Shown: positions 1 to 64,000 of the stretch, in pieces
Layout: every line of letters begins with the position of its first letter
How positions within the stretch are numbered: the first letter of the stretch is position 1
Source: Propionicicella superfundia DSM 22317
GTDB taxonomy: Bacteria > Actinomycetota > Actinomycetes > Propionibacteriales > Propionibacteriaceae
Length of the DNA: 64,000 nt
Reading direction: 5' to 3'
Assembly (NCBI RefSeq): GCF_000423465.1
Contig: NZ_AUIA01000011.1
Coordinates: forward strand, 62,001 to 126,000
Notes under the pieces: model-generated
Seen by the model: only the letters and a program-made list of their open reading frames with translations
Database searches by the model: none
What the model was told of the DNA's origin: nothing
Program-made: the position numbers and the translations under genes

Positions 1-789
1 CCCCAGGTCGTCCAGTGCCTTCGCCAGCGACTCGCGGCTTCCGTCGACGGCCGTGGGATCGACGACGGCCGATGCGCCGAAACGCCAGGCGAGTTCGCGC
101 CGCCCGGGATCGGGGTCGGAGACGACGACCAGTGCGCCGCGGTCGGTGGCCAGAGCCGCGGCCGAGAGCCCGACCATCCCGGCGCCCGTGACGAGCACCG
201 AGCGTCCACCCAACTCGGCGCGGTGGGCGGCCCTGGCCATGGCGGAGGCGGCTGTCGCCGTGCCGCAGCAGGCCGGCGCGAACAGCGCGGCGGGCAGGTC
301 CTCCGGCACCGGCACGATCGTCGTTCCCGACCGAAGCTGGACGTGGGTGGCGAAGCCCCCGGACAGCGGCCAGGATTCCGAGAACGGCTGGTGCCCGTAC
401 TTGCGCAGCGTCGCGCACTTCTGCGGGAGGCCGTCCCGGCAGAGGTCGCACTCCCCACAGCTCACCGCCACCGACCAGACCACGCGTTGCCCGATCCGCA
501 CCGAGGACCCGTCGGACGCCTTCACCGCTCCCGCCGTCGCGACGATCCGGCCCACCTGCTCGTGCCCGAGGACGAGCGGTGCCCCGGCGGAGCGGTCCCC
601 GTGGACCGTGTGGAGGTCGGAGCCGCAGACCGTCGCCGCCTCGACCCGCACGAGCGCCTCGCCGGGCGCGAGGAGCACCCGCGGCACCGTCACCGTGCGG
701 TGCGGCGAGCCAGGGGCGCTCCACAGCATCGCGCTGGCGGGAGGTTCGAGGTCGAGGGGGACGGTGGCGGCCCGGGCGGTGGTGCTCAC
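1..789 (-). CDS. zinc-dependent alcohol dehydrogenase, phosphonate-catabolism associated (3' end beyond window)
   Basis: Medium-chain Zn-dependent dehydrogenase of 263 visible residues; the gene runs off the left edge. The GTG start lies inside the stop region of the upstream hydrolase, so the two are translationally coupled. Visible features are the catalytic-zinc Cys55 in VCGSDLH and His76 in GHE, a structural-zinc cluster at Cys111, Cys114, Cys117 and Cys125, and a Rossmann nucleotide-binding GAGMVG motif near residue 186. Such dehydrogenases recur at the end of phosphonate operons (the HpnZ-type, TIGR03366-like group). Its position after phnD-phnC-phnE and a phosphonatase-like hydrolase suggests that it oxidises or reduces an aldehyde or alcohol produced from a phosphonate. 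The substrate is inferred from context only. Confidence 0.85.
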   Translation of the reverse strand, partial: MSTTARAATVPLDLEPPASAMLWSAPGSPHRTVTVPRVLLAPGEALVRVEAATVCGSDLHTVHGDRSAGAPLVLGHEQVGRIVATAGAVKASDGSSVRIGQRVVWSVAVSCGECDLCRDGLPQKCATLRKYGHQPFSESWPLSGGFATHVQLRSGTTIVPVPEDLPAALFAPACCGTATAASAMARAAHRAELGGRSVLVTGAGMVGLSAAALATDRGALVVVSDPDPGRRELAWRFGASAVVDPTAVDGSRESLAKALDDLG

Positions 790-1517
790 GGCAGTTCGAG
801 CAGGAACCGCGGCAGGGCGGCGACGCTCTCGAGCACGGCATCGGCACCGGCCTCGGTGAGGCGTGCCAGGTCGTGGGAGCCGGTGAGGACCCCGACCACG
901 GCGCCCGCGCCGGCGTTCCGGCCCGCGATCATGTCGCTGGCGGTGTCGCCCACGACGACCACCGACGAGACCGCCCGGGCCTTGGTGGCGACGATCGCCG
1001 AGAGGATCATGTCGGGTGCGGGCCGGCCCCGGCCCCCGGCGTCGGCCGGCGACAGCGCACCGTCCACGACCCATCCGAGGTGGGACAGGAGGGCGTCCCT
1101 CGTCGCCGGTGAGAAGCCGGTGGTGAGGACGACCCGCAGCCCGGCGTCCCGCAGCGCGGCGATCGCGGCCCCCGCCCCGGGCACCTCCTCGACGCCCTCG
1201 GTCTCGGCCAGTTCGCCGTAGGAGCGTTCGAACAGACGGTTCGCCTCCTGGGCCGCCGCCTCGTTGCCGGCGGTGAGGTGCCGGAAGACCGCGATCTTCG
1301 ACTGGCCCATCGTGTCGTGCACGTACTGTGCCGCCGAGGCGAGCGGCATGTACGTGTCGAGGCCCGCCTCACGGGCCGTGCGGGCGAAGGCCCGCTCGAC
1401 CAGTCCGTCGTCGCGGACGGTGGTTCCGGCCATGTCCATCACGACCAGATCGAACGAGGGGCGGTGCGCGTCGTCCCGTCGTGCCCGGCGTTCTGTGTTC
1501 CACGTGACTGTCATCAT
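786..1517 (-). CDS. phosphonatase-like HAD hydrolase (PhnX-like)
   Basis: HAD-superfamily hydrolase of 243 aa. The nucleophile motif MDMAGTT places the catalytic Asp at residue 28, and motif III/IV acidic residues are seen in VVGDTASD near the C-terminus. In the cap region, MGQSK puts Lys74 at the position of the lysine that forms a Schiff base with phosphonoacetaldehyde in true PhnX (established for phosphonatase). It may therefore cleave the C-P bond of phosphonoacetaldehyde made by the divergent phnW product, giving acetaldehyde and phosphate. The start was chosen at two tandem ATG codons (1517 or 1514) behind an AAGGAAG ribosome-binding site; the farther ATG at 1574 would overlap phnE. 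The stop overlaps the GTG of the downstream dehydrogenase. PhnX-like proteins of the TIGR03351 group have less certain substrates. Confidence 0.85.
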   Translation of the reverse strand: MMTVTWNTERRARRDDAHRPSFDLVVMDMAGTTVRDDGLVERAFARTAREAGLDTYMPLASAAQYVHDTMGQSKIAVFRHLTAGNEAAAQEANRLFERSYGELAETEGVEEVPGAGAAIAALRDAGLRVVLTTGFSPATRDALLSHLGWVVDGALSPADAGGRGRPAPDMILSAIVATKARAVSSVVVVGDTASDMIAGRNAGAGAVVGVLTGSHDLARLTEAGADAVLESVAALPRFLLELP

Positions 1518-1549
1518 CTCTTCCTTGCTGTGAGTCGGGATCGGCAGGG

Positions 1550-3244
1550 TCATCGGAAGGTGTGGCGCATCCACATCGCCAGCGACTCCACGACGAGCAC
1601 GGCCGCCAGGATCATGCCCACGATCGTCGTGACGAGCCCGTAGTTGGCGCCCTGGCTGGCGTTGAGCAGGTAGTAGCCGACACCGCCGGCGCCCACGATG
1701 CCGAGTGTCGTGGCCGCGCGGAGGTTCGTGTCGAGCATGTAGAAGGTGTGGCCGATCACGGCCCGCAGCCCCTGCGGCACGGTGGCGCCCGCATAGACCT
1801 GGCCGCGGGACGCCCCGGTCGCGGTCAGCGCGTGCTCCGGCCCCGGGTCGACCTCCTCCAGCGAGTCGGCGATGAGCTTGCCGAGCAGGCCGATGCCGCC
1901 GAAGGCGAGCGCGATCGTCCCGGCCTGCGCGCCGAGCCCGGTGATGACGATGAGGACGATCGCCAAGATGATCTCGGGGATCGCACGGATCAGCACGAGC
2001 AGCACCCGTGCCCCGCCCCGCACCGCCGGGTTGGGGGCGACGTTGCGGGCCGCGAGCGAGCCGATCACGAGCGAGAACGCCAGCGACAGGAGCGTCGCGG
2101 CGAGCGCGATGGCGATGGTCTCACCCATCGCGCCCATCATCCGGCCCGGCGAGTACGCGCCGACGTCCGGCGGCCAGAACTGCGCGGCCACCGGCGGGAT
2201 CCTCCCCCAGACCGTGACGATGTCGCCCCAGGCGATGTCGCACACCCACACGCTCGCCGCCAGGACGGCGACTGCGGCCCAGCCCCAGCCGGTGTTCCTG
2301 GTGCGCGCCCTCGTCCAGGGACGGCGCAAGGCGCGTTCGACGTCCGACGGGACGGTCTGCGGGCGGGATCGCGGCCGGCGTGCAGGGCGTCCGGACGATG
2401 CGCCGAGCATGGCCGCGCGGACGCCGCTGGAGATGAACTCCATCACCACGCACAGCGCGAAGATCACGAGCGCGTACCCGAGCCCGAGCCCGTAGTCGAG
2501 CGCCTTGAACGCGTAGGACATCTGCATCCCGAGACCAGCGACGCCCACGTAGCCGAGCAGCACGGACCCGCGCAGGTTGATGTCGTTGCGGTGCAGCGTG
2601 GTCGCCACCCAGGACGGCAGCACCTGGGGGAGGACGCCCGCGGTGTACTCCTGCAGCCGGGAGCCGCCCGCCGCCCGGATCGCGAGGCGGGGGCCTTCGT
2701 CGATCTGCTCGATGGCGTCGGCGAACATCTTCGAGATCATCCCGACGGAGTGGAGGCCGATGGCGAGGATGCCGGGAAGCGTCCCGAGCGAGAACACGAG
2801 CACGAACACCATCGCGAGCACGACGTCCGGCAGGGCCCGGGCGAGGACGCCGACGAATCGCGCGACCGTGCGCACGAGAGGGTTCGGGGTGGTGTTGGCC
2901 GCGGCGAGGAATGCGACGGGGACCGAGAGGACGGCCGCGAGCGCCGTGCCGCACACCACGAGGCCGACGGTCAGCGCGGTCTGATAGGCGAGTTCGGCGG
3001 GCGCGGGGAACTGGATCGCCCCGATCCGGCGGATGAACCGCTCCGCGTTCGACCAGGACAGCAGCATCCGGCCGACGTCCAGTCGGATCCACAGCAGCGC
3101 CCACACGGCCGCGACGGCAAGCGCCAGGAGGACGAGCGATGCGACGACCCGCTCGACCGGCACCGGGGGGCGGGGGGCGCGGGAGGCGACGTCCCTCGCG
3201 CCGGGATCGTCCACCCGTCCGGGAGCGGTGTGCAGGGCGGTCAT
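1550..3244 (-). CDS. phnE: phosphonate ABC transporter permease, two fused PhnE domains
   Basis: Integral membrane protein of 564 aa that contains two complete PhnE-type permease halves in one chain, roughly residues 1-290 and 300-564. Each half carries an ABC-permease cytoplasmic coupling loop: AAGGSRLQEY with LPQVLP in the first and ATGASRGQVY with VPQGLR in the second. Most bacteria encode PhnE as a single about 270-aa protein that dimerises, so this is a fusion or tandem duplication giving a ready-made permease pair. The start ATG overlaps the phnC stop (ATGA), which indicates translational coupling. It should form the membrane channel for phosphonate import with the PhnC ATPase and the PhnD lipoprotein. 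Confidence 0.93.
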   Translation of the reverse strand: MTALHTAPGRVDDPGARDVASRAPRPPVPVERVVASLVLLALAVAAVWALLWIRLDVGRMLLSWSNAERFIRRIGAIQFPAPAELAYQTALTVGLVVCGTALAAVLSVPVAFLAAANTTPNPLVRTVARFVGVLARALPDVVLAMVFVLVFSLGTLPGILAIGLHSVGMISKMFADAIEQIDEGPRLAIRAAGGSRLQEYTAGVLPQVLPSWVATTLHRNDINLRGSVLLGYVGVAGLGMQMSYAFKALDYGLGLGYALVIFALCVVMEFISSGVRAAMLGASSGRPARRPRSRPQTVPSDVERALRRPWTRARTRNTGWGWAAVAVLAASVWVCDIAWGDIVTVWGRIPPVAAQFWPPDVGAYSPGRMMGAMGETIAIALAATLLSLAFSLVIGSLAARNVAPNPAVRGGARVLLVLIRAIPEIILAIVLIVITGLGAQAGTIALAFGGIGLLGKLIADSLEEVDPGPEHALTATGASRGQVYAGATVPQGLRAVIGHTFYMLDTNLRAATTLGIVGAGGVGYYLLNASQGANYGLVTTIVGMILAAVLVVESLAMWMRHTFR

Positions 3245-4095
3245 TCGCCGACCTTCACGCGGGACGGCCCACCCGGCCGATGCTCGGTGACGACGGCTTC
3301 GAGGGCGGCGATGTCGGCGGCCGACGCGGCCGGCCCGTAGATCCGCATGACCTCGTCCTTGGTGATCTCGAAGGTGGCGGCGTCCAGCACGACCCGTCCT
3401 TGCCGCAGGCCGACGACCCGGTCCGCCCAGGAGATCGCCAGGTCGACCTGGTGCAGGCTGCACAGGACGGTGAGGCTGCGCTCGGAGCCGATCTCGCGGA
3501 TGAGATCCATGACCTGACGGCTCGAGTCGGGGTCGAGGGACGCGACGGGCTCGTCGGCGAGGAGGATCTCGGGATCCTGCATCAGTGCCCGGGCGATCGC
3601 CACGCGTTGCTGCTGGCCGCCCGACAGGGTGTCGGCGCGCTGGTAGGCCTGGCCCAGCAGGCCGACGCGGTCGAGATGGCCCAGCGCCGCGAGCCTGGCC
3701 GTCCGCGAATAGGACCACAGGCCCAGACGGGGGCCGCGGACGGAGGCGAGCGAGCCGGTCAGCACGTTCTCCAGGACGGTGAGCGAGCCGACGAGCTCGA
3801 ACTGCTGGAAGATGAACCCGATCCGGCTGCGGAGCGTCCGCAGCGAGCGGCCGGACAGCGAGGACACGGGCTGTCCGAGCACCTCGACCGCGCCCGCCGT
3901 GGGCTGCTCGAGGCCATTGACGTGACGCAGCAGCGTGGACTTGCCGGACCCGGAGAGCCCGAGCAGGACGGTGACCTCCCCGGCCGGGACGGCGAGGGTC
4001 ACGTCGTCCAGGGCGAGGGTCGTGTCGAAGCGCTTGCTGACACCGGCCACCGAGATCACGGGCCCGTCGGGCCGGGCGGTCTTGTTCATGTCCAT
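3241..4095 (-). CDS. phnC: phosphonate ABC transporter ATP-binding protein
   Basis: ABC ATPase of 284 aa energising phosphonate import. Walker A is GLSGSGKST, the signature is LSGGQQQRVAIARAL and Walker B is ILLADEP, all in normal order. The start was set at the ATG at 4095, preceded by GGAAGG nine bases upstream; a second ATG two codons later is possible, and the longer reading back to 4257 has no ribosome-binding site and low-complexity arginine-rich sequence. It sits 97 bp downstream of phnD and overlaps phnE by four bases. Family length (about 250-280 aa) agrees. Confidence 0.95.
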   Translation of the reverse strand: MDMNKTARPDGPVISVAGVSKRFDTTLALDDVTLAVPAGEVTVLLGLSGSGKSTLLRHVNGLEQPTAGAVEVLGQPVSSLSGRSLRTLRSRIGFIFQQFELVGSLTVLENVLTGSLASVRGPRLGLWSYSRTARLAALGHLDRVGLLGQAYQRADTLSGGQQQRVAIARALMQDPEILLADEPVASLDPDSSRQVMDLIREIGSERSLTVLCSLHQVDLAISWADRVVGLRQGRVVLDAATFEITKDEVMRIYGPAASAADIAALEAVVTEHRPGGPSRVKVGE

Positions 4096-4179
4096 CGCTG
4101 GTCGCCTTCCGGGTGGGGGACGGTGGAAGCACGCGGCGCGGCGGCCCGACCGATGGTCGCGCCACCGCGCACGCGGCGG

Positions 4180-4197
4180 AGTGAGCCGTGGCTCACT
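4180..4197. terminator. short inverted repeat at the phnD stop codon
   Basis: AGTGAGCC and GGCTCACT form a perfect 8-bp inverted repeat with a 2-nt centre that includes the phnD TGA stop. It could fold in the phnD-phnC mRNA (in practice with a 4-nt or larger loop) and let the binding protein be made in excess over the transporter. There is no U tract, so full termination is doubtful. Confidence 0.35.
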
Positions 4198-5110
4198 TCT
4201 GGCACTGCTTGGCCTGCGTCTTCTCGCAGATGCTGCGGATCGTGTCGTAGTAGGCATCGTCCACGGGCGAGGTGGCGTAGAAGACCTTCCGGAAGGCCTC
4301 GGTGTCGGCTCCGCTCACGCCGGCGGCGATGATGTCGTCGATGGTGACCTGCTGCAGGACGTCCTTGAGTTGCGACTGGATGTCGGCCGGGAGCGTGCTC
4401 GACATCACGATCGGCGCGCCCGGCACCATCGTCTTGGTGATGACCTTGACCTTGTCGGACTTGGCGACCTCGCTGTCCTCGGCGAAGCCCGCCTCGCATT
4501 CGGTGCCCTCGCCGACCTTCTGGACGCTGACGTCGTGCTTGCCTGCGAAGACGGGGGTGATGTCGGTGGTCGGATCGATGCCCTCGTTCAGCAGGTTGTA
4601 GCTCGGGAAGAGGTAGCCGGAGGTGGACGATGGGTCGACGAAGCAGACCTTCTTGCCCTTGAACTGCGCCAGCGAGGTGATCGAGGAGGATGCCGGGGCG
4701 ATCGCCATCGAGTAGTAGCCGGGCTCCTGGCCCTTGACCGTGATGATCGACGAGATGGGGGTGAGCTTGGCGCCGTTGTTCGTCGCCGTGACGTACGTGA
4801 AGCCGGAGAACGACGCGACGTCGATCTTGCCGGCGATCGCTGCCTCGATGAGCGCGGCGTAGTCGGTGGACTCGTGGTACTGAACCGTCTTGCCCGTCTT
4901 GGTGGCGATGTAGTCCATGAGCGGCTGGTAGTTCGTCTGCGTGCTGACCGAGTCGGGCACCACGCCGAAGACCAGTGTGTTCGAATCGACCGCGAACGTG
5001 CCCGCGTCGGTGGTGGGCTCCGCCGTCGGAGAGGAGCAGCCGGTGACTCCGGCGACCAGCAGCAGCGAGCCGAGGAGAGCGGAGAGGACGGCGACGAATC
5101 TGGCTTTCAT
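4193..5110 (-). CDS. phnD: phosphonate ABC transporter substrate-binding lipoprotein
   Basis: Periplasmic-type binding protein of 305 aa, exported and lipid-anchored: a hydrophobic signal ends in the lipobox VTGC, followed by a Ser/Thr-rich linker. The body matches PhnD/phosphate-phosphonate binding proteins (Pfam phosphonate-bd fold), for example LVFGVVPDSVSTQ near the N-terminus and VDPSSTSGYLFP in the middle, the latter typical of the anion-binding loop. The start at 5110 follows AAAGG five bases upstream. It is the first gene of the leftward operon, and the 234-bp gap to phnW holds the divergent promoters. It captures phosphonates such as 2-aminoethylphosphonate, which would fit the adjacent transaminase. 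Confidence 0.95.
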   Translation of the reverse strand: MKARFVAVLSALLGSLLLVAGVTGCSSPTAEPTTDAGTFAVDSNTLVFGVVPDSVSTQTNYQPLMDYIATKTGKTVQYHESTDYAALIEAAIAGKIDVASFSGFTYVTATNNGAKLTPISSIITVKGQEPGYYSMAIAPASSSITSLAQFKGKKVCFVDPSSTSGYLFPSYNLLNEGIDPTTDITPVFAGKHDVSVQKVGEGTECEAGFAEDSEVAKSDKVKVITKTMVPGAPIVMSSTLPADIQSQLKDVLQQVTIDDIIAAGVSGADTEAFRKVFYATSPVDDAYYDTIRSICEKTQAKQCQK

Positions 5111-5290
5111 CTGGACCTTTCGGATTCGATTGACGAGGCCACAGTGGCACCGCCGTCGGGCCGCGCTGCCGGGGGGATGCGAGCTTTCCAACAGCGTTCA
5201 GCAGATGTTGCGCCCTGTGTCGTCTTGGACACCTGGGCGTCGCGCGGGTGTTGCGGTGCGGAAACCTCGCCGTCCGACGTCCGTCATGGG

Positions 5291-5332
5291 CCATCTGGAT
5301 GATCGTGCCTGCAGATATGCCTTTGCAGATGG
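5291..5332. promoter_or_regulatory. repeat cluster upstream of phnW, possible regulator site
   Basis: CCATCTG at 5291-5297 and CAGATGG at 5326-5332 form an inverted repeat, and TGCAGAT occurs twice (5310-5316 and 5324-5330) 14 bp apart. This lies just before the phnW ribosome-binding site (GGAG) in the phnD-phnW divergent gap. It is a plausible operator, but no regulator gene lies in this locus within the window. Confidence 0.3.
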
Positions 5333-5344
5333 AGATGATGACGC

Positions 5345-6451
5345 ATGGATCGGGACAATGTCCTGCTCACGCCGGGACCGCTGACGACGACTCTGCGCAC
5401 CAAGCTCGCGATGTTGCGCGACTGGGGCTCGTGGGACGCGGGCTTCAACGAGCTCACCGCTCGCGTGCGGGGCAGACTGCTGGACATCGTCCATGGCGGG
5501 GACACCCATGTGGTGGTGCCGCTCCAGGGGAGCGGGACCTTCAGCGTCGAGGCCGCCGTCGCCTCGGTGGTGCCGCGGGACGGCCACCTCCTGGTGCTGG
5601 ACAACGGCGCCTACTGCAGGCGCATGGGCCGGCTGGCGACGCTGATGGGACGACGGACGACGGTCTCTGTCCAGCCCGAGAACGCCCCGGTCGATCCGGA
5701 GGTCGTGGCCGGCCTGCTGGAGGCCGATCCGACGATCACGCACGTGGGCTACGTCCACTGCGAGACGGGGACAGGGGTCGTCAACCCGTTGCAGGAGGTG
5801 TCCGACCTGTGCCGGCGTACCGGCCGGGGACTCATCATCGACGCGATGAGCTCGTTCGGCGCTCTTCCGCTCGATGCCCGCGCGCTGCGGTTCGACGCGC
5901 TCGTCGCGGCGAGCGGCAAGTGCCTGGAGGGCGTGCCCGGCATGGGGTTCGTCCTCCTCCGTTCGGAGATCCTCGCCGCCTGCGAAGGACGCAGCCACTC
6001 CCTGTCCCTGGACCTGTACGACCAGTGGGCGTATATGGAGCGCACGGGACAGTGGCGTTTCACGCCGCCGACGCATGTCGTCGCCGCCCTGGACGAGGCC
6101 GTTGCCCAGTTCCTGGAGGAGGGGCAGCGGGAGCGGCTGGCCCGCTACACGGACAACCTCCGGACCCTTCTGGACGGGATGGGCGCGCTCGGCTTCCGGA
6201 CGTTCCTCGATCCCGCGGATCTGTCCCCGATCATCGTCACGTTCCACGCCCCGTCGGACCCGCGGTATGACTTCCGGACCCTGTACGAGGGGACGAGGCG
6301 GCGCGGCTTCATCCTCTACCCGGGCAAGCTGACCGAGGTCGAGACCTTCCGGGTCGGCTGCATCGGGGCCATCGGCCGCACCGAGATGGAGCAGGCCGTC
6401 GACGCGATCGCTCGCACGCTCGCCGAGGCCGGGGTCACCCGCGTCTCCTGA
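5345..6451 (+). CDS. phnW: 2-aminoethylphosphonate-pyruvate transaminase
   Basis: PLP-dependent class V aminotransferase of 368 aa. It begins with the family hallmark [10 protein letters not shown], has the phosphate-binding GSGTFSVEA region near residue 62, an [11 protein letters not shown] cofactor-binding Asp motif and the Schiff-base lysine Lys192 in [11 protein letters not shown]. PhnW converts 2-aminoethylphosphonate plus pyruvate into phosphonoacetaldehyde plus alanine, which would feed the PhnX-like hydrolase encoded on the opposite strand. The ATG at 5345 has a GGAG element nine bases upstream. Transcribed away from phnD, it completes an import and degradation locus without C-P lyase genes. 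Confidence 0.95.
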
Positions 6452-6489
6452 CGGCGTCCGCGGGGCGAACCGCGGTGAGCGAGGCCGGT

Positions 6490-6520
6490 TCGACCCGGGG
6501 CGCGCCCCGCTCCGGGTCGA
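6490..6520 (+). terminator. hairpin downstream of phnW
   Basis: TCGACCCGG (6490-6498) pairs with CCGGGTCGA (6512-6520) around a 13-nt GC-rich loop. It begins 38 nt after the phnW stop and probably ends that transcript, although no T run follows, as is common in high-GC actinobacteria. Confidence 0.5.
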
Positions 6521-6557
6521 CGCGGTGCCGTCCTCACGCGCCGTCCTCAGGCGGTGT

Positions 6558-6727
6558 TGACCGCCAGGTTGTGAGGCATACCGGCCCGGTGAGGGCGACC
6601 CAGGGGAGATGACCGCCAGTCTGTGAGGCATACGGCACCTCCGCCGGGCCTGGTATGCCTCACAACCCGGCGGTCACCCACAGCGACCGGAGCAACCTGG
6701 CTGGTATGCCTCGCAACCTGGCTGGTA
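6558..6727. repeat. 170-bp palindromic element, copy A (four 25-bp motifs)
   Basis: Four copies of a 25-bp motif, core CCAGGTTGTGAGGCATACC, lie at 6558-6582 (forward), 6610-6634 (forward), 6652-6676 (reverse) and about 6703-6727 (reverse). Start-to-start distances are 52, 42 and 51 bp. A partial fifth GGTATGC follows at 6724. The same arrangement with the same distances recurs at 57137-57306. The element fills most of the 363-bp gap (6452-6814) between the convergent phnW and UDP-glucose dehydrogenase genes; the rest of that gap holds the phnW hairpin and no gene. The function is unknown. Confidence 0.85.
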
Positions 6728-6814
6728 TGCGGCCGCAGATGGCGACGGAGGAGGTGCCCGAGGAGGAGGCAGCCCCTTCGGGGAGCTTCACGCCGAAGGG
6801 TGCGACGGGATGGG

Positions 6815-8125
6815 TCACAGGGTCGCGGCGCGGCCCATCTGGACGACCTTCCAGCCCGCGGCCTGCCAGCGGGCGCGGTCGAGCTTGAGGCGCCCGTCGA
6901 TCAGCACCCTGTTCCTCACCAGCCCGGCGCAGTCGGCGGGATCGAGCTGGCGGAACAGCGGCCACTCGGTGAGATGGAGGACGAGCTCGGCGTCGCGCAG
7001 GCAGTCCTCGACGGTCTCGGCCTGGGTGAACGACGGGCCGGACACCTGCGCCTCGGGGTCGTAGATCCAGACGTCGGCGCCGGCCGCGGCGAGATGGTCG
7101 GCGACGGTCAGCGCCGGGCTGTTGCGGGTGTCGTCGGTGCCGGGTTTGAACGCCGCCCCGAGGACGGCCACCTTCCGCCCGGCGATGTCGCCGCCGAGTT
7201 GCGCGATCGCCAGCTCGGCCACCTCGGCGCGCTGCCCCTCGTTGATGGCCTCGACGGATGCGATGAAGTCGGCGAGGACGTCCACCCTCAGCTCCCCGGC
7301 CCGTGCGGCGAGCGCCCGGATGTCCTTCGGCAGGCAGCCCCCGCCGAAGCCCAGCCCCGCGTTGAGGAACTCCCTGCCGATCCGGGTGTCGTGGCCGAGG
7401 GCGTCCGCCAGCAGCGTCACGTCGCCACCGGCGGCCTGGCACATCTGCGCCATGGCGTTGATGAACGAGATCTTCGTGGCGAGGAAGGCGTTCGCCGCCA
7501 CCTTGATCAGCTCGGCGGTCGCGATGTCGCACTCCACGACGGGGACGCCGTCGCTGATCGGGATCGCGTACACCTCGCGCATCGTCTCGAGCGCCTGCGC
7601 GCTGCGGGTGCCGAGGACGATGCGGTCGGGGCTGAGGGTGTCGGAGACGGCGAACGCCTCGCGCAGGAACTCGGGATTCCACATCACCTCGACCCCGGCG
7701 CCCGGCGCGAGCCGGTCGAGGCGCTGCTGCAGGAGGGGCGCCGTCCCGACCGGGACGGTCGACTTGCCGGCGATGAGGGTGGGCCGCGTCAGCAGCGGGC
7801 CGAGCGACTCGACGACCGACCACACCTGCGACAGGTCCGCCGCGCCCGACTCCGACTGGGGCGTCCCGACGCACAGGAAGTGGACGTCGGCCCAGTCGGC
7901 GATCTCGCGATAGTCGGTGGTGAACCGCAGCCGGCCCGACGCGGTGTGCTTGGCGAGGAGCGGCTCGAGGCCCTCCTCGAAGATCGTGGAGTGGCCGGAC
8001 GCGAGGACCGCGACGCGGCCGGGATCGACGTCGACGCCGATGACCCGGTGCCCGAACTCCGCCATGCCCGCGGCATGAGCCGCGCCGAGATAGTTCGTGC
8101 CGATGACCGCGACATTCAATGGCAT
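6815..8125 (-). CDS. UDP-glucose/nucleotide-sugar 6-dehydrogenase family protein
   Basis: NAD-dependent nucleotide-sugar dehydrogenase of 436 aa. An N-terminal Rossmann domain begins with VAVIGTNYLG, the central domain contains NAFLATKISFIN with the conserved Lys, and the catalytic cysteine is Cys264 in GFGGGCLPKD. A C-terminal UDP-binding domain has GAAFKPGTDDTRNSP. The family oxidises UDP-glucose to UDP-glucuronate (or UDP-ManNAc to its uronate) for cell-surface polysaccharides. The start at 8125 has GGAAG ten bases upstream; an ATG three codons earlier is too close to that site. The usual GxGxxG is GTNYLG here, with Gly-Tyr replaced by Asn-Tyr, so the exact substrate is left open. Confidence 0.9.
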   Translation of the reverse strand: MPLNVAVIGTNYLGAAHAAGMAEFGHRVIGVDVDPGRVAVLASGHSTIFEEGLEPLLAKHTASGRLRFTTDYREIADWADVHFLCVGTPQSESGAADLSQVWSVVESLGPLLTRPTLIAGKSTVPVGTAPLLQQRLDRLAPGAGVEVMWNPEFLREAFAVSDTLSPDRIVLGTRSAQALETMREVYAIPISDGVPVVECDIATAELIKVAANAFLATKISFINAMAQMCQAAGGDVTLLADALGHDTRIGREFLNAGLGFGGGCLPKDIRALAARAGELRVDVLADFIASVEAINEGQRAEVAELAIAQLGGDIAGRKVAVLGAAFKPGTDDTRNSPALTVADHLAAAGADVWIYDPEAQVSGPSFTQAETVEDCLRDAELVLHLTEWPLFRQLDPADCAGLVRNRVLIDGRLKLDRARWQAAGWKVVQMGRAATL

Positions 8126-8463
8126 GGCGCCCATGCTTCCACAGGCGCGAGGAACGCGCGTCCCGGTGGACACCTACGGCCACGTCGCACGGATCGCCGC
8201 GCCCGAAGTCCTCGGTGCAGCCGGTCGGCGGCCCCGAGCCGGCATCGCCCCGCCGGCGCGCCCGGCCCGCGCCTGGTCGCGGCGGGCGCAGGAGTTCGCG
8301 CCCGATGCCTGGAGCAGATGACCGCCCAGGATGATGCACGCTGCCGCGAGCCTGGCGCAGCGGCTCTGGTGCAGGACGCCGCCGGACGTCGCGGAGCGTC
8401 CGGCGGATCGGGGGTCCGCTAGCCTGTAGAGGGTGAGTGACAGACGGTTGTCGACAGGTCCAC
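8126..8463. other. 338-bp gap; promoter and small upstream ORF for the CorC-like gene
   Basis: Most of this gap shows no gene. At its right end TAGCCT (8420-8425) resembles a -10 box. Seven bases later a GTG (8433) opens a 12-codon frame that ends with TGA at 8469-8471, overlapping the ATG (8464) of the next gene. A second GTG at 8437 is in frame with that gene and would extend it by nine residues. Confidence 0.45.
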
Positions 8464-9789
8464 ATGGCTGACACGCTGCAGAACGTCGGGCTGATCCTGC
8501 TGTTCATCGTCATCGGCGGCGTCTTCGCGGCGGCCGAGATGGCCCTGGTGTCCCTCCGGGACAGCCAGATCAAGGGGCTGGCCGGCAAGGGCAAGCGCGG
8601 CCAGACGGTCGTCCGCCTCGCGGAGGATCCGAACCTCTTCCTCTCGGCCGTGCAGATCGGCGTCACCCTGTTCGGCTTCCTGTCGGCGTCGTTCGGCGGC
8701 GCCACGCTGGCCGACGAACTCTCACCGGTCTTCGTGGGGTGGGGCGTGCCGGAGTCCGTGGCATCCCCTCTCGCGCTCGTCGTGATCACGCTCGTCATCT
8801 CGTACTTCTCGATCGTCATCGGAGAGCTCACGGCGAAGCGGCTGGCGATGCAGCGGGCGGAGGCCTTCGCGATGGGTCTCGCGCCGATGGTCTCCGTCAT
8901 CGCCACGGTCGCCCGGCCGATCATCTGGTTCCTCGGCGTGTCGACCGACGTCCTCGTGAGGCTCCTCGGCGGCGATCCCAAGGCCAGTCGCGAGGAGGTC
9001 ACCGACGAGGAGCTGCGCACCATGGTGGGCCAGTCGCAGACCCTCGGCGACGAGGAGCGGCAGATCATGGACGAGGTGTTCGCCGCCGGTGAGGTGAGCC
9101 TGCGGGAGGCGATGGTGCCGCGCACCGAGGTGGACTTCCTCGACGGCGACCTGCCCGCGTACAAGGTCCTGAACGAGGTGCGCAGCGGCACCCACTCGCG
9201 CTACCCGGTCACCGGGGCGACGACCGACGACATTCTCGGGTTCGTCCACGTCCGGGACCTGTTCGATCTCGATCCGGCAACGCGCAACACCCCGGTGGGC
9301 CAGCTCGTCCGGCCGATCCTCGCCCTGCCGCAGAGCATGCGGGTGCTGCTCGCGCTCACGCAGATGCGCAAGCAGGGGTCGCACCTGGCGGTGGTGAAGG
9401 ACGAGTACGGCGGCACGGCCGGCATCGTCAGTCTGGAAGACCTGGTCGAGGAGCTCGTCGGCGACATCACCGACGAGTACGACGCGGTGGACGCGACCGG
9501 TCCGCTCGAGGCGAACGACCTCGACGGGCTGATGACCCTGGAGGAGTTCGCGGAGCGGACCCGTCTCATCCTGGAGGAGGGTCCGTACGACACGATCGCC
9601 GGGTACCTCATGGCCCGGATCGGGCGGCTGCCCTCCGTGGGCGACGCGATCGAGGTCGACCTGCCGGTCGTGGATTCCTCCGAGCGGGTCCGGGTGGAGA
9701 TGACCGTGACGGCGCTCGACGGACGCCGCGCGGCGCGGCTGCTCGTCCGCCGGATCGCGCCCGGGACGGCCGACGACGTCCCTTCCTGA
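8464..9789 (+). CDS. CNNM/CorC (hemolysin C) family membrane protein
   Basis: Protein of 441 aa. Residues 1 to about 190 form a DUF21/CNNM transmembrane domain (LLFIVIGGVFAAAEMALVSL, then further hydrophobic helices). A CBS-domain pair follows at about 205-320, including MVPRTEVDFLD and AVVKDEYGGTAGIVSLEDLVEELVG, and a CorC_HlyC domain fills the C-terminus. The family is linked to magnesium and cobalt efflux or resistance in bacteria; direct haemolytic activity is not implied. The start could also be the in-frame GTG at 8437. The gene is followed by a hairpin-forming repeat (9815-9870). Confidence 0.9.
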   Translation: MADTLQNVGLILLFIVIGGVFAAAEMALVSLRDSQIKGLAGKGKRGQTVVRLAEDPNLFLSAVQIGVTLFGFLSASFGGATLADELSPVFVGWGVPESVASPLALVVITLVISYFSIVIGELTAKRLAMQRAEAFAMGLAPMVSVIATVARPIIWFLGVSTDVLVRLLGGDPKASREEVTDEELRTMVGQSQTLGDEERQIMDEVFAAGEVSLREAMVPRTEVDFLDGDLPAYKVLNEVRSGTHSRYPVTGATTDDILGFVHVRDLFDLDPATRNTPVGQLVRPILALPQSMRVLLALTQMRKQGSHLAVVKDEYGGTAGIVSLEDLVEELVGDITDEYDAVDATGPLEANDLDGLMTLEEFAERTRLILEEGPYDTIAGYLMARIGRLPSVGDAIEVDLPVVDSSERVRVEMTVTALDGRRAARLLVRRIAPGTADDVPS

Positions 9790-9814
9790 CGCCGCTCCCC
9801 TCCTCGACATGCGC

Positions 9815-9870
9815 CGAACGCTCTCAAACCGCCGGATTTCGGCGCTTTTCCGCCAGCTTGGGAGCGTTCG
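9815..9870. repeat. hairpin repeat family 2, copy X
   Basis: Terminal arms CGAACGCTCTCAA and TTGGGAGCGTTCG can form a 13-bp stem (one G-U pair), with an inner CGCCG-GATTT-CGGCG hairpin. A close relative lies at 63335-63396. It starts 25 bp after the CorC-like stop and precedes a leaderless promoter, so it may act as a terminator, but the conserved interior suggests a dispersed repeat. Confidence 0.75.
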
Positions 9871-9904
9871 ACGGGTCGGCTGGGCAAAGCAGTAGGCTCC
9901 CGGC

Positions 9905-11122
9905 GTGGCGTACGATCCCGACGGGTCGCTCCTGCTCACCTCCCCGGACGTCGGCGACCTCCTGCGCACCGCGGTCGAGCACGCGGGCGGCTGCCTCGTG
10001 TCGTGGCGGCTGGACCATGTCGACGCCAATCCCGGACTGTCGACGACCGCGACCTACGCCGCCGTCGTCGACTGGGCGTACGGCCGGCGCGAGGAACTGC
10101 TCGGCGCGAGCGCCCGTGCCGGGCGGCTCACCCGCGGCGATCACAGGGCCGAGGTGTTCTTCGACGGCGAGCGCGAGGTCGCGGTGTGGCTGTACCCGAA
10201 GGACCCGGATCTCCCCGGCCTCGTGCGGGCGGCCTACGCCGACGACATGGCATCGATCCTCAACGAGTCCCGCGTCTTCACCTTCCGGATCCGGCCCGAG
10301 GACGTCCGCCTCGACATGATCGGCTACCGTCCGCGGCGGCGGGCGGTGCTCAAGGCGACGGTCGCGCGGCACCGCACCGTGCTGTACACGAAGGTGCTCC
10401 GTCCCGGCCCGTTCGCCGCCGTGAAGCGACGCCACGAATTGCTCCTCGGAGCCGGCGTCCCCGCCCCCGTCATCGCGGCCGCGACCCCCGACAACCTGCT
10501 CGTGCTGCGACGACTGCCCGGGGTGCCGCTGGCACGGGCGGTCTTCGAGCCGCAGGATCCGTGCACGGCCGAGAACCTCATCGAGGTCCTCGACTCGATG
10601 CCGGCCGGGATCGCGGGCCTGGAGCGCCGTCCTCCCTGGGCGGACGCCGTCGCCCACTACGCCACCATGGTGACGCGGGCGCTGCCGGGCCAGGAGCGCC
10701 GGCTCGCATGGATGGTGCGCCAGATCGAGGCCGGTCTGAAACCGATCCCGCCCGGCTCCGAACCCACCCACGGGGACTTCCACGAGGGGCAGCTTCACGT
10801 CATGGGGGGACGGATCTGCGGGATCCTCGACGTCGACACGGCCGGTCCCGGGTCGCGGGCCGACGACCTCGCGTGCCTGATCGCCCACCTGTCGACGGTC
10901 CAGCGGATGAACCACCAGCAGGCGTCCAGGGTGCACAGCCTGATCCGCGCATGGGTGCCGGTCTTCGACGAACGGGTCGACCCGACCGAGCTGCGACTGC
11001 GGGCGGCGGCCGTCATCATCTCGCTGGCCACCGGCCCGTTCCGGACCCAGGAGGCGAACTGGCAACGGGAGACGTCGAAGATCGTGGATGCCGCCGAGGC
11101 GCTCGTGCGGCAGGTCACCTGA
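9905..11122 (+). CDS. aminoglycoside phosphotransferase-fold kinase
   Basis: Protein of 405 aa with an APH/choline-kinase-like C-terminal two thirds. The catalytic-loop region reads THGDFHEGQLHV and is followed by ILDVDTAGPGSRADDLA, in which Asp residues correspond to the Brenner and metal-binding aspartates; the usual HxDxxxxN has Gln in place of Asn. The first 100 residues are a separate small domain, as in maltokinase-like cap domains. The substrate is unknown; drug resistance is not indicated by the context. The GTG start comes six bases after TAGGCT (9893-9898), so the mRNA is probably leaderless. It stands alone upstream of mutA. Confidence 0.75.
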   Translation: MAYDPDGSLLLTSPDVGDLLRTAVEHAGGCLVSWRLDHVDANPGLSTTATYAAVVDWAYGRREELLGASARAGRLTRGDHRAEVFFDGEREVAVWLYPKDPDLPGLVRAAYADDMASILNESRVFTFRIRPEDVRLDMIGYRPRRRAVLKATVARHRTVLYTKVLRPGPFAAVKRRHELLLGAGVPAPVIAAATPDNLLVLRRLPGVPLARAVFEPQDPCTAENLIEVLDSMPAGIAGLERRPPWADAVAHYATMVTRALPGQERRLAWMVRQIEAGLKPIPPGSEPTHGDFHEGQLHVMGGRICGILDVDTAGPGSRADDLACLIAHLSTVQRMNHQQASRVHSLIRAWVPVFDERVDPTELRLRAAAVIISLATGPFRTQEANWQRETSKIVDAAEALVRQVT

Positions 11123-11243
11123 GGCGGAGCCTCCGTCCGCCGTCACGATTGACCCCCTACCACCCGGACCCCCGCACCAAGGTGCCTCGGTAATCTCCAG
11201 GAGCGGAAGCGCGGTCGGAACCTTGCGGACTAGGCTCGTGCCC

Positions 11244-13076
11244 ATGACCGACACACCGCTGCAATTAGCCAGCGACTTCGCATCCCCCACACGAGAGGAT
11301 TGGGAGGCTGAAGTCCTGAAGGTCCTCAACAGAAGGCGGCCGGAGGGTAAGGAACTCACCATCGAGCAGGCGATGACCCGCCTGCGCACCGTCACCGTTG
11401 ATGGGCTGACCATCGAACCGTTGTACACGCGCCTCGAGGAGCATCTCGGGCATCCCGGGGTGGAGCCGTTCACCCGCGGCGCGAGGGTCCGCACGGGCGC
11501 CGTCCAGACCTGGGACGTCCGCCAGCTCCACGAGGACCCCGACGTGGCCTTCACGAACCAGCAGGTGCTGAAGGACATGGAGCGGGGCGCGACGGCGCTG
11601 CACCTGCGCATCGACCCCGACGCCATCGCCCCCGCCGACGTCCCGGCCGCGCTGAACGGGTTCCGGCCCGAGCTGGCGCCCCTGTCGGTCAGCAGCCTCA
11701 CCGACCATGTGGCCGCAGCCACCGCTCTCAGGGACTTCTGGGAGGGCAACGACCCGGCCAAGATGCACGGCAACTTCGGCATCGACGGTCTGGCGCAGGC
11801 AGCGCTCCAGGGAACCGCCGCCGACCTCGGCCCGCATCGCGAGTGGGTCCAGATCGCCCTCGGCTACGGCCATGTGCGGGCGCTCACGGTGGACGTCCTG
11901 CCCTACGACAACGCCGGTGCGAGCGACGTCCAGCAGCTCGGCTATGCCATCGCGACCGGCATCGAGTACCTGCGCGACCTGGAGGCGGCCGGGATCGCGC
12001 CCGAGGTGGCCTTCTCGCAGATCCAGTTCAAGGTCAGCGCCGACGCCGACCAGTTCATGACCATCGCCCGGCTCCGGGCGCTGCGCGCGCTGTGGGCACG
12101 TGTCGGCGAGGTCGTCGGCGTACCGGCCGGCAAGCGCGCCGCGCTGCAGCACGTCGTCACCTCGCGGCGGATGTTCACCCGCGATGATCCGTACGTGAAC
12201 CTGCTGCGCATCACGATCGCCGCGTTCGCCGCGGCCGTCGGCGGTGCCGAGCGGATCACGACGCTGCCGCACGACACCGTGCACGGGCTGCCCACCGATT
12301 TCAGCCGCCGCATGGCGCGCAATGTCCAGTTGCTGGTCAGCGAGGAGTCCAACATCGGGCGCGTCGCGGACCCGGCCGGCGGCTCCTGGTACGTCGAGGC
12401 GCTCACGAAGCAGCTCGGCGACAAGGCGTGGGCGCTGGTGCAGGACATCGAGTCCGAGGGCATGATCGCCGCGCTGGCGAGCGGCAAGGTCGCCGACCAG
12501 ATCGGTGAGGCGAACGCCGAACGGGCCACGCGCCTGGCGAAGCGCACGCAGCCGATCACCGGGGTCTCGATGTTCCCCCAGACCACCGAGCCCGAGGTCG
12601 AGGTACGCCCGCGGCCGGCCGCTCCCGAGCTCGGAGGCCTCCGGCCGGTCCGTGACTCCGAGGTGTTCGAGGCGCTGCGCGATCGTTCCGCGACGGGTGC
12701 GCCGGAGGTCTTCCTCGCGTGCCTGGGAGCGCGTCGCGACTTCGGGCCGCGGGAGATGTTCACCACGGCGCTGCTCAACGTCGGCGGCATCGCGACGCCG
12801 TCCAGCGAGGGCGGGACGCCTGCCGAGATCGCCGCGCGAGCGGCGGGCCGGAAGTTCGCCGTCCTGTGCTCGTCCGGCAAGGTCTACGCCGAGCAGGCGA
12901 TCCCCGTCGCCACGGCGCTGAAGGAGGCCGGCGTCGAGACCGTCTACATCGCCGGCAGCAGGAAGGAGGCCGCGTCCGCCGAGGCCGACACGGTCCTCGA
13001 CGGCGAGGTCTTCGCCGGAATGGACGTCGTCGCCTTCCTGGGCGACGCGCTCGACAAGTTGGGAGTTGCGAAATGA
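11244..13076 (+). CDS. mutA: methylmalonyl-CoA mutase small (beta) subunit
   Basis: Protein of 610 aa, the usual length for the non-catalytic subunit of heterodimeric methylmalonyl-CoA mutase. It keeps the TIM-barrel mutase domain, for example [17 protein letters not shown] and [20 protein letters not shown], and a degenerate C-terminal cobalamin-domain remnant that lacks the DxHxxG motif seen in mutB. With mutB it interconverts succinyl-CoA and methylmalonyl-CoA, central to propionate formation and propionyl-CoA use. The ATG at 11244 follows TAGGCT (11231-11236) by seven bases, so a leaderless start is likely. Its TGA overlaps the mutB ATG. Confidence 0.97.
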
Positions 13077-15268
13077 GCACGATCCCGCGGTTCGACGCCG
13101 TGGACCTGGGCGCGATGGAGGCCCCGGCGGACTCGGAGGCGCAGTACGAGGAACTCCTCGCCGGTGTCCCGAACTACAGCCACGGCTGGCAGACGCCGGA
13201 GCACATCCTCGTTCCGCCGCTGTTCGGCGACGAGGCGTACGAGGGTCTCGACTTCCTCGGCACCTACCCGGGCATCCCGCCGTTCCTGCGCGGCCCGTAC
13301 GCCACGATGTACGTCAACCAGCCGTGGACGATCCGCCAGTACGCGGGCTTCTCCACGGCCGAGGAGTCGAACGCCTTCTACCGCCGCAACCTCGCGGCCG
13401 GCCAGAAGGGCCTGTCCATCGCGTTCGACCTCGCCACCCACCGCGGTTACGACTCGGATCATCCGCGGGTCACCGGTGACGTCGGCATGGCCGGCGTGGC
13501 CGTCGACTCGATCCTCGACATGCGGCAGTTGTTCGCCGGCATCCCGCTGGACTCCATGTCGGTGTCGATGACCATGAACGGCGCGGTGCTCCCGGTGCTC
13601 GCGCTGTACATCGTGGCGGCCGAGGAGCAGGGGGTGAAGCTGGAGCAGCTCGCGGGCACGATCCAGAACGACATCCTCAAGGAGTTCATGGTCCGCAACA
13701 CCTACATCTACCCGCCTGCCCCGTCGATGCGGATCATCTCCGACATCTTCGCGTTCACCAGCGCGAACATGCCGAAGTTCAACTCGATCTCGATCTCGGG
13801 CTACCACATGCAGGAGGCCGGGGCCACCGCCGACATCGAGATGGCCTACACGCTGGCCGACGGTGTGGACTACATCCGGGCCGGGGAGTCGGTGGGGCTG
13901 AAGGTCGACCAGTTCGCGCCGCGGCTGTCGTTCTTCTGGGCGATCGGCATGAACTTCTTCATGGAGGTCGCCAAGATGCGTGCCGCGCGTCTGCTGTGGG
14001 CGCGCCTCGTGCGGCAGTTCGGGCCGAAGAACCCGAAGTCGATGTCCTTGCGGACCCATTCGCAGACGTCGGGCTGGTCGCTGACCGCGCAGGACGTGTT
14101 CAACAACGTCGGGCGCACCTGCCTGGAGGCCATGGCGGCGACCCAGGGACACACGCAGTCCCTGCACACCAACGCCCTGGACGAGGCCATCGCGCTCCCG
14201 ACCGACTTCTCGGCGCGGATCGCCCGCAACACCCAGCTCTTCATCCAGCAGGAGTCGGGCACCTGCCGCGTCGTCGATCCGTGGGCCGGCAGCGCCTATG
14301 TCGAGCGGCTCACCTACGAGCTCGCGAAGAAGGCCTGGGGCCACATCCAGGAGGTCGAGGCGGCCGGCGGCATGGCGAAGGCCATCGAGGCCGGCATCCC
14401 GAAGATGCGTATCGAGGAGGCCGCCGCGCGGACCCAGGCCCGCATCGACTCGGGCCGGCAGCCGCTCATCGGCGTCAACAAGTACCGCGTCGAGGACGAT
14501 GTCACGCCGGAGGTTCTGAAGGTCGACAACCGCAAGGTGCGCGGGGAGCAGATCGCGAAGCTGGAGCAGCTCCGCGCCGAGCGGGACGAGACCGCCACCC
14601 AGGCGGCGCTGGAGAAGCTGACCTGGGCCGCGGCGAACCCCGACTCGACCGATCCGGACCGCAACCTGTTGAAGCTGACGGTCGATGCGTGCCGTGCCAA
14701 GGCCAGCCTGGGCGAGGTGTCCGACGCGCTGGAGAAGGTGTTCGGGCGCTTCACCGCGCAGATCCGTACGATCAGTGGCGTGTACAGCACCGAAGTCGGG
14801 TCGAACGAAAAGGTGGCCGAGGCGCGCAAGCTCGTCGAGGACTTCGAGGCCGCGGAGGGCCGTCGCCCCCGTATCCTCGTCGCCAAGATGGGCCAGGACG
14901 GCCACGACCGTGGGCAGAAGGTCATCTCGACGGCCTTCGCGGATCTCGGCTTCGACGTCGACGTCGGCCCGCTGTTCGAGACCCCGGCCGAGGTGGCGCG
15001 GCAGGCCATCGAGGCCGACGTCCACGTCGTCGGCGTGTCGTCGCTGGCTGCCGGTCACCTGACGCTCGTGCCGGCGTTGCGCAAGGAACTGGACGACCGC
15101 GGTCGTCCCGACATGATGATCGTCGTCGGCGGCGTCATCCCCCCGCAGGACTTCGACGAGTTGCGGGAGGCGGGCGCCGATGCGATCTACCCGCCCGGGA
15201 CGGTCATCCCCGACGCGGCGGTCGAGGTGTTGAAGAAGCTGCGCGCCCAGCAGGAGGTTCAGCAGTAG
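13073..15268 (+). CDS. mutB: methylmalonyl-CoA mutase large (alpha) subunit, B12-binding
   Basis: Catalytic subunit of 731 aa. The N-terminal substrate-binding TIM barrel includes [20 protein letters not shown] with the conserved active-site Tyr, and the centre has [14 protein letters not shown]. The C-terminal cobalamin-binding domain has GQDGHDRG near residue 610, whose His is the lower axial cobalt ligand, then [11 protein letters not shown] and [10 protein letters not shown]. The ATG overlaps the mutA stop (ATGA) and has GGGAG upstream, so the subunits are translationally coupled. It needs adenosylcobalamin, delivered and protected by the following MeaB. Confidence 0.98.
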
Positions 15269-16293
15269 TGCGTGGCCAGATGATGGGTGCCGCGGAACTG
15301 GCGGAGCAGGTGCTCGCCGGTTCCCGGCCCCACATCGCCCGGGCCATCACGCTGGTGGAGTCCAGCCGGTCCGATCATCGTGTGCGCGCGCGAGAGATGC
15401 TGCGGCTACTGCGTCCGCACGCGGGCAACTCGGTCCGTGTCGGCATCTCGGGCGTGCCCGGGGCCGGGAAGTCGACCTTCATCGACGCCCTGGGCATGAA
15501 GCTCATCGGGCAGGGACACAAGGTCGCCGTCCTGGCCGTCGACCCGTCGTCCACCCGCACGGGTGGGAGCATTCTGGGCGACCGCACCCGGATGGCCAAG
15601 CTGGCCGCGAGCGACTCCGCCTTCGTGCGGCCGTCGCCGAGCGCCGGGCATCTGGGCGGCGTCGCGCGTGCGACCCGCGAGTCGATGATCGTCGTGGAGG
15701 CGGCCGGCTTCGACGTCGTCCTCGTCGAGACGGTGGGCGTCGGGCAGTCCGAGGTCGCCGTGTCCGGCATGGTCGACACGTTCCTGCTGCTGACGCTGTC
15801 GCGTGCCGGCGATCAGTTGCAGGGCATCAAGCGCGGCATCCTCGAGATGGCCGACGTCATCACGGTCAACAAGGCCGACGGCGACCACGAGGGCGAGGCC
15901 CGCGTGACCGCCCGCGAGCTGCGGATCGCGATGAAGCTCATCACGTCCGATCCGAACGCGCGGCGCCCACCGGTCCTGACGTCGAGCTCGTACACGGGCA
16001 TGGGTCTCGACGAGGTGTGGGAGGCGATCCTGGAGCACCGCCAGTACCTCGAGGTGGGCGACGGGCTGGCCAAGCGTCGTGCCGCCCAGCAGCTCGACTG
16101 GCTGTGGTCGCTCGTCAACGGCGAGATCCTCGACGGGGTGAAGCGGTCGGCGCGGGTGAAGTCGGTCGTCCCCAGCATCGAGGCGGAGATCACCGGTGGG
16201 GAGCTGTCCGCCCTGGAGGGCGCCGAGGAGATCGTGAAGGCGTTCGTCATGGACGTGGGCGCGCTGTGGCCCGGCGAGGCGGCCGTCGACTGA
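15268..16293 (+). CDS. meaB: methylmalonyl-CoA mutase-associated GTPase MeaB
   Basis: G3E-family P-loop GTPase of 341 aa. Walker A is GVPGAGKST, followed by AVDPSSTRTGGSILGDRTRM, the switch region VETVGVGQSE and the guanine-specificity motif NKAD. MeaB gates cofactor loading and guards the mutase against inactivation. The GTG start at 15268 overlaps the mutB TAG by one base and has AGGAGG ten bases upstream; ATG codons at 15280 and 15283 are alternatives. It is the last gene of the mutase operon and converges on the TetR gene. Confidence 0.96.
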   Translation: MRGQMMGAAELAEQVLAGSRPHIARAITLVESSRSDHRVRAREMLRLLRPHAGNSVRVGISGVPGAGKSTFIDALGMKLIGQGHKVAVLAVDPSSTRTGGSILGDRTRMAKLAASDSAFVRPSPSAGHLGGVARATRESMIVVEAAGFDVVLVETVGVGQSEVAVSGMVDTFLLLTLSRAGDQLQGIKRGILEMADVITVNKADGDHEGEARVTARELRIAMKLITSDPNARRPPVLTSSSYTGMGLDEVWEAILEHRQYLEVGDGLAKRRAAQQLDWLWSLVNGEILDGVKRSARVKSVVPSIEAEITGGELSALEGAEEIVKAFVMDVGALWPGEAAVD

Positions 16294-16374
16294 CGGCCGG
16301 GTTCCGACACGCGCGCTGTCCGGGGGCAGTTGGTCACTTCTGCGAGGGTTCTGCCCTCCGGCACCCGTGATTGG

Positions 16375-17076
16375 TCACAACGTGCACGCGGGCCCGAGGA
16401 GGATCCGTTCGCCGATGCGGACGATGCCGTCGAAGTAGGCGTCCGGCTCGACGCTCTCACCGAGGTGGCCGAACCGCTCGCTGATCACCGCGCCCATCAC
16501 GAGGTGCCAGGCGGCGAGCCCGGCAAGGATCCACTCCGGGCCCAGCGTCACGCCATCGGCGGCGAGGAACGTCTGCACGGCCGGGAGCGCCCGTTCCGCC
16601 GCGTCGCGGTAGGAGTCGGCGGCCGGCGGTCGCCGACCGGCCGCCGCGGCGTCGGCTCCCAGGTGCGCGAGGAGGAGATGGACCCGCGTGCCGGGTTCGG
16701 TCGTCCGCTCGGCGGGGGCGTGGTAGCCCGGCACCGGGGTGCCGAAGATGAGCGCGAACTCGTGCGGATGGGCCGACGCCCAGTCCCGGATCGCGTGGGC
16801 GATGGCGCGCCACCGTCCGTGCAGGTCTGTGGCTCGTACGCGGTCGTGGGCGTCCTGGACGGTGTCGGCCAGATCGCCATGGGCGTGCGCGACGAGCATC
16901 GTGAGCAGGTCGTCGCGGTTCGCGACGTACCGGTACAGCGCGGACGGCACGAGGTCGAGTTCGCGCGCCAGCCCTCGCACGGTCAGCGCATCGCTGCCGC
17001 CGTCGGCCAGCAGGCGCAGGCCTGCGGTCAGCACGGCTCGCTGTGTGGTCTCCCGGCGCTCGGCCCGAACCCCCAT
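16375..17076 (-). CDS. TetR/AcrR family transcriptional regulator
   Basis: Regulator of 233 aa. An N-terminal helix-turn-helix covers about residues 8-55 (RAVLTAGLRLLADGGSDALT, then ELDLVPSALYRYVANRDDLL). The C-terminal ligand-binding part resembles the WHG/TetR_C_13 type. The start at 17076 follows GGGGGGAAC; the reading frame extends upstream without a ribosome-binding site. It is divergent from an NAD-dependent epimerase-like gene. The shared gap has three copies of GAACnnnGTTC, one lying 17 bp before its own start codon, so autoregulation and control of the neighbour are likely. The inducer is unknown. Confidence 0.9.
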   Translation of the reverse strand: MGVRAERRETTQRAVLTAGLRLLADGGSDALTVRGLARELDLVPSALYRYVANRDDLLTMLVAHAHGDLADTVQDAHDRVRATDLHGRWRAIAHAIRDWASAHPHEFALIFGTPVPGYHAPAERTTEPGTRVHLLLAHLGADAAAAGRRPPAADSYRDAAERALPAVQTFLAADGVTLGPEWILAGLAAWHLVMGAVISERFGHLGESVEPDAYFDGIVRIGERILLGPACTL

Positions 17077-17087
17077 GTTCCCCCCAG

Positions 17088-17106
17088 ATCGTGAACGGTG
17101 TTCTTG
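17088..17106. promoter_or_regulatory. TetR operator-like site O1
   Basis: ATCGTGAACGGTGTTCTTG contains the palindromic core GAAC-GGT-GTTC at 17093-17103. It sits directly upstream of the tetR start and is an exact 19-bp match to O2. Confidence 0.7.
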
Positions 17107-17141
17107 CATTCTGCCACGCTTGCCGGAATCGAACCTTCCTG

Positions 17142-17185
17142 GCGTGGAGGGTTGATGTTGGACTACCAACACAAACCCTCCACGC
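17142..17185. repeat. 20-bp-arm hairpin between operators O1 and O2
   Basis: GCGTGGAGGGTT followed by TGTTGG pairs with CCAACA and AACCCTCCACGC across a 4-nt loop (17162-17165); only two central positions of each 20-nt arm fail to pair. It lies inside a 97-bp insert bounded by the identical 19-bp operator copies. It could be a small palindromic insertion flanked by a duplicated target, or a cruciform-forming regulatory element. Confidence 0.7.
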
Positions 17186-17203
17186 TATGAGGGGTAGGCC
17201 TGA

Positions 17204-17222
17204 ATCGTGAACGGTGTTCTTG
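17204..17222. promoter_or_regulatory. TetR operator-like site O2
   Basis: Exact copy of the 19-bp O1 sequence, core GAACGGTGTTC at 17209-17219, 116 bp downstream of O1 and 52 bp upstream of O3. Confidence 0.7.
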
Positions 17223-17257
17223 ATTTTGGCTGCGCGCTGTGCTTCCCTGGTCGTAAC

Positions 17258-17273
17258 GGAGAACGATGTTCAC
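17258..17273. promoter_or_regulatory. TetR operator-like site O3
   Basis: Core GAACGATGTTC at 17261-17271 followed by AC; read on the other strand it is GTGAAC-ATC-GTTC, the same palindrome as O1 and O2. It lies between the probable promoter and the GGGGGAG ribosome-binding site of the epimerase-like gene, a position suited to repression. Confidence 0.65.
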
Positions 17274-17289
17274 TGATTGGGGGAGTGTC

Positions 17290-18228
17290 ATGGGTCACCA
17301 TCTCGTCGTCGGAGCCGGCGGCATCGGCCGGGCCACTGCGCAGCGACTGCGCGACCTGGGGCAGGAGGTGACCGTCGTCTCGCGATCGGGCCCGCGGAAC
17401 CTGCCCGCCGACATGCAGGGGCTCGCCCTCGACATCACCGACGCCGGCGCGCTCGCCCACGCGGCGGAGGGCGCGGCCAGCATCGTCAACGCGGTGAACC
17501 CGGCGCAGTACTGGCGCTGGAGCGAGGAGTGGCCGCCGATGGCCGACGCCTTCCTCGCCGCCGCCGAGCGGTCCGGGGCGGGGCTGGTCACCGTCGGAAA
17601 CCTGTACCCCTACGGGCCGGTGGACGGACCCATGCGCGAGGACACTCCGGAACGCGCGTCGGGCGCGAAGGGGCGGCTCCGGGCGTCGATGTGGCGCGCG
17701 GCGCTGAACGCTCACGAACAGGGACGCGTGCGCGCCACCGAACTGCGGGCCTCGGACTACACCGGGCCCGGGGCCGGTGGCGGACAGTCCTTCCTCAACA
17801 CCTACGCGATCGTGCCGGCGATCGCCGGGAAGGCGGTGCGCATGCCCATGGGCGACGTCGACGTCCCTCACTCCTGGACGTACCTGCCCGACATCGGCGC
17901 CCTGGCGGCGGCCCTCGCGACGGGCGAGGGGTGGGGACGGCTGTGGCATGTGCCGACGGAGCCGGCGCGCTCGGTGCGCGAGGTGGTGACCGATATCGCC
18001 CGGCTGCGCGGCACGAGCGTGCCGAAGGTCTCGGCACTGCCGCGGTTCGTGGTGACGGCCGGAGGCGTCTTCTCCCCGCTGCTGCGGGAACTGCGGGAGA
18101 CCAGGCATCAGTTCGAGCGGCCGTTCGTGCTCGACTCGTCGGCCGCCCAGGACGAGTTCGGCCTCACGCCGACGCCCTGGGAGGACCAGCTTCGCGCGTG
18201 CCTCGCCGATCCCGTCCTGGCGCCGTGA
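17290..18228 (+). CDS. NAD-dependent epimerase/dehydratase family protein
   Basis: Extended-SDR-type protein of 312 aa. The N-terminus HHLVVGAGGIGRATAQRLRD is a Rossmann GxGxxG motif, VNAVNPAQYWRW lies near the substrate pocket, and the catalytic-type YP motif appears in TVGNLYPYGPVDGPM, though the usual YxxxK lysine is not obvious. Such atypical SDRs often act as NAD(P)H-dependent reductases or sensors. The ATG at 17290 has GGGGGAG eight bases upstream, better than the ATG at 17266, which lies inside operator O3. It is divergent from tetR and is its most probable target. Substrate unknown. Confidence 0.8.
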   Translation: MGHHLVVGAGGIGRATAQRLRDLGQEVTVVSRSGPRNLPADMQGLALDITDAGALAHAAEGAASIVNAVNPAQYWRWSEEWPPMADAFLAAAERSGAGLVTVGNLYPYGPVDGPMREDTPERASGAKGRLRASMWRAALNAHEQGRVRATELRASDYTGPGAGGGQSFLNTYAIVPAIAGKAVRMPMGDVDVPHSWTYLPDIGALAAALATGEGWGRLWHVPTEPARSVREVVTDIARLRGTSVPKVSALPRFVVTAGGVFSPLLRELRETRHQFERPFVLDSSAAQDEFGLTPTPWEDQLRACLADPVLAP

Positions 18229-18249
18229 CATCCGGGCGGCGGGGTGGGC

Positions 18250-18273
18250 CCGGGGCGGCGCCGGGCGCCCCGG
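18250..18273 (+). terminator. hairpin after the epimerase-like gene
   Basis: CCGGGGCG (18250-18257) and CGCCCCGG (18266-18273) form an 8-bp GC-only stem with an 8-nt loop, starting 22 nt after the stop codon. No T run is present. Confidence 0.45.
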
Positions 18274-18411
18274 CCAGGGTCGGACCGGAGCTCTCGTCCT
18301 GGAGAGCGTCGCACCGGCCATCGGGCATCACGCGGTGACGCCGCTCCACGAGCGGCGGCCGGCTGCGTCGCTCGCGGGGTGGGGGCAAATCGTTCGGAAT
18401 CCCTTGCGTGG

Positions 18412-18440
18412 TTGACGCCTGGACCGTCCAGCCCTAGGTT
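18412..18440 (+). promoter_or_regulatory. sigma-70-type promoter of the small lipoprotein gene
   Basis: TTGACG (18412-18417) and TAGGTT (18435-18440) are separated by 17 bp, the best -35/-10 pair in the window. The ATG begins six bases after the -10 box, so the transcript should start at or next to the start codon. Confidence 0.7.
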
Positions 18441-18446
18441 CTGCTC

Positions 18447-18923
18447 ATGGGAAAGACATCGATCCGACCGGGCGCCGGGTGGCGCCTGCTGGCCTCGGCG
18501 ATGGCCGTTGCAGCGCTGACGACGGGCTGCACCAGCACGCCGGGCATTACCGAACCCCCTGCCACCTCCCCGTCGGCGGACGGCACGCGGCCTGCCTCGA
18601 CGGCCTCCCCGTCGGCGAGCGGCAGTGCGACGCTCCCCGTGCTCGCGATCCGCTCCGATGACGATGCCGTGGAGAGGGCGTCCGGGCACGGCCGGCGGTC
18701 CTTCACCTACACCGTCGATTCCGGGACGTACGCGATGTACCTGGTGTGCCGCGGCTCGTCGGCCGTGTCCGTGAGCGCGTCGGGCGCCACATCGACCTGG
18801 GAGGTGCCGTGCGATGAGGTCGTCTCCCGGAGGATGATCGTGACCGAGCCGGCGACGGTCGATGTCACCCTCGACGCGGCCGACGCGACCGAGTGGGCCT
18901 TCGTCTTCGCCGTGCCGCGATAG
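18447..18923 (+). CDS. small lipoprotein of unknown function
   Basis: Exported protein of 158 aa. A signal peptide ends in the lipobox LTTGC at about residue 29, followed by a Ser/Thr/Pro-rich linker (residues 30-65) and a compact C-terminal domain of about 90 aa with two cysteines (in YLVCRGSS and EVPCDE) that could form a disulfide. No family was recognised. The start is leaderless behind a strong promoter (18412-18440). It is a single-gene unit upstream of the nucleoside operon. Confidence 0.7.
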   Translation: MGKTSIRPGAGWRLLASAMAVAALTTGCTSTPGITEPPATSPSADGTRPASTASPSASGSATLPVLAIRSDDDAVERASGHGRRSFTYTVDSGTYAMYLVCRGSSAVSVSASGATSTWEVPCDEVVSRRMIVTEPATVDVTLDAADATEWAFVFAVPR

Positions 18924-19292
18924 CCCGGCGGCGCACGGCTCGCTCACAGGTGCTGTGACCGGTTGGTAACCTGACGGGCGACGCCCACCGCGTGACGGGG
19001 TAACCAGGGTGAGCCGGGGTGTCCACGAGGTGAGCATGGGTGATTCCCGGGCAAGTGTCCGTGTCCATGCCGTAAGGGCTTCGGGCGGGTGCGGCCGTGG
19101 ACGCCCGAACCGCCATCGCGAGGCGGTCGGCGGTAACTTAGGCTGGCCTCGCCTCCGGGGTCCGGGGGAACTAGGTTACAAAGGCATATCGACCCGTCCG
19201 GCACGGTGCCGCCGGAGGTGGCGAAGGTCTAGTGTGTCGCTCACAGCCGGCCCCTGCCGGGCGGCAAGACTTCCAGCCAAGGAGGCTCCTTC
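18924..19292. other. 369-bp leader region of the nucleoside uptake operon
   Basis: No gene is seen. It holds several G-rich stretches and candidate -10 boxes, including TAGGTT (about 19172) and TAGTGT (19230-19235). The long gap before a purine/pyrimidine uptake operon could contain a structured leader, but no riboswitch class was recognised with confidence. Confidence 0.35.
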
Positions 19293-20378
19293 GTGAAGAA
19301 AGCTCTGGTGATCCCCGCGGCGCTGCTCGGTGCGGCGGCTTTGACGATGAGCGGGTGTTCGACGCCGCCGTCCGCCACGACGGCGGAGACGACCGCCGCC
19401 CCGAAGATCGACTACATCGCCTGTATGGTCTCCGACTCCGGCGGCTTCGACGACAAGTCCTTCAACCAGACGTCGCACGACGGCCTCATCAAGGCACGCG
19501 ACGAGCTGGGCGTGCAGACCAAGGAGGTCGAGTCCACGAACACGAAGGACTTCGAGAACAACATCAACTCCATGGTGCAGGCGGGCTGCAAGACCATCGT
19601 CACCGTCGGCTACCTCCTCTCCGACGCGACCGTGAAGGCGGCGACGGCCAACCCCGACATCAACTTCGCGATCGTCGACGACAACCCGACCGCGGCGAAG
19701 GACCTGAAGAACCTCAAGCCGCTCGTGTTCAACACGGCGCAGTCGTCCTTCATGGCGGGGTACCTCGCCGCGTCCCTCAGCACGTCGGGCAAGGTCGGGA
19801 CCTTCGGCGGCATGAAGATCCCCACCGTGACGATCTTCATGGACGGCTTCGCGCAGGGCGTCACCTACTACAACGAGAAGAAGGGCAAGGACGTCGCGAC
19901 CCTCGGGTGGGACAGCGCCAAGCAGGACGGCCAGTTCGTCGGCGGCTTCGAGGACGTGGCCGCGGGCAAGCAGACCGCCAAGGCACTGACCAGCCAGGGC
20001 GCCGACATCCTCTTCCCGGTCGCCGGCCCCGCAGGCCAGGGTGCGCTGCAGGAGGCGCTCGACTCCAGCGGCAAGGTCTCGGCGATCTGGGTCGACACCG
20101 ACGGCTGCGTGAGCGCGGCGAACTTCTGCTCGATCCTCGCCTCCTCGGTGTACAAGGGCATGGACGTCGCGGTGTTCGACGCCATCAAGGACGGCGTCGA
20201 CGGCACGTTCTCCAACACCGCCTTCGTGGGCACGCTGGACAACGGCGGCACCGGTCTCTCGCCGTTCCACGAGTTCGATTCGAAGGTGTCGGCCGACACC
20301 AAGTCCGAGCTCGACCAGATCAAGAAGGACATCATCTCCGGCACCATCACCATCGAGTCCGCGGCGCAGCCGTCCTGA
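19293..20378 (+). CDS. BMP family nucleoside-binding lipoprotein
   Basis: Binding lipoprotein of 361 aa of the basic-membrane-protein/PnrA family, which binds purine and other nucleosides for ABC import. The lipobox is LTMSGC near residue 22. Family motifs include DSGGFDDKSFNQTSHDGL near the N-terminus and NFAIVDDNP and VAGPAGQGALQEA further on. The GTG start has AAGGAGG seven bases upstream. It is the first gene of an operon with an ATPase, two permeases, cdd and add. A 17-bp hairpin directly after it probably keeps its mRNA more abundant than that of the membrane components. Confidence 0.95.
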   Translation: MKKALVIPAALLGAAALTMSGCSTPPSATTAETTAAPKIDYIACMVSDSGGFDDKSFNQTSHDGLIKARDELGVQTKEVESTNTKDFENNINSMVQAGCKTIVTVGYLLSDATVKAATANPDINFAIVDDNPTAAKDLKNLKPLVFNTAQSSFMAGYLAASLSTSGKVGTFGGMKIPTVTIFMDGFAQGVTYYNEKKGKDVATLGWDSAKQDGQFVGGFEDVAAGKQTAKALTSQGADILFPVAGPAGQGALQEALDSSGKVSAIWVDTDGCVSAANFCSILASSVYKGMDVAVFDAIKDGVDGTFSNTAFVGTLDNGGTGLSPFHEFDSKVSADTKSELDQIKKDIISGTITIESAAQPS

Positions 20379-20399
20379 ACTCGACGTCCCGACACGCGT

Positions 20400-20447
20400 G
20401 ACGCCAACAGCCAGCCCCAGCTAGCCTCGTGGCTGGCTGTTGGCGTC
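20400..20447 (+). terminator. 17-bp perfect hairpin between the binding protein and the ABC genes
   Basis: GACGCCAACAGCCAGCC (20400-20416) pairs perfectly with 20431-20447 across a 14-nt loop. It starts 22 nt after the BMP stop and ends 20 nt before the ATPase GTG. With no T run it is more likely a partial terminator or an mRNA-stabilising structure that raises binding-protein expression, as in other binding-protein transport operons. Confidence 0.75.
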
Positions 20448-20466
20448 CCTAGGGAAGGATGACACC

Positions 20467-22032
20467 GTGACGACTGAACGCTCCACGGGTCTTCGCCTAC
20501 GCGGCATCACCAAGCGATTCGGCTCCCTCGTCGCCAACGACCATGTGGATCTCGACATCCTCCCCGGTGAGATCCACTGCCTCCTGGGCGAGAACGGCGC
20601 GGGAAAGTCGACGCTGATGAACGTCCTGTACGGGTTGCTGCCGCCCGACGAGGGGACGATCACGATCGACGGCCAGGAGCGGACGTTCACCGCGCCGAAG
20701 CAGGCGATGAACGCCGGCATCGGCATGGTCCACCAGCACTTCATGCTCGTCGAGGTGTTCACGGTGGCCGAGAACCTCGTCCTCGGCCGGGAGACCGGCC
20801 CCGGCCCCGTGCTGAGCATCTCCCAGGCCCGGCGGATGGTGCGGGACCTCTCCGACCGGTACAGGATGGGCCTCGATCCCGATGCCGTCATCGAGGATCT
20901 CCCCGTGGGCGTGCAGCAGCGGGTCGAGATCCTGAAGGCGCTCGCCAACGACGCCACCTACCTGATCTTCGACGAGCCGACCGCCGTGCTCACCCCGCAG
21001 GAGATCGACGAGCTCATGGAGGTGATGGGCGCGCTCCGCGACGCGGGCAAGGCCATCGTCTTCATCACCCACAAGCTGAGAGAGGTCCGCGCGATCGCCG
21101 ACCGCATCACGGTCATCCGCCGCGGCGCGGTGGTGGGGGAGGCCGGGCCGGAGCTGTCCGAGACCGCGCTCGCCGAGATGATGGTCGGGCGCGCGGTCAG
21201 CCTCGACATCGACAAGGCCGAGCGTGCGCCGGGCGAGGTGCGGCTCGCCCTGCGCGACCTCGTCGTGCAGAACACCGCGGGGGCGGTCGTGGTCGACGGC
21301 GTCTCGCTCGAGGTGCACAGCGGGGAGATCGTCTGCCTCGCCGGCGTGCAGGGCAACGGGCAGTCCGAGCTGGCCGACGCGATCCTCGGCAATGTGCCCG
21401 TCGCGGCGGGGACGATCACGGTCGGCGGCCGGGACGTCACCCACTCGACACCGCGGCAGAGCATCCGTGCCGGGGTCGGCTTCGTCCCCGAGGACCGGCA
21501 GGTCGACGGGTTCGTGAAGACCTTCACGGTGGCGGAGAACCTCATCCTCAACAGGGCGTCCGACAGGCCGTTCTCCAACGGGGTGAACCTCGACTGGCGC
21601 TACATCAAGCAGTTCGCGCGGGATCGCGTCGCGGAGTTCGACATCCGCACCCAGTCCGTCGACGACCCGCTGACGTCGCTGTCGGGCGGCAACGCGCAGA
21701 AGGTCGTGCTCGCCCGCGAGCTGTCCCGCGACCTCGCCATCCTCGTGGCGTCGCAGCCGACCCGCGGCGTGGACGTCGGCGCGATCGAGTTCCTGCACAA
21801 GAGGATCGTCTCGGAGCGCGACAAGGGGACGGCCGTCCTCATCGTGTCGACCGAACTGGACGAGGTGGAGGCGCTCGCCGACCGCGTCGCGGTGATGTAC
21901 CGCGGCCGCGTCGTCGGCGTGGTCCCGCCGTCCACACCGCGTGGCGTGCTGGGCCTGATGATGGCCGGGGTGTCCTACGACGAGGCCGTTCGGGCCGAGG
22001 AGCCCGGCGAGACGGTGGAGGGGGACCGGTGA
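20467..22032 (+). CDS. nucleoside ABC transporter ATP-binding protein (two ATPase domains)
   Basis: Tandem-domain ABC ATPase of 521 aa. Domain 1 has Walker [10 protein letters not shown] and Walker B LIFDEP with a divergent signature ([15 protein letters not shown]). Domain 2 has a degenerate Walker [10 protein letters not shown], the signature [18 protein letters not shown] and [12 protein letters not shown] in place of a canonical Walker B, as is usual for the sugar/nucleoside (RbsA-like) class. The GTG start follows GGAAGGA. It energises import with the two permeases downstream; its GTGA end overlaps the first permease start. Confidence 0.94.
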
Positions 22033-23258
22033 GCGCGACTTCCGTGGAGGGCGGCCCGGCCTCGGCCACGCCGCCCGGACCGTCGTTCGGCCAGCGGCTC
22101 CTGGGCGTGTTCCGGGGCGGTGGACTGTGGCGTGAGGCCGCCACGACGGCGGCCGCGATCCTGCTCGCCCTTCTCGTCGGCGCGATCTTGATGATCGTGT
22201 CCGACCCCGACGTCGCCGGCCAGTGGGCGTACCTGTTCACCGCGCCGCACCTGCCGCTCGCCGCGTCCTGGGGCAAGGTCTGGGGCGCGTACTCGGCGCT
22301 GTTCGTCGGCGCGCTCGGCAGCCCCACCGCGATCGCCGAGACCACGGCCCGGTCGGCGCCGCTCATCGCCGCAGGCCTCGGCGTCGGGCTCGGCTTCCGT
22401 GCCGGCCTGTTCAACATCGGCGCCCAGGGCCAGGCGATCTGGGGTGCCGTGCTCGCCGCCTACGTCGGCTTCGCGTGGCAGCTTCCCCTCGGCCTCCACC
22501 TGCTGGTGGCGATCCTCGGCGGCCTGCTGGGCGGCGCGGTCTGGGGCGGCATCGTGGGCGTCCTCAAGGCGAAGGCCGGGGCCCACGAGGTCATCGTCAC
22601 GATCATGATGAACTACATCGCGATGTACCTGCTGGCCTGGCTCCTGACGACCTCCGCGTTCCAGCGGCCGGGCCGGACCGACCCGATCTCGCCCGAGCTC
22701 CCGGCCAGTGCCACGATGCCGAGCTTCGGGCTGACCCGGTTCCACCTCGGTTTCATCCTCGCGGTCGTGGCCGCGGTCGCCGTGTGGTGGCTGCTGGAGA
22801 GATCGGTGCTCGGCATGCAGATCCGTGCCGTGGGCGCGAACCCGCACGCGGCCCGCACCGCAGGCATGAGCGAGGCGCGGACGACGATCATCACGATGGC
22901 CCTCGCCGGTGGGCTCGCCGGTCTCGCGGGCCTGATGTCGACGCTCGCGCCCGCTCCGTCGGGGGTGCCCACCCCGCTCAGCGACGGGGTCGTCGGGTCC
23001 GTCGGGTTCGACGCGATCACCGTCGCCCTGCTGGGACGGTCGCACCCCATCGGGATCGTCTTCGCCGGTCTCCTGTTCGGTGCGATGAACGCCGGCGGAC
23101 TGGCGATGCAGTCCATGGCGCAGACGCCGAACACCCTGGTGTACGTGCTGCAGGCGCTCATCGTCCTCTTCGTGGCCGCACCGAAGCTCGTCAGCACGCT
23201 GCTCCCGTTCCTCAAGGGCCGCCTCCGCAAGGCGTCCGCAACCGGAGGTGAAGCCTGA
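22029..23258 (+). CDS. nucleoside ABC transporter permease 1
   Basis: Branched-chain/nucleoside-type permease of 409 aa with about 8-10 hydrophobic segments. Family motif regions are [14 protein letters not shown] and [13 protein letters not shown], and the coupling loop region is [16 protein letters not shown]. The GTG start overlaps the ATPase stop (GTGA). It pairs with the next permease as a heterodimeric channel for nucleosides. Confidence 0.94.
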
Positions 23259-24550
23259 TGTCCGCGACCCCCGTCATGGCCGCCCCGCAGGTCTCCGGCG
23301 TCGAGCGCCTGGAATCGTCCGAGAGACGCCGCAGCCGGCTGTCCCTCGGTGTCCTGCTGCTCGTGCTCGGGCTCGGTCTGGCCGCCCTGCTGCTCGACAT
23401 CGAGGGCACCGCGTCGTTCGCGTTGTCCGACGCGTTCGACGAGGTGCAGCTCCCCGTGATCGCCGTCCCGGGTTTCCCGACCCTGCTCGCCTGCACGCTC
23501 CTGCTGCTCGCCGGCGCGGTCGGCATCCTCTCCGGGAGGCTGCACGGCTGGACGTTCACCCTCGCCGCCACCGTCGCCGGACTCGCCCTGGTCGTGGGCT
23601 TCCTGACCTGGGCGGCCGCGGGACGCGATCTGCCGTTCCCCGTCAGCAACCAGTTCGCCGGGACGCTGGCCCTCGCGACACCGCTCGTGTTCGGTGCGCT
23701 GACCGGCGTCCTCGGTGAGCGTTCCGGTGTCGTGAACGTGTCGATCGAGGGGCAATTCCTGACCGCGGCGTTCGCCGCCGCGCTCGTCGGAAGCATCACG
23801 AAGTCGGTGGTGTGGGCACTGGGTGCCGCCGTCATCGCCGGGGTTCTCATGGCGGCGTTGCTGGCGGTGTTCGCCATCACCTACCTCGTCGACCAGGTCG
23901 TCCTCGGCGTCGTGCTGAACCTGCTCGCGTCGGGACTCACGGGGTACCTCTACGACCAGCTCGTCCAGCCCGACTCGCAGAACCTGAACCTGTCCCCGAT
24001 CCTCGGGAAGATCCCCATCCCGGGGCTGTCGTCGCTCCCGTTCGTCGGGCCGGTCTTCTTCGACCAGACGATCCTGGCCTATCTCGCGGGTGTCTCGGTG
24101 CTGGTCGTGTGGTTCCTGCTGTACCGGACGAAGTGGGGGCTGCGGGTCCGCGCGGTCGGCGAGCATCCCCGTGCGGCCGACACGGTCGGCGTCTCGGTCA
24201 TCGGCATCCGCTGGTCGGCGGTCCTGCTCGGCGGGCTGTTCGCCGGGCTCGGCGGCGCGTTCTTCACACTCGGGACGACTGGCCAGTTCTCCAAGGACAT
24301 CACCGTCGGCAACGGCTTCATCGCGCTCGCCGCCGTCATCATGGGACGCTGGCACCCAGGCCTCGCGGCGGTGATGGCGTTGTTCTTCGGGTTCGTGAAG
24401 CAGCTCGGCTCGCAGGTGCAGTCCCTGAAGACGCCCGTGCCGAGCGACTTCCTGCTGCTGCTGCCGTACGTCGCCACGATCATCGCTGTCGCCGGCGTCC
24501 TCGGCCGATCGCGGGCGCCGGCTGCCGACGGCGCCCCGTACGTGAAATGA
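23258..24550 (+). CDS. nucleoside ABC transporter permease 2
   Basis: Permease of 430 aa of the same family, with NVSIEGQFLTAAFAAAL as the counterpart of the conserved N-terminal loop and RAVGEHPRAADTVGVSV as the coupling loop. It has about ten hydrophobic segments. Its ATG overlaps the first permease stop (TGATG). Slightly longer than its partner because of two extra N-terminal hydrophobic segments. Confidence 0.94.
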   Translation: MSATPVMAAPQVSGVERLESSERRRSRLSLGVLLLVLGLGLAALLLDIEGTASFALSDAFDEVQLPVIAVPGFPTLLACTLLLLAGAVGILSGRLHGWTFTLAATVAGLALVVGFLTWAAAGRDLPFPVSNQFAGTLALATPLVFGALTGVLGERSGVVNVSIEGQFLTAAFAAALVGSITKSVVWALGAAVIAGVLMAALLAVFAITYLVDQVVLGVVLNLLASGLTGYLYDQLVQPDSQNLNLSPILGKIPIPGLSSLPFVGPVFFDQTILAYLAGVSVLVVWFLLYRTKWGLRVRAVGEHPRAADTVGVSVIGIRWSAVLLGGLFAGLGGAFFTLGTTGQFSKDITVGNGFIALAAVIMGRWHPGLAAVMALFFGFVKQLGSQVQSLKTPVPSDFLLLLPYVATIIAVAGVLGRSRAPAADGAPYVK

Positions 24551-24963
24551 GGCGCGCTGTGACCGAGATCGGCTGGGAGGGCCTCGTGCAGGCCGCGGTG
24601 GAGGTGAACGCCCGCGCCTACGCCCCGTACTCGGGGTATCCGGTCGGCGCCGCGGCACTGGCCGGCGACGGACGCGTGCTCGTCGGGTGCAACGTCGAGA
24701 ACGCGGCGCTGGGCGTGGTGCTGTGCGCGGAGTGCGGCGTCGTGTCGCAGCTCGCCGCCACCGGTGGCGGCCGGTTGACGGCGCTGGCGTGCGTGAACGC
24801 GCGGGGCGAGGCGATCCTGCCGTGCGGACGCTGCCGCCAACTTCTCTGGGAGCACGGCGGCCCGGCCCTGCTGATCCTGACCCGGACCGGCCCGCGTCCC
24901 TTGTCGGAGCTGTTACCTGACGGCTTCGGGCCCGACGATCTCGCCCGTGTGGAGGATGTATGA
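24547..24963 (+). CDS. cdd: cytidine deaminase
   Basis: Zinc deaminase of 138 aa that converts cytidine and deoxycytidine to uridines. CNVENAALG precedes the catalytic CAE (zinc-ligand Cys and proton-shuttle Glu), and the second zinc site is PCGRC. The start was taken as the ATG overlapping the permease stop (ATGA at 24547); a GTG four codons later is also possible. Position between the importer and adenosine deaminase shows that imported nucleosides are deaminated at once. Confidence 0.96.
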   Translation: MRRAVTEIGWEGLVQAAVEVNARAYAPYSGYPVGAAALAGDGRVLVGCNVENAALGVVLCAECGVVSQLAATGGGRLTALACVNARGEAILPCGRCRQLLWEHGGPALLILTRTGPRPLSELLPDGFGPDDLARVEDV

Positions 24964-26036
24964 CGATGGAGTTGGAGACGATCCGGCAGGTGCCGAAGGT
25001 CGCGCTGCACGACCACCTGGACGGTGGGCTGCGCCCCGCGACCGTCCTGGAGTTGGCCCGGGACGTCGGTCACGAGACGCCGGCGGGTGACGCGGCGTCC
25101 CTGGCCGACTGGTTCCGCGACCAGTCGAACGCGGGCAGCCTGGCGGAGTACCTGAAGACCTTCAGCGAGACCGTCGCGGTGATGCAGACACCCGATGCCC
25201 TGCGCCGTGTCGCGCGCGAGTTCGTGCTCGACCAGGCCGCCGACGGCGTCGTGTACGCCGAGGCGAGGTGGGCGCCCGAACAGCACCTCACCCGGGGTCT
25301 CACCCCCGCGCAGGCGACCGAGGCCGTCCGCGACGGGCTGGCCGAGGGCATGGCGCAGGCGACCGCCGAGGGCCGGCCGATCATCGCGCGCCAGCTCATC
25401 ACATCGTTGCGGCACACGCCGCCGCGACGGGACATCACCCGGCTCGCCGTCGACTACCGCGACGATTCGGTGTGCGGTTTCGACCTCGCCGGTCCCGAGG
25501 ACGGGTTCCCGGCCGTCAGCCATGTGGCGGAGTTCGAGTACCTGCGCCGCAACAACGTCCTGTTCACGATCCATGCGGGGGAGGCCGCCGGGCCGTCCTC
25601 GGTGTGGGAGGCCGTGCAGCTCTGCGGGGCGCGACGGCTGGGGCACGGGGTGCGGATCGTCGAGGATGTCGACCTCACCACGGGCCGGCCCGCGCCCGGC
25701 GGCATCGCCGCCTACGTCCGCGACGTCCAGATCCCGCTGGAGGTGTGCCCGACGTCCAACGTCATGACGGGGATCAGCGACGGCATCGACACCCACCCGG
25801 TGGACGTGCTGCTCGACCTCGGCTTCGCCGTCACGATCAGTTGCGACAACCGGCTGATGAGCGACACGACGCTGAGTCGCGAGCTGGCGGCCCTGTCGGC
25901 CGCGTTCGGCTACGACGCGGACGACCTGCTGTTCCTCACGCTCAACGCGGCGCAGGGGGCGTTCCTGCCGCTGGACGAACGCGTCCAGCTCATCGACGAG
26001 GTGATCCTGCCCGGCTTCGCCGCCGTCACCGGCTGA
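24960..26036 (+). CDS. add: adenosine deaminase
   Basis: TIM-barrel zinc hydrolase of 358 aa that deaminates adenosine and deoxyadenosine to inosines. Metal and catalytic motifs are HDHLDGG near residue 17, HAGEA with the catalytic Glu, LGHGVRI, and SCDNRLMS at the position of the usual Asp pair. The ATG overlaps the cdd stop (ATGA). It is the last gene of the nucleoside operon; inosine could then be split by the purine nucleoside phosphorylase at 30116-30922. Confidence 0.95.
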
Positions 26037-26169
26037 CATCCGGGGCCACGGCGTGCCCGCCTGCCCGCGCGGTTCGCCGCGCCGCAGGCACATCCGCGCT
26101 CTGCCGGGCCCGGCCGCCGGACGCCGGGCGACGCGCAGGCACCGGCGCCGGAGCCCTAGTCTTACCCTC

Positions 26170-27954
26170 ATGAGTTCTGCGATCCTGTCCGCTGTCGCCT
26201 GGCCCTACGCCAACGGCCCGCGGCATATCGGCCACGTGTCCGGCTTCGGCGTCCCGTCCGACGTCTTCTCCCGCTACCAGCGCATGGCGGGCAAGGACGT
26301 CCTGATGGTCTCCGGCACGGACGAGCACGGCACCCCCATCTCGGTGCAGGCCGACAGCGAGGGCGTCAGCGTCCGGGAGCTCGCCGACAAGTACAACCGT
26401 GTGATCGTCGAGGACATGCACGGGCTGGGGCTCGCGTACGACCTCTTCACGCGGACGACGACCCGCAACCATTACCGGGTCACCCAGGACATCTTCACGA
26501 GCCTGTTCCGCAACGGCTACGTTCAGGCGAAGTCGCAGCAGAGCGCGATCAGTCCCTCGACGGGGCGGACGCTGCCCGACCGCTACATCGAGGGCACCTG
26601 TCCGATCTGCGGCGCCGACGGCGCCCGCGGCGACCAGTGCGACACCTGCGGCAACCAGCTCGACCCGGCCGACCTCATCAACCCCCGTTCGAAGGTGAAC
26701 GGCGAAACCCCCCTGTTCGTGGACTCCGAGCAGTTCTTCCTCGACCTGCCCGCCTTCTCCGAGGCGCTCGGCACCTGGCTGCAGACGCGAACCGACTGGC
26801 GCCCGAACGTCCTCAAGTTCTCGGCCAATCTGCTCGGCGAGCTGCGGCCGCGGGCGATCACCCGCGACCTCGACTGGGGCGTGCCGATCCCGCTCGACGG
26901 GTGGCGCGACCAGCCGATGAAGCGGTTGTACGTGTGGTTCGACGCGGTCATCGGCTACCTGTCGGCCTCGGTCGAGTGGGCGGCGCGCACCGGCGAGCCC
27001 GACGCGTGGCAGCGGTGGTGGTGCGATCCCGAGGCCCGTTCCTACTACTTCATGGGCAAGGACAACATCGTCTTCCACTCGGTGATCTGGCCGGCGATGC
27101 TGCTCGGCCACAACGGGCAGGGCGACCGCGGGGGCGAGCCCGGGCCGTTCGGCACGCTCAATCTGCCCACCGAGGTCGTGTCCAGCGAGTACCTGACGAT
27201 GAGCGGCTCGAAGTTCTCGACGTCGCGACAGCAGGTCATCTACGTCGGCGACTTCCTCGCCGAGTTCGGCCCCGACGCGTTGCGCTATTTCATCGCCGCG
27301 GCCGGGCCCGAGACGCAGGACAGCGACTTCACCTGGGACGAGTTCGTGCGGCGTACGAACTTCGAGCTCGCCAACGAGTGGGGCAACCTCGTCAACAGGT
27401 CGATCTCGATGGCGCACCGCAACGTCGGCGCCGTCCCGACGCCCGGCACGCTCACCGCCGCCGACTCGGCGCTGCTGGCCACCGCGACCGCTGCCTACGC
27501 GACGGTCGGCGAGCAGCTCGGGCGCGCCCGCTTCCGCGCGGCGCTCGGCGAGGCGATGCGGGTGGCCGCCGCCGCGAACAAGTACCTGAGCGACCAGGAG
27601 CCCTGGAAGCTGAAGGACGATCCGGTGCGCCGCGACACCGTGCTTCACACGGCGCTGCAGGTCGTCCAGGACACGAACACCCTGCTCACCCCGTTCATGC
27701 CGCATGCCGCGCAGAAGGTGCACGAGGCGCTGGGGGGCACCGGGGTGTGGGCCGCGCAGCCCGAGGTCCGCACCGTGTCCGAGGAGGGCGGCCCGGACTA
27801 CCCGGTCCTCATGGGCGACTACGCGCAGCAGCAGGCGGTGTGGCGGTCCACGCCGATCGAGGTCGGACGTCGGTTGTCCAAGCCGGAGCCGCTGTTCGCC
27901 AAGCTCGATCCGTCGCTGGGGGAGACCGGGCCGTCCTGGGCTCCGCTGGCCTGA
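26170..27954 (+). CDS. metG: methionyl-tRNA synthetase
   Basis: Class I aminoacyl-tRNA synthetase of 594 aa. The HIGH motif is at residues 19-22, a zinc knuckle CPIC and CDTCGNQ lies at about 143-162, and the KMSKS equivalent is GSKFSTSR near residue 346-352. It lacks a C-terminal tRNA-binding EMAP domain, as is usual for actinobacteria. The ATG follows TAGTCT (26157-26162) by seven bases, suggesting leaderless translation. It converges on the uridine-kinase-like gene with only 22 bp between stops. Confidence 0.97.
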
Positions 27955-27976
27955 GCGCCGCTCGCGCGGAGCCCCG

Positions 27977-28594
27977 TCAGGGCACCGTGTCGGCGCGACG
28001 ACCGGGATCGCCGGCCATCGCGCCGATGCGTCGCTGAGCGGCACGCATGGACAGCGGCCGGAAACCCGCCGCCACGGCGTCGCGTTTGAGCGCGGGCTGC
28101 TCGCGCCACAGTGTGAACCCCCGCCGCAACAGGACCGCGGGAGGCTTGCGGTGGGTGCGCAGGTCGCGTACGAGGCGCAGGATCGCGACCAGGGTTCGCG
28201 GCCGGTCGAGGTAGATCGCCTCCACCGGAACGCCCGCCTTCCGCGCGTCGGCCAGGAGGGTCGGGGCGAAGATCCCCTCGGCGACGAAGGCGGGCGCCGC
28301 TCCGAGGTCGAGATCGTGGCATCCGATGCGGGCACTGGACGCGATGTCGTAGGCGGGGACCTGCGCGCGACCGGTCGCACACAGCGTCGCGAGCGCGGTC
28401 AGGCATGCCTCGCGGTCCCAGCTCGCGGGATCGTCCCAGTCGACGATGCCATGCCGTCGTGGGAGGTCGGGATGGTCGCCATCGCGATAGAAGTCGTCGA
28501 GTCTGAGCAGGGGCAGCCGGCACAGCCGGGCGAGCCGTGACTTGCCGCTGCCGGAGGGGCCGGCGAGCAGGATCGCGATCGCGGCTCTTGTCAC
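27977..28594 (-). CDS. uridine kinase-like P-loop protein
   Basis: P-loop NTP-binding protein of 205 aa with Walker A AGPSGSGKS near the N-terminus, then RLDDFYRDGD, the uridine/phosphoribulokinase-type Asp motif, and WDDPASWD. It may phosphorylate uridine or a related nucleoside, which would fit the nearby salvage genes. The start was set at the GTG at 28594 because TAGGAT (28603-28608 on the minus strand) lies eight bases upstream, a leaderless arrangement; an ATG at 28630 would add twelve residues and bury this promoter. Confidence 0.8.
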   Translation of the reverse strand: MTRAAIAILLAGPSGSGKSRLARLCRLPLLRLDDFYRDGDHPDLPRRHGIVDWDDPASWDREACLTALATLCATGRAQVPAYDIASSARIGCHDLDLGAAPAFVAEGIFAPTLLADARKAGVPVEAIYLDRPRTLVAILRLVRDLRTHRKPPAVLLRRGFTLWREQPALKRDAVAAGFRPLSMRAAQRRIGAMAGDPGRRADTVP

Positions 28595-28655
28595 GGCTGG
28601 GAATCCTATCGGCAATGAGACAGTGGTCACATAGACTCACAGGTTCAGCGAGGTG

Positions 28656-30086
28656 ATGTTGGTGTGCAGCAACTGCGGGCGACTACTGGTCGGTGTGGGC
28701 GACTATTGCCCCTACTGCGGGTTCCCACGCCCGAAGCTGACCCAGCAGTTGGAGGACACCGGGGCGATTCCGCGGGTCAGGCCGTCCAAGCGCACGCCTG
28801 GCCTGAAGAAGGTCGGCAAGCGGACGCTGGCCATCGTCGTCAGCCTCGTCGGGATCGTCGGTCTCGTCGTGGGCGGGCTGTACCTTTTCCGGCCGTCGTC
28901 GGCCGTGGGCGACCCCGATGTGGCCAGGGGCACCGTGCCCGACCAACTGTCGCCGCTCACGGCCGCCTGGTCGAAGGCGCGCAGTGAGATCTTCACCGGG
29001 CTGGGCGCCATCTCCTCGGTGAGGTTCTACGAGCCGGGCCGGTACGACAGCGCCTACGCGTCCACCATCGTCGCCGCGGCGAGCGATGCGACCGGGCGCA
29101 GTCAGCTCGTCTCCCTCAATGCGGTCGACGGCTCGGTGCGCTGGCGTGTCTCCGCCGCGACGCCGTTCTCGTGCGCCGACAGGCCGATCAGCGGCGGGCT
29201 GGCCTGCCTGTACGACTCGCAGTTGCGGCTGGTCGTGCTCGCCGACGGGGCCGTCGGGCGCACTTTGCCGGTGCACGTGACGAGCAAGCAGGTGGCGGTG
29301 GTCGGTGATGTAGTCCTCGCCCTGTCCGGACAGAACACGAGCAAGACCGAGTCCCGGGTCAACCTGCAGGCGTTCGCGATCGACGGTGACCTGTTGTGGA
29401 GCGACGAGGTGACTGCGGCGGGCACGAGCTACTCGTTGTCGACATCGGGCGGTGTCGTGGCCGTCACAGGGGTGGTGCGAGCCGACGACGGCACCCCGAT
29501 CGTCCACACGGTCGCAGACGGCGCCACGCTCGCGCTGCCGGCCGGCACGGTGACGCTGCTGCCGAACGAGCGGATCGCGGTGACCGCCGACGACGCGACG
29601 ACGATCTGCACGACGGCCGGGGCGTGCGATGTCCGCGTCGACGGGAGGCCTGTGCTGCCGACCGTGTTCGACTCCGGCCTCGAGGACTACCCGCTGCTCT
29701 TCTCGGCCTCCGGCGGGGACGTCAACGAGTTGCGCGTCTACACGTCGTCCGGTGTGCAGACGTGGAGCCGGGCGGTGTCCGACCCGACGGTCGTGGGCTT
29801 CTGCGCCGGGAAGCTCGTGCTGCGGGACAAGGCCGCCGTCACGGTGGTGTCGCCGTCCGACGGTGCGCAGGCGTGGTCGCAGACGGCCATTCCCGAGTCC
29901 ACGGCGATGTGGTGCGACACGGCGCGGGTGATGACGTTCACCGCCGACGCGGGGTTGTCGGCGTTCGAGATCGAGAACGGCCGGCAGGCGTGGACGGTCG
30001 ACTTCGGCGCGTCGGGGAGGCCTTCGCTGGTCGCGACGACCGGTGGCTTCCTGGCGGTCGGCGACACCTGGGTCCGGTACGGCTGA
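28656..30086 (+). CDS. zinc-ribbon membrane protein with PQQ-like beta-propeller
   Basis: Protein of 476 aa. An N-terminal zinc ribbon has Cys4, Cys7, Cys18 and Cys21, a single transmembrane helix spans about residues 57-78, and a large exported domain follows with repeated blade-like segments ending in Trp (for example DGSVRWRVSA, LQAFAIDGDLLWSDE, GVQTWSRAV, DGAQAWSQTA, NGRQAWTVDFG), typical of PQQ-like propellers. The cytoplasmic ribbon and outside propeller suggest an envelope sensor or scaffold; the function is not known. The ATG follows GCGAGG, and TAGACT (28632-28637) is a likely -10 box; a GTG one codon earlier is possible. Divergent from the uridine-kinase-like gene. Confidence 0.75.
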   Translation: MLVCSNCGRLLVGVGDYCPYCGFPRPKLTQQLEDTGAIPRVRPSKRTPGLKKVGKRTLAIVVSLVGIVGLVVGGLYLFRPSSAVGDPDVARGTVPDQLSPLTAAWSKARSEIFTGLGAISSVRFYEPGRYDSAYASTIVAAASDATGRSQLVSLNAVDGSVRWRVSAATPFSCADRPISGGLACLYDSQLRLVVLADGAVGRTLPVHVTSKQVAVVGDVVLALSGQNTSKTESRVNLQAFAIDGDLLWSDEVTAAGTSYSLSTSGGVVAVTGVVRADDGTPIVHTVADGATLALPAGTVTLLPNERIAVTADDATTICTTAGACDVRVDGRPVLPTVFDSGLEDYPLLFSASGGDVNELRVYTSSGVQTWSRAVSDPTVVGFCAGKLVLRDKAAVTVVSPSDGAQAWSQTAIPESTAMWCDTARVMTFTADAGLSAFEIENGRQAWTVDFGASGRPSLVATTGGFLAVGDTWVRYG

Positions 30087-30115
30087 GGGGCGGTCCGGCG
30101 CGGGGTCGCGACGGC

Positions 30116-30922
30116 TCAGAGTTCGACGACGAGCCCGCGCAGCAGCGCGGCCAGCCTGGGCTGGGCCGCCTTCCCGGCGGCGATCACCTCGGCGTGGTCG
30201 AGGGGCGCGGCCGTCACCCCCGCCGCCGCGTTCGTGACGAGCGAGATGCCGAGCACGCGCATCCCCTCGGCGCGGGCCGCGATGCACTCCAGCCCCGTCG
30301 ACATGCCGACCAGGTCGGCGCCGATCGCCCCCGCCATGCGTACCTCTGCAGGGGTCTCGTACTGCGGCCCGCGGAACTGGCAGTACACGCCCTCGGGAAG
30401 GTCCGGGTCGACGCGGCGGGCGAGGTCACGCAACGCGGGGCTGTAGGCGTCGGTCATGTCGATGAACGTCGCGCCGCGCAGCGGGGTGTCCCCGGTGAGG
30501 TTGATGTGGTCGGCGATGAGCACGGTCGTGCCCGGCGCCCACGCGGGGTTCAACCCTCCGCAGCCGTTCGTGAGGACGATGTCGGTCGCGCCGAGCGCCG
30601 CGGCGGTCCGGACGCCGTGGACGACCTGCGCGACGCCCCGTCCCTCGTAGTAGTGGGTGCGTCCGGTGAGGATGACGGCGACCTTGCCGGTGGCCACCCG
30701 GACGAGACGCAACTCGCCGCCGTGGCCGGCGACCACCGGGGCGGCGAAGCCCGGCACGTCCCCGAGGGGCAGCGACGCGATCGTCTCGCCCAGGGTGTCG
30801 GCGGCGGCGTTCCAGCCCGATCCGAGGACGAGCGCGAAGTCGGCGGCGGAGACGCCGGTCGACTCGGCGATGGCCGCGGCGGCGTGCGCGGCGTAGGCAG
30901 CGGGGTCGGAGAAGTCGATCAC
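30116..30922 (-). CDS. punA: purine nucleoside phosphorylase
   Basis: Trimeric-type PNP of 268 aa that splits inosine and guanosine with phosphate. Family motifs are LVLGSGW near residue 32, GRTHYYEG, LTNGCGGLN and the purine-site region CQFRGPQYETPAE with VGMSTGLECIAAR. Glu and Asn in the base-binding pocket (ALVTNAAAG region) agree with 6-oxopurine use. The GTG start follows TAGAGT (30929-30934, minus strand) by six bases, so it is probably leaderless. It complements the deaminases of the 19-26 kb operon. Confidence 0.95.
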   Translation of the reverse strand: MIDFSDPAAYAAHAAAAIAESTGVSAADFALVLGSGWNAAADTLGETIASLPLGDVPGFAAPVVAGHGGELRLVRVATGKVAVILTGRTHYYEGRGVAQVVHGVRTAAALGATDIVLTNGCGGLNPAWAPGTTVLIADHINLTGDTPLRGATFIDMTDAYSPALRDLARRVDPDLPEGVYCQFRGPQYETPAEVRMAGAIGADLVGMSTGLECIAARAEGMRVLGISLVTNAAAGVTAAPLDHAEVIAAGKAAQPRLAALLRGLVVEL

Positions 30923-30981
30923 ACGCGAACTCTAGCGACCCGGGATCGCGGGCGGCCGGCGGCGGCCGGTGCGTCGCCCGG

Positions 30982-31491
30982 TCAGAGCCTCCGGCTCTCG
31001 TCGGGGACGTCGGCCGTGGTGGTCGACGCGTCCGCGCCGGGGACGGGAATGTCGTCGGTCCCGTCGTCGACGACGACGGTGCGGGCGATGGGGCGTTCCT
31101 TCTTGATCGCCTGCCAGGCGAGGAAGCAGAAGGCGAGGCCGAGACCGCCGAAGGTGAGGGTGGAGGCCGTGGTGAGCAGTGTGCGCGGCCCGGTCGCGAA
31201 CCCGACGACGTAGAGCACGACGCCGGAGAGGACGGCCAGCGTCGCGACGGCGTAGAGCAGCAGCACGCCGCGACCGGCGCGGAGCAGCACCCGCGACTCC
31301 CACGTCATCTGGATCACGGGGACGGCGACCGCGAGGGCGAACACCGCACTGGCCGCGTCGAGCATGGTCTGCTGCGCCGGGGTGGTGTCGGCGAAGCCCG
31401 CGATGACGAGGCCCACCCCGATGGCGACCAGCACCGTCCCCACGGCCAGCGCGATCCAGGCACTGCGGGCGATGGGCTGTCGGCTGCTCAT
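30982..31491 (-). CDS. four-helix membrane protein of unknown function
   Basis: Protein of 169 aa with four hydrophobic segments, at about residues 11-32, 45-62, 76-98 and 106-128, and an acidic, Thr-rich cytoplasmic tail. No family was recognised. The ATG lies six bases after TAGTCT (31498-31503, minus strand), a leaderless pattern. It is 59 bp upstream of the purine nucleoside phosphorylase gene and may be cotranscribed with it, though that gene has its own -10 box. Confidence 0.7.
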   Translation of the reverse strand: MSSRQPIARSAWIALAVGTVLVAIGVGLVIAGFADTTPAQQTMLDAASAVFALAVAVPVIQMTWESRVLLRAGRGVLLLYAVATLAVLSGVVLYVVGFATGPRTLLTTASTLTFGGLGLAFCFLAWQAIKKERPIARTVVVDDGTDDIPVPGADASTTTADVPDESRRL

Positions 31492-31542
31492 CCGGCCAGA
31501 CTAGCCGCGGGCCATCGCGACGATCGTCGTGGTACGGAACGG

Positions 31543-32052
31543 ATGCGAAGAACACGCCCTTGTGGGAGCGGCTTTCCTGGCGGTCGGAGGCGGAGACGGG
31601 GATTCGCCGACCACTCCAACGCCATCGTGATCGCCGAGCCGACCGGCGGAGAGTCGGCCCGGACGGCGCCGGGCGGAGACGGTGCGGATGACTCCGCCCC
31701 CGTCCCGTACGTCACGATGCGGGTCACCAGAGTGCTCGGTGGAGGGGTTTCCGCGTCGGAGATCCAGGTGATCAGCCCCGGGGTGGACCACCGGACGGGC
31801 AGGCAGGTGCTCGTGAGCGGTGGGCCCTACCTGCTGTTCCTCGCGCCGGCGATGTATGCGGCCGACGACCCGGCGGGAGGCTATGTGGTGACGGGCGGCC
31901 CGGCCGGGCTGTACGCGGCGATCGAGCGCGGTCGCTTCGGCCGCGTCGATTCGTCGAGCCCGAAGCTCCCGTCGACGCTGAGCGGCTCCACGACCGACCT
32001 GCCCGAGATCACCAAGAGCGAGAAGCAGGTGCTCGCCGAAGGGCCGCGCTGA
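31543..32052 (+). CDS. hypothetical protein, probably a truncated secreted-protein remnant
   Basis: Frame of 169 codons. From about residue 22 it reads like a real domain (NAIVIAEPT, then YVTMRVTRVLGGG and GGPYLLFLAPAMY), but the first 20 residues are an arginine-rich string and no signal peptide, promoter or good ribosome-binding site is seen. The stop codon falls inside the first unit of a 61-bp tandem repeat, so both ends look disturbed. It may be a 5'-truncated relative of exported proteins whose start was lost. Expression is doubtful. Confidence 0.4.
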   Translation: MRRTRPCGSGFPGGRRRRRGFADHSNAIVIAEPTGGESARTAPGGDGADDSAPVPYVTMRVTRVLGGGVSASEIQVISPGVDHRTGRQVLVSGGPYLLFLAPAMYAADDPAGGYVVTGGPAGLYAAIERGRFGRVDSSSPKLPSTLSGSTTDLPEITKSEKQVLAEGPR

Positions 32053-32294
32053 CCCGGCGGGGCGCTGACTGCGGAACTTTGTACCGAATGCGGGCGCCGA
32101 AGGGCCGCGCTGACCCGGCGGGGCGCTGACTGCGGAACTTTGTACCGAATGCGGGCGCCGAAGGGCCCCGCTGATCCGGCGGGGCCCTGACCGCGGAGTT
32201 TCGTACCGAAAAGAGGTCGCATGAGGCCTCATTCGGTACAGAAGTCCGCGGCCAGCGACAGGGGCGCTCCGAGCGGCCGTCATTCGGTACAGAA
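32035..32294. repeat. 61-bp tandem duplication with inverted copies (repeat family 3)
   Basis: Units at 32035-32095 and 32096-32156 are identical over 61 bp; a third, diverged unit follows (32157-32217). Each carries a TTTGTACCGAATG-like core (32078-32090, 32139-32151, about 32200-32212). Two inverted cores, CATTCGGTACAGAA, lie at 32230-32243 and 32281-32294, 51 bp apart. The array fills the gap between the hypothetical gene and the convergent accC. It resembles the 170-bp element in design (forward copies, then reverse copies) but not in sequence. Confidence 0.9.
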
Positions 32295-32321
32295 ACCTGG
32301 CCCGTCACGGCCGAGTCCGGG

Positions 32322-34097
32322 TCAGGCCGACTCGGTCGCCTCCTCGGGGTCGACGATCTCGCACAGCGCCTCGCCGCTGGCGATGGTCGTCCCGACGTCC
32401 ACGAGCGAGCGGACGATGCCCGCCCGGTGCGCGGTGATCGGCTGCTCCATCTTCATCGCCTCGAGCACGACGACCAGATCGCCCTCGGTGACCTCGTCTC
32501 CGTCGGCCACGTTGAGCTTCACCACCGTGCCCTGCATGGGCGCTGTGAGAGAGTTCGTCGACGGAGCCTTGACGTGTGCAGGCCCGCGGCTCCGCTTGGT
32601 GGGCTTGCGGCTCGGGGCGGCCTTCGGCGGAGCCGTGAGGACGCTCGGCAGGCGGATCTCCACACGGCGACCGTCCACCTCGACGGTGTACGTGCTGGTG
32701 TCGACGGGCTCGGATTCGCCCACGACCCCGGTGTACGGCTCGATATGGCCGGCGAACTCGGTCTCGATCCACCGCGTATGCACGCCGAACGTCCCGTCGA
32801 CGGCGGTGAACGCCGGCTCGTCGAGAACCGCTCGATGGAACGGGAGGACGGTGGGCATGCCCTCGATCACCGTCTCGCCCAGCACCCGGCGGGCCCGCTC
32901 GATGGCCTGGCTCCGTGTGGCGCCCGTGACGATGATCTTGCCGACCAGCGAGTCGAACGCGCCGGGGATCGACATGCCGGCGAGGTAGCCCTCGTCGACG
33001 CGCACGCCGGGACCCGTCGGCGGACGCCACGCGGTGAGCGTCCCGGGCGCGGGCATGAAGTTGCGGCCGGCGTCCTCGGCGTTGATGCGGAACTCGATGC
33101 TGTGGCCATGGATCTCAGGGTCGCCGTAGCCGAGCTCCTCGCCGTCGGCGATACGGAACATCTCGCGGACCAGATCCAGCCCGGTCACCTCCTCGGACAC
33201 GGGGTGCTCGACCTGGAGGCGGGTGTTCACCTCGAGGAACGAGATCGTCCCGTCCTGGCCGACGAGGAACTCGCAGGTGCCCGCTCCGACGTACCCCGCC
33301 TCGGAGAGGATCGCCTTGGACGACTCGTACAGCCGGGCGAGCTGCTCGTCGGTGAGGAAGGGCGCGGGCGCCTCCTCCACGAGCTTCTGGTGCCTGCGCT
33401 GCAGGGAGCAGTCGCGCGTGGACACCACCACGACGTTGCCGTGCGCGTCGGCGAGGCACTGGGTCTCGACGTGGCGGGGCTTGTCGAGGTAGCGCTCGAC
33501 GAAGCACTCGCCACGGCCGAAGGCGGTGACGGCCTCGCGGGTCGCCGACTCGAAGAGCTCGGGGATCTCGGCCAGCGCGCGCGCGACCTTGAGACCGCGC
33601 CCGCCGCCGCCGAACGCGGCCTTGATCGCGATGGGCAGCCCGTGCTCGCTCGCGAAGGCGACCACCTCGTCGGCTCCGGCGACCGGATCGGACGTCCCGG
33701 GGACGAGCGGTGCCCCGGCCCGCTGTGCGATGTGACGCGCCTTGACCTTGTCGCCCAGCGCGTCGATCGCGGCCGGCGGCGGACCGATCCACACCAGCCC
33801 GGCGTCGATCACGGCCTGCGCGAAGGCGGCATTCTCGGCAAGGAACCCGTAGCCAGGGTGGATCCCGTCGGCGCCGCTGCGGTGCGCGACATCCAGTATC
33901 TTCGCGACATCCAGATACGTCTCGGCGGGGGTCGACCCTTGCAGGGCAAACGCCTCGTCGGCGAGCCGGACGAACAGGTTGTCCGCGTCGGAGTCGGCGT
34001 ACACCGCCACCGACTGCAGGCCGGCGTCACGCGCCGCCCGGATCACGCGGACGGCGATCTCGCCCCGGTTCGCCACCAGCACCTTTGCCAGCGCCAT
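32322..34097 (-). CDS. acyl-CoA carboxylase alpha chain (biotin carboxylase plus BCCP)
   Basis: Protein of 591 aa with a biotin carboxylase domain ([20 protein letters not shown] at the start, [12 protein letters not shown]-grasp loop, [20 protein letters not shown]) and a C-terminal biotinyl domain with EAMKMEQP, whose Lys near residue 547 carries biotin. This is the actinobacterial AccA3/PccA type, serving acetyl- and propionyl-CoA carboxylases with separate beta chains. Two tandem ATGs lie behind AGGAGG; the second (34097) has the better spacing. With pccB and accE (36.2-38.0 kb) and birA it forms a working carboxylase set supplying methylmalonyl-CoA. Confidence 0.95.
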
Positions 34098-34218
34098 CAT
34101 GCCTCCTGAATAGTGACTGCGCCGAGTTTAAGGTACGGAGGCGGTCAAAAGACGAGTGGCACGGGCGCGCGTCCCCGTGCGGGCGTGAGCCTTCGGGGGG
34201 CTGGCCCGCACGGCAAGG

Positions 34219-34905
34219 TCAGCCCACGGCCTCCGGGCGGATCTGCAGCATCTCGACCATCGCCTCGGGCCCGGCATCGAGGACGTAGTGGACCGCCCTC
34301 GCCACCGTCGCCGGCGCCAGGTGGTCCGACGCGTTGTACGGCCGGTCCATGGCCTCGTAGATGGCCCGCTGCATGTCGGTGTCGATCCGGCCCGGATGGA
34401 TCGAGGTGACCTTGACGTGTCCCCGCTCCTCCTCGCGCAGCGCGTCGGCGAAGGCGCGCAGGCCGAACTTGGACGCCGAGTACGTCGCCCATCCGGTCCC
34501 GGTGTGCAGGCCGAGCCCGGCGTTGATGAACACGACATGCCCGTGCGAGGCGCGCAGCCGCGGCAGCAACAGCCGGGTGAGCTCCGCCGCCGCCATGAGG
34601 TTCAGGGTCAGAACGCGCGACCACTCCTGGGGCGTCAGCTCCTCGACGCGCTCGTGCGGGGCGACACCGGCCGAGTGGACCAGGACATCCAGCTTCTCTA
34701 TGCCCGCGACGGCCGACGGCAGCGACTCCAGGTCCGACAGGTCGCAGGCGAAACCCCGCGCGGACGGGAAGCCGCTCGCGATGCCCTCGGTCACGGCCGG
34801 GTCCCGCCCGCCGAGGAGAAGGTCGTAGTCGGGGGAGAGCTGGTCGGCGATGGCCAGCCCCAGACCGCGCGTAGCGCCGGTGATCAGTGCGGTTCGACGT
34901 TCCAT
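34219..34905 (-). CDS. short-chain dehydrogenase/reductase
   Basis: Classical SDR of 228 aa. The cofactor motif is TGATRGLG at residues 9-16, followed by CDLSDLES, SAGVAP (NAG equivalent) and the catalytic YSASK with its Tyr and Lys. IHPGRIDTDM is the usual C-terminal loop. Substrate unknown. The ATG follows TAATGT (34913-34918, minus strand) by seven bases, a leaderless start divergent from the lipoprotein at 35044. It lies between the carboxylase subunit genes, but nothing in its sequence links it to biotin or CoA chemistry. Confidence 0.88.
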   Translation of the reverse strand: MERRTALITGATRGLGLAIADQLSPDYDLLLGGRDPAVTEGIASGFPSARGFACDLSDLESLPSAVAGIEKLDVLVHSAGVAPHERVEELTPQEWSRVLTLNLMAAAELTRLLLPRLRASHGHVVFINAGLGLHTGTGWATYSASKFGLRAFADALREEERGHVKVTSIHPGRIDTDMQRAIYEAMDRPYNASDHLAPATVARAVHYVLDAGPEAMVEMLQIRPEAVG

Positions 34906-35043
34906 GATCGCGACATTAGCGGCGGGCTCCCGGGCCCCCGGCCGGAGCGGGTCACTCGTTTGAGCGAAGTTCGCCTGCGATGTCCCCGCGGTCGGCCCGG
35001 CCGAGCCCCCTGCCGCGCGGCGAGCGGCGGTAATGTGCTCGGC

Positions 35044-35490
35044 GTGACCGCACGCACAGCCCGGCACGACTCGTCCCTACGCATCGCGGCCGCGGCCGCG
35101 ATGGCCGGGCTGGTCCTCGCGAGCGGCGGCTGCAGCGCCGGCACGGCCGGTGAGACGACCCCCGCGTCCCCGGGCGCGTCCGTCGCGGTGACGATCCCGT
35201 CCGACGGCATCACGCTGCGGGCGCTCGGCTTCTCCAACGGCCCGGGCACGGCGTTCTCGATCCCCCACGGGTCGGTCCTGACCAGTCGGATCGACCAGGA
35301 GAACGTCGTCACCATGGTGTTCGCCGAGCCGTCCGGCGAGACCCTGCGGGCCTACCTCGTGCGCGCCCTGCCCGCCGCCGGCTTCACGATCGCCGCGACC
35401 GCCGACGACGCCCTGACCTTCGCCGGGCACGGCTGGAGCGGCAGCTTCGTCGGCGGCGCAGAGTCGGCCGTGACCCTGCGGCGGCAGTGA
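35044..35490 (+). CDS. small lipoprotein of unknown function
   Basis: Exported protein of 148 aa. The signal peptide ends in the lipobox ASGGC at about residue 29, and a Thr/Ala/Pro linker precedes a domain of about 105 aa with regular alternating segments, for example SVLTSRIDQENVVTMVF and VRALPAAGFTI. No family was recognised. The GTG follows TAATGT (35031-35036) by seven bases, a leaderless arrangement facing the SDR promoter. Convergent with maf. Confidence 0.7.
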   Translation: MTARTARHDSSLRIAAAAAMAGLVLASGGCSAGTAGETTPASPGASVAVTIPSDGITLRALGFSNGPGTAFSIPHGSVLTSRIDQENVVTMVFAEPSGETLRAYLVRALPAAGFTIAATADDALTFAGHGWSGSFVGGAESAVTLRRQ

Positions 35491-35500
35491 CGCCCGGTCC

Positions 35501-35529
35501 GACCGGCCCGGAGCGGCGCGGCCCCGGTC
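35501..35529. terminator. possible bidirectional hairpin between convergent genes
   Basis: GACCGG (35501-35506) and CCGGTC (35524-35529) bracket a GC-rich loop in the 42-bp gap between the lipoprotein and maf stop codons. Weak evidence only. Confidence 0.3.
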
Positions 35530-35532
35530 GTC

Positions 35533-36159
35533 TCAGGTCGACGCGCCCCGCACCCGCCACAGCGTGTGCCACTTGACGCCGAGATCGGCCAGCATCATCC
35601 GGACCAGCGGCAGGCTGACGCCCACGACGTTGTGCGGATCGCCCTCCAACGCGGTGATGTACGCGCCGCCGTAACCGTCGATGGTGAACGCCCCGGCCAC
35701 GCCCTGCGGTTCGCCGGTCGCGACGTACGCCGCGATCTCCTCGTCGGTCGGGTCGGCGAACCGCACGACCGTGGACGCGACACGCGTCGCGTCCCACCGG
35801 TTCTCACCGGCCAGGACGACGACGTGATGACCGGTGTGGAGCACGCCTGTGCCGCCGCGCAACTGCTGCCACCGCTCGGTCGCGGCCTGCGCCGTGCCGG
35901 GCTTGCCGTGAACGGCACCGTTGAACTCCAGCACCGAGTCGCAGCCGAGCACGACGGTCCGCTCCTCGTCGGCGATCCGTGCCGCCACGGCGTCGGCCTT
36001 CAGCCGGGCGAGGGTGGCGACCAGTTCGGGCGGCGTCGCCGCATCGATGCCCCCCTCGTCCACGCCGGACACGATCACCTCGGGATCGAGCCCGGCGGCG
36101 CGCAGCGTCGCCAGGCGGGCAGGCGACTTGGATGCGAGGACGAACCGTGGCCGGCTCAC
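35533..36159 (-). CDS. maf: Maf-like nucleoside triphosphate pyrophosphatase
   Basis: Maf/HAM1-fold protein of 208 aa, starting with the signature LASKSPARLATLRAAGL and carrying GCDSVLEFNG and TVVRFADPTDEEIAAYVATGEP. Maf proteins hydrolyse modified or canonical dTTP and UTP and can restrain cell division. The ATG overlaps the accE stop (ATGA), so it is translated with the carboxylase subunits. The coupling of maf to accE and pccB is a common actinobacterial arrangement. Confidence 0.93.
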   Translation of the reverse strand: MSRPRFVLASKSPARLATLRAAGLDPEVIVSGVDEGGIDAATPPELVATLARLKADAVAARIADEERTVVLGCDSVLEFNGAVHGKPGTAQAATERWQQLRGGTGVLHTGHHVVVLAGENRWDATRVASTVVRFADPTDEEIAAYVATGEPQGVAGAFTIDGYGGAYITALEGDPHNVVGVSLPLVRMMLADLGVKWHTLWRVRGAST

Positions 36160-36392
36160 AGTCGGAAGCTGCTTCGCCAGGCCTCACTGCCCGGGACGAG
36201 CGGGTTGCGGACGGTGTGCCAGTAGCTCTTCCAGCCGCCGGCGAGCGTCGACGTGGACGGTGTGTGCGGCCGGTCGCGCTCGCGTCGCAGCACGGCGACC
36301 ACGGCGGTGAGGGCCGCGAGCTCGGACGCGGTGAGGTGTCCTTTGACGACGATGGGCGGACGCGGGTCCGCCTCGGTCTCCTGGGCGCTCAC
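36156..36392 (-). CDS. accE: acyl-CoA carboxylase epsilon subunit
   Basis: Small protein of 78 aa matching AccE/PccE: a short acidic N-terminus, then [20 protein letters not shown] and a C-terminal [22 protein letters not shown] segment rich in Trp. The epsilon subunit bridges and stimulates the alpha-beta carboxylase complex in actinomycetes. ATGA overlaps at both ends (with pccB upstream and maf downstream) show a tight operon. Confidence 0.92.
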
Positions 36393-37969
36393 AGCGGGAT
36401 GTTCCCGTGCTTCTTGGGCGGAAGCTGCTGCCGTTTCGTGCGGAGCAGGCGCAGCACCTTGACCACGCTGCTGCGCGTCTGGTGGGGCACGATGACCTGA
36501 TCCACGTACCCTCGCTCCGCGGCGAGCCAGGGGTTGGCGAGCTCGTCGTCGTACTTCTGGGTGAGCTCCGCGCGCATCGCCGCCGGGTCGTCGGCCGCGG
36601 CCAGCTCCTTGCGGTACAGGATGTTGACGGCCCCGTCGGCGCCCATCACCGCGATCTGCGCGGTGGGCCAGGCGAGGTTCACGTCGGCGCCCAGGTGCTT
36701 GGACCCCATGACGTCGTAGGCGCCGCCGTACGCCTTACGGGTGATGATCGTCACGAGCGGGACGGTCGCCTCGGCGTAGGCGTAGATGAGCTTCGCCCCC
36801 CGCCGGATGATGCCGCTGTACTCCTGGTCGGTGCCGGGCAGGAAGCCCGGCACGTCGACGAAGGTCAGCACCGGGATGTTGAAACAGTCGCACGTGCGCA
36901 CGAACCGCGCCGCCTTCTCGGAGGCGTCGATGTCCAGGCAGCCCGCGAACACCATCGGCTGGTTGGCGACGACGCCCACCGACCGTCCCTCGATCCGGCC
37001 GAAGCCGCAGATGATGTTGCCCGCGAACAGCGGCTGGACCTCCAAGAACTCGTCGTCGTCGAGGACGCGGCGGATCACCTCGCGCATGTCGTACGGCTGG
37101 TTCGGCGAGTCCGGGACGAGCGTGTCGAGCACGAGGTCGTGCTCGGTGATCGTCAGATCGGCCTCGGTCTCCTCGAAGACCGGCGGATCCTCCAGGTTGT
37201 TCTGCGGCAGGAAGGTGATGAGCTCGCGAACGTACTCGATGGCGTCCTGCTCGTCGGCGGCGAGATAGTGCGCGTTCCCCGACTTCGTGTTGTGGGTGCG
37301 TCCGCCGCCGAGGTCCTCCATGGTCACCTCTTCGCCGGTGACGGCCTTGATCACCGCCGGGCCGGTGATGAACATCTGCGAGGTCTGGTCGACCATCACG
37401 ACGAAGTCGGTCAGCGCCGGCGAATACACGTGACCGCCGGCGGCGGCGCCCATGATGACCGAGATCTGAGGGACGACGCCCGAGGCCAGGGTGTTGCGCC
37501 GGAAGATCTCGCCGTACAGCCCGAGCGAGACCACACCCTCCTGGATGCGTGCGCCGCCGCCCTCGATCAGGCCGATCAGCGGGCACCCCGTCTTGATCGC
37601 GAAGTCGATGATCTTCACGATCTTCTCGCCGTAGACCTGGCCGAGAGAACCGCCGAACAGGGTCACATCCTGGCTGAACACGCACACCGGACGTCCGTGG
37701 ATCGAGCCGAGGCCGGTGATCACGCCGTCGGTGTAGGGGCGCCTGGACTCCAGCCCGAAGGCGGTGGAGCGGTGGCGGGCGAACTGGTCGAACTCGGCGA
37801 AGCTGTCCTCGTCCAGAAGGCGCTCGATGCGCTCACGAGCGGTGAACTTGCCCTGCGCGTGCTGCCGTTCCACGGCGTCGCGGCTGGCGGGATGCAGAGC
37901 CTCAGCGCCCTTCGCGGCCAGATCGGCCAGCTTTCCCCGCGTGGTGTGGATGTCGATGCCCGGTTCCAT
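36389..37969 (-). CDS. pccB: acyl-CoA (propionyl-CoA) carboxylase beta chain
   Basis: Carboxyltransferase of 526 aa with crotonase-fold halves; motifs include [35 protein letters not shown] (N-terminal oxyanion glycines), [15 protein letters not shown] and [19 protein letters not shown] (C-terminal site). It transfers carboxyl from carboxybiotin to propionyl-CoA or acetyl-CoA. The ATG at 37969 lies six bases after TACTGT (37976-37981, minus strand), indicating a leaderless message; the frame extends upstream to 38077 without support. Divergent from birA, whose product biotinylates its partner. The acyl chain preference cannot be read safely by eye. Confidence 0.94.
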
Positions 37970-38034
37970 GGGAGGACAGTACCCGCAGGGGCGGTCGCGA
38001 CGCCGCACCGGCGCTGCCCGATCTAAGCTGAACC
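37970..38034. promoter_or_regulatory. divergent leaderless promoters of pccB and birA
   Basis: Only 65 bp separate the two start codons. TACTGT (37976-37981, minus) serves pccB and TAAGCT (38024-38029, plus) serves birA, each five or six bases from its start codon. Joint control of the carboxylase and its biotin ligase is likely. Confidence 0.6.
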
Positions 38035-38811
38035 GTGCCCGAAAGCCCTCCGCTGGACGTCCGTCAGGTCCGTACACGTGTCGCCGACACCCGATGGGGC
38101 CCGGTCGAATGGGTCGCCGGGACGGGCTCCACCAACGCCGACATCGCCGCTGCCGCCCGGGCCGGGGCGCGTCCGGGACGGGTCCGCATCGCCGAGCACC
38201 AGGAGAGCGGTCGCGGCCGGCTGGGCCGGCACTGGTCCTCGCCCGCCGGGGCCTGCCTGGCGATGTCGATGCTGACCCGGCCGGTCGTCCCGACCCCGGC
38301 CTGGACCTGGATGCCGCTGCTGGCCGGAATGGCGGTCGCCGACGCGCTGCGCACGCTCCAGGTGGACGACGTGGCGGTGAAGTGGCCGAACGACGTCCTG
38401 GTGGGAGGCGGCAAGATCTGCGGCATCCTGGCCGACCTGGTCGCGGCCCCCGAGGGGCCGGCCGTCGTCCTCGGGATCGGGGTCAACATGACGCTGTCCG
38501 CCGACGAGCTGCCGGTCCCGACGGCGACCTCCCTGCTGCTGCAGGGGGCCGACGTCTCCAAGACCGACCTGGCCGTCGCCGTGCTGCGAGAGCTCGACGA
38601 GCAGCTCACCCGGCTCGACCGCGGCGCCGACCTCGCGGCGGCGTTCACCGCGACGTGCGCGACGATCGGCCGAGACGTCCGGGTCGAGGTGCTCGAGTCG
38701 GAACCGGTGCTGGGCACCGCGTGCGGCGTGGACGCACAGGGCCGGCTGGGCGTCCGCACGGCCGAGGGCGTGACGTGGTTCGCCGCAGGCGACGTCTTCC
38801 ACCTGCGGTGA
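38035..38811 (+). CDS. birA: biotin-[acetyl-CoA-carboxylase] ligase
   Basis: Biotin protein ligase of 258 aa without an N-terminal DNA-binding domain, so it is a pure enzyme rather than a BirA repressor. Catalytic motifs are [10 protein letters not shown], the biotin-binding loop [12 protein letters not shown], and [17 protein letters not shown] with the catalytic Lys. It attaches biotin to the BCCP domain encoded at 32322-34097. The GTG start is five bases after TAAGCT. Its divergent neighbour encodes the carboxylase beta chain. Confidence 0.94.
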
Positions 38812-38826
38812 GGCCGGGGCCGAGCG

Positions 38827-39540
38827 TCAGATCAGTTCGATCCTGAGCGGCTCGACGAGCACCCCCGACGCGGTCGGTTCGGCCGTGGGCTCCATGCGGG
38901 ACACCCGGGCGCGTGGTCGCTCGGCGATGGCCTTGTGGAACGTCGTCCCGGTGAAGTGGACGCCGGCACCGTCATCTGCCGCGTACCCGCCGGGGAGGTC
39001 GCCGGAGGCGACCGCGTCCGTGTAGGTCGGAGCTCGGTCCACCTCGCCGTCGAAGTGGCAGCAGAAGCTCCCCTCGAGCAGTCCGAGGCCGCCCGTGTAC
39101 GGTCGCAGGTCGCCGAACGTGTCGGTGATGCAGCCGCGGAACCACGCGTTGGCGCCGGCCGAGAAGCCGCCGAGGACGACATCGGACTCGGCCGCCATCG
39201 TGCGGATGCGGTCGCTGACGCCGTGCGCGTCCCACAGCGCCAGCAGGTTGACGGTGTGCCCGCCGCCGACGACGACGACGTCGGCGGCCTCCAGCCGGGC
39301 CACCGAACGAGCGGCGTCCTCCCACAGGGTGAGCACCATCGTCCGAACGCCCAGTTGTCCGTACGCGTTCAGGAAGCTGTTGATGTAGCGCGGGTCGTCC
39401 GCAGAGGCGGTGGGCACGAAGCAGACCAGGGGACTCGCGACGGGGCTGATCTCGAGCAGATACCGGTCGATAGCCGTCGGGCGGTTGTACTCGTCCATCG
39501 AGAAACCGCCACCGCCCATAGCCACGATCTGAGAAGTCAT
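38827..39540 (-). CDS. peptidase E (S51 dipeptidase) family protein
   Basis: Protein of 237 aa of the S51/peptidase E group, a class I glutamine-amidotransferase-like fold. The nucleophile elbow is GGFSAGANAWF with the catalytic Ser, and VVGGGHTVNLL and SFCCHFDGEVDR contribute the His/Asp side. Such enzymes cleave Asp-X dipeptides or process cyanophycin-like peptides. The ATG at 39540 has GAGG close upstream. Convergent with birA with 15 bp between stops. Confidence 0.88.
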   Translation of the reverse strand: MTSQIVAMGGGGFSMDEYNRPTAIDRYLLEISPVASPLVCFVPTASADDPRYINSFLNAYGQLGVRTMVLTLWEDAARSVARLEAADVVVVGGGHTVNLLALWDAHGVSDRIRTMAAESDVVLGGFSAGANAWFRGCITDTFGDLRPYTGGLGLLEGSFCCHFDGEVDRAPTYTDAVASGDLPGGYAADDGAGVHFTGTTFHKAIAERPRARVSRMEPTAEPTASGVLVEPLRIELI

Positions 39541-39595
39541 GACCTCATGATTCCATGCCGAAGCCCACCGTGCGCGCGTCCGTTAGGCTCCCCGT

Positions 39596-40744
39596 GTGAA
39601 CTCGGCACCTCGCGTCGGAATCATCGGTGGCGGCCAGTTGGCCCGGATGATGTACGAGGCGGCGATCCCCCTCGGCATCCACGTCCGGCTCCTCGCGGAG
39701 GGCCCCGACGTGTCGGCCGCGCAGGTCGTCGCCGACACGACCGTCGGCGACTACACCGATCCGCGGACCGTCGCCGCGTTCGCCGCCGGGTGCGACGTCG
39801 TGACGTTCGACCACGAGCACGTGCCCCCCGGAATCCTGCGTGAGCTGGAGGACTCGGGGGTCATCGTCCGGCCCGGCAGCGCCGCACTCGCGCACGCGCA
39901 GGACAAGGCCCTGATGCGGGAGCGGCTGTCGGGGCTCGGCGTCGATTGCCCCGAGTTCGAGATCGTGCCGGACGCCGCAGCGCTGGCCGCCTTCGGGGAG
40001 CGGATCGGCTGGCCGGTCATCGCGAAGACGTCCCGCGGCGGCTACGACGGCAAGGGCGTGTGGAGACTGGACGGACCGCGGGACGCCGCGACGCCGTTCA
40101 CCGGTCTGCGGGAGGGCATCCGCATCGTCGCCGAGGAGTACGTGGACTTCGCCCGCGAACTGAGCGCGCTCGTCGTCCGCAGCCCGTCGGGGCAGGCCGT
40201 GGCGTATCCGGTGTCGGAGTCCGTGCAGCGCGACGGCGTGTGCGTCGAGACGACCACCCCCGCCCCCGGCCTGGCCGAGGACGTCGCGCTGCACGCGCAG
40301 GAACTGGCCTTGCGTGTCGCGGCCGAACTCGGCGTCGTCGGCGTCCTCGCCGTCGAGCTCATGGAGCGGCGTTCGGGCGAGCTCGTCGTCAACGAGCTGG
40401 CCATGCGCCCCCACAACACCGGTCACTGGACGATCGACGGCGCCCGAACCTCGCAGTTCGAGAACCATCTGCGCGCCGTCTGCGACCTTCCTCTCGGCTC
40501 CCCGCGGACGCGAGACGCCTGGACCACTATGGTGAATGTCCTCGGAGGATCGCGTTCGGATCTCGTCGCGGGACTGATGCACTGTTTCGCCCACGACAAC
40601 CAGCTACGCGTCCACGTGTACGGAAAGCCGGTCACCCCCGGCCGGAAGGTCGGTCATGTCACGGCGTCCGGCGCCGCCCTGGAGACGGTCCAGGCGCGGG
40701 CCAGGCATGCGGCGGGCCATCTGATGGGAGAAACCGATGGGTGA
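39596..40744 (+). CDS. purK: 5-(carboxyamino)imidazole ribonucleotide synthase
   Basis: ATP-grasp enzyme of 382 aa that carboxylates aminoimidazole ribonucleotide with bicarbonate and ATP in purine synthesis. The N-terminus [12 protein letters not shown] is the PurK hallmark, with [10 protein letters not shown] as the ATP-grasp glycine loop and [14 protein letters not shown] as the metal site. The GTG start lies six bases after TAGGCT (39584-39589), a leaderless start. It overlaps purE by eight bases. Confidence 0.96.
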
Positions 40745-41231
40745 CACACCGCTCGTCTCGATCGTCATGGGGTCGGACTCCGACTGGCCGGTGATGGAGC
40801 AGGCGGCGCTCGCGCTGGCGGAGTTCGACGTCCCGTACGAGGCCGACGTCGTGTCGGCGCACCGCATGCCGGAGGACATGGTCGCGTTCGGGCGCGCCGC
40901 GCACACGCGCGGCGTGCGGGTCATCATCGCCGGGGCCGGAGGAGCGGCGCACCTGCCGGGAATGCTGGCGTCGCTCACGCCGCTGCCGGTGATCGGCGTG
41001 CCGGTGCCGCTGAAGTACCTCGACGGCATGGACTCGCTGCTGTCGATCGTGCAGATGCCCGCAGGCGTCCCCGTGGCGACCGTCGGCATCGGCAACGCAC
41101 GCAACGCGGGCCTGCTGGCCGTGCGCATGCTGGGGATCGCGGACGGGTCGTTGCGCGACGGCCTCGTCGGATTCGCGTCCCGGCTGCGGGACGCGGCACA
41201 GGCGAAGGGTGAGATCGTCCGTGGCCGCTAG
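40737..41231 (+). CDS. purE: 5-(carboxyamino)imidazole ribonucleotide mutase
   Basis: Class I PurE of 164 aa; [12 protein letters not shown] is the substrate phosphate loop, [10 protein letters not shown] carries the catalytic His, and [17 protein letters not shown] and GNARNAG complete the active site. It follows purK in the pathway. The ATG has GGGAG seven bases upstream and lies within the end of purK; its own end overlaps the next gene. Confidence 0.97.
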
Positions 41232-41997
41232 CCGACCTCGTGCCCGCAGGCCGGGCGTCGCGGACGGCATCGGCGTGCTGCGGCAGGGGTTCGACTTCGT
41301 CCTGCGTCGCCCGCGCCTGCTCGCCCTGGGGGCGCTGCCCCCGTTCGTCACCTCGATCCTGACCGTGGTCGTCCTGGTGCTCGTCGGCCTGTACGCCGAC
41401 GATGCGGCGAACTGGGCGACGCCGTTTGCGAACGGCTGGGAACCCGCGTGGCGCGACCCGTTCCGGATGGTGTTCGCCGTGGTCCTGTTCGCCGCGACGA
41501 TCCTCGTCCTCGTCATGGTGTTCACGTCGCTCACGCTCGCGATCGGCGCCCCCGTGTACGACTGGATCTCCGAGGCCGTCGAGTCCGCCGCGGGCGGGGT
41601 CCCCGACCGTGTCGACCACCCCGCCCGGGTGTGGGTGCCGCGGATGGTCGGCCAGACGCTGCTCACGATCCTGCAGGCCGGCGTCGCGGGCCTGGCTCTC
41701 TTCCTGATCGGTCTCATCCCCGGGGTCGGCGGCCTCGTGTCGGCGATTCTGGGGGCGCTGGTGGGCGGCTTCCTCATCACCCGCGAACTGGTCGGCGGCG
41801 CGGCGGAGCGGCGGGGGATCGTCCGGCTCTCGGACCGCCGCCGACTGCTCGGCCGCGAACCGCTGTTCACCCTCGGATTCGGCATCCCGGTCTACGTGCT
41901 CCTGTCGATCCCGTTCGTCGCCGTGGCGGTGTTCCCGGCCGCGGCCGCGGGCGCCACCATCTTGACCAGGCGCATCCTGGCGCAGCAGATCCCGTGA
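41221..41997 (+). CDS. EI24/CysZ-like membrane protein
   Basis: Membrane protein of 258 aa of the EI24 family (related to CysZ sulfate transporters), with hydrophobic segments at about residues 36-60, 82-108, 142-180 and 215-245. It starts inside the end of purE (GTG at 41221, or 41209 four codons earlier). The arginine-rich N-terminus is cytoplasmic. In actinobacteria this gene often follows purE; its substrate is not known. Confidence 0.78.
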
Positions 41998-42088
41998 CCC
42001 GTACGCCCGGCCTGCCGTGGCGTGTCCCCCGGGCGGGGGCTTTGCGCGGCAGTTACGGTTGAGCGAGGCGACGAGGGAGGACGCAAAC

Positions 42089-43546
42089 GTGGAGCAACCC
42101 GCCGAGCGGACGACGCAGGAACGTAGTTCAAGCGTCAAGGTGCGGCGCGGCCTGACCCTGCTGTTCATGAACGTGGTCGTTCCCGGGTCGGCCCAACTGG
42201 CCGCCGGAAACAAGCATCTCGGCCGGATCGCCCTGCGCGTCTGGGGAGCCGTGATCGCGATCGTCCTGATCGTGGGCATCCTGGCGCTGGTCCGGCGCGA
42301 CTGGATCCTGTCGGTGTTCGCCAACGGCATCGCCTTGACCATCCTGGCCGTCCTGGGCATCGCCCTCGCGCTCGGCTGGGTCGTGCTGCTGATCGACGCC
42401 TGGCGCCTCGGTCGGCCGCGCGAGATGACCCGCCGGGCGGGGATCGGGATGACGGTCCTCACCGCCGTGCTGTGCATCGGCCTGGTGGCGATCTCGGCCG
42501 GCGCGGCGAACTATCTGCGTACCGCCGGTTCGTTCATCGACACCGTGTTCGGCGGCGGCGGCGACACGCAGGCGAAGCAGGGGCGGTACAACATCCTGCT
42601 CATCGGCGGCGATGCGGGCGCCGACCGGGTGGGGTTGCGGGCCGATTCGATCACGGTCGCCAGCGTCGATGCCGCGACCGGACGCACCGTTCTGTTCGGG
42701 TTGCCCCGGAACCTGGAGCACGTCCCGTTCCCGACGTCCTCGCCGCTGCACGAGCTGTACCCCGACGGCTATTACTGCGCGGATCACGAATGCCTGCTCA
42801 ACGCGATCTACATGCTCGGCGAGGAGAACAAGAAGCTCTACCCGGGTGTGAAGTACCCGGGCGTGAAGGCCACCACCGAAGCCGTGGAGGAGACACTCGA
42901 CCTCAAGATCAACTATTTCGCGATGATCGACATGCAGGGGTTCATCCAGTTGATCGACGCGGTCGGCGGGATCACCATCTCGACCGACCTGAAGGTGCCG
43001 ATCGGCGGCGGGACGTCGCGTATCTCCGGATATATCGGCCCGGGGAAGAATCTGCGCCTCGACGGGTATCACGCCCTGTGGTTCGCGCGTTCGCGGGAGG
43101 GTTCCAGTGACTACGAGCGCATGGCGCGGCAGAAGTGCGTCATGAACGCGATGCTCCATCAACTCGACCCGATGACCGTGTTCACGAAGTTCTCGCAGAT
43201 CGCCGAGGCCGGCAAGAGCGTCATCGCCACCGACGTGCCGTCGACCGAGATCGGTACGCTGCTCGACCTGGCCGACAAGGGGCGCAAGCTGCCGATCAAG
43301 ACGGTGAGCTTCACCCCGCCGCTCATCGCGACGGGCAATCCCGATTTCGACCTCATCTCGGAGACGGTCTCGAAGGCGATCGCGCAGTCGGAGTCGCTGG
43401 ACGCGCAGGCCACGGCGCCGGCGCAGACGAAGAGCTCGCAGAGCGGCTCGTCGTCGGCGAAGGCCACGACGAAGGCCACGAGCACGGCGACCGCGACCTC
43501 GACGGGGAACACCGACGACCTCAACGCGATCTGTCAGGTGGCCTGA
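42089..43546 (+). CDS. LytR-CpsA-Psr (LCP) family cell-envelope ligase
   Basis: Membrane-anchored protein of 485 aa. Three hydrophobic segments at about residues 20-35, 45-70 and 75-105 plus another near 120-140 precede an exported LCP domain with NILLIGGDAGADR, LRADSITVASVD, GLPRNLEHVP and ARSREGSSDYERMARQ. The conserved Asp and Arg residues bind the polyprenyl pyrophosphate of a glycopolymer being attached to peptidoglycan. The C-terminal 60 residues are a Ser/Thr/Ala-rich tail. The GTG follows GGGAGGA; TACGGT (about 42053) may be the -10 box. It overlaps the glycosyltransferase. Confidence 0.92.
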   Translation: MEQPAERTTQERSSSVKVRRGLTLLFMNVVVPGSAQLAAGNKHLGRIALRVWGAVIAIVLIVGILALVRRDWILSVFANGIALTILAVLGIALALGWVVLLIDAWRLGRPREMTRRAGIGMTVLTAVLCIGLVAISAGAANYLRTAGSFIDTVFGGGGDTQAKQGRYNILLIGGDAGADRVGLRADSITVASVDAATGRTVLFGLPRNLEHVPFPTSSPLHELYPDGYYCADHECLLNAIYMLGEENKKLYPGVKYPGVKATTEAVEETLDLKINYFAMIDMQGFIQLIDAVGGITISTDLKVPIGGGTSRISGYIGPGKNLRLDGYHALWFARSREGSSDYERMARQKCVMNAMLHQLDPMTVFTKFSQIAEAGKSVIATDVPSTEIGTLLDLADKGRKLPIKTVSFTPPLIATGNPDFDLISETVSKAIAQSESLDAQATAPAQTKSSQSGSSSAKATTKATSTATATSTGNTDDLNAICQVA

Positions 43547-44565
43547 TGCCGGACTGGCCCCCGATCAGCGTGATCATGCCTGTCCGCAACGAGGAACGGC
43601 ATCTGGCGGCATCTGTCGGCGGCATCGTCGGCCAGGACTACCCCGGCACCTACGAGATCGTGATGGCGGTGGGGCCGAGCGACGACCGCACCGAGGACGC
43701 CGCGGCGGCGCTCGCCGCCGAGCACTCGCAGGTGCGTGTCGTCCCGAACCCGACAGGTCGAACGCCGGCCGGCCTCAACCTGGCGATCGCAGCGAGCCGC
43801 TACGACATTCTCGTCCGGGTCGACGGGCACGGCGAGTTGGCGCCCGGGTACCTGCGCACCGCCGTCCGCACGCTGCAGGAGACGGGTGCGGCGAACGTGG
43901 GCGGGGTGATGGACGCCCGTGGCGAGACACCCCTGGAGGAGGCCGTCGCCGTCGCGTACAACTCCCGGCTCGGCCTCGGCGGGTCGAGTTTCCACCTCCG
44001 CAAGAGTCCTCCGGGACCGGCGCAGACCGTGTTCCTCGGGGTGTTCGACAAGGCACGGCTGCTCGCGGTCGGCGGGTTCGACGAGACGATGTACCGCGCG
44101 CAGGACTGGGAGTTGAACCACCGCCTGATCCAGGCCGGCGAGACGGTCTGGTTCACGCCCGAACTGACCGTCACCTACCGGCCGCGGTCGACGCTACGCG
44201 CCCTGGCCCGTCAGATGTACAACACGGGCAAGTGGCGCCGGGAGGTGATTGCGCGGTATCCCGAGACGGCCAGCCTGCGGTATCTGGCGCCGCCGCTCGC
44301 GGTGGCCGGCGTTCTCGCCGGGACGTCCGCCGGTCTGGCCGGTCTGTTCGCGCAGGGCCCGTGGCGGCTGCTGTCGCTCGGCTGGCTCGCTCCGCTGGGG
44401 TACGTGGGGGCGCTGGCCGCCGGGATCGCGGCGCTGCACCAGCCGATGTCGGGTGGCGCACGGGTGCGGCTGCCTCTCGTGCTCGCGGTGATCCACGGGG
44501 CGTGGGGCTGGGGTTTCCTTCGTGGCCTGTCGCGCGCCGAGAACCCGCGGCTGTCGGGGGACTGA
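43546..44565 (+). CDS. family 2 glycosyltransferase
   Basis: Inverting glycosyltransferase of 339 aa. SVIMPVRNEERHLAASV starts the GT-A fold, VRVDGHGELAPGYLR holds the metal-binding acidic position (Asp-Gly-His rather than DxD), and QDWELNHRLIQAGE is the catalytic ED region. Two or three C-terminal membrane helices (about residues 245-330) keep it at the membrane. The ATG overlaps the LCP stop (TGATG), so the sugar polymer made here may be the one the LCP protein attaches. Sugar specificity unknown. Confidence 0.9.
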   Translation: MPDWPPISVIMPVRNEERHLAASVGGIVGQDYPGTYEIVMAVGPSDDRTEDAAAALAAEHSQVRVVPNPTGRTPAGLNLAIAASRYDILVRVDGHGELAPGYLRTAVRTLQETGAANVGGVMDARGETPLEEAVAVAYNSRLGLGGSSFHLRKSPPGPAQTVFLGVFDKARLLAVGGFDETMYRAQDWELNHRLIQAGETVWFTPELTVTYRPRSTLRALARQMYNTGKWRREVIARYPETASLRYLAPPLAVAGVLAGTSAGLAGLFAQGPWRLLSLGWLAPLGYVGALAAGIAALHQPMSGGARVRLPLVLAVIHGAWGWGFLRGLSRAENPRLSGD

Positions 44566-44868
44566 GTCCTAGGGCTGCCGGCTCGTCGCGGTGGCGTCGA
44601 GGGGCGTGCCTTCGCGGCGTTTCGATGAAGGGCTGCCCAGGGTCTGTGAGACGTCCTCGGGCAGCGCGGTCACCCGCCTCGATCAGGCTTGCCCGCCGTT
44701 CCTCGTGGGGGTGCAACAGCGGCGACGAATCGCGTGGACCAGGAGTGACCCTGTCGCCTGTTAGCTTGCAGGCATTCAGCCCTGCCCCCTGTGTGAAAAC
44801 GGTTGCCCGCCACGGGGGTCCAGTGCGCTGGAGGCCGTGCGTTCGCGGCGTTTCGACGAAGGGGTGTT
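44566..44868. other. 303-bp gap with a decayed leader copy and the island promoter
   Basis: No intact gene. TTCGCGGCGTTTCGA at 44611-44625 repeats the sequence found just before the start codons of the secreted proteins at 44869 (44842-44856) and 47244 (47216-47230), so an older cassette leader seems to survive here without its gene. TAGCTT (44762-44767) is the probable -10 box of the next gene; the same promoter region is duplicated at about 47104-47140. Confidence 0.6.
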
Positions 44869-44970
44869 GTGTCTATCTCTACGACAAAGGTGCTGTTGCG
44901 ACCGGGAGTCCTTCTGGTCCTCGGCGTTCTGTTCGCCGTGTTCGTGCCGGCGAGTCCTGCCCATGCCGAA
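44730..44970 (+). repeat. duplicated leader segment, copy 1 (promoter, 5' UTR, signal peptide)
   Basis: About 240 bp, from GCGTGGACCAGGAGTGACC to the end of the signal-peptide codons, recurs at 47101-47345 with roughly 90 percent identity by eye. The homology stops where the mature protein begins. Confidence 0.85.
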
Positions 44971-45612
44971 GATCCTCTGGGTGAACTCGTGGCGGCGAAC
45001 CCGGGCGTGGCCCGCTCCGAAATGGCGGCCGCCGTGCGCGCCGAGGCTGCGCGAACCCGGGTCTCCGAGCGCACTGTCATCGCCAACGCCCTTGATGAGG
45101 CGCGCTCCTCGGCCGCGTCGGCGGCTGGGTCGGGTTCCCCGGCGCTCCGGTCATCGGGCGGCGGGGGAACTGTCGCACTCGGGGCCGCGCGTTACCCCGG
45201 CGACATCTTCGTCGCTCCCGCGGACACGGCAGGTATCCAGCACGGCCACGCGGGGATCTACCACGGGAAGGGGACCATCGTGGAGGCCCCCGGTGCGGGG
45301 AAGCGCAGCCGAAGCGCCGCGGCCTCTATCTATCCGGTCCGGAAGGGGGCCGTCAAGCAGTACGTGAAGGTCTCGTACAACGACGGGGCCAAGGCTGGGA
45401 AGTACGCTTACGACCACCTGCGGGGGAAGGAATACAACAACAACTTCGCCTTCAACAAGGATCCGAACGGGGCGAAGATGAACTGCTCCCAACTGGTGTG
45501 GGCCGCCTACAAGAAGGCGTTGAACGTCGATCTCGATGGAAACGGCGGGCCGGGCGTGTATCCGTACGACCTGAAGAACTCCAGCCGCACAGTCACCTAT
45601 CAGGTCATGTGA
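44869..45612 (+). CDS. secreted permuted papain-fold (YiiX/NlpC-like) cysteine hydrolase
   Basis: Exported protein of 247 aa. A Sec signal peptide ends PASPAHA at residue 33. After an Ala-rich helical spacer (to about residue 105), the catalytic domain has His127 in HGHAGIY and Cys206 in MNCSQLVWAAY; His before Cys is the order of the circularly permuted YaeF/YiiX (C92) group within the NlpC/P60 superfamily. Such enzymes cleave amide or peptide bonds, often in the cell wall. The GTG follows GAAGGGG. Its stop overlaps the ATG of the next lipoprotein (TGATG), a tight pairing like effector and partner. The leader is duplicated at 47.1-47.3 kb before a different protein. Confidence 0.8.
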   Translation: MSISTTKVLLRPGVLLVLGVLFAVFVPASPAHAEDPLGELVAANPGVARSEMAAAVRAEAARTRVSERTVIANALDEARSSAASAAGSGSPALRSSGGGGTVALGAARYPGDIFVAPADTAGIQHGHAGIYHGKGTIVEAPGAGKRSRSAAASIYPVRKGAVKQYVKVSYNDGAKAGKYAYDHLRGKEYNNNFAFNKDPNGAKMNCSQLVWAAYKKALNVDLDGNGGPGVYPYDLKNSSRTVTYQVM

Positions 45613-46874
45613 TGCGGAGGTGCGGGGTGGCGACGCGGAGTCGGTGTGTGTTTCGTCGCCTCGTCGCCTGCGTGGTCGCGGGGGTGATGGTCGCGGCGAC
45701 CGCGTCGTGTTCTGTGGTGGGCCCGCGGTTGGCGCGCTGGCGGATGCTCGCCGAGGGCGAGGCGCGGCTGGGCCCTGACGTGGCGATGGCTGTGTATGTC
45801 AGCCCGCCGAGCAGGGAGTTCGGGGCGCCGGGCTATGTGTTGCTCATCGACACGGCGGGGGAGGTGTCGGCGATCGAGACGGCGGGCATGGACGCTGCAC
45901 TGCTGACCTGGACGGCGGAGGGCATCTTCTTCTCCGACGAGGAGCGCGACTATCTGCTGAGCGAGTCCGGGTTGACCACGTGGGACAGCCCGAAGGCGAA
46001 CATGCAGAGTTCCGTGTTCGCGAAGCCGGATGGGACGGGCTATGTGAGTGTGTACAACGAGGGGTTCGCCGATCCGGACACCGAGGGCATGGGGTATATC
46101 GAGCAGGTGGTCGAGACCACGGCGGATCGGGTGACCCGCTACGACGTCGCCGGTTACAGCACGCTGACGGCCTGGTGTGGGTCGGCCTTGTACTCCGCGT
46201 TCGAGGTGACCGAGCCGTATGTCGGGCGTGCCGGGGCGGAGGGCGCGGTCGAGCGCGAGGTGGGGCCCTACTGGCCCGACATGCTGACGCAGCGCTACCC
46301 GCGGCCGGATTCGCCCGCCGAGGCGTTCCGGTCGGTGAGGCTGGGTGGCTACGGCGGCTACGCGCGGGATCCGGTTTGCCGTGCGGGCCGGATCCTGGCG
46401 ATAACGAGTGATCAGGGTGACACCCCTCCGCTGGTGGTGGAGTGGCCGACGGATGGCGGCAGGCCGGTCGAGCGCGTCCTCGTCGGGCCGGGCGATGAGC
46501 GCCTCGCTCTCGACCCCGAAGCGGCCGGCTGGACCGGGCGGATCGCGTCGTGGGCACCCGATGAGCACCAGGTGGTGTGGCACGGGGGCGATGGGGTCGT
46601 GCGCTCCACGGATATCACGACCGGACGCACTCGGGAGCTGTGGGACTCGGGCACGGAGCCGATCACCTCGGGCTACGACGACGTTGTCTTCGAAGGTGCG
46701 AACATCTATGTCTTCGACACCGATGACCCGGTGTCGCCGGACCGGGCGATGAGGCTGCGCGCCCACGATCTGCGCACCGGCCGGACGCGGGACGTCCTCA
46801 CCACGAGGCCGCGATTCGAGACGGTCGGGCCGACCCTGGTGCAGCGCGGCATCGCCGTCCGCCCAGGCTTATGA
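45612..46874 (+). CDS. large lipoprotein of unknown function, partner of the secreted hydrolase
   Basis: Lipoprotein of 420 aa. The signal peptide is unusually basic and ends in the lipobox TASC, lipidated Cys33. The mature part has many short strand-rich segments ending in aromatic residues (for example VLLIDTAGEVSAIET, ERDYLLSESGLTTWDS, GYVSVYNEGF, APDEHQVVWHGGDG), compatible with a beta-propeller, but no family was recognised. The ATG overlaps the hydrolase stop, so both are made together; a surface-anchored partner of a secreted hydrolase could act as inhibitor or immunity protein. Its TGA overlaps the ATG of a damaged second copy of the same gene. Confidence 0.7.
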   Translation: MRRCGVATRSRCVFRRLVACVVAGVMVAATASCSVVGPRLARWRMLAEGEARLGPDVAMAVYVSPPSREFGAPGYVLLIDTAGEVSAIETAGMDAALLTWTAEGIFFSDEERDYLLSESGLTTWDSPKANMQSSVFAKPDGTGYVSVYNEGFADPDTEGMGYIEQVVETTADRVTRYDVAGYSTLTAWCGSALYSAFEVTEPYVGRAGAEGAVEREVGPYWPDMLTQRYPRPDSPAEAFRSVRLGGYGGYARDPVCRAGRILAITSDQGDTPPLVVEWPTDGGRPVERVLVGPGDERLALDPEAAGWTGRIASWAPDEHQVVWHGGDGVVRSTDITTGRTRELWDSGTEPITSGYDDVVFEGANIYVFDTDDPVSPDRAMRLRAHDLRTGRTRDVLTTRPRFETVGPTLVQRGIAVRPGL

Positions 46875-47120
46875 GACGGAGGTGCGGGGTGGCGACGCGG
46901 AGTCGGTGCGTGTTTCGTCGCCTGCGTGGTCGCGGGGGCGATGGTCGCGGGGGCGATGGTCGCGGCGACCGCGTCGTGTTCTGTGGTGGGCCCGCGGTTG
47001 GCTCGCTGGCGGATGCTCGCCGAGGGCGAGGCGCGGCTGGGCCCTGACGTGGTGATGGCTGTGTATGTCAGCCCGCAGAGCAGCGAGTTCGGGGCGACGG
47101 TCGGCGTGGACCAGGAGTGA
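46871..47120 (+). pseudogene. truncated, frameshifted copy of the 45612-46874 lipoprotein gene
   Basis: The first 225 bp repeat the start of the preceding lipoprotein gene almost exactly. The ATG overlaps that gene's TGA. A deletion of eight bases after CGTCGCCT breaks the frame, and a 15-bp tandem repeat (GCGATGGTCGCGGGG, then GCGATGGTCGCGG) follows. Downstream, the original frame is open again through the TASC lipobox and about 45 mature residues, ending at TGA 47118-47120, where the sequence joins the duplicated cassette leader. It is a remnant of an extra partner gene. Confidence 0.85.
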
Positions 47121-47345
47121 CCCTGTCGCCTGTTAGCTTGCGGGTATTCAGCCCTGCCCCCTACGTGAAGACGGTTGCTCACCATTGGGGTCCAGCGCGC
47201 TGGAGAGGCTGTGTTTTCGCGGCGTTTCGATGAAACGGGTGTTGTGTCTATCTTCACGACAAAGGTGCTGTTGCGACCGGGAGTCCTTCTGGTCCTCGGC
47301 GTTCTGTTCGCCGTGTTCGTGCCGGCGAGTCCCGCCCATGCCGAG
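47101..47345 (+). repeat. duplicated leader segment, copy 2
   Basis: Second copy of the promoter, 5' UTR and signal-peptide coding segment at 44730-44970, including the -10 box and the TTCGCGGCGTTTCGA element (47216-47230). Homology ends after the AHAE codons. Confidence 0.85.
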
Positions 47346-47562
47346 GGTCGCGCGCGTTCGAGGATGGCGGCCGTCGTTGCAGCGATCGAGCGGGTGGATA
47401 AGACGCTGATCGAAAGCGCCGCCGACGTTCGAGTGCCACGCGCTGGGTGCATTGTTCGCCGGCCAGTGGAATCTTGAGAAGTTCCGCCCGAATCGGTCCG
47501 CGCACTGGTCATACGGTGTGAGTGTCCACCACTGCAACTGGACAACCGCGAATCGCTACTGA
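47244..47562 (+). pseudogene. broken secreted protein: shared signal peptide joined out of frame to a different C-terminus
   Basis: The GTG and 33-residue signal peptide (ending PASPAHA) match the hydrolase at 44869, but the following 43 residues differ and end at 47477. In the +1 frame from 47410 a protein-like C-terminus is open, with TFECHALGALFAG, WNLEKFRPN and HHCNWTTANRY, ending TGA at 47560-47562. The two parts must once have been in one frame, so a frameshift and probably an internal deletion destroyed the gene. The C-terminal part, with Cys-His and WNLE-RP patterns, recalls small secreted actinobacterial domains such as DUF2599, a tentative likeness only. The next gene starts 11 bp later, as expected for a partner. 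Confidence 0.7.
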
Positions 47563-47573
47563 GGAGCCTGGAG

Positions 47574-47990
47574 ATGAGCCGAGAAGTGAGCACTCACGCC
47601 CGTCACCGCTGGCCGCTGGGACGGGTCGGCAGCGGACTGCTGATCCTGCTCGTGGTGATCGGCCTGGTCACGGGCTGGTGGTTGCTCGGCGGAAGCGGTG
47701 CCTTCGCGCCGCGCACCGTCGAGGAACTGCTCGCCGCCGAGCAGGACATGCATCCCGTCGAGGCGACCGCGGAGCTGTGCCGTGACCCTGTCTGCGTCGA
47801 GGGCTGGCGGACCGACTACGGCAGGTTCGTGAGATTCGAGTCCGAGGGCGAGGCGGAGCACTGGGTGACCGTGCTGGGCGACGACGGAAGGCGGTGGAAG
47901 ACCGTGGTCCTGGACATGCGCGACACCGATCTCACGTTCGAGCAGAGACGGCACGCCATCGACACGCTGTTCGCCGCGCACGATTGGTAA
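47574..47990 (+). CDS. single-pass membrane protein with exported domain
   Basis: Protein of 138 aa. A basic N-terminus (residues 1-17), one transmembrane helix at about 20-40 (LLILLVVIGLVTGWWLL) and an exported domain of about 95 aa with two cysteines in ELCRDPVCVEGW and a Trp-rich core. No family was recognised. The ATG lies 11 bp after the stop of the broken secreted protein and has GAGGAG upstream, so it looks like the surviving partner of that lost effector. A GTG four codons later is an alternative start. Confidence 0.7.
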   Translation: MSREVSTHARHRWPLGRVGSGLLILLVVIGLVTGWWLLGGSGAFAPRTVEELLAAEQDMHPVEATAELCRDPVCVEGWRTDYGRFVRFESEGEAEHWVTVLGDDGRRWKTVVLDMRDTDLTFEQRRHAIDTLFAAHDW

Positions 47991-48142
47991 GGAGCATGGC
48001 CTCCATCGCGAGAACCGGGCAGGTCGGCATCCGCGGTGACGGCCGCGGTCCCATCCTGCACCGCCGGTCGATCAGCGGTGGATCGACAGTCGCCGGGACC
48101 GGGCCGTGGCGGTCACCTGCCCGGGTGACTTTCCCGATGTCG

Positions 48143-48856
48143 TCAGGTGCTGGTCCCCGGCGGCGTCGCGCGCTCCTCGGCCGCGATGCGCGCCACGTCG
48201 GCGGGCGTCCCGCCGGTGACGACGACGACGCTGCCCGTGCCGAGCAGGCATCGCCACGGTCCGTCGACGACCGTCGCCTGCGGATCGGCCGGCAGCAGCA
48301 CGAACCGGTCGTCGCGCGGCGGCAGCGAGGCGAGGTCCGCCAGAGGCGTGGGCGGGGCGTCCCATGCCACGCGGGCGAGGTCGGCGGCGGCGTCGCGGCC
48401 CACCTCCGGATAGGCGTCGGGCTGGGCGAGGACGTCGGCATAGTCGAGGTCGGCGGGCGGTGTGCCCGGGAAGCCGAGGCCGAGCGGATGCAGCGAGCAG
48501 GCGACGCTCGGGCACCGGGCATCCGGCGGGATCCCCTCGGGGCCGGCGACCGCCACGACGGCCCGGTCGGCATCGGTCAGAGAGACAGTGGTCCCGGCCA
48601 GCCAGGAGGACACGGACCAGACCGCGCCCACCCAGTGCCCCGGATGGGCGGCCAGGAGCGGTAGCCACACCGTGTCGCCCGGCCGGGCGCCGAGATCGTC
48701 GAGCAGGTTCGCCGTCTTGTGAACCCAGTTCGCGAACGTGACCGCACTGAGTTCCGTGCGGTGCCCGGCGGTCGCGTCGTAGTGGGTGAGGAGCGGAGAT
48801 GCTCCTGCGACACGAGCCCGATCACGCAAGATGTTCCGGACGGTTCGCGGCTCCAC
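48143..48856 (-). CDS. TIGR03089 family protein (short acyl-adenylate-enzyme-like)
   Basis: Protein of 237 aa resembling the N-terminal part of AMP-forming acyl-CoA synthetases, the actinobacterial TIGR03089 group: HYDATAGHRTELSAVTFANWVHKTANLL and ARPGDTVWLPLLAAHPGHWVGAVWS are like the first acyl-ligase motifs, but the AMP-binding P-loop and the C-terminal domain are absent, as in the family. Function unknown. The GTG lies seven bases after TAGCAT (48864-48869, minus strand), divergent from manC with 33 bp between the start codons. Confidence 0.85.
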   Translation of the reverse strand: MEPRTVRNILRDRARVAGASPLLTHYDATAGHRTELSAVTFANWVHKTANLLDDLGARPGDTVWLPLLAAHPGHWVGAVWSVSSWLAGTTVSLTDADRAVVAVAGPEGIPPDARCPSVACSLHPLGLGFPGTPPADLDYADVLAQPDAYPEVGRDAAADLARVAWDAPPTPLADLASLPPRDDRFVLLPADPQATVVDGPWRCLLGTGSVVVVTGGTPADVARIAAEERATPPGTST

Positions 48857-48889
48857 GCGACGAATGCTAGCGGCCGGTAGGCTGAAAGC
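48857..48889. promoter_or_regulatory. 33-bp divergent intergenic region with two leaderless promoters
   Basis: TAGCAT on the minus strand (48864-48869) and TAGGCT on the plus strand (48878-48883) are separated by 8 bp, each seven or six bases from its start codon. The -35 zones of each promoter must lie inside the other gene's coding sequence, so simultaneous use is unlikely. Confidence 0.65.
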
Positions 48890-49969
48890 GTGCGTTACGT
48901 CGTCATCATGGCCGGTGGTTCAGGGAAGCGTCTGTGGCCCCTGTCCCGTCAGGGGACCCCGAAGCAACTCCTGAAGCTCGTCGAGGGCAAGTCCTTGCTG
49001 CGGATAGCCTTCGAACGGGCACTGGGCGTCGTTCCGGCCGAGAACATCCTGGTCTGCACCGGTGCGAGCTACGCCGACGCGGTGGCCGCCGATCTCCACG
49101 AGTTGCCGCCGGAGAACCTGCTGGGCGAGCCCGTCGGGCGCGATTCGCTGAACGCGGTGGCGTGGCCGGCGGCCGTGCTCGCGCTGCGCGACCCCGACGC
49201 CGTCATCGCGCAGCTCACAGCCGACCACATCATGCATCCCGTGAGCGCGTTCCAGGATGCGCTGCGCACGGCGTTCGAGGTCGCCGAGAGCGATCCGCTC
49301 GCCCTGGTCACCCTCGGCGTCGTGCCCACCAGTCCCCACACCGGCTACGGATACCTGCAGCGCGGCCAGGAACTGGAGGGATTCACCGACGCGAACGCGG
49401 TCGTCGAGTTCAAGGAGAAGCCCGACCGGCTCACGGCCACGCAGTACGTCGAATCCGGCAACTACTGGTGGAACTCGGGCATGTTCGTGTGGCGGGCGCA
49501 GACCCTCCTCGATCAGGTCCGTGCCCTGCTGCCCGCGACCTACGAGACGGTCGTCGACATCGCGGCCCATCCCGAGCGGGTCGGCGACCTGTACCCGACG
49601 CTGCTGAAGACGTCGGTGGACTTCGGGATCATGGAACCCGTCTCCCGCGGCGAGGCGACGGCGCACGTGGCCGCGGTCGCGTTGCCGATCCAGTGGTACG
49701 ACGTCGGCGGGTTCGCCAGCCTCGCCGAGCATTTCGCCCACGACGACGCCGGCAACGCGACCGAGGGGCTCACCATCGCCCTGGACTCCGAGCGCAACCT
49801 GCTGATCAACAAGGGCGACGCGGGCTCCCTCGTCGCCGTCGTGGGGCTGCACGACACGGTCGTGGTGTCGACGCCGCAGATCACCCTGGTCTGCCCGATG
49901 GAGGACACCGAACGGATCCGGGAGCTCGTGGACCACGTCTCGACGCAACTGGGCCCCGAGTACGCCTGA
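48890..49969 (+). CDS. manC: mannose-1-phosphate guanylyltransferase
   Basis: GDP-mannose pyrophosphorylase of 359 aa. MAGGSGKRLWPLSR is the nucleotide-binding loop, HTGYGYL and VVEFKEKPD are sugar-phosphate motifs. It makes GDP-mannose for mannolipids and glycans. There is no C-terminal isomerase domain. The GTG is leaderless behind TAGGCT. manC near whiB, a zincin-like gene, DUF3499, manB and a SIS protein is a conserved actinobacterial neighbourhood, known from mycobacteria. Confidence 0.95.
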   Translation: MRYVVIMAGGSGKRLWPLSRQGTPKQLLKLVEGKSLLRIAFERALGVVPAENILVCTGASYADAVAADLHELPPENLLGEPVGRDSLNAVAWPAAVLALRDPDAVIAQLTADHIMHPVSAFQDALRTAFEVAESDPLALVTLGVVPTSPHTGYGYLQRGQELEGFTDANAVVEFKEKPDRLTATQYVESGNYWWNSGMFVWRAQTLLDQVRALLPATYETVVDIAAHPERVGDLYPTLLKTSVDFGIMEPVSRGEATAHVAAVALPIQWYDVGGFASLAEHFAHDDAGNATEGLTIALDSERNLLINKGDAGSLVAVVGLHDTVVVSTPQITLVCPMEDTERIRELVDHVSTQLGPEYA

Positions 49970-50043
49970 TTCGCGGACGTCGCTCCGCGGGCGGGGAACC
50001 CGCCGCCAGTACTGTGGGCAGCGACGACAGGGGAGGAAGCTCC

Positions 50044-50691
50044 GTGCTCGATCACGTGAAGAAGTACCGGGACATCGCCGCATGGGTCGTGCTCGCGCTG
50101 GTCGTGGGGTCGATGGTCTTCGCCGTGGTTCGGATCGTCGTCACGTCCGTGTCCACCGAATACACGCTCGGCCAGGCCGCGCTCAGCTACGGCGAGTCGA
50201 CGCTCGGGCTGACCCCGGCCCTCATCGTGCTCGCGGTCGTGGCGTTGTGCGTGTTCCTCAAGCCGAGCTCGCCCAGCGCGCCGACGCTGACACTGGTCGC
50301 CGCGATCGTCGTCTCGGCCGGCACGGTCCTGTCACTGATCTTCACGTTCATCGGGCTCAGCGCGACACTGGGCGGCTCGATCGGCGTCATCTTCCAGCTC
50401 CTCGGCTCCATGACGGACGTCATCCTCAAGGCGCTCGTCGCGGCGGCTTTGTGGTTGCTGCGCCGCGGGCAGCAGACGGGCGTGGTCGGCTCGCCACTGG
50501 CGGCGAACACCCCCAGCGCCCAGGCGTCCGCGCCGACGGTGTCCCCGGCAGGGCCCGGTGAGCCGATCGCCGGATCGGCCTGGAAGAGCGCGAGCGACGC
50601 GGCCAAGGGCGCTCCCGCCGAGGTCCGCCCGGAGTCGGGTGCCTCGCGCCAATGGCGCCCCGTGAACCGCCCACCCGATGAGACGAACTGA
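50044..50691 (+). CDS. membrane protein of unknown function
   Basis: Protein of 215 aa with four hydrophobic segments at about residues 10-35, 58-76, 83-108 and 118-140, and a Pro/Ala/Ser-rich cytoplasmic tail (about residues 150-215). No family was recognised. The GTG has GGGGAGGAAG upstream, and TACTGT (50010-50015) is a possible -10 box. It lies between manC and whiB. Confidence 0.7.
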   Translation: MLDHVKKYRDIAAWVVLALVVGSMVFAVVRIVVTSVSTEYTLGQAALSYGESTLGLTPALIVLAVVALCVFLKPSSPSAPTLTLVAAIVVSAGTVLSLIFTFIGLSATLGGSIGVIFQLLGSMTDVILKALVAAALWLLRRGQQTGVVGSPLAANTPSAQASAPTVSPAGPGEPIAGSAWKSASDAAKGAPAEVRPESGASRQWRPVNRPPDETN

Positions 50692-50711
50692 GACTGGTAA
50701 CTTAATCGGGC

Positions 50712-50741
50712 TTGACGTGACATGAACTACACCTGTGTAAT
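50712..50741 (+). promoter_or_regulatory. promoter of whiB with an inverted repeat over the -10 region
   Basis: TTGACG (50712-50717) and TGTAAT (50736-50741) are 18 bp apart. ATGAACTAC (50722-50730) and GTAGTTCAT (50751-50759) form a perfect 9-bp inverted repeat spanning the -10 box and start site, a likely operator for whiB control or a leader hairpin. Confidence 0.6.
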
Positions 50742-50781
50742 TCCAGGAAGGTAGTTCATCACCCCGGCCCGAGGAGGTTAC

Positions 50782-51042
50782 ATGCTCGAACTGCTGTCGA
50801 GCCCTAACCCGGAAGACATGGGCGCCCTTGCCTGGCAGGAGTCCGCGCTGTGCGCGCAGACCGACCCCGAGGCGTTCTTCCCCGAAAAGGGCGGTTCCAC
50901 GCGCGAGGCCAAGAAGGTGTGTCAATCCTGCGAAGTCCGCCTCGAATGCCTGGAGTACGCCCTGGCCAACGACGAACGGTTCGGAATCTGGGGCGGTTTG
51001 AGCGAGCGTGAGCGGCGGAAGCTGAAGAAGCGGGCCGTGTGA
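50782..51042 (+). CDS. WhiB-family iron-sulfur transcription factor
   Basis: Wbl protein of 86 aa with the four cluster-ligating cysteines Cys24, Cys47, Cys50 and Cys56, the GIWGGLSERERR turn and a basic C-terminal LKKR. WhiB proteins bind a redox-sensitive 4Fe-4S cluster and sigma factor region 4 to steer transcription. The location next to manC and the zincin-like and DUF3499 genes corresponds to WhiB2/WhmD-type genes needed for division or envelope control; this assignment is by context. The ATG follows GAGGAGG. Alone in its transcript, followed by a UUCG hairpin. Confidence 0.95.
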   Translation: MLELLSSPNPEDMGALAWQESALCAQTDPEAFFPEKGGSTREAKKVCQSCEVRLECLEYALANDERFGIWGGLSERERRKLKKRAV

Positions 51043-51119
51043 CCGCGAACGCTGAGAGGGCCCCCGTCCCGGGAGCCTGCTCGGCGGGGCGGGATACTGT
51101 GGGCACGTCAGTGCCCGTG

Positions 51120-51139
51120 AGGGCGCCTTCGGGCGCCCT
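51120..51139 (+). terminator. UUCG-tetraloop hairpin between whiB and the glycosyltransferase gene
   Basis: AGGGCGCC (51120-51127), loop TTCG and GGCGCCCT (51132-51139) form a very stable 8-bp hairpin. It may terminate whiB transcription, or lie in the 5' leader of the next gene if TACTGT (51095-51100) is its -10 box. No long T run follows. Confidence 0.6.
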
Positions 51140-51182
51140 TCGCGCTGTGTAAAGCCTGTGAGTCTGCCGAGCCGGAGGGTCA

Positions 51183-54179
51183 GTGAGTAGTCACGAAACC
51201 GTCGTCGACGACACCTGGGCATGGGCCCGTGAAGAGGATCCCGCGCCTCCCGATGTGAGCGCGGCGACCGTCCACGTCCTCATTCCCGGCGGTGCCGGCG
51301 CCCCCTGGCTGGCCTCGCTGCTCGCCCTGTGCGCCGAGCAGACGGTCCGGCCGGTCCGCGTCTCGGTCGGCGCGGTCCCGGATGCGGACACCCCCACAGA
51401 CGCCGCTCCCGGCGCCGGGTTGCCCGTGGAGACGGTGCCCGCCGCGTCCCTCGCAGACCTGTGGGACGCCGTGTCCACCAGCGAAGCGGAGTTCTGCTGG
51501 CTGCTGCCCGCCGAGAGCGAGCTGGCTCCCGACACACTGGAGCGTCTGCTGCGCACCCTGGCCGACGACGGTGTGGCGGCGACGGGCCCGGTCGTGTCGC
51601 GCCGGGTGTCCCGCAGGTCGGATCCGCAGATCGAATGGGTGGGCGCGACGCTGACCACGACGGGAATCCCGGTCAGCCACGAAGGGGTCGGCGAGGTCAA
51701 CCAGGGACAGGTGGACGATCCGGTCGTCCTCGGTCTGCCCGCCGCGGGACTGCTCGTCCGCACCGCCGTCCTGCGTGAGGTGGGGGGCTTCGGCACATCC
51801 CCGATCCCCGGCGTCGAGGTGGGAGCGCTCGCGACCCTGGCCGGTGGCCGCGTCCTGGTGACCGGTGACGCATCGCTCACCCTGGTCGGCCCGGGGGCGG
51901 GTTCGCCTGTCGCGTCCCGGCGTGCCGGCATGAACCTGGCCGCCGCACTGTCACGGTCGTCGGCGGGGCACGCGATCGGGACGGTGACCGGATCGGTGGT
52001 CGGCGCGCTCGGCCATGTCCTCGCACGCGACCCGCGACAGGCGGGCGTGGCACTGTCCGCGCTCGGCGGCTGGCTGCGGGACGGGGCGGCACGGCGTGGC
52101 CTGCGGGCGCGGGTCGCGTCCCTGCCCCAGACCAGCCCGGCCGCCGTCGCCGCGCTCCGGCCGCATGGCGCGCGCCGGATCGTGGACTGGGGGGAAGGCC
52201 TGCTCGGTGCGCTCGGCGACTGGCTCGACGGTTTCAGCGTGCGCGTCGAGTCGGGCAGCGCGATCGACGACCTCACAGGAACCGACGCAACCGCCGCAGG
52301 AGGCACCCGGTGGCGCCTGTCGCCGACGCTGATCGGGTTCGTGACGATGCTGGTCCTCTCCGTGATCGCCCTGATCCCGCTGTTCGGGCTCGGTTCGGTG
52401 ACCGGAGGGCAACTCCTGCCGGCGCCGGGCTTCTCCGAGCTGTGGGCGACATATCTGGCTCCGGTCGCGGGTCAGCCAGGTGGCAGCGGTCCGCCATGGG
52501 TCGCCTTCGTCGGGCTCCTCTCCCTGGTGACGATCGGCAACGTCGACCTCGCGATCTTCGGGACGATCCTGCTGGTCGTGCCCGTCACCTGGCTGGCCTG
52601 CTACCGGCTGCTGCGGCACCTGCTCTCCGAACAGCCGCAGGCGATCGGCGCCGCGGCGGTCGTCGCGCTGAGCCCGGTTCTGACGGGTGCGCTCAACCGC
52701 GGCGATGTCGGCACGCCTGTGGCGCTGCTGTTCGTCGTTTTCGGCGCCCTCGCCGCCCGCCGCCTCGCGATCCAGCCGAGTTGGCGCTGGTCGGCCACCG
52801 CGGCGCTGTGCCTGGCGGTGGCGGGCGCGATCCAGCCGCTGCTGTGGGTCCCCTCGGCGGTCGTCGGCGTGTGGGCGGCGGTCACCCGGCGGGCCACCTG
52901 GGGAAAGGTCATCGTCGCACTGGTCGCCCCGCTGGTCGTGCTCGCGCCGTGGGCGCCGACGCTGTGGCGCTGGCCGGGCAGGCTGCTGACCGGCCCCGAG
53001 CCGGCTCTGGCCTCGGCGGCCGCCCCCGATGCGTGGGCACTGCTCGGCCGTGACGGCGGGGCGGGCCTTCCGCCGGTGTGGGTGTCGATCGCGATCGTCG
53101 GGGGGCTGTGGCTGATCGCGATCGTCGGGCTCATCCGGGTCGGACGTCGATCCTGGGCCGGGTGGGGCGTCGCCGCGCTCGGGCTGGCCGGCGTCGTCGT
53201 ACTCGGCAAGATCGTCGTCGACGTCCCTCCCGGGGTGTCCGTGCGGCCGGCCGTGACGTTCTGGCTCACCCTCTTCGTGTCCGGGCTGGCCCTCGCCGCG
53301 GCGCTCGGCGGAGACCGGGTCGTGAGCGATCTACGCGACTCCGCGCTGGGCTGGCGGCAGGTCGTGGTCGCTCCCCTGTCGGTGCTCGCCGCCGTCGTCG
53401 CGGTGCTGGGGGCAGGCTGGTGGGTCGTCGGCGGGGCGTCCGACCTGCGGCGCGACGATCTCACCTCGACCCCGCCGTACGTCGCGAACGCCCAGGCCGG
53501 CCAGGACCCCGGTCGCACGCTGGCGATCAGCCTCTCCGGCGAGGGGGACCGGCAGGCGTCCTGGGCGTTGCTGGAGTCCGACCTGCCGCGCCTCGGCGAC
53601 GGGGAGCGGGGAGTGGCCGCCGGTGGCTCGGCGACCGCGGCGGGGCAGGCCGCCGGCGTCGTCACGCGGTTGCTGGCCGGCACCGCCGACGATCTGCTGC
53701 TGCCCGACCTGCGATCGCTCGGCGTCGCGTACATCTGGGTGCGCGACGCGGACGAGACCGAACTGGCCAACATCGGCAACACGCCGGGCCTCGGAGTGGG
53801 GTCCGGGGACGAGTCGACCTGGGTGTGGCCGGTGCCGGACTCGGCGCGGGCCGTCGTCGTCTCCGGATCCGACGTCGTCGTCGCCGGGAACGGCTCGACC
53901 ATCGCGGCGGGCGCCGCGGACCGGGAGCTCATCCTGTCCGAGCCCGCCGATCCACGCTGGGAGGCGACGGTCGGCGGGGAGGAACTGTCGCCGTCGCCGG
54001 TGGCGGACTGGCGCCAGAGGTTCGCGGTGCCCAAAGCGGGCGGAGAGCTCGCCTATCGGCTCCGCGGCTCGTCGTGGTGGGCCTGGCTCCAGGCCGCCGC
54101 ACTCGTGGTCTGGCTGGTGATGGTCGCGCCGGCCGGCGCGCGACAGTCGACCGTCGGCGCCCGTGGAGGTGTGTCGTGA
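51183..54179 (+). CDS. large membrane glycosyltransferase (GT2-like N-terminus)
   Basis: Protein of 998 aa. Residues about 20-270 resemble a divergent family 2 glycosyltransferase (VHVLIPGGAGAPWLASLLALC at the start, LLPAESELAPDTLERLLRTL as the acidic region, GAGLLVRT-like AAGLLVRTAVLREVGGFG), though a clear DxD is missing. From residue 375 to about 760 there are some ten or more transmembrane helices, then an exported domain of 210 aa and a final helix near the C-terminus. The GTG follows GGAGGG. It overlaps the DUF5719 gene (GTGA). Such pairs next to whiB and man genes are typical of actinobacteria and point to envelope glycan synthesis. Confidence 0.85.
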   Translation: MSSHETVVDDTWAWAREEDPAPPDVSAATVHVLIPGGAGAPWLASLLALCAEQTVRPVRVSVGAVPDADTPTDAAPGAGLPVETVPAASLADLWDAVSTSEAEFCWLLPAESELAPDTLERLLRTLADDGVAATGPVVSRRVSRRSDPQIEWVGATLTTTGIPVSHEGVGEVNQGQVDDPVVLGLPAAGLLVRTAVLREVGGFGTSPIPGVEVGALATLAGGRVLVTGDASLTLVGPGAGSPVASRRAGMNLAAALSRSSAGHAIGTVTGSVVGALGHVLARDPRQAGVALSALGGWLRDGAARRGLRARVASLPQTSPAAVAALRPHGARRIVDWGEGLLGALGDWLDGFSVRVESGSAIDDLTGTDATAAGGTRWRLSPTLIGFVTMLVLSVIALIPLFGLGSVTGGQLLPAPGFSELWATYLAPVAGQPGGSGPPWVAFVGLLSLVTIGNVDLAIFGTILLVVPVTWLACYRLLRHLLSEQPQAIGAAAVVALSPVLTGALNRGDVGTPVALLFVVFGALAARRLAIQPSWRWSATAALCLAVAGAIQPLLWVPSAVVGVWAAVTRRATWGKVIVALVAPLVVLAPWAPTLWRWPGRLLTGPEPALASAAAPDAWALLGRDGGAGLPPVWVSIAIVGGLWLIAIVGLIRVGRRSWAGWGVAALGLAGVVVLGKIVVDVPPGVSVRPAVTFWLTLFVSGLALAAALGGDRVVSDLRDSALGWRQVVVAPLSVLAAVVAVLGAGWWVVGGASDLRRDDLTSTPPYVANAQAGQDPGRTLAISLSGEGDRQASWALLESDLPRLGDGERGVAAGGSATAAGQAAGVVTRLLAGTADDLLLPDLRSLGVAYIWVRDADETELANIGNTPGLGVGSGDESTWVWPVPDSARAVVVSGSDVVVAGNGSTIAAGAADRELILSEPADPRWEATVGGEELSPSPVADWRQRFAVPKAGGELAYRLRGSSWWAWLQAAALVVWLVMVAPAGARQSTVGARGGVS

Positions 54180-55558
54180 GACTGAGAGCCACCGTGTACA
54201 TCCTGATCCCGCTGGTGGTCATGGGCCTGCTGCTCGGGGCGGTGGCCGTCGTCCCCGCCGCGTCGCCGGCGACGGCCGTCGCGCCGTCGGCCGTGGGCCA
54301 GGCCGCGCTGGCGTGCGCCGCGTCCGAGGGGACGACGGCGGCGACCAGGACCGCCGTCGCGCCCGGCGGCGAGGTGACCGTCACCGGTGTCGGCGAGTCG
54401 AAGCCGAAGGTGGTGGCCGGGTCCGTCGCCGTCGCGACCGCCGACTCCTCGCTGCGGATCTCGGCACCCGTCGACATCGCGTTCGGGGGCACCTCCATCG
54501 CGTCCGGCGACTCGGGGCCGTTGCGCGGAGTCAGCCTGACATCGTGCCGGACGCCCGCGACCGAGTCCTGGGTCACCGGTGTGAGGTCGAGCGACGATGT
54601 GCTCACCGACCTCGTCCTGACGAACCTCGACAAGGACAGCGCGGCCGTCGACCTCACCTTCTACGGAGCCGACGGAGAGGTGGCCGCGCCCGGCGCGCGG
54701 GGTATCGTCGTCGACGCGCTGAGCCAACGGAGCATCTCGCTGAAACCGCTCGTGTCCCAGGACGGGCCCGTCACGATCCACGTCGAGACGTCCGAGGGGC
54801 GGGTCGCGGCGGTGGCCCGCGAGACGGTCTGGCAGGGGACCAACGCGGTCGGCACCGACTGGGTGGCTCCCGGCAGCGCCGGGACGGATGTCGTCGTGCC
54901 GGGCGTCGCCGCCGGGAGCGGCACCCGGCAGCTCGTCGTGACCAACCCCGGGGACCGGAGCGTCACGGCGTCCGTGACGGCGCTGACCGGCAACGGACCG
55001 GTCGCGCTGGAAGGTGCCGCCCAGGTGGACGTCCCGCCCCAGTCGACGCGAACGGTGTCGCTGGAGACCGGCTTGGCCCAGGAAGCCGCCGCCATCCGTG
55101 TCACGGCGACCTCGACCATCGCCGCCGCAGTGCGCGCCGACACGGCGAGTGCGGGCGCGACGTCCGACATCGCCGTGGCGAGCGCGGGCGGTGCGCTGCC
55201 GCAGCGGGCCGTGCTGCCCGTCGCGGCCGGCACGTCCGCCACGACGTCGTTGCTGCTGTCCAACGCCTCCGACACCGACGCCGCCGCGACCGTGCGGTTC
55301 ACCGACGCGTCGGGCGCGTCGCTGGGCGACGAGACGGTCTCCCTCGTCGCCGGGGCGTCGGCGTCGGTGGAGGTCCCCCGCACGACGGCCGTCGCGATCG
55401 AGGTGGAGACGACGCGGGGCTCACTGCACGGCGCCGTCGTGGTGACCGCGACGCTCGGAAAGGTGCACGGCATCGGTATCGCCGCCTATGCGGGACTGGC
55501 CGACCAGGACGCGCCGCGCCTGGTGGAGGATCCGCACGTCGACGAGCGGGCGCGCTGA
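54176..55558 (+). CDS. DUF5719 family exported protein
   Basis: Protein of 460 aa with an N-terminal hydrophobic anchor (residues 8-35) and an exported part of repeated beta-rich modules, for example LVLTNLDKDSAAVDLTFY, QLVVTNPGDRSVTASVTAL and LLLSNASDTDAAATVRF, spaced about 125 and 165 residues apart. This is the DUF5719 layout, always downstream of a large membrane glycosyltransferase in actinobacteria. It probably assists that enzyme outside the membrane. GTG start overlaps the preceding stop. Confidence 0.85.
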   Translation: MRLRATVYILIPLVVMGLLLGAVAVVPAASPATAVAPSAVGQAALACAASEGTTAATRTAVAPGGEVTVTGVGESKPKVVAGSVAVATADSSLRISAPVDIAFGGTSIASGDSGPLRGVSLTSCRTPATESWVTGVRSSDDVLTDLVLTNLDKDSAAVDLTFYGADGEVAAPGARGIVVDALSQRSISLKPLVSQDGPVTIHVETSEGRVAAVARETVWQGTNAVGTDWVAPGSAGTDVVVPGVAAGSGTRQLVVTNPGDRSVTASVTALTGNGPVALEGAAQVDVPPQSTRTVSLETGLAQEAAAIRVTATSTIAAAVRADTASAGATSDIAVASAGGALPQRAVLPVAAGTSATTSLLLSNASDTDAAATVRFTDASGASLGDETVSLVAGASASVEVPRTTAVAIEVETTRGSLHGAVVVTATLGKVHGIGIAAYAGLADQDAPRLVEDPHVDERAR

Positions 55559-55598
55559 TCCTCGCGGCCCGCGGGCGCGGGCGGCGAACCCGCCGGAG

Positions 55599-56450
55599 TC
55601 AGGAGCGGGTCTTCGGGCGGGTGCGGTCCGAGGCGGGCGTCATCCGGCGCGTGAGAGAGCGCAGCGACCAGCCCGCTGCGGCGAGACGCCGCAGGGCTGT
55701 GAGGACGAGCACGGTCGCGGCCGCGGCGCCGGCGGCGGTCCCGACGATGACGGAGCGGGGCGTGCCGGTCAGGCGGGCGACGGCGATCCAGGCGAAGGCC
55801 CAGGCCATGCCGCCCGCCACCGCCCAGCGGGCGCCGAGCTTGTTGGCGTACCTGCCCGCCAGGGCCACCGCCACGATCAGCACCGCGACGGCGAGGAGCT
55901 CGCTCACCTCGCCGGGGGTGCTCACCGTCGCGCTGACCGCCACGGCGATGTTCGCGACCGTGGCGACGCTGACCCAGCCGAGGTACAGGCCGAAGGTCCC
56001 GTCGAGGATCACCGACGAGGACGGCGAGGAGGCGGGAATGGCGGCGAGACGTCCCACGAGGACGGCGAGATCGACCACCAGGAGAGTGATCACCAGCACG
56101 CTCATCCACACCCAGCCGAACTGGACGACGAGCAGCCACGCGCCGTTGAGGAGCATCGACACCGCCGCGGGCCAGCCGATCCGGCGAGCGCGGGGATCCG
56201 CCGGGGTGAGCGTGTGCCGCACCGCGAAGGCGATCAGGCCGAGATAGATCACCGACCAGACGGCGAAGGCGGGACCGCCGGGGGTGAGCAGCGTCCGGCC
56301 GGCCGCGAAGACGCCCCCGGCGCTGTCGGGGACCGAGGTGCCGATCACGCCGACGCCCGCCAGGGCGGCCAGCAGCATCAGAACGGCCGTGACGATCACG
56401 GCCACCTGCCGCGCCCTGTCGGGGGTGGTCGCCGGCTCCTCCTGAGTCAT
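55599..56450 (-). CDS. TspO/MBR-like tryptophan-rich membrane protein
   Basis: Membrane protein of 283 aa with about eight hydrophobic segments and a Trp-rich central part (FAVWSVIYLGLIAF, NGAWLLVVQFGWVWMSVLV). It resembles tryptophan-rich sensory proteins of the TspO/MBR class but is longer than the usual 160 aa five-helix TspO. TspO proteins bind porphyrins and are tied to stress responses. The ATG follows GGAGGA. Convergent with the DUF5719 gene. Confidence 0.75.
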   Translation of the reverse strand: MTQEEPATTPDRARQVAVIVTAVLMLLAALAGVGVIGTSVPDSAGGVFAAGRTLLTPGGPAFAVWSVIYLGLIAFAVRHTLTPADPRARRIGWPAAVSMLLNGAWLLVVQFGWVWMSVLVITLLVVDLAVLVGRLAAIPASSPSSSVILDGTFGLYLGWVSVATVANIAVAVSATVSTPGEVSELLAVAVLIVAVALAGRYANKLGARWAVAGGMAWAFAWIAVARLTGTPRSVIVGTAAGAAAATVLVLTALRRLAAAGWSLRSLTRRMTPASDRTRPKTRS

Positions 56451-56578
56451 GGGCGTCCTCCGTTGTCAACCTGGACATAAGAGTCGCAAGTGGGCCCGTC
56501 GGAGACAATACTGCGCGGTAAGCGTTGAAAAAGTCGCGCCGAATGCTGAACGCCGTGCCGCTCGGCCGGCCCGGCGCC

Positions 56579-57022
56579 TCAGTCGTCGTCGCGGCCGGCC
56601 TCGCCCTGCGGGTCGATGGTCTCGATGGACAGCCCGGTGAGGGCGGACAACTGCTCCACGATCGTCCGGTACACGAGGCGCTGCAGGTCGCGACGCCCGT
56701 CGGCGCGATGTTCGAGCGGTCGCCGGAACACGACTACCTGGGCGGGGTGGTCGCGGGTCGGCTGGACGGCCGCCGCGAGCAGCGCCCGGTCGCCGGCCCA
56801 TTGCGGCTCGAACTCCGGGACGTCGGCGACGCCGATCTCCACGTCGCGCAGCGCGTCGGGGCAGGACTTCTCGATGCGTCGCACGGCGTCCTCGACACAC
56901 GACACGAAGAACACCGACTTCCGTTCGTTGCGGCGCAACGGCACCGGAGCGCGGGTGAGGGGGTTCGGTCCGGCGATCGGTCCGCGCATCCCGCGGCCGT
57001 GACGATCCCTCGTGCGCGACAT
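56579..57022 (-). CDS. zincin-like metallopeptidase-family protein lacking HExxH
   Basis: Protein of 147 aa matching the actinobacterial metallopeptidase-family/zincin-like small proteins next to whiB2 and DUF3499 (Rv3259-like context). The N-terminus is basic (RDRHGRGMRGPI) and the body runs VVVFRRPLEHRA and LVYRTIVEQLSALTGL. At the place where active relatives carry HExxH the sequence is VEQLS, so both zinc-binding histidines are missing and catalysis is unlikely. The ATG lies six bases after TAGGCT (57029-57034, minus strand), leaderless. Divergent from the DUF3499 gene across a 458-bp gap. Confidence 0.8.
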   Translation of the reverse strand: MSRTRDRHGRGMRGPIAGPNPLTRAPVPLRRNERKSVFFVSCVEDAVRRIEKSCPDALRDVEIGVADVPEFEPQWAGDRALLAAAVQPTRDHPAQVVVFRRPLEHRADGRRDLQRLVYRTIVEQLSALTGLSIETIDPQGEAGRDDD

Positions 57023-57480
57023 GCCTTCAGCCTATTACCCGGTCCGTGCGGGCTCGGGGCGGGAGCCCGGCTCGTCTTCGGCCCGGGGAGTCGACGGCAC
57101 CGTCGCCTCGACCTCCGGGAGCGCTCGCCCCGGCGCTGACCGCCAGGTTGTGCGGCACACCGGTCCGGGTGCGGCGACCGACGAGCCATGACCGCCACCT
57201 TGCGAGGCATATGACACCGGATCCGGACCGCGTATGCCTCACAACCTGGCGGTCAGCTCGTACGGGTCGCGGTGGCGCGCTGGTATGCCTCACAACCTGG
57301 CGGTCACGTCCGATCGGGCGCGCGGGATGCCCGTTCCCGTCGCCCGGTCCGGAGCTCCCGACCCGACGGACCGCGACGACCGCGAACAGCCGTCGGCGAG
57401 GCGTCGAGAGTCTCCAGCGGGGGTAGACACTCACGGCCGGCTTGGCGTCGTCGGGCACCTCGCCGCTGTACCGTGAGCCC
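57023..57480. other. 458-bp divergent gap between the zincin-like and DUF3499 genes
   Basis: It holds the zincin-like gene's -10 box, the second 170-bp palindromic element (57137-57306) and about 170 bp with no recognisable feature; TAGACA near 57424 is a weak promoter candidate for the DUF3499 gene. No gene was found; the open frames there are produced by the repeats. Confidence 0.6.
57137..57306. repeat. 170-bp palindromic element, copy B (four 25-bp motifs)
   Basis: Motif copies at 57137-57161 and 57189-57213 (forward) and 57231-57255 and 57282-57306 (reverse), core CCAGGTTGTGAGGCATACC. Start-to-start distances are 52, 42 and 51 bp, exactly as in copy A at 6558-6727, and total length is also 170 bp. 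The spacers between motifs in the two arms are partly complementary too, so the whole element is one large imperfect palindrome. Confidence 0.85.
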
Positions 57481-57837
57481 GTGAGATCGCGCAGGTGTTC
57501 GCGGTCGGCATGCTCCGGCCCCGCAGTCGCCACCCTGACATTCGCGTACCGGGACCAGACGGCCGTCCTCGGCCCTCTCGCCCTGCAGTCCGAGCCCGGG
57601 GGCTACGACCTGTGCCGCGAGCACGCGGCCGGGCTGTCCGCGCCGCTCGGCTGGGAGGTCATCCGGCTGCCGCTGGACGAGTCGGCCGGGCAACCGGACC
57701 CCGACGACCTGCTGGCGCTCGCCGACGCCGTCCGAGAGGTCGGCTTCCGGACGCCGCCCGCCCCCGCCGTCCCGCCCGAGGTGATGGAGGGACGCCGCAA
57801 GGGCCACCTCGTCGTGCTGCCGGACCCTGGTCGCTAG
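57481..57837 (+). CDS. DUF3499 family zinc-ribbon-like protein
   Basis: Protein of 118 aa. The N-terminus RRCSRSACSGPAVATLTFAY is diagnostic of DUF3499, with Cys6 and Cys11 and, further on, YDLCREHA giving a probable four-residue metal site. The mid-part has LGPLA and a GWEVIRLP segment. Function unknown; conserved beside manB and whiB2-type genes in actinobacteria (Rv3258c in mycobacteria). The GTG at 57481 gives the family's usual start. Confidence 0.9.
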   Translation: MRSRRCSRSACSGPAVATLTFAYRDQTAVLGPLALQSEPGGYDLCREHAAGLSAPLGWEVIRLPLDESAGQPDPDDLLALADAVREVGFRTPPAPAVPPEVMEGRRKGHLVVLPDPGR

Positions 57838-57856
57838 GCCGCTAGGCTGATCTCCG

Positions 57857-59218
57857 ATGATTAACGACGACATCTTCAAGGCCAACGACATTCGCGGTGT
57901 CGTCGGTGGGGCCGAGCCGCAGTGGGACGAGGACGGTGCCTTCGCCATCGGTGCGGCCTACGTGCACGTGTTCGGGCTGCAGGGCAAGCGCTTCGTGATG
58001 AGCCGGGACATGCGGGTGAGCGGGCCGCAGATGTCCGCGGCGTTCGCCGACGGCGCCCGATCCCAGGGCGCGAGCGTGGTCGACATCGGCCTGGCCAGCA
58101 CCGACGAACTGTGGTTCGCCTCGGGGCATCTCGGGATCCACGGCGTCCAGTTCTCGGCGAGTCACAACCCCGCGACGTACAACGGCATCAAGTTCTGCCT
58201 GCCCTTCGCCGCGCCGGTCACTCCCGATGCGCTCCTCGAACTCACCGCGGCGTGCCGCACGGTGTTCCCGCCGGTCGACGAGCCGGGCACGCGCACCGAG
58301 CAGGATCTGCTCGGCGCCTACGCCGCGTACCTCCACGGGCTGGTCGACCTCTCCGGGATCCGCCGGCTGCGCGTCGTCGTGGACGCCGGCAACGGCATGG
58401 CCGGGTACACCACCCCGGCTGTCCTCGGGCCCCTCGGCATCGACATCGTCGGTCTCTTCATGGAGCTCGACGGCAGTTTCCCGAACCACCCGCCGAACCC
58501 GCTGGTGCCCGAGAACCTGCTGGACGCCCAGGCTGCCGTGCGGGAGCACGCGGCCGATCTCGCCCTCGTCTTCGACGGCGACGCCGACCGGTGCTTCATC
58601 ATCGACGAGCGCGGCGAGGTGGTGAGCCCGTCGATCGTCACGGCGCTCATCGCGAGCCAGGAGCTGCGGCGCGAGCCGGGCGGCACCATCGTCATCAACA
58701 CCATCACGTCGCGGTCGGTCGCCGAGGTGGTGTCGGCGGCCGGTGGCACCACCGTCGTGTCCCGCGTCGGCCACACGTACGTGAAGGCCCTGATGGCCGG
58801 CCACGACGCGGTCTTCGGCGGCGAACACTCGGCGCACTACTACTTCCGGGACTTCTGGGGAGCCGACACGGGCATGCTCGCGGCGCTCCACGTGCTCGCC
58901 ATCGCCGGACGCTCCGAACGGCCGCTGTCGGAGCTCGTCGCCGAGTACTCCTCCTACGCGGCGTCCGGTGAGATCAACTCGGAGGTCGCCGACGCACGCG
59001 CCGTCATGGACGCGGTCGGGCTGGCCTTCGCCGGCCGCGGCGAGGCGGACTGGTCCGACGGGCTGACGATCTCGGGGCCCGACTGGTGGGTGAACGTCCG
59101 ACCGTCCAACACCGAGCCGCTGCTGCGGCTGAACGTCGAGGCGCGCACGGCCGCCCACATGCAGGCACTGCGCGACGAGACGCTCGCGATCATCCGGGGA
59201 GGCACCGATGTCGCCTGA
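57857..59218 (+). CDS. manB: phosphomannomutase/phosphoglucomutase
   Basis: Alpha-D-phosphohexomutase of 453 aa that converts mannose-6-phosphate to mannose-1-phosphate for ManC. FKANDIRGVVGG opens the protein, SASHNPATYNGIKF holds the phosphoserine loop, DGDADRC is the metal-binding loop, GGEHSAHYYF the sugar-binding loop and RPSNTEPLLRLNVE the phosphate-binding loop. The ATG lies eight bases after TAGGCT (57843-57848), leaderless. Overlaps the Trm112-like gene. Confidence 0.96.
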   Translation: MINDDIFKANDIRGVVGGAEPQWDEDGAFAIGAAYVHVFGLQGKRFVMSRDMRVSGPQMSAAFADGARSQGASVVDIGLASTDELWFASGHLGIHGVQFSASHNPATYNGIKFCLPFAAPVTPDALLELTAACRTVFPPVDEPGTRTEQDLLGAYAAYLHGLVDLSGIRRLRVVVDAGNGMAGYTTPAVLGPLGIDIVGLFMELDGSFPNHPPNPLVPENLLDAQAAVREHAADLALVFDGDADRCFIIDERGEVVSPSIVTALIASQELRREPGGTIVINTITSRSVAEVVSAAGGTTVVSRVGHTYVKALMAGHDAVFGGEHSAHYYFRDFWGADTGMLAALHVLAIAGRSERPLSELVAEYSSYAASGEINSEVADARAVMDAVGLAFAGRGEADWSDGLTISGPDWWVNVRPSNTEPLLRLNVEARTAAHMQALRDETLAIIRGGTDVA

Positions 59219-59399
59219 GTCGCTGTCCGAACTGCTGGCGATCCTCGCGTGCCCGAACTGCCACGCGAAGCTGGCCGTCGACTACGACAGGTACGAGCTG
59301 GTCTGCCTGTCCGGGACGTGCGGCCTCGCCTATCCCATCCGCGACGACATCCCGATCCTGCTCGTGGACGAGGCCCGACGCCCCGGCACGGCAACCTGA
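59208..59399 (+). CDS. Trm112-like zinc-ribbon protein
   Basis: Small protein of 63 aa, Trm112 family: AILACPNCHAKL with the CxxC pair, then VCLSGTCGLAYPIRDDIPILLVDEA, a second Cys site and the family's hydrophobic ending. In other organisms Trm112 partners methyltransferases; in actinobacteria it is often encoded between manB and a SIS protein. Starts inside the end of manB with GGAGG upstream. Confidence 0.92.
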   Translation: MSPESLSELLAILACPNCHAKLAVDYDRYELVCLSGTCGLAYPIRDDIPILLVDEARRPGTAT

Positions 59400-59402
59400 C
59401 CC

Positions 59403-60428
59403 ATGGACTTCGACGACGGACGCCTGGACGATCCGGTCGCGCTGACCATGGTCGACGCACGGCTGCGCGATCTGGCATCGGCCGGCGCGCGGCTGCGGAT
59501 CGAGGCCGAGGCCGCCCAGGGGCCGATCGCGGCGCTGACCGAGCGGGACCGGCCCCGCGCCGTGCTGGCGCTGGGCACCGAGGCGCGATTCCTGCGGGCC
59601 GTGCTCGAGCCGGGCTGCCCCGTGCCGTTCGTGGCCTGGCAGGAGCCCACGCTTCCCGGGTGGGTCGGGCCCCTGGACATCGTCGTCGTCCTCGGTGCCG
59701 AGAGCAGGCTCGTCCCGAGCCTCGTCGAGGCGGTGCGCCGCGGGTGCCAGGTCATCCTGTCGTGTCCGCCCGGCGCGCCCGGCGGCGAGCTGATCGACGC
59801 CCGCTCGACGCTGCTCCCGGCGACGACGGCCGACCCGCTGGCCATGGCGATCGTGATGCTGTCCGCGCTGCACGGCGTGGGGCTGGCGCCGTTCGTCCAC
59901 GTCCAGTCGATCGCCGACGCGCTGGACGGCGTCGCCGAGGCGTGCTCGGTGCACGCCGATCTCGTCTCCAACCCTGCGAAGGTGCTGGCATCCGAGCTCG
60001 CCGACGCCCTCCCGCTCGTGTTCGGGACCTCGGTGCTCTCGGCGCGGGCGGCGCGCCGCGTCGCCGAGGGGCTGCGTTCCGCCGGCGGCCGGGTCGCCCT
60101 CGCGGCCGACGCGCGCGAGTTGCTGCCGGTGGTCGAGGGCACTCCTGCCCGCGACCTGTTCGCCGATCCGTTCGAGGAGCACACCGACACGGCACCGGTC
60201 CTGCTCTTCCTCGACGACGGGCTCGCCGAGCCGAGCGTCCATGTGGAGACGCTGCTCGACGCCGCCGAGGCGCGCGACGTCCGCGTCAGCCGCATCGCCC
60301 GATCCGAGAACTCCGCGGTCGAGCGCTACGCGACGATGCTGCAGGAGGGCCTGTTCGCCGCGACGTATCTGCGGGTCGGTCTGGGGCGTGATGCCGGTGG
60401 CCCGACCTGGCATAATCGGCGCCCGTGA
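59403..60428 (+). CDS. SIS-domain sugar isomerase-like protein
   Basis: Protein of 341 aa with two SIS-like (phosphosugar-binding) halves. It resembles the actinobacterial bifunctional phosphoglucose/phosphomannose-isomerase-type protein encoded after manB (Rv3256c context). FGTSVLSARAARRVAEGLRSAGG is the start of the second half. Catalytic residues could not be placed with certainty, so isomerase activity is likely but unproven. It would supply mannose-6-phosphate since no manA is seen here. It overlaps the CDF gene by four bases. Confidence 0.75.
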   Translation: MDFDDGRLDDPVALTMVDARLRDLASAGARLRIEAEAAQGPIAALTERDRPRAVLALGTEARFLRAVLEPGCPVPFVAWQEPTLPGWVGPLDIVVVLGAESRLVPSLVEAVRRGCQVILSCPPGAPGGELIDARSTLLPATTADPLAMAIVMLSALHGVGLAPFVHVQSIADALDGVAEACSVHADLVSNPAKVLASELADALPLVFGTSVLSARAARRVAEGLRSAGGRVALAADARELLPVVEGTPARDLFADPFEEHTDTAPVLLFLDDGLAEPSVHVETLLDAAEARDVRVSRIARSENSAVERYATMLQEGLFAATYLRVGLGRDAGGPTWHNRRP

Positions 60429-61390
60429 GCGCATCCGGAGGCACGAAGGCCGTCGTGGCGGCCATGACGGCGAACGCGGCCATCGCGGTCATGAAGTTCA
60501 CCGCGTGGCTGCTCACCGGCGCGAGTTCGATGCTCGCCGAGGGCATCCACTCCGTCGCCGACACCAGCAACCAGCTTCTGCTCCTGCGGGGCGGACGGAG
60601 CGCCCGGAAGGCGGCGACCGAGGAGCACCCGTTCGGGTTCGGACGGGAGCGGTACGTGGCCGCATTCCTCGTCGCCATCATCCTGTTCAGCCTGGGTGGG
60701 CTGTTCGCTCTCTACGAGGCGTTCCACAAGTACGAGGAGGTCGTCTCGGGCCATCCGAACGAACTGCTCGAAGGTCCGTGGTGGTGGGTGCCGCTCGTGG
60801 TCCTCGTCGGGGCGATGGTCGCCGAGGGACTGTCCCTGCGCACCGCCATCCACGAGTCGAGCGGGGCGAAGGGGAAGCAGACGTGGTTCCGTTTCATCCG
60901 CACGTCGCGGCAGCCCGAGCTCCCGGTCGTGCTGCTGGAGGACACGGCCGCGCTGCTCGGCCTGGTGTTCGCCCTCCTCGGCGTCGGCCTGACGCTCCTG
61001 ACGCACAACGGGCTCTGGGACGTCGCGGGCACGGCCCTCATCGGCGTCCTGCTCATCACCGTGGCAGGGGTGCTGGCGGTCGAGACGAAGAGCCTGCTGG
61101 TCGGCGAGTCGGCGACCCCCGAGGCGGTGCGCCGGATCGAAGCCGCGCTGACGGCCTCGGACGGCGTCCAGCGCGTGATCCACATGAAGACGCTCCACCT
61201 GGGGCCCGACGAGGTGATGGTGGCCGCGAAGATCGCCGTCGAGCCGACGGCGTCGGCGGACAGGGTCGCCGAGGTCATCAACACCGCCGAGGCCGCGATC
61301 CGGGCGGTCGATCCCATGGTGACGGCCCTGTACATAGAACCGGACATCTGGCACGGTGCCGATGCGGCGCCAACGGGTGAGGAGTCCTGA
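60425..61390 (+). CDS. cation diffusion facilitator family transporter
   Basis: CDF-type metal efflux protein of 321 aa with about six membrane segments and a C-terminal cytoplasmic domain. [19 protein letters not shown] is the signature with the metal-binding His and Asp in helix 2; the helix-5 site reads LEDTAALLG, with Glu in place of the usual His, which may change metal choice. The GTG overlaps the preceding stop; CATAAT (60411-60416), eight bases upstream, is also a good leaderless -10 box. Confidence 0.9.
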
Positions 61391-61391
61391 G

Positions 61392-61867
61392 ATGCAGAAG
61401 GTACTGGTCCTCAACGGCCCCAATCTCGGACGGCTGGGCAAGCGCGAGCCGGCCATCTACGGGCATGCGACCCACGACGACCTCGCCCGCCATCTGGTCG
61501 GCACCGGTGAAGGCCTCGGTCTCGCCGTCGACGTGCGGCAGACCGACTCCGAGGCCGAGATGCTGTCGTGGCTGCACGAGGCGGCGGACGAAGCCGTGCC
61601 GGTGGTGCTGAATCCCGCCGCCTGGACGCACTATTCGATCGCCATCGCCGACGCCGTCGCGCAGGTCCCGGTCGTGATCGAGGTGCACATCAGCAACGTC
61701 CACGCCCGTGAGGACTTCCGGCGCCACTCGGTCGTGTCGCCGTACGCACTGGGCGTCATCGCCGGGCTGGGCCTCGCCGGGTACGACCTGGCGCTGGCTC
61801 ACATCGCCGCAACGGGGATCTCCGCGGACGCCGCCGCGACCGGGGGAGCCGAGGAGGGAACGCGCGC

Positions 61868-61871
<4 letters not shown>
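61392..61871 (+). CDS. aroQ: type II 3-dehydroquinate dehydratase
   Basis: Dehydroquinase of 159 aa in the shikimate pathway. [21 protein letters not shown] contains the active-site Arg and Tyr of the flexible loop, [15 protein letters not shown] and [10 protein letters not shown] follow, and [11 protein letters not shown] carries the catalytic His. The ATG follows the CDF stop by two bases with GAGGAG upstream, and its end overlaps ahcY (ATGA). Confidence 0.95.
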
Positions 61872-63322
<1,451 letters not shown>

Positions 63323-63334
63323 CCGGCGCGCGCT

Positions 63335-63396
63335 CGCCGAGCGCTCTCAAAGTGCCGGTTTCGGGCGCGTTTCCGCGCATTCGGGAGCGTTCGGCG
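63335..63396. repeat. hairpin repeat family 2, copy Y
   Basis: CGCCGAGCGCTC (63335-63346) and GAGCGTTCGGCG (63385-63396) are inverted repeats with one mismatch; the interior CTCTCAAA, GCCGG and TTTCGG blocks match copy X at 9815-9870. Located 12 bp after ahcY, between convergent genes, it could also act as a bidirectional terminator. Confidence 0.75.
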
Positions 63397-63421
63397 CACC
63401 TGCGGGACGTCGAACGGGCGG

Positions 63422-63931
63422 TCAGCCGCGCGGCGTCTGGAACGTCACGAGCCGCGCCGAGCCCGGGGCGAGGTCGGACCAGCCTCCGGTGAGGCCGAGC
63501 ACGGCCAGAGCACTGGTGCGGAAGCCCTGCGCGAAGCCGTCGGCGCCTCCCCGGCCGGTCGTGGGCCCGACCGCTGTGCGGCAGAACATCTCGACGGTGG
63601 GCTGGTGCCCGACCACGAGGACGCGACGCGTCTCGGCCGGCACCTCCCGCAGCAGCTCGAACAGGGTGCCGGCGCCGCCGTGGTAGATGTCGTCGGCGTA
63701 CTCCACCCGCACGGCCTGGACGCCGCCGTCGGCGAGCCGGCCCCACGTCTGCCGAGCCCTGATCGCCCCCGAGCAGTACACGAGGTCGAAGGCGAGCCCG
63801 GCGCCGGTCAGCCAGCGCGCGGCGGCGGCCGCGTCACGCCGCCCGCGGGAGGCGAGAGGACGCTCGATGTCGTCCTCTCCCGTGGACCACGACGACTTCG
63901 CGTGACGCATGACGGTCAGCAGACGCTCCAC
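63422..63931 (-). CDS. SixA-type phosphohistidine phosphatase family protein
   Basis: Histidine-phosphatase (phosphoglycerate mutase-like) protein of 169 aa. LLTVMRHAKSSW contains the RH motif with the catalytic His, followed by RPLASRGRRDA; the second His is in VVGHQPTVE. SixA removes phosphate from phosphohistidine domains; the actual target is unknown here. The GTG at 63931 follows GGAGG by seven bases, better than the ATG ten codons upstream. Confidence 0.88.
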   Translation of the reverse strand: MERLLTVMRHAKSSWSTGEDDIERPLASRGRRDAAAAARWLTGAGLAFDLVYCSGAIRARQTWGRLADGGVQAVRVEYADDIYHGGAGTLFELLREVPAETRRVLVVGHQPTVEMFCRTAVGPTTGRGGADGFAQGFRTSALAVLGLTGGWSDLAPGSARLVTFQTPRG

Positions 63932-64000
63932 CGCGTCACCTCCATCCCACGGGGAGTTCACCCGCGGACGGAACCGCCCGCGAGGCCTGCACTCTGAGCC

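What the first reader, a model, noticed from the sequence alone, without database searches (positions are those of the whole stretch)
6558..6727. 170-bp palindromic element with helically phased 25-bp motifs, present twice in the window
Copies at 6558-6727 and 57137-57306 each contain four motif copies (two forward, two reverse) with identical start-to-start distances of 52, 42 and 51 bp and identical total length, although the spacers have diverged. These distances are close to 5, 4 and 5 helical turns, so bound proteins would sit on one face of the DNA. One copy is between convergent genes and the other between divergent genes, so a simple terminator role does not fit. It could be a mobile palindromic (MITE or REP-like) element, a chromosome-organising protein site, or a structured RNA.
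Basis: partly seen in the sequence, partly recalled or inferred. Interest (0 to 1): 0.75.

Follow-up and report, generated by a model that had tools for sequence, protein, structure and literature searches.

The report
Nuclease-linked four-site intergenic repeat element
The two repeats in this window belong to a family of about 170-bp, four-site DNA elements scattered between genes, and their motif types go with particular DNA-cutting proteins whose own genes carry a copy, which points to an undescribed pairing of a nuclease with dispersed target sites inside bacterial chromosomes.

Summary
The genome (G000) has 33 intact four-site elements plus 3 remnants; sites lie 51-52, 43-44 and 51-52 bp apart. 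Spacers do not covary, so a hairpin RNA is unlikely; no target-site duplication was found. In two other genera the spacing stays 51/43/51 while the ~23-bp motif changes.

The key: a ~320-aa protein (AbiEi-like N-terminus, DUF559/Vsr-like nuclease C-terminus) is flanked by elements in G000. Of 62 homologue loci in three genera (two identical), 61 carry a quadruplet at score >=72 (57 at >=78), 56 at the nuclease stop codon, mostly with a motif of their own; 1 of 131 other genes does. A geometry-only search found 110 quadruplets in 198 genomes, all in two of those genera, against 5 control hits. Of 55 dispersed quadruplets, 41 match best one beside a nuclease of their own genome (label permutation mean 3.5, maximum 22). 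Motif distance tracks the protein, most strongly residues 1-60.

Best reading: a REPIN/RAYT-like pairing built on an unrelated nuclease. The association is well supported; mobilisation is inferred.

The parts
6558..6727 (.). quadruplet element, copy 1 (170 bp), between convergent genes 5345-6451(+) and 6815-8134(-)
6558..6581 (+). site 1 of copy 1
   Evidence: 0 mismatches to the 24-mer
6610..6633 (+). site 2 of copy 1
   Evidence: 2 mismatches
6653..6676 (-). site 3 of copy 1
   Evidence: 1 mismatch
6704..6727 (-). site 4 of copy 1, outer end decayed
57137..57306 (.). quadruplet element, copy 2 (170 bp), between divergent genes 56579-56989(-) and 57857-59218(+)
57137..57160 (+). site 1 of copy 2
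   Evidence: 2 mismatches
57189..57212 (+). site 2 of copy 2
57232..57255 (-). site 3 of copy 2
   Evidence: 0 mismatches
57283..57306 (-). site 4 of copy 2
   Evidence: 0 mismatches

Best explanation
The element is the four-site target of a cognate DNA-binding nuclease. The nuclease (about 320 aa; AbiEi-like winged-helix region at the N-terminus, DUF559/Vsr-like PD-(D/E)XK region at the C-terminus) usually carries one copy at its own stop codon, and further copies with the same kind of motif lie between genes elsewhere in the same genome. Shown here by sequence: the association, the fixed 51/43/51 geometry, differing motifs per nuclease, the cognate match of most dispersed copies examined, and presence/absence of units at some orthologous sites. 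Inferred: one nuclease molecule binds each ~23-bp site, as AbiEi-type proteins do; the fixed spacing places four nuclease domains in one complex; the nuclease cuts at or near a quadruplet, and rare repair or gene conversion copies quadruplets to new intergenic places and keeps their motifs in step with the nuclease. It would thus work like the RAYT/REPIN pair, with an unrelated enzyme and a double-stranded four-site target.
For: Quadruplet at 61 of 62 nuclease loci at score >=72, 57 at >=78; 56 at the stop codon, 8 upstream, 3 both; two of the 62 loci are identical. At the stop-codon position 56 of 62 score >=72 against 3 of 20 distant paralogues and 1 of 131 other genes in the same loci; at >=78, 53 of 62 against 0 of 131. 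In G000 the nuclease gene is flanked on both sides. Matches above 300 bits occur only in genera g1, g7, g9 among the 40 genomes searched; ten genomes of other genera reach at most 134 bits. Geometry-only pattern: 110 hits, all in g7 (7 of 7 genomes) and g9 (11 of 30), 0 in the other 161 genomes of the family (G000 among them, whose motif ends differently), 5 hits for the reversed control. Cognate match: 41 of 55, permutation mean 3.5, maximum 22; for copies found with the G000-derived model, 53 of 60. Motif distance correlates with nuclease residues 1-60 (r 0.365), 61-110 (0.246), 111-210 (0.316), 211-320 (0.211); partial 1-60 given 211-320 0.34, the reverse 0.17. AbiEi profiles match residues ~20-150 at up to 2.6e-12; DUF559/MTES_1575 profiles and PDB 3hrl (E 7e-4) match the C-terminus. 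AbiEi and Rv2827c bind 23-bp inverted sites, Rv2827c four of them (PMC7319586, passages). Dispersed copies are intergenic: 33 of 33 in G000, counting the two beside the nuclease, and 58 of 58 examined elsewhere. Orthologous empty sites exist.
Against: No binding, cutting or movement was shown. No target duplication. The clearest recent duplication (G173) is not cut at element ends, and that assembly is 9% contaminated. One orthologous intergenic region of G104 and G105 holds a quadruplet in both, each resembling its own species' motif (the G105 one scores only 81), which fits in-place turnover as well as movement. Nuclease loci are often at conserved places, so the gene itself is not very mobile. 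14 of 55 dispersed copies match a foreign nuclease's quadruplet better, and relatedness within a genome inflates the 41. The motifs of G173 and G104 can form small ssDNA hairpins (z -2.3 to -4.6), a REP-like trait. Wrong spacings tried as decoys reach 85 at most over whole loci, so the lowest-scoring quadruplets (72-77 at four loci) may be chance.
Confidence: 0.6

Rival explanations
1. Domesticated host function: the nuclease-derived DNA-binding protein uses the dispersed quadruplets as fixed chromosomal sites (nucleoid organisation, transcription ends or replication-linked roles), and sites follow its changing specificity in place.
For: Sites are far better conserved than spacers in elements that are on average about 71% identical; strongly uneven spread over contigs (1 intact copy on the 1.02-Mb contig with a dif-like site, none on the parS contig, 7 on a 145-kb contig); a shared G104/G105 position with different motifs; preference for convergent gene ends, 17 of 32 element-bearing gaps (partial copies included) against 13 of 119 background gaps of at least 50 bp.
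Against: A G108 quadruplet and a G006 quadruplet have no counterpart in the orthologous region of G105 and G104 (best scores 60; these regions also differ by a predicted gene); catalytic-type residues of the nuclease region are conserved in the alignment of 60.
Confidence: 0.2
2. Conflict or defence system: the AbiEi-like nuclease is a toxin, restriction-like or addictive activity, and quadruplets beside the gene and elsewhere are operator, sink or self-marking sites that keep it in check.
For: AbiEi homology; AbiEi-type proteins autoregulate through 23-bp inverted repeats (PMC7319586, passages); several divergent paralogues per genome, some broken; at one orthologous locus the nuclease changes faster (mean identity 0.63) than its neighbours (0.78 and 0.86).
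Against: An operator would be expected upstream, yet 56 of 62 are at the stop codon; defence does not by itself explain about 30 dispersed copies in G000.
Confidence: 0.13
3. Conventional miniature transposon (IR/DR type) or REP/REPIN of a known transposase, the nuclease association being secondary.
For: Dispersed, intergenic, terminal inverted sites, conserved sites with variable middle; small hairpins in the motifs of G173 and G104; Y1 transposase present in 6 of 20 genomes, all g9.
Against: No target duplication; Y1 transposase absent from 14 of the 20 genomes searched, among them the element-bearing G000, G006, G104, G107 and G160; no hairpin signal in the G000 motif; one nuclease family adjoins the element in all three genera.
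Confidence: 0.05
4. Structured RNA or bidirectional terminator made by the long palindrome.
For: Strong predicted folding of both window copies (z -8.3 and -10.4); many copies at convergent gene ends.
Against: No within-element covariation of spacers or sites after orientation (1873, 3997 and 2008 of 5000 permutations reach the observed values, n 29); rigid spacing that a hairpin does not need; no Rfam match in the window at the gathering threshold.
Confidence: 0.02

Closest known systems
REPIN / RAYT (REP-associated tyrosine transposase)
   Same: A chromosomal nuclease gene with cognate repeats beside it and dispersed in extragenic space; inverted conserved sites with less conserved spacers; several families in one genome, tied to specific enzymes (PMC3116915, passages).
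   Different: Enzyme is AbiEi-like plus DUF559/Vsr-like, not HUH Y1; four ~23-bp sites with fixed 51/43/51 spacing instead of two REPs; no spacer covariation.
AbiE type IV toxin-antitoxin operators (AbiEi, Rv2827c)
   Same: 23-bp sites in inverted pairs; Rv2827c has four (PMC7319586, passages); AbiEi-like N-terminus.
   Different: Gaps between 24-bp sites are 27-28, 19-20 and 27-28 bp in G000 instead of 3 (AbiEi) or 13 and 4 (Rv2827c); the nuclease domain is on the same chain; sites sit mostly at the gene's 3' end and across the genome.
DUF559 / MTES_1575 (Vsr-fold) nuclease domains
   Same: C-terminal domain.
   Different: No repeat association came up in the listings of my searches.
IR/DR transposon ends (Sleeping Beauty, Tn7-like; recalled, no call)
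   Same: Two direct sites at each end, in inverted arrangement.
   Different: No gene-bearing version with two sites at each end was seen among the elements found, and no target duplication; DDE transposases were not searched for.

Membership tests
REPIN/RAYT | Cognate Y1 (HUH) tyrosine transposase in the genome | tested here: not met
   PF01797 absent in G000, G006, G104, G107, G160 and 9 more; present in 6 of 20 genomes, all g9, among them G168 and G173
REPIN/RAYT | Inverted sites and spacer pair as a hairpin with compensatory changes | tested here: not met
   G000 elements:
REPIN/RAYT | Single motif forms a small hairpin | tested here: inconclusive
   not in G000, weak in G006 and G160, above shuffles in G173 and G104
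REPIN/RAYT | Cognate repeat next to the enzyme gene and dispersed in extragenic space | tested here: met
   in kind, with another enzyme:
REPIN/RAYT | Mobilisation by the enzyme | not testable with these tools
   needs an experiment
MITE / IR-DR transposon | Target-site duplication | tested here: not met
   mean longest flank match 1.88 against 1.95 permuted
MITE / IR-DR transposon | Autonomous copy with transposase between the two ends | tested here: inconclusive
   none among elements found in G000, but the nuclease gene lies between two whole elements there
AbiE type IV toxin-antitoxin | AbiEi-type DNA-binding region | tested here: met
   PADLOC AbiEi models, best 2.6e-12; Pfam AbiEi_4 below its cut-off
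AbiE type IV toxin-antitoxin | Adjacent AbiEii/DUF1814 toxin gene | not tested
   neighbours were compared with each other but not scanned for it
DUF559/MTES_1575 nuclease | Domain profile and catalytic-type residues | tested here: met
   PF04480 above its cut-off in 2 of 4 proteins, PF18741 below its cut-off in all 4; PD, E.DG and K conserved
Structured RNA | Covariation | tested here: not met
   no Rfam match in the window

The most novel reading that the evidence does not exclude
An intragenomic drive: a nuclease with fast-changing sequence specificity cuts or marks its four-site targets, and break-induced copying both spreads quadruplets to new intergenic sites and rewrites old ones, so that one enzyme and tens of dispersed sites change their motif together, a bacterial counterpart of a PRDM9-like chase.
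Probability: 0.3. Interest if true: 0.92.

Novelty: categorically new. Interest (0 to 1): 0.85.

Why it matters
My searches found no paper on a function for proteins that join an AbiEi-like part to a DUF559-type nuclease. This gives one subfamily a concrete, testable DNA target that can be read off the gene's own 3' end, and suggests a second enzyme type that may keep families of dispersed repeats in bacterial chromosomes. About sixty natural enzyme-motif pairs also offer a ready set for learning how such a winged-helix region chooses ~23-bp sites.

Tried and rejected
Hairpin RNA: rejected by permutation tests. Target duplications: none. RAYT: absent in G000 and 13 other genomes of 20. The single matches in a named Acetobacteraceae MAG (L061) and a viral contig (L062) are lone motifs without the other three sites and are treated as chance. 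Motif searches in relatives found little: none in 36 other genomes, 1-3 matches in 5 of 197 others, some of which, in G173, later proved to be elements; only the sequence model R1 revealed relatives with other motifs. R1 also gave weak hits (E 5e-5 to 0.01) in other genera and families (33 of 391 genomes matched in all, the true ones included; G128); I took these for chance and did not examine them further, apart from fetching and reading one in G054, and only 6 candidates per genome were scored. Distant paralogues of the nuclease: 3 of 20 reach 72 at the stop codon, maximum 78; with free spacing 21 of them, one in G000, give best scores of 71-99 at other geometries (L235 highest), not followed. 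The class-wide nuclease search (1 of 394 genomes, G000) scored 5 candidates per genome. Viral contigs hold only three distant C-terminal relatives. NCBIfam: no match for 5 proteins; PHROGs: nothing convincing. Literature: 9 searches listed no paper on this association; most subscription papers are not held. Passages were seen of PMC7319586, PMC3710099 and PMC3116915; the rest as listings only. Structure prediction was not tried: its stated rule does not list loci from the genome search or the fetch from genomes.

Two of the 62 nuclease loci (L182, L183) are identical DNA.

The Sleeping Beauty, Tn7, PRDM9 and dif comparisons are recalled.

Full report
CHECK. The two copies are real. The window is G000:C4:62001-126000 of a 3.62-Mb genome in 23 contigs. 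That genome holds 76 motif matches within 3 mismatches and none for the reversed motif. They group into 33 intact four-site elements and 3 partial ones; the sequence model R1 finds the same set and no further full element, with 150 of 5071 first-look candidates scored (two hits at E 0.07 were not followed). Spacer lengths never differ by more than 1 bp. Elements are on average about 71% identical under lenient scoring, with a maximum of 87%, while sites carry 35-41 bits each. Diverged copies with well-kept sites speak for lasting selection on the sites.

NOT AN RNA. Both window copies fold strongly, as any inverted array would. But left and right spacers of one element pair no better than those of different elements: before orientation 4987 of 5000 permutations, and after orientation (29 elements) 1873 of 5000, reach the observed value. 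The same holds for the paired sites.

WHERE. None of the 33 intact copies overlaps a predicted gene by more than 30 bp, although only 8% of placements in the window are gene-free by that rule. 17 of 32 gaps that bear an intact or partial copy are convergent, against 13 of 119 background gaps of at least 50 bp in the same loci. Spread is uneven: contig C1 (1.02 Mb, with a dif-like site) has one intact copy, C5 (with the only parS match) none, and C7 (145 kb) seven. Genes were called with my own codon-usage script.

RELATIVES. Motif searches find almost nothing outside G000: none in 36 other genomes, and 1-3 matches in 5 of 197 others, some of which, in G173, later proved to be elements. R1 finds relatives in genera g7 and g9; its weak hits in other genera were taken for chance. 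In the g7 and g9 stretches the motif is different but, with spacing left free between 25 and 80 bp, 31 of 34 give 50-52/43/51-52; the exceptions are L086 and L087, cut by a contig end, and L119. One genome (G104) has several motif types, and the four sites of an element resemble each other.

THE PARTNER. Comparing genes around elements between genomes showed one gene family beside the element in four genomes. In G000 it is C3:386857-387813(-), with one element at its stop codon and one upstream. It has an AbiEi-like N-terminal part and a DUF559/MTES_1575 C-terminal part related to PDB 3hrl, with conserved PD, E.DG and K residues. Of 40 genomes searched, matches above 300 bits occur in 23, all in g1, g7 and g9; the ten genomes of other genera have at most 134 bits. 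I examined 62 of the 63 such loci; a fragment (G105:C229) was left out. L182 and L183 are identical DNA, and L178 has an internal stop. A motif-agnostic scan finds a quadruplet at 61 of 62 at score >=72: 56 within -34 to +41 of the stop codon and 8 upstream, 3 having both; none at L188. At >=78 it is 57 of 62; L169 (minus-strand gene), L207, L209 and L218 fall between 72 and 77. At the stop position 56 of 62 score at least 72, against 3 of 20 distant paralogues (maximum 78) and 1 of 131 other genes; at 78 or more, 53 of 62 against 0 of 131. Decoy spacings scanned over whole loci reach 85 at most. In G000 and G173 the element's first bases supply the stop codon.

CENSUS AND COGNACY. A geometry-only pattern found 110 quadruplets in 18 of 198 family genomes, all in g7 and g9; the reversed pattern gave 5 hits in 198. 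It finds only 15 of 62 known gene-adjacent ones and misses G000 and G173, whose motifs end differently, so 110 is a floor. The listing showed only part of the places. Of 55 dispersed ones read from it, 41 are most similar to a quadruplet beside a nuclease of their own genome, among 64 such quadruplets; label permutation gives a mean of 3.5 and a maximum of 22 in 2000. In G165 two motif families match two different nucleases, and in G104 four match four. With R1-found copies the count is 53 of 60, leaving out elements beside nucleases, L087 and L119. Shared ancestry within a genome contributes to these counts. Motif distance follows the protein (whole r 0.40), most for residues 1-60 (0.365) and least for 211-320 (0.211); the correlations are modest, partly because motif distances are saturated.

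HISTORY. Many nucleases group by locus across species, so the gene is largely inherited in place. At one locus shared by six g7 species the nuclease (mean identity 0.63) changes faster than its neighbours (0.78, 0.86), and its quadruplet motif changes too. There are also gains or losses: the upstream quadruplet of L162 is absent at five orthologous sites, in a stretch about 310-330 bp longer than theirs; the nuclease unit of G105:C113 (a broken gene) is absent between the same genes in G108; a dispersed quadruplet of G108 and one of G006 are absent in G105 and G104, in regions that also differ by a predicted gene. Against simple movement, one intergenic region of G104 and G105 carries a quadruplet in both, each resembling its own species' motif type (the G105 one scores 81). 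Outside G000, 58 of 58 dispersed quadruplets scoring 85 or more in fetched loci are intergenic: 32 convergent, 20 tandem, 6 divergent. G173 holds what look like two nearly identical copies at two places, read from four contig ends of an assembly with 9% contamination; the shared stretch runs past the element. Patchwise identity between G000 elements (L042 pair; a 74-bp half copy in L048) suggests conversion.

MECHANISM. AbiEi-type proteins bind 23-bp inverted sites, and Rv2827c binds four (PMC7319586, passages seen). The simplest model is one nuclease molecule per site, held in register by 51/43/51 bp, forming a four-nuclease complex. I infer that rare cutting and repair spreads and homogenises quadruplets; movement by the enzyme is likewise what was proposed for RAYT and REPINs (PMC3116915, passages seen). 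Binding, cutting and movement are not shown. Host use or a conflict system remain live rivals.

NOVELTY. It fails two REPIN/RAYT membership tests (wrong enzyme, no spacer covariation in G000), although it behaves like that system and some motifs can form small hairpins. The searches named under Tried and rejected found no report of it.

Noticed in passing
L031:3881-4098, L049:5150-5310 and 7622-7918, L054:5125-5306, L057:3940-4218, L059:4582-4805, L045:4584-4679: A second family of repeats in G000 (mostly 82-93% identical blocks, partly as tandem units) lies near several quadruplets.
   Followed up: no
window 32034-32216: Three tandem 61-bp units, two identical and one 82%.
   Followed up: no
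window 44721-47349: Duplicated blocks of 113-159 bp at 88-96% identity, about 1.3 and 2.4 kb apart.
   Followed up: no
L225, L234, L236 (upstream of distant nuclease paralogues): An inverted pair of ~22-bp sites (start-to-start 34-38 bp) lies upstream of the gene, resembling an AbiEi operator; possibly the ancestral arrangement.
   Followed up: partly
L086/L087 and L098/L099 (G173): Contig ends that look like two nearly identical quadruplets at two places; shared stretch is 163 bp on one side and about 210 bp on the other, ending outside the element; assembly 9% contaminated.
   Followed up: partly
G000:C1:535665 and G000:C5:92792: A dif-like site (2 mismatches to a recalled pattern) and a single perfect parS; C1 has one intact element and C5 none.
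   Followed up: partly
L218 (G000:C3:436084-437037): A second nuclease of G000 with a weak quadruplet (score 76) at its stop codon; dispersed copies of that motif were not searched for.
   Followed up: partly
L182 (G167:C61) and L183 (G168:C24): The two fetched 4.9-kb loci are identical, so the two genomes may share a strain or a misplaced contig.
   Followed up: no
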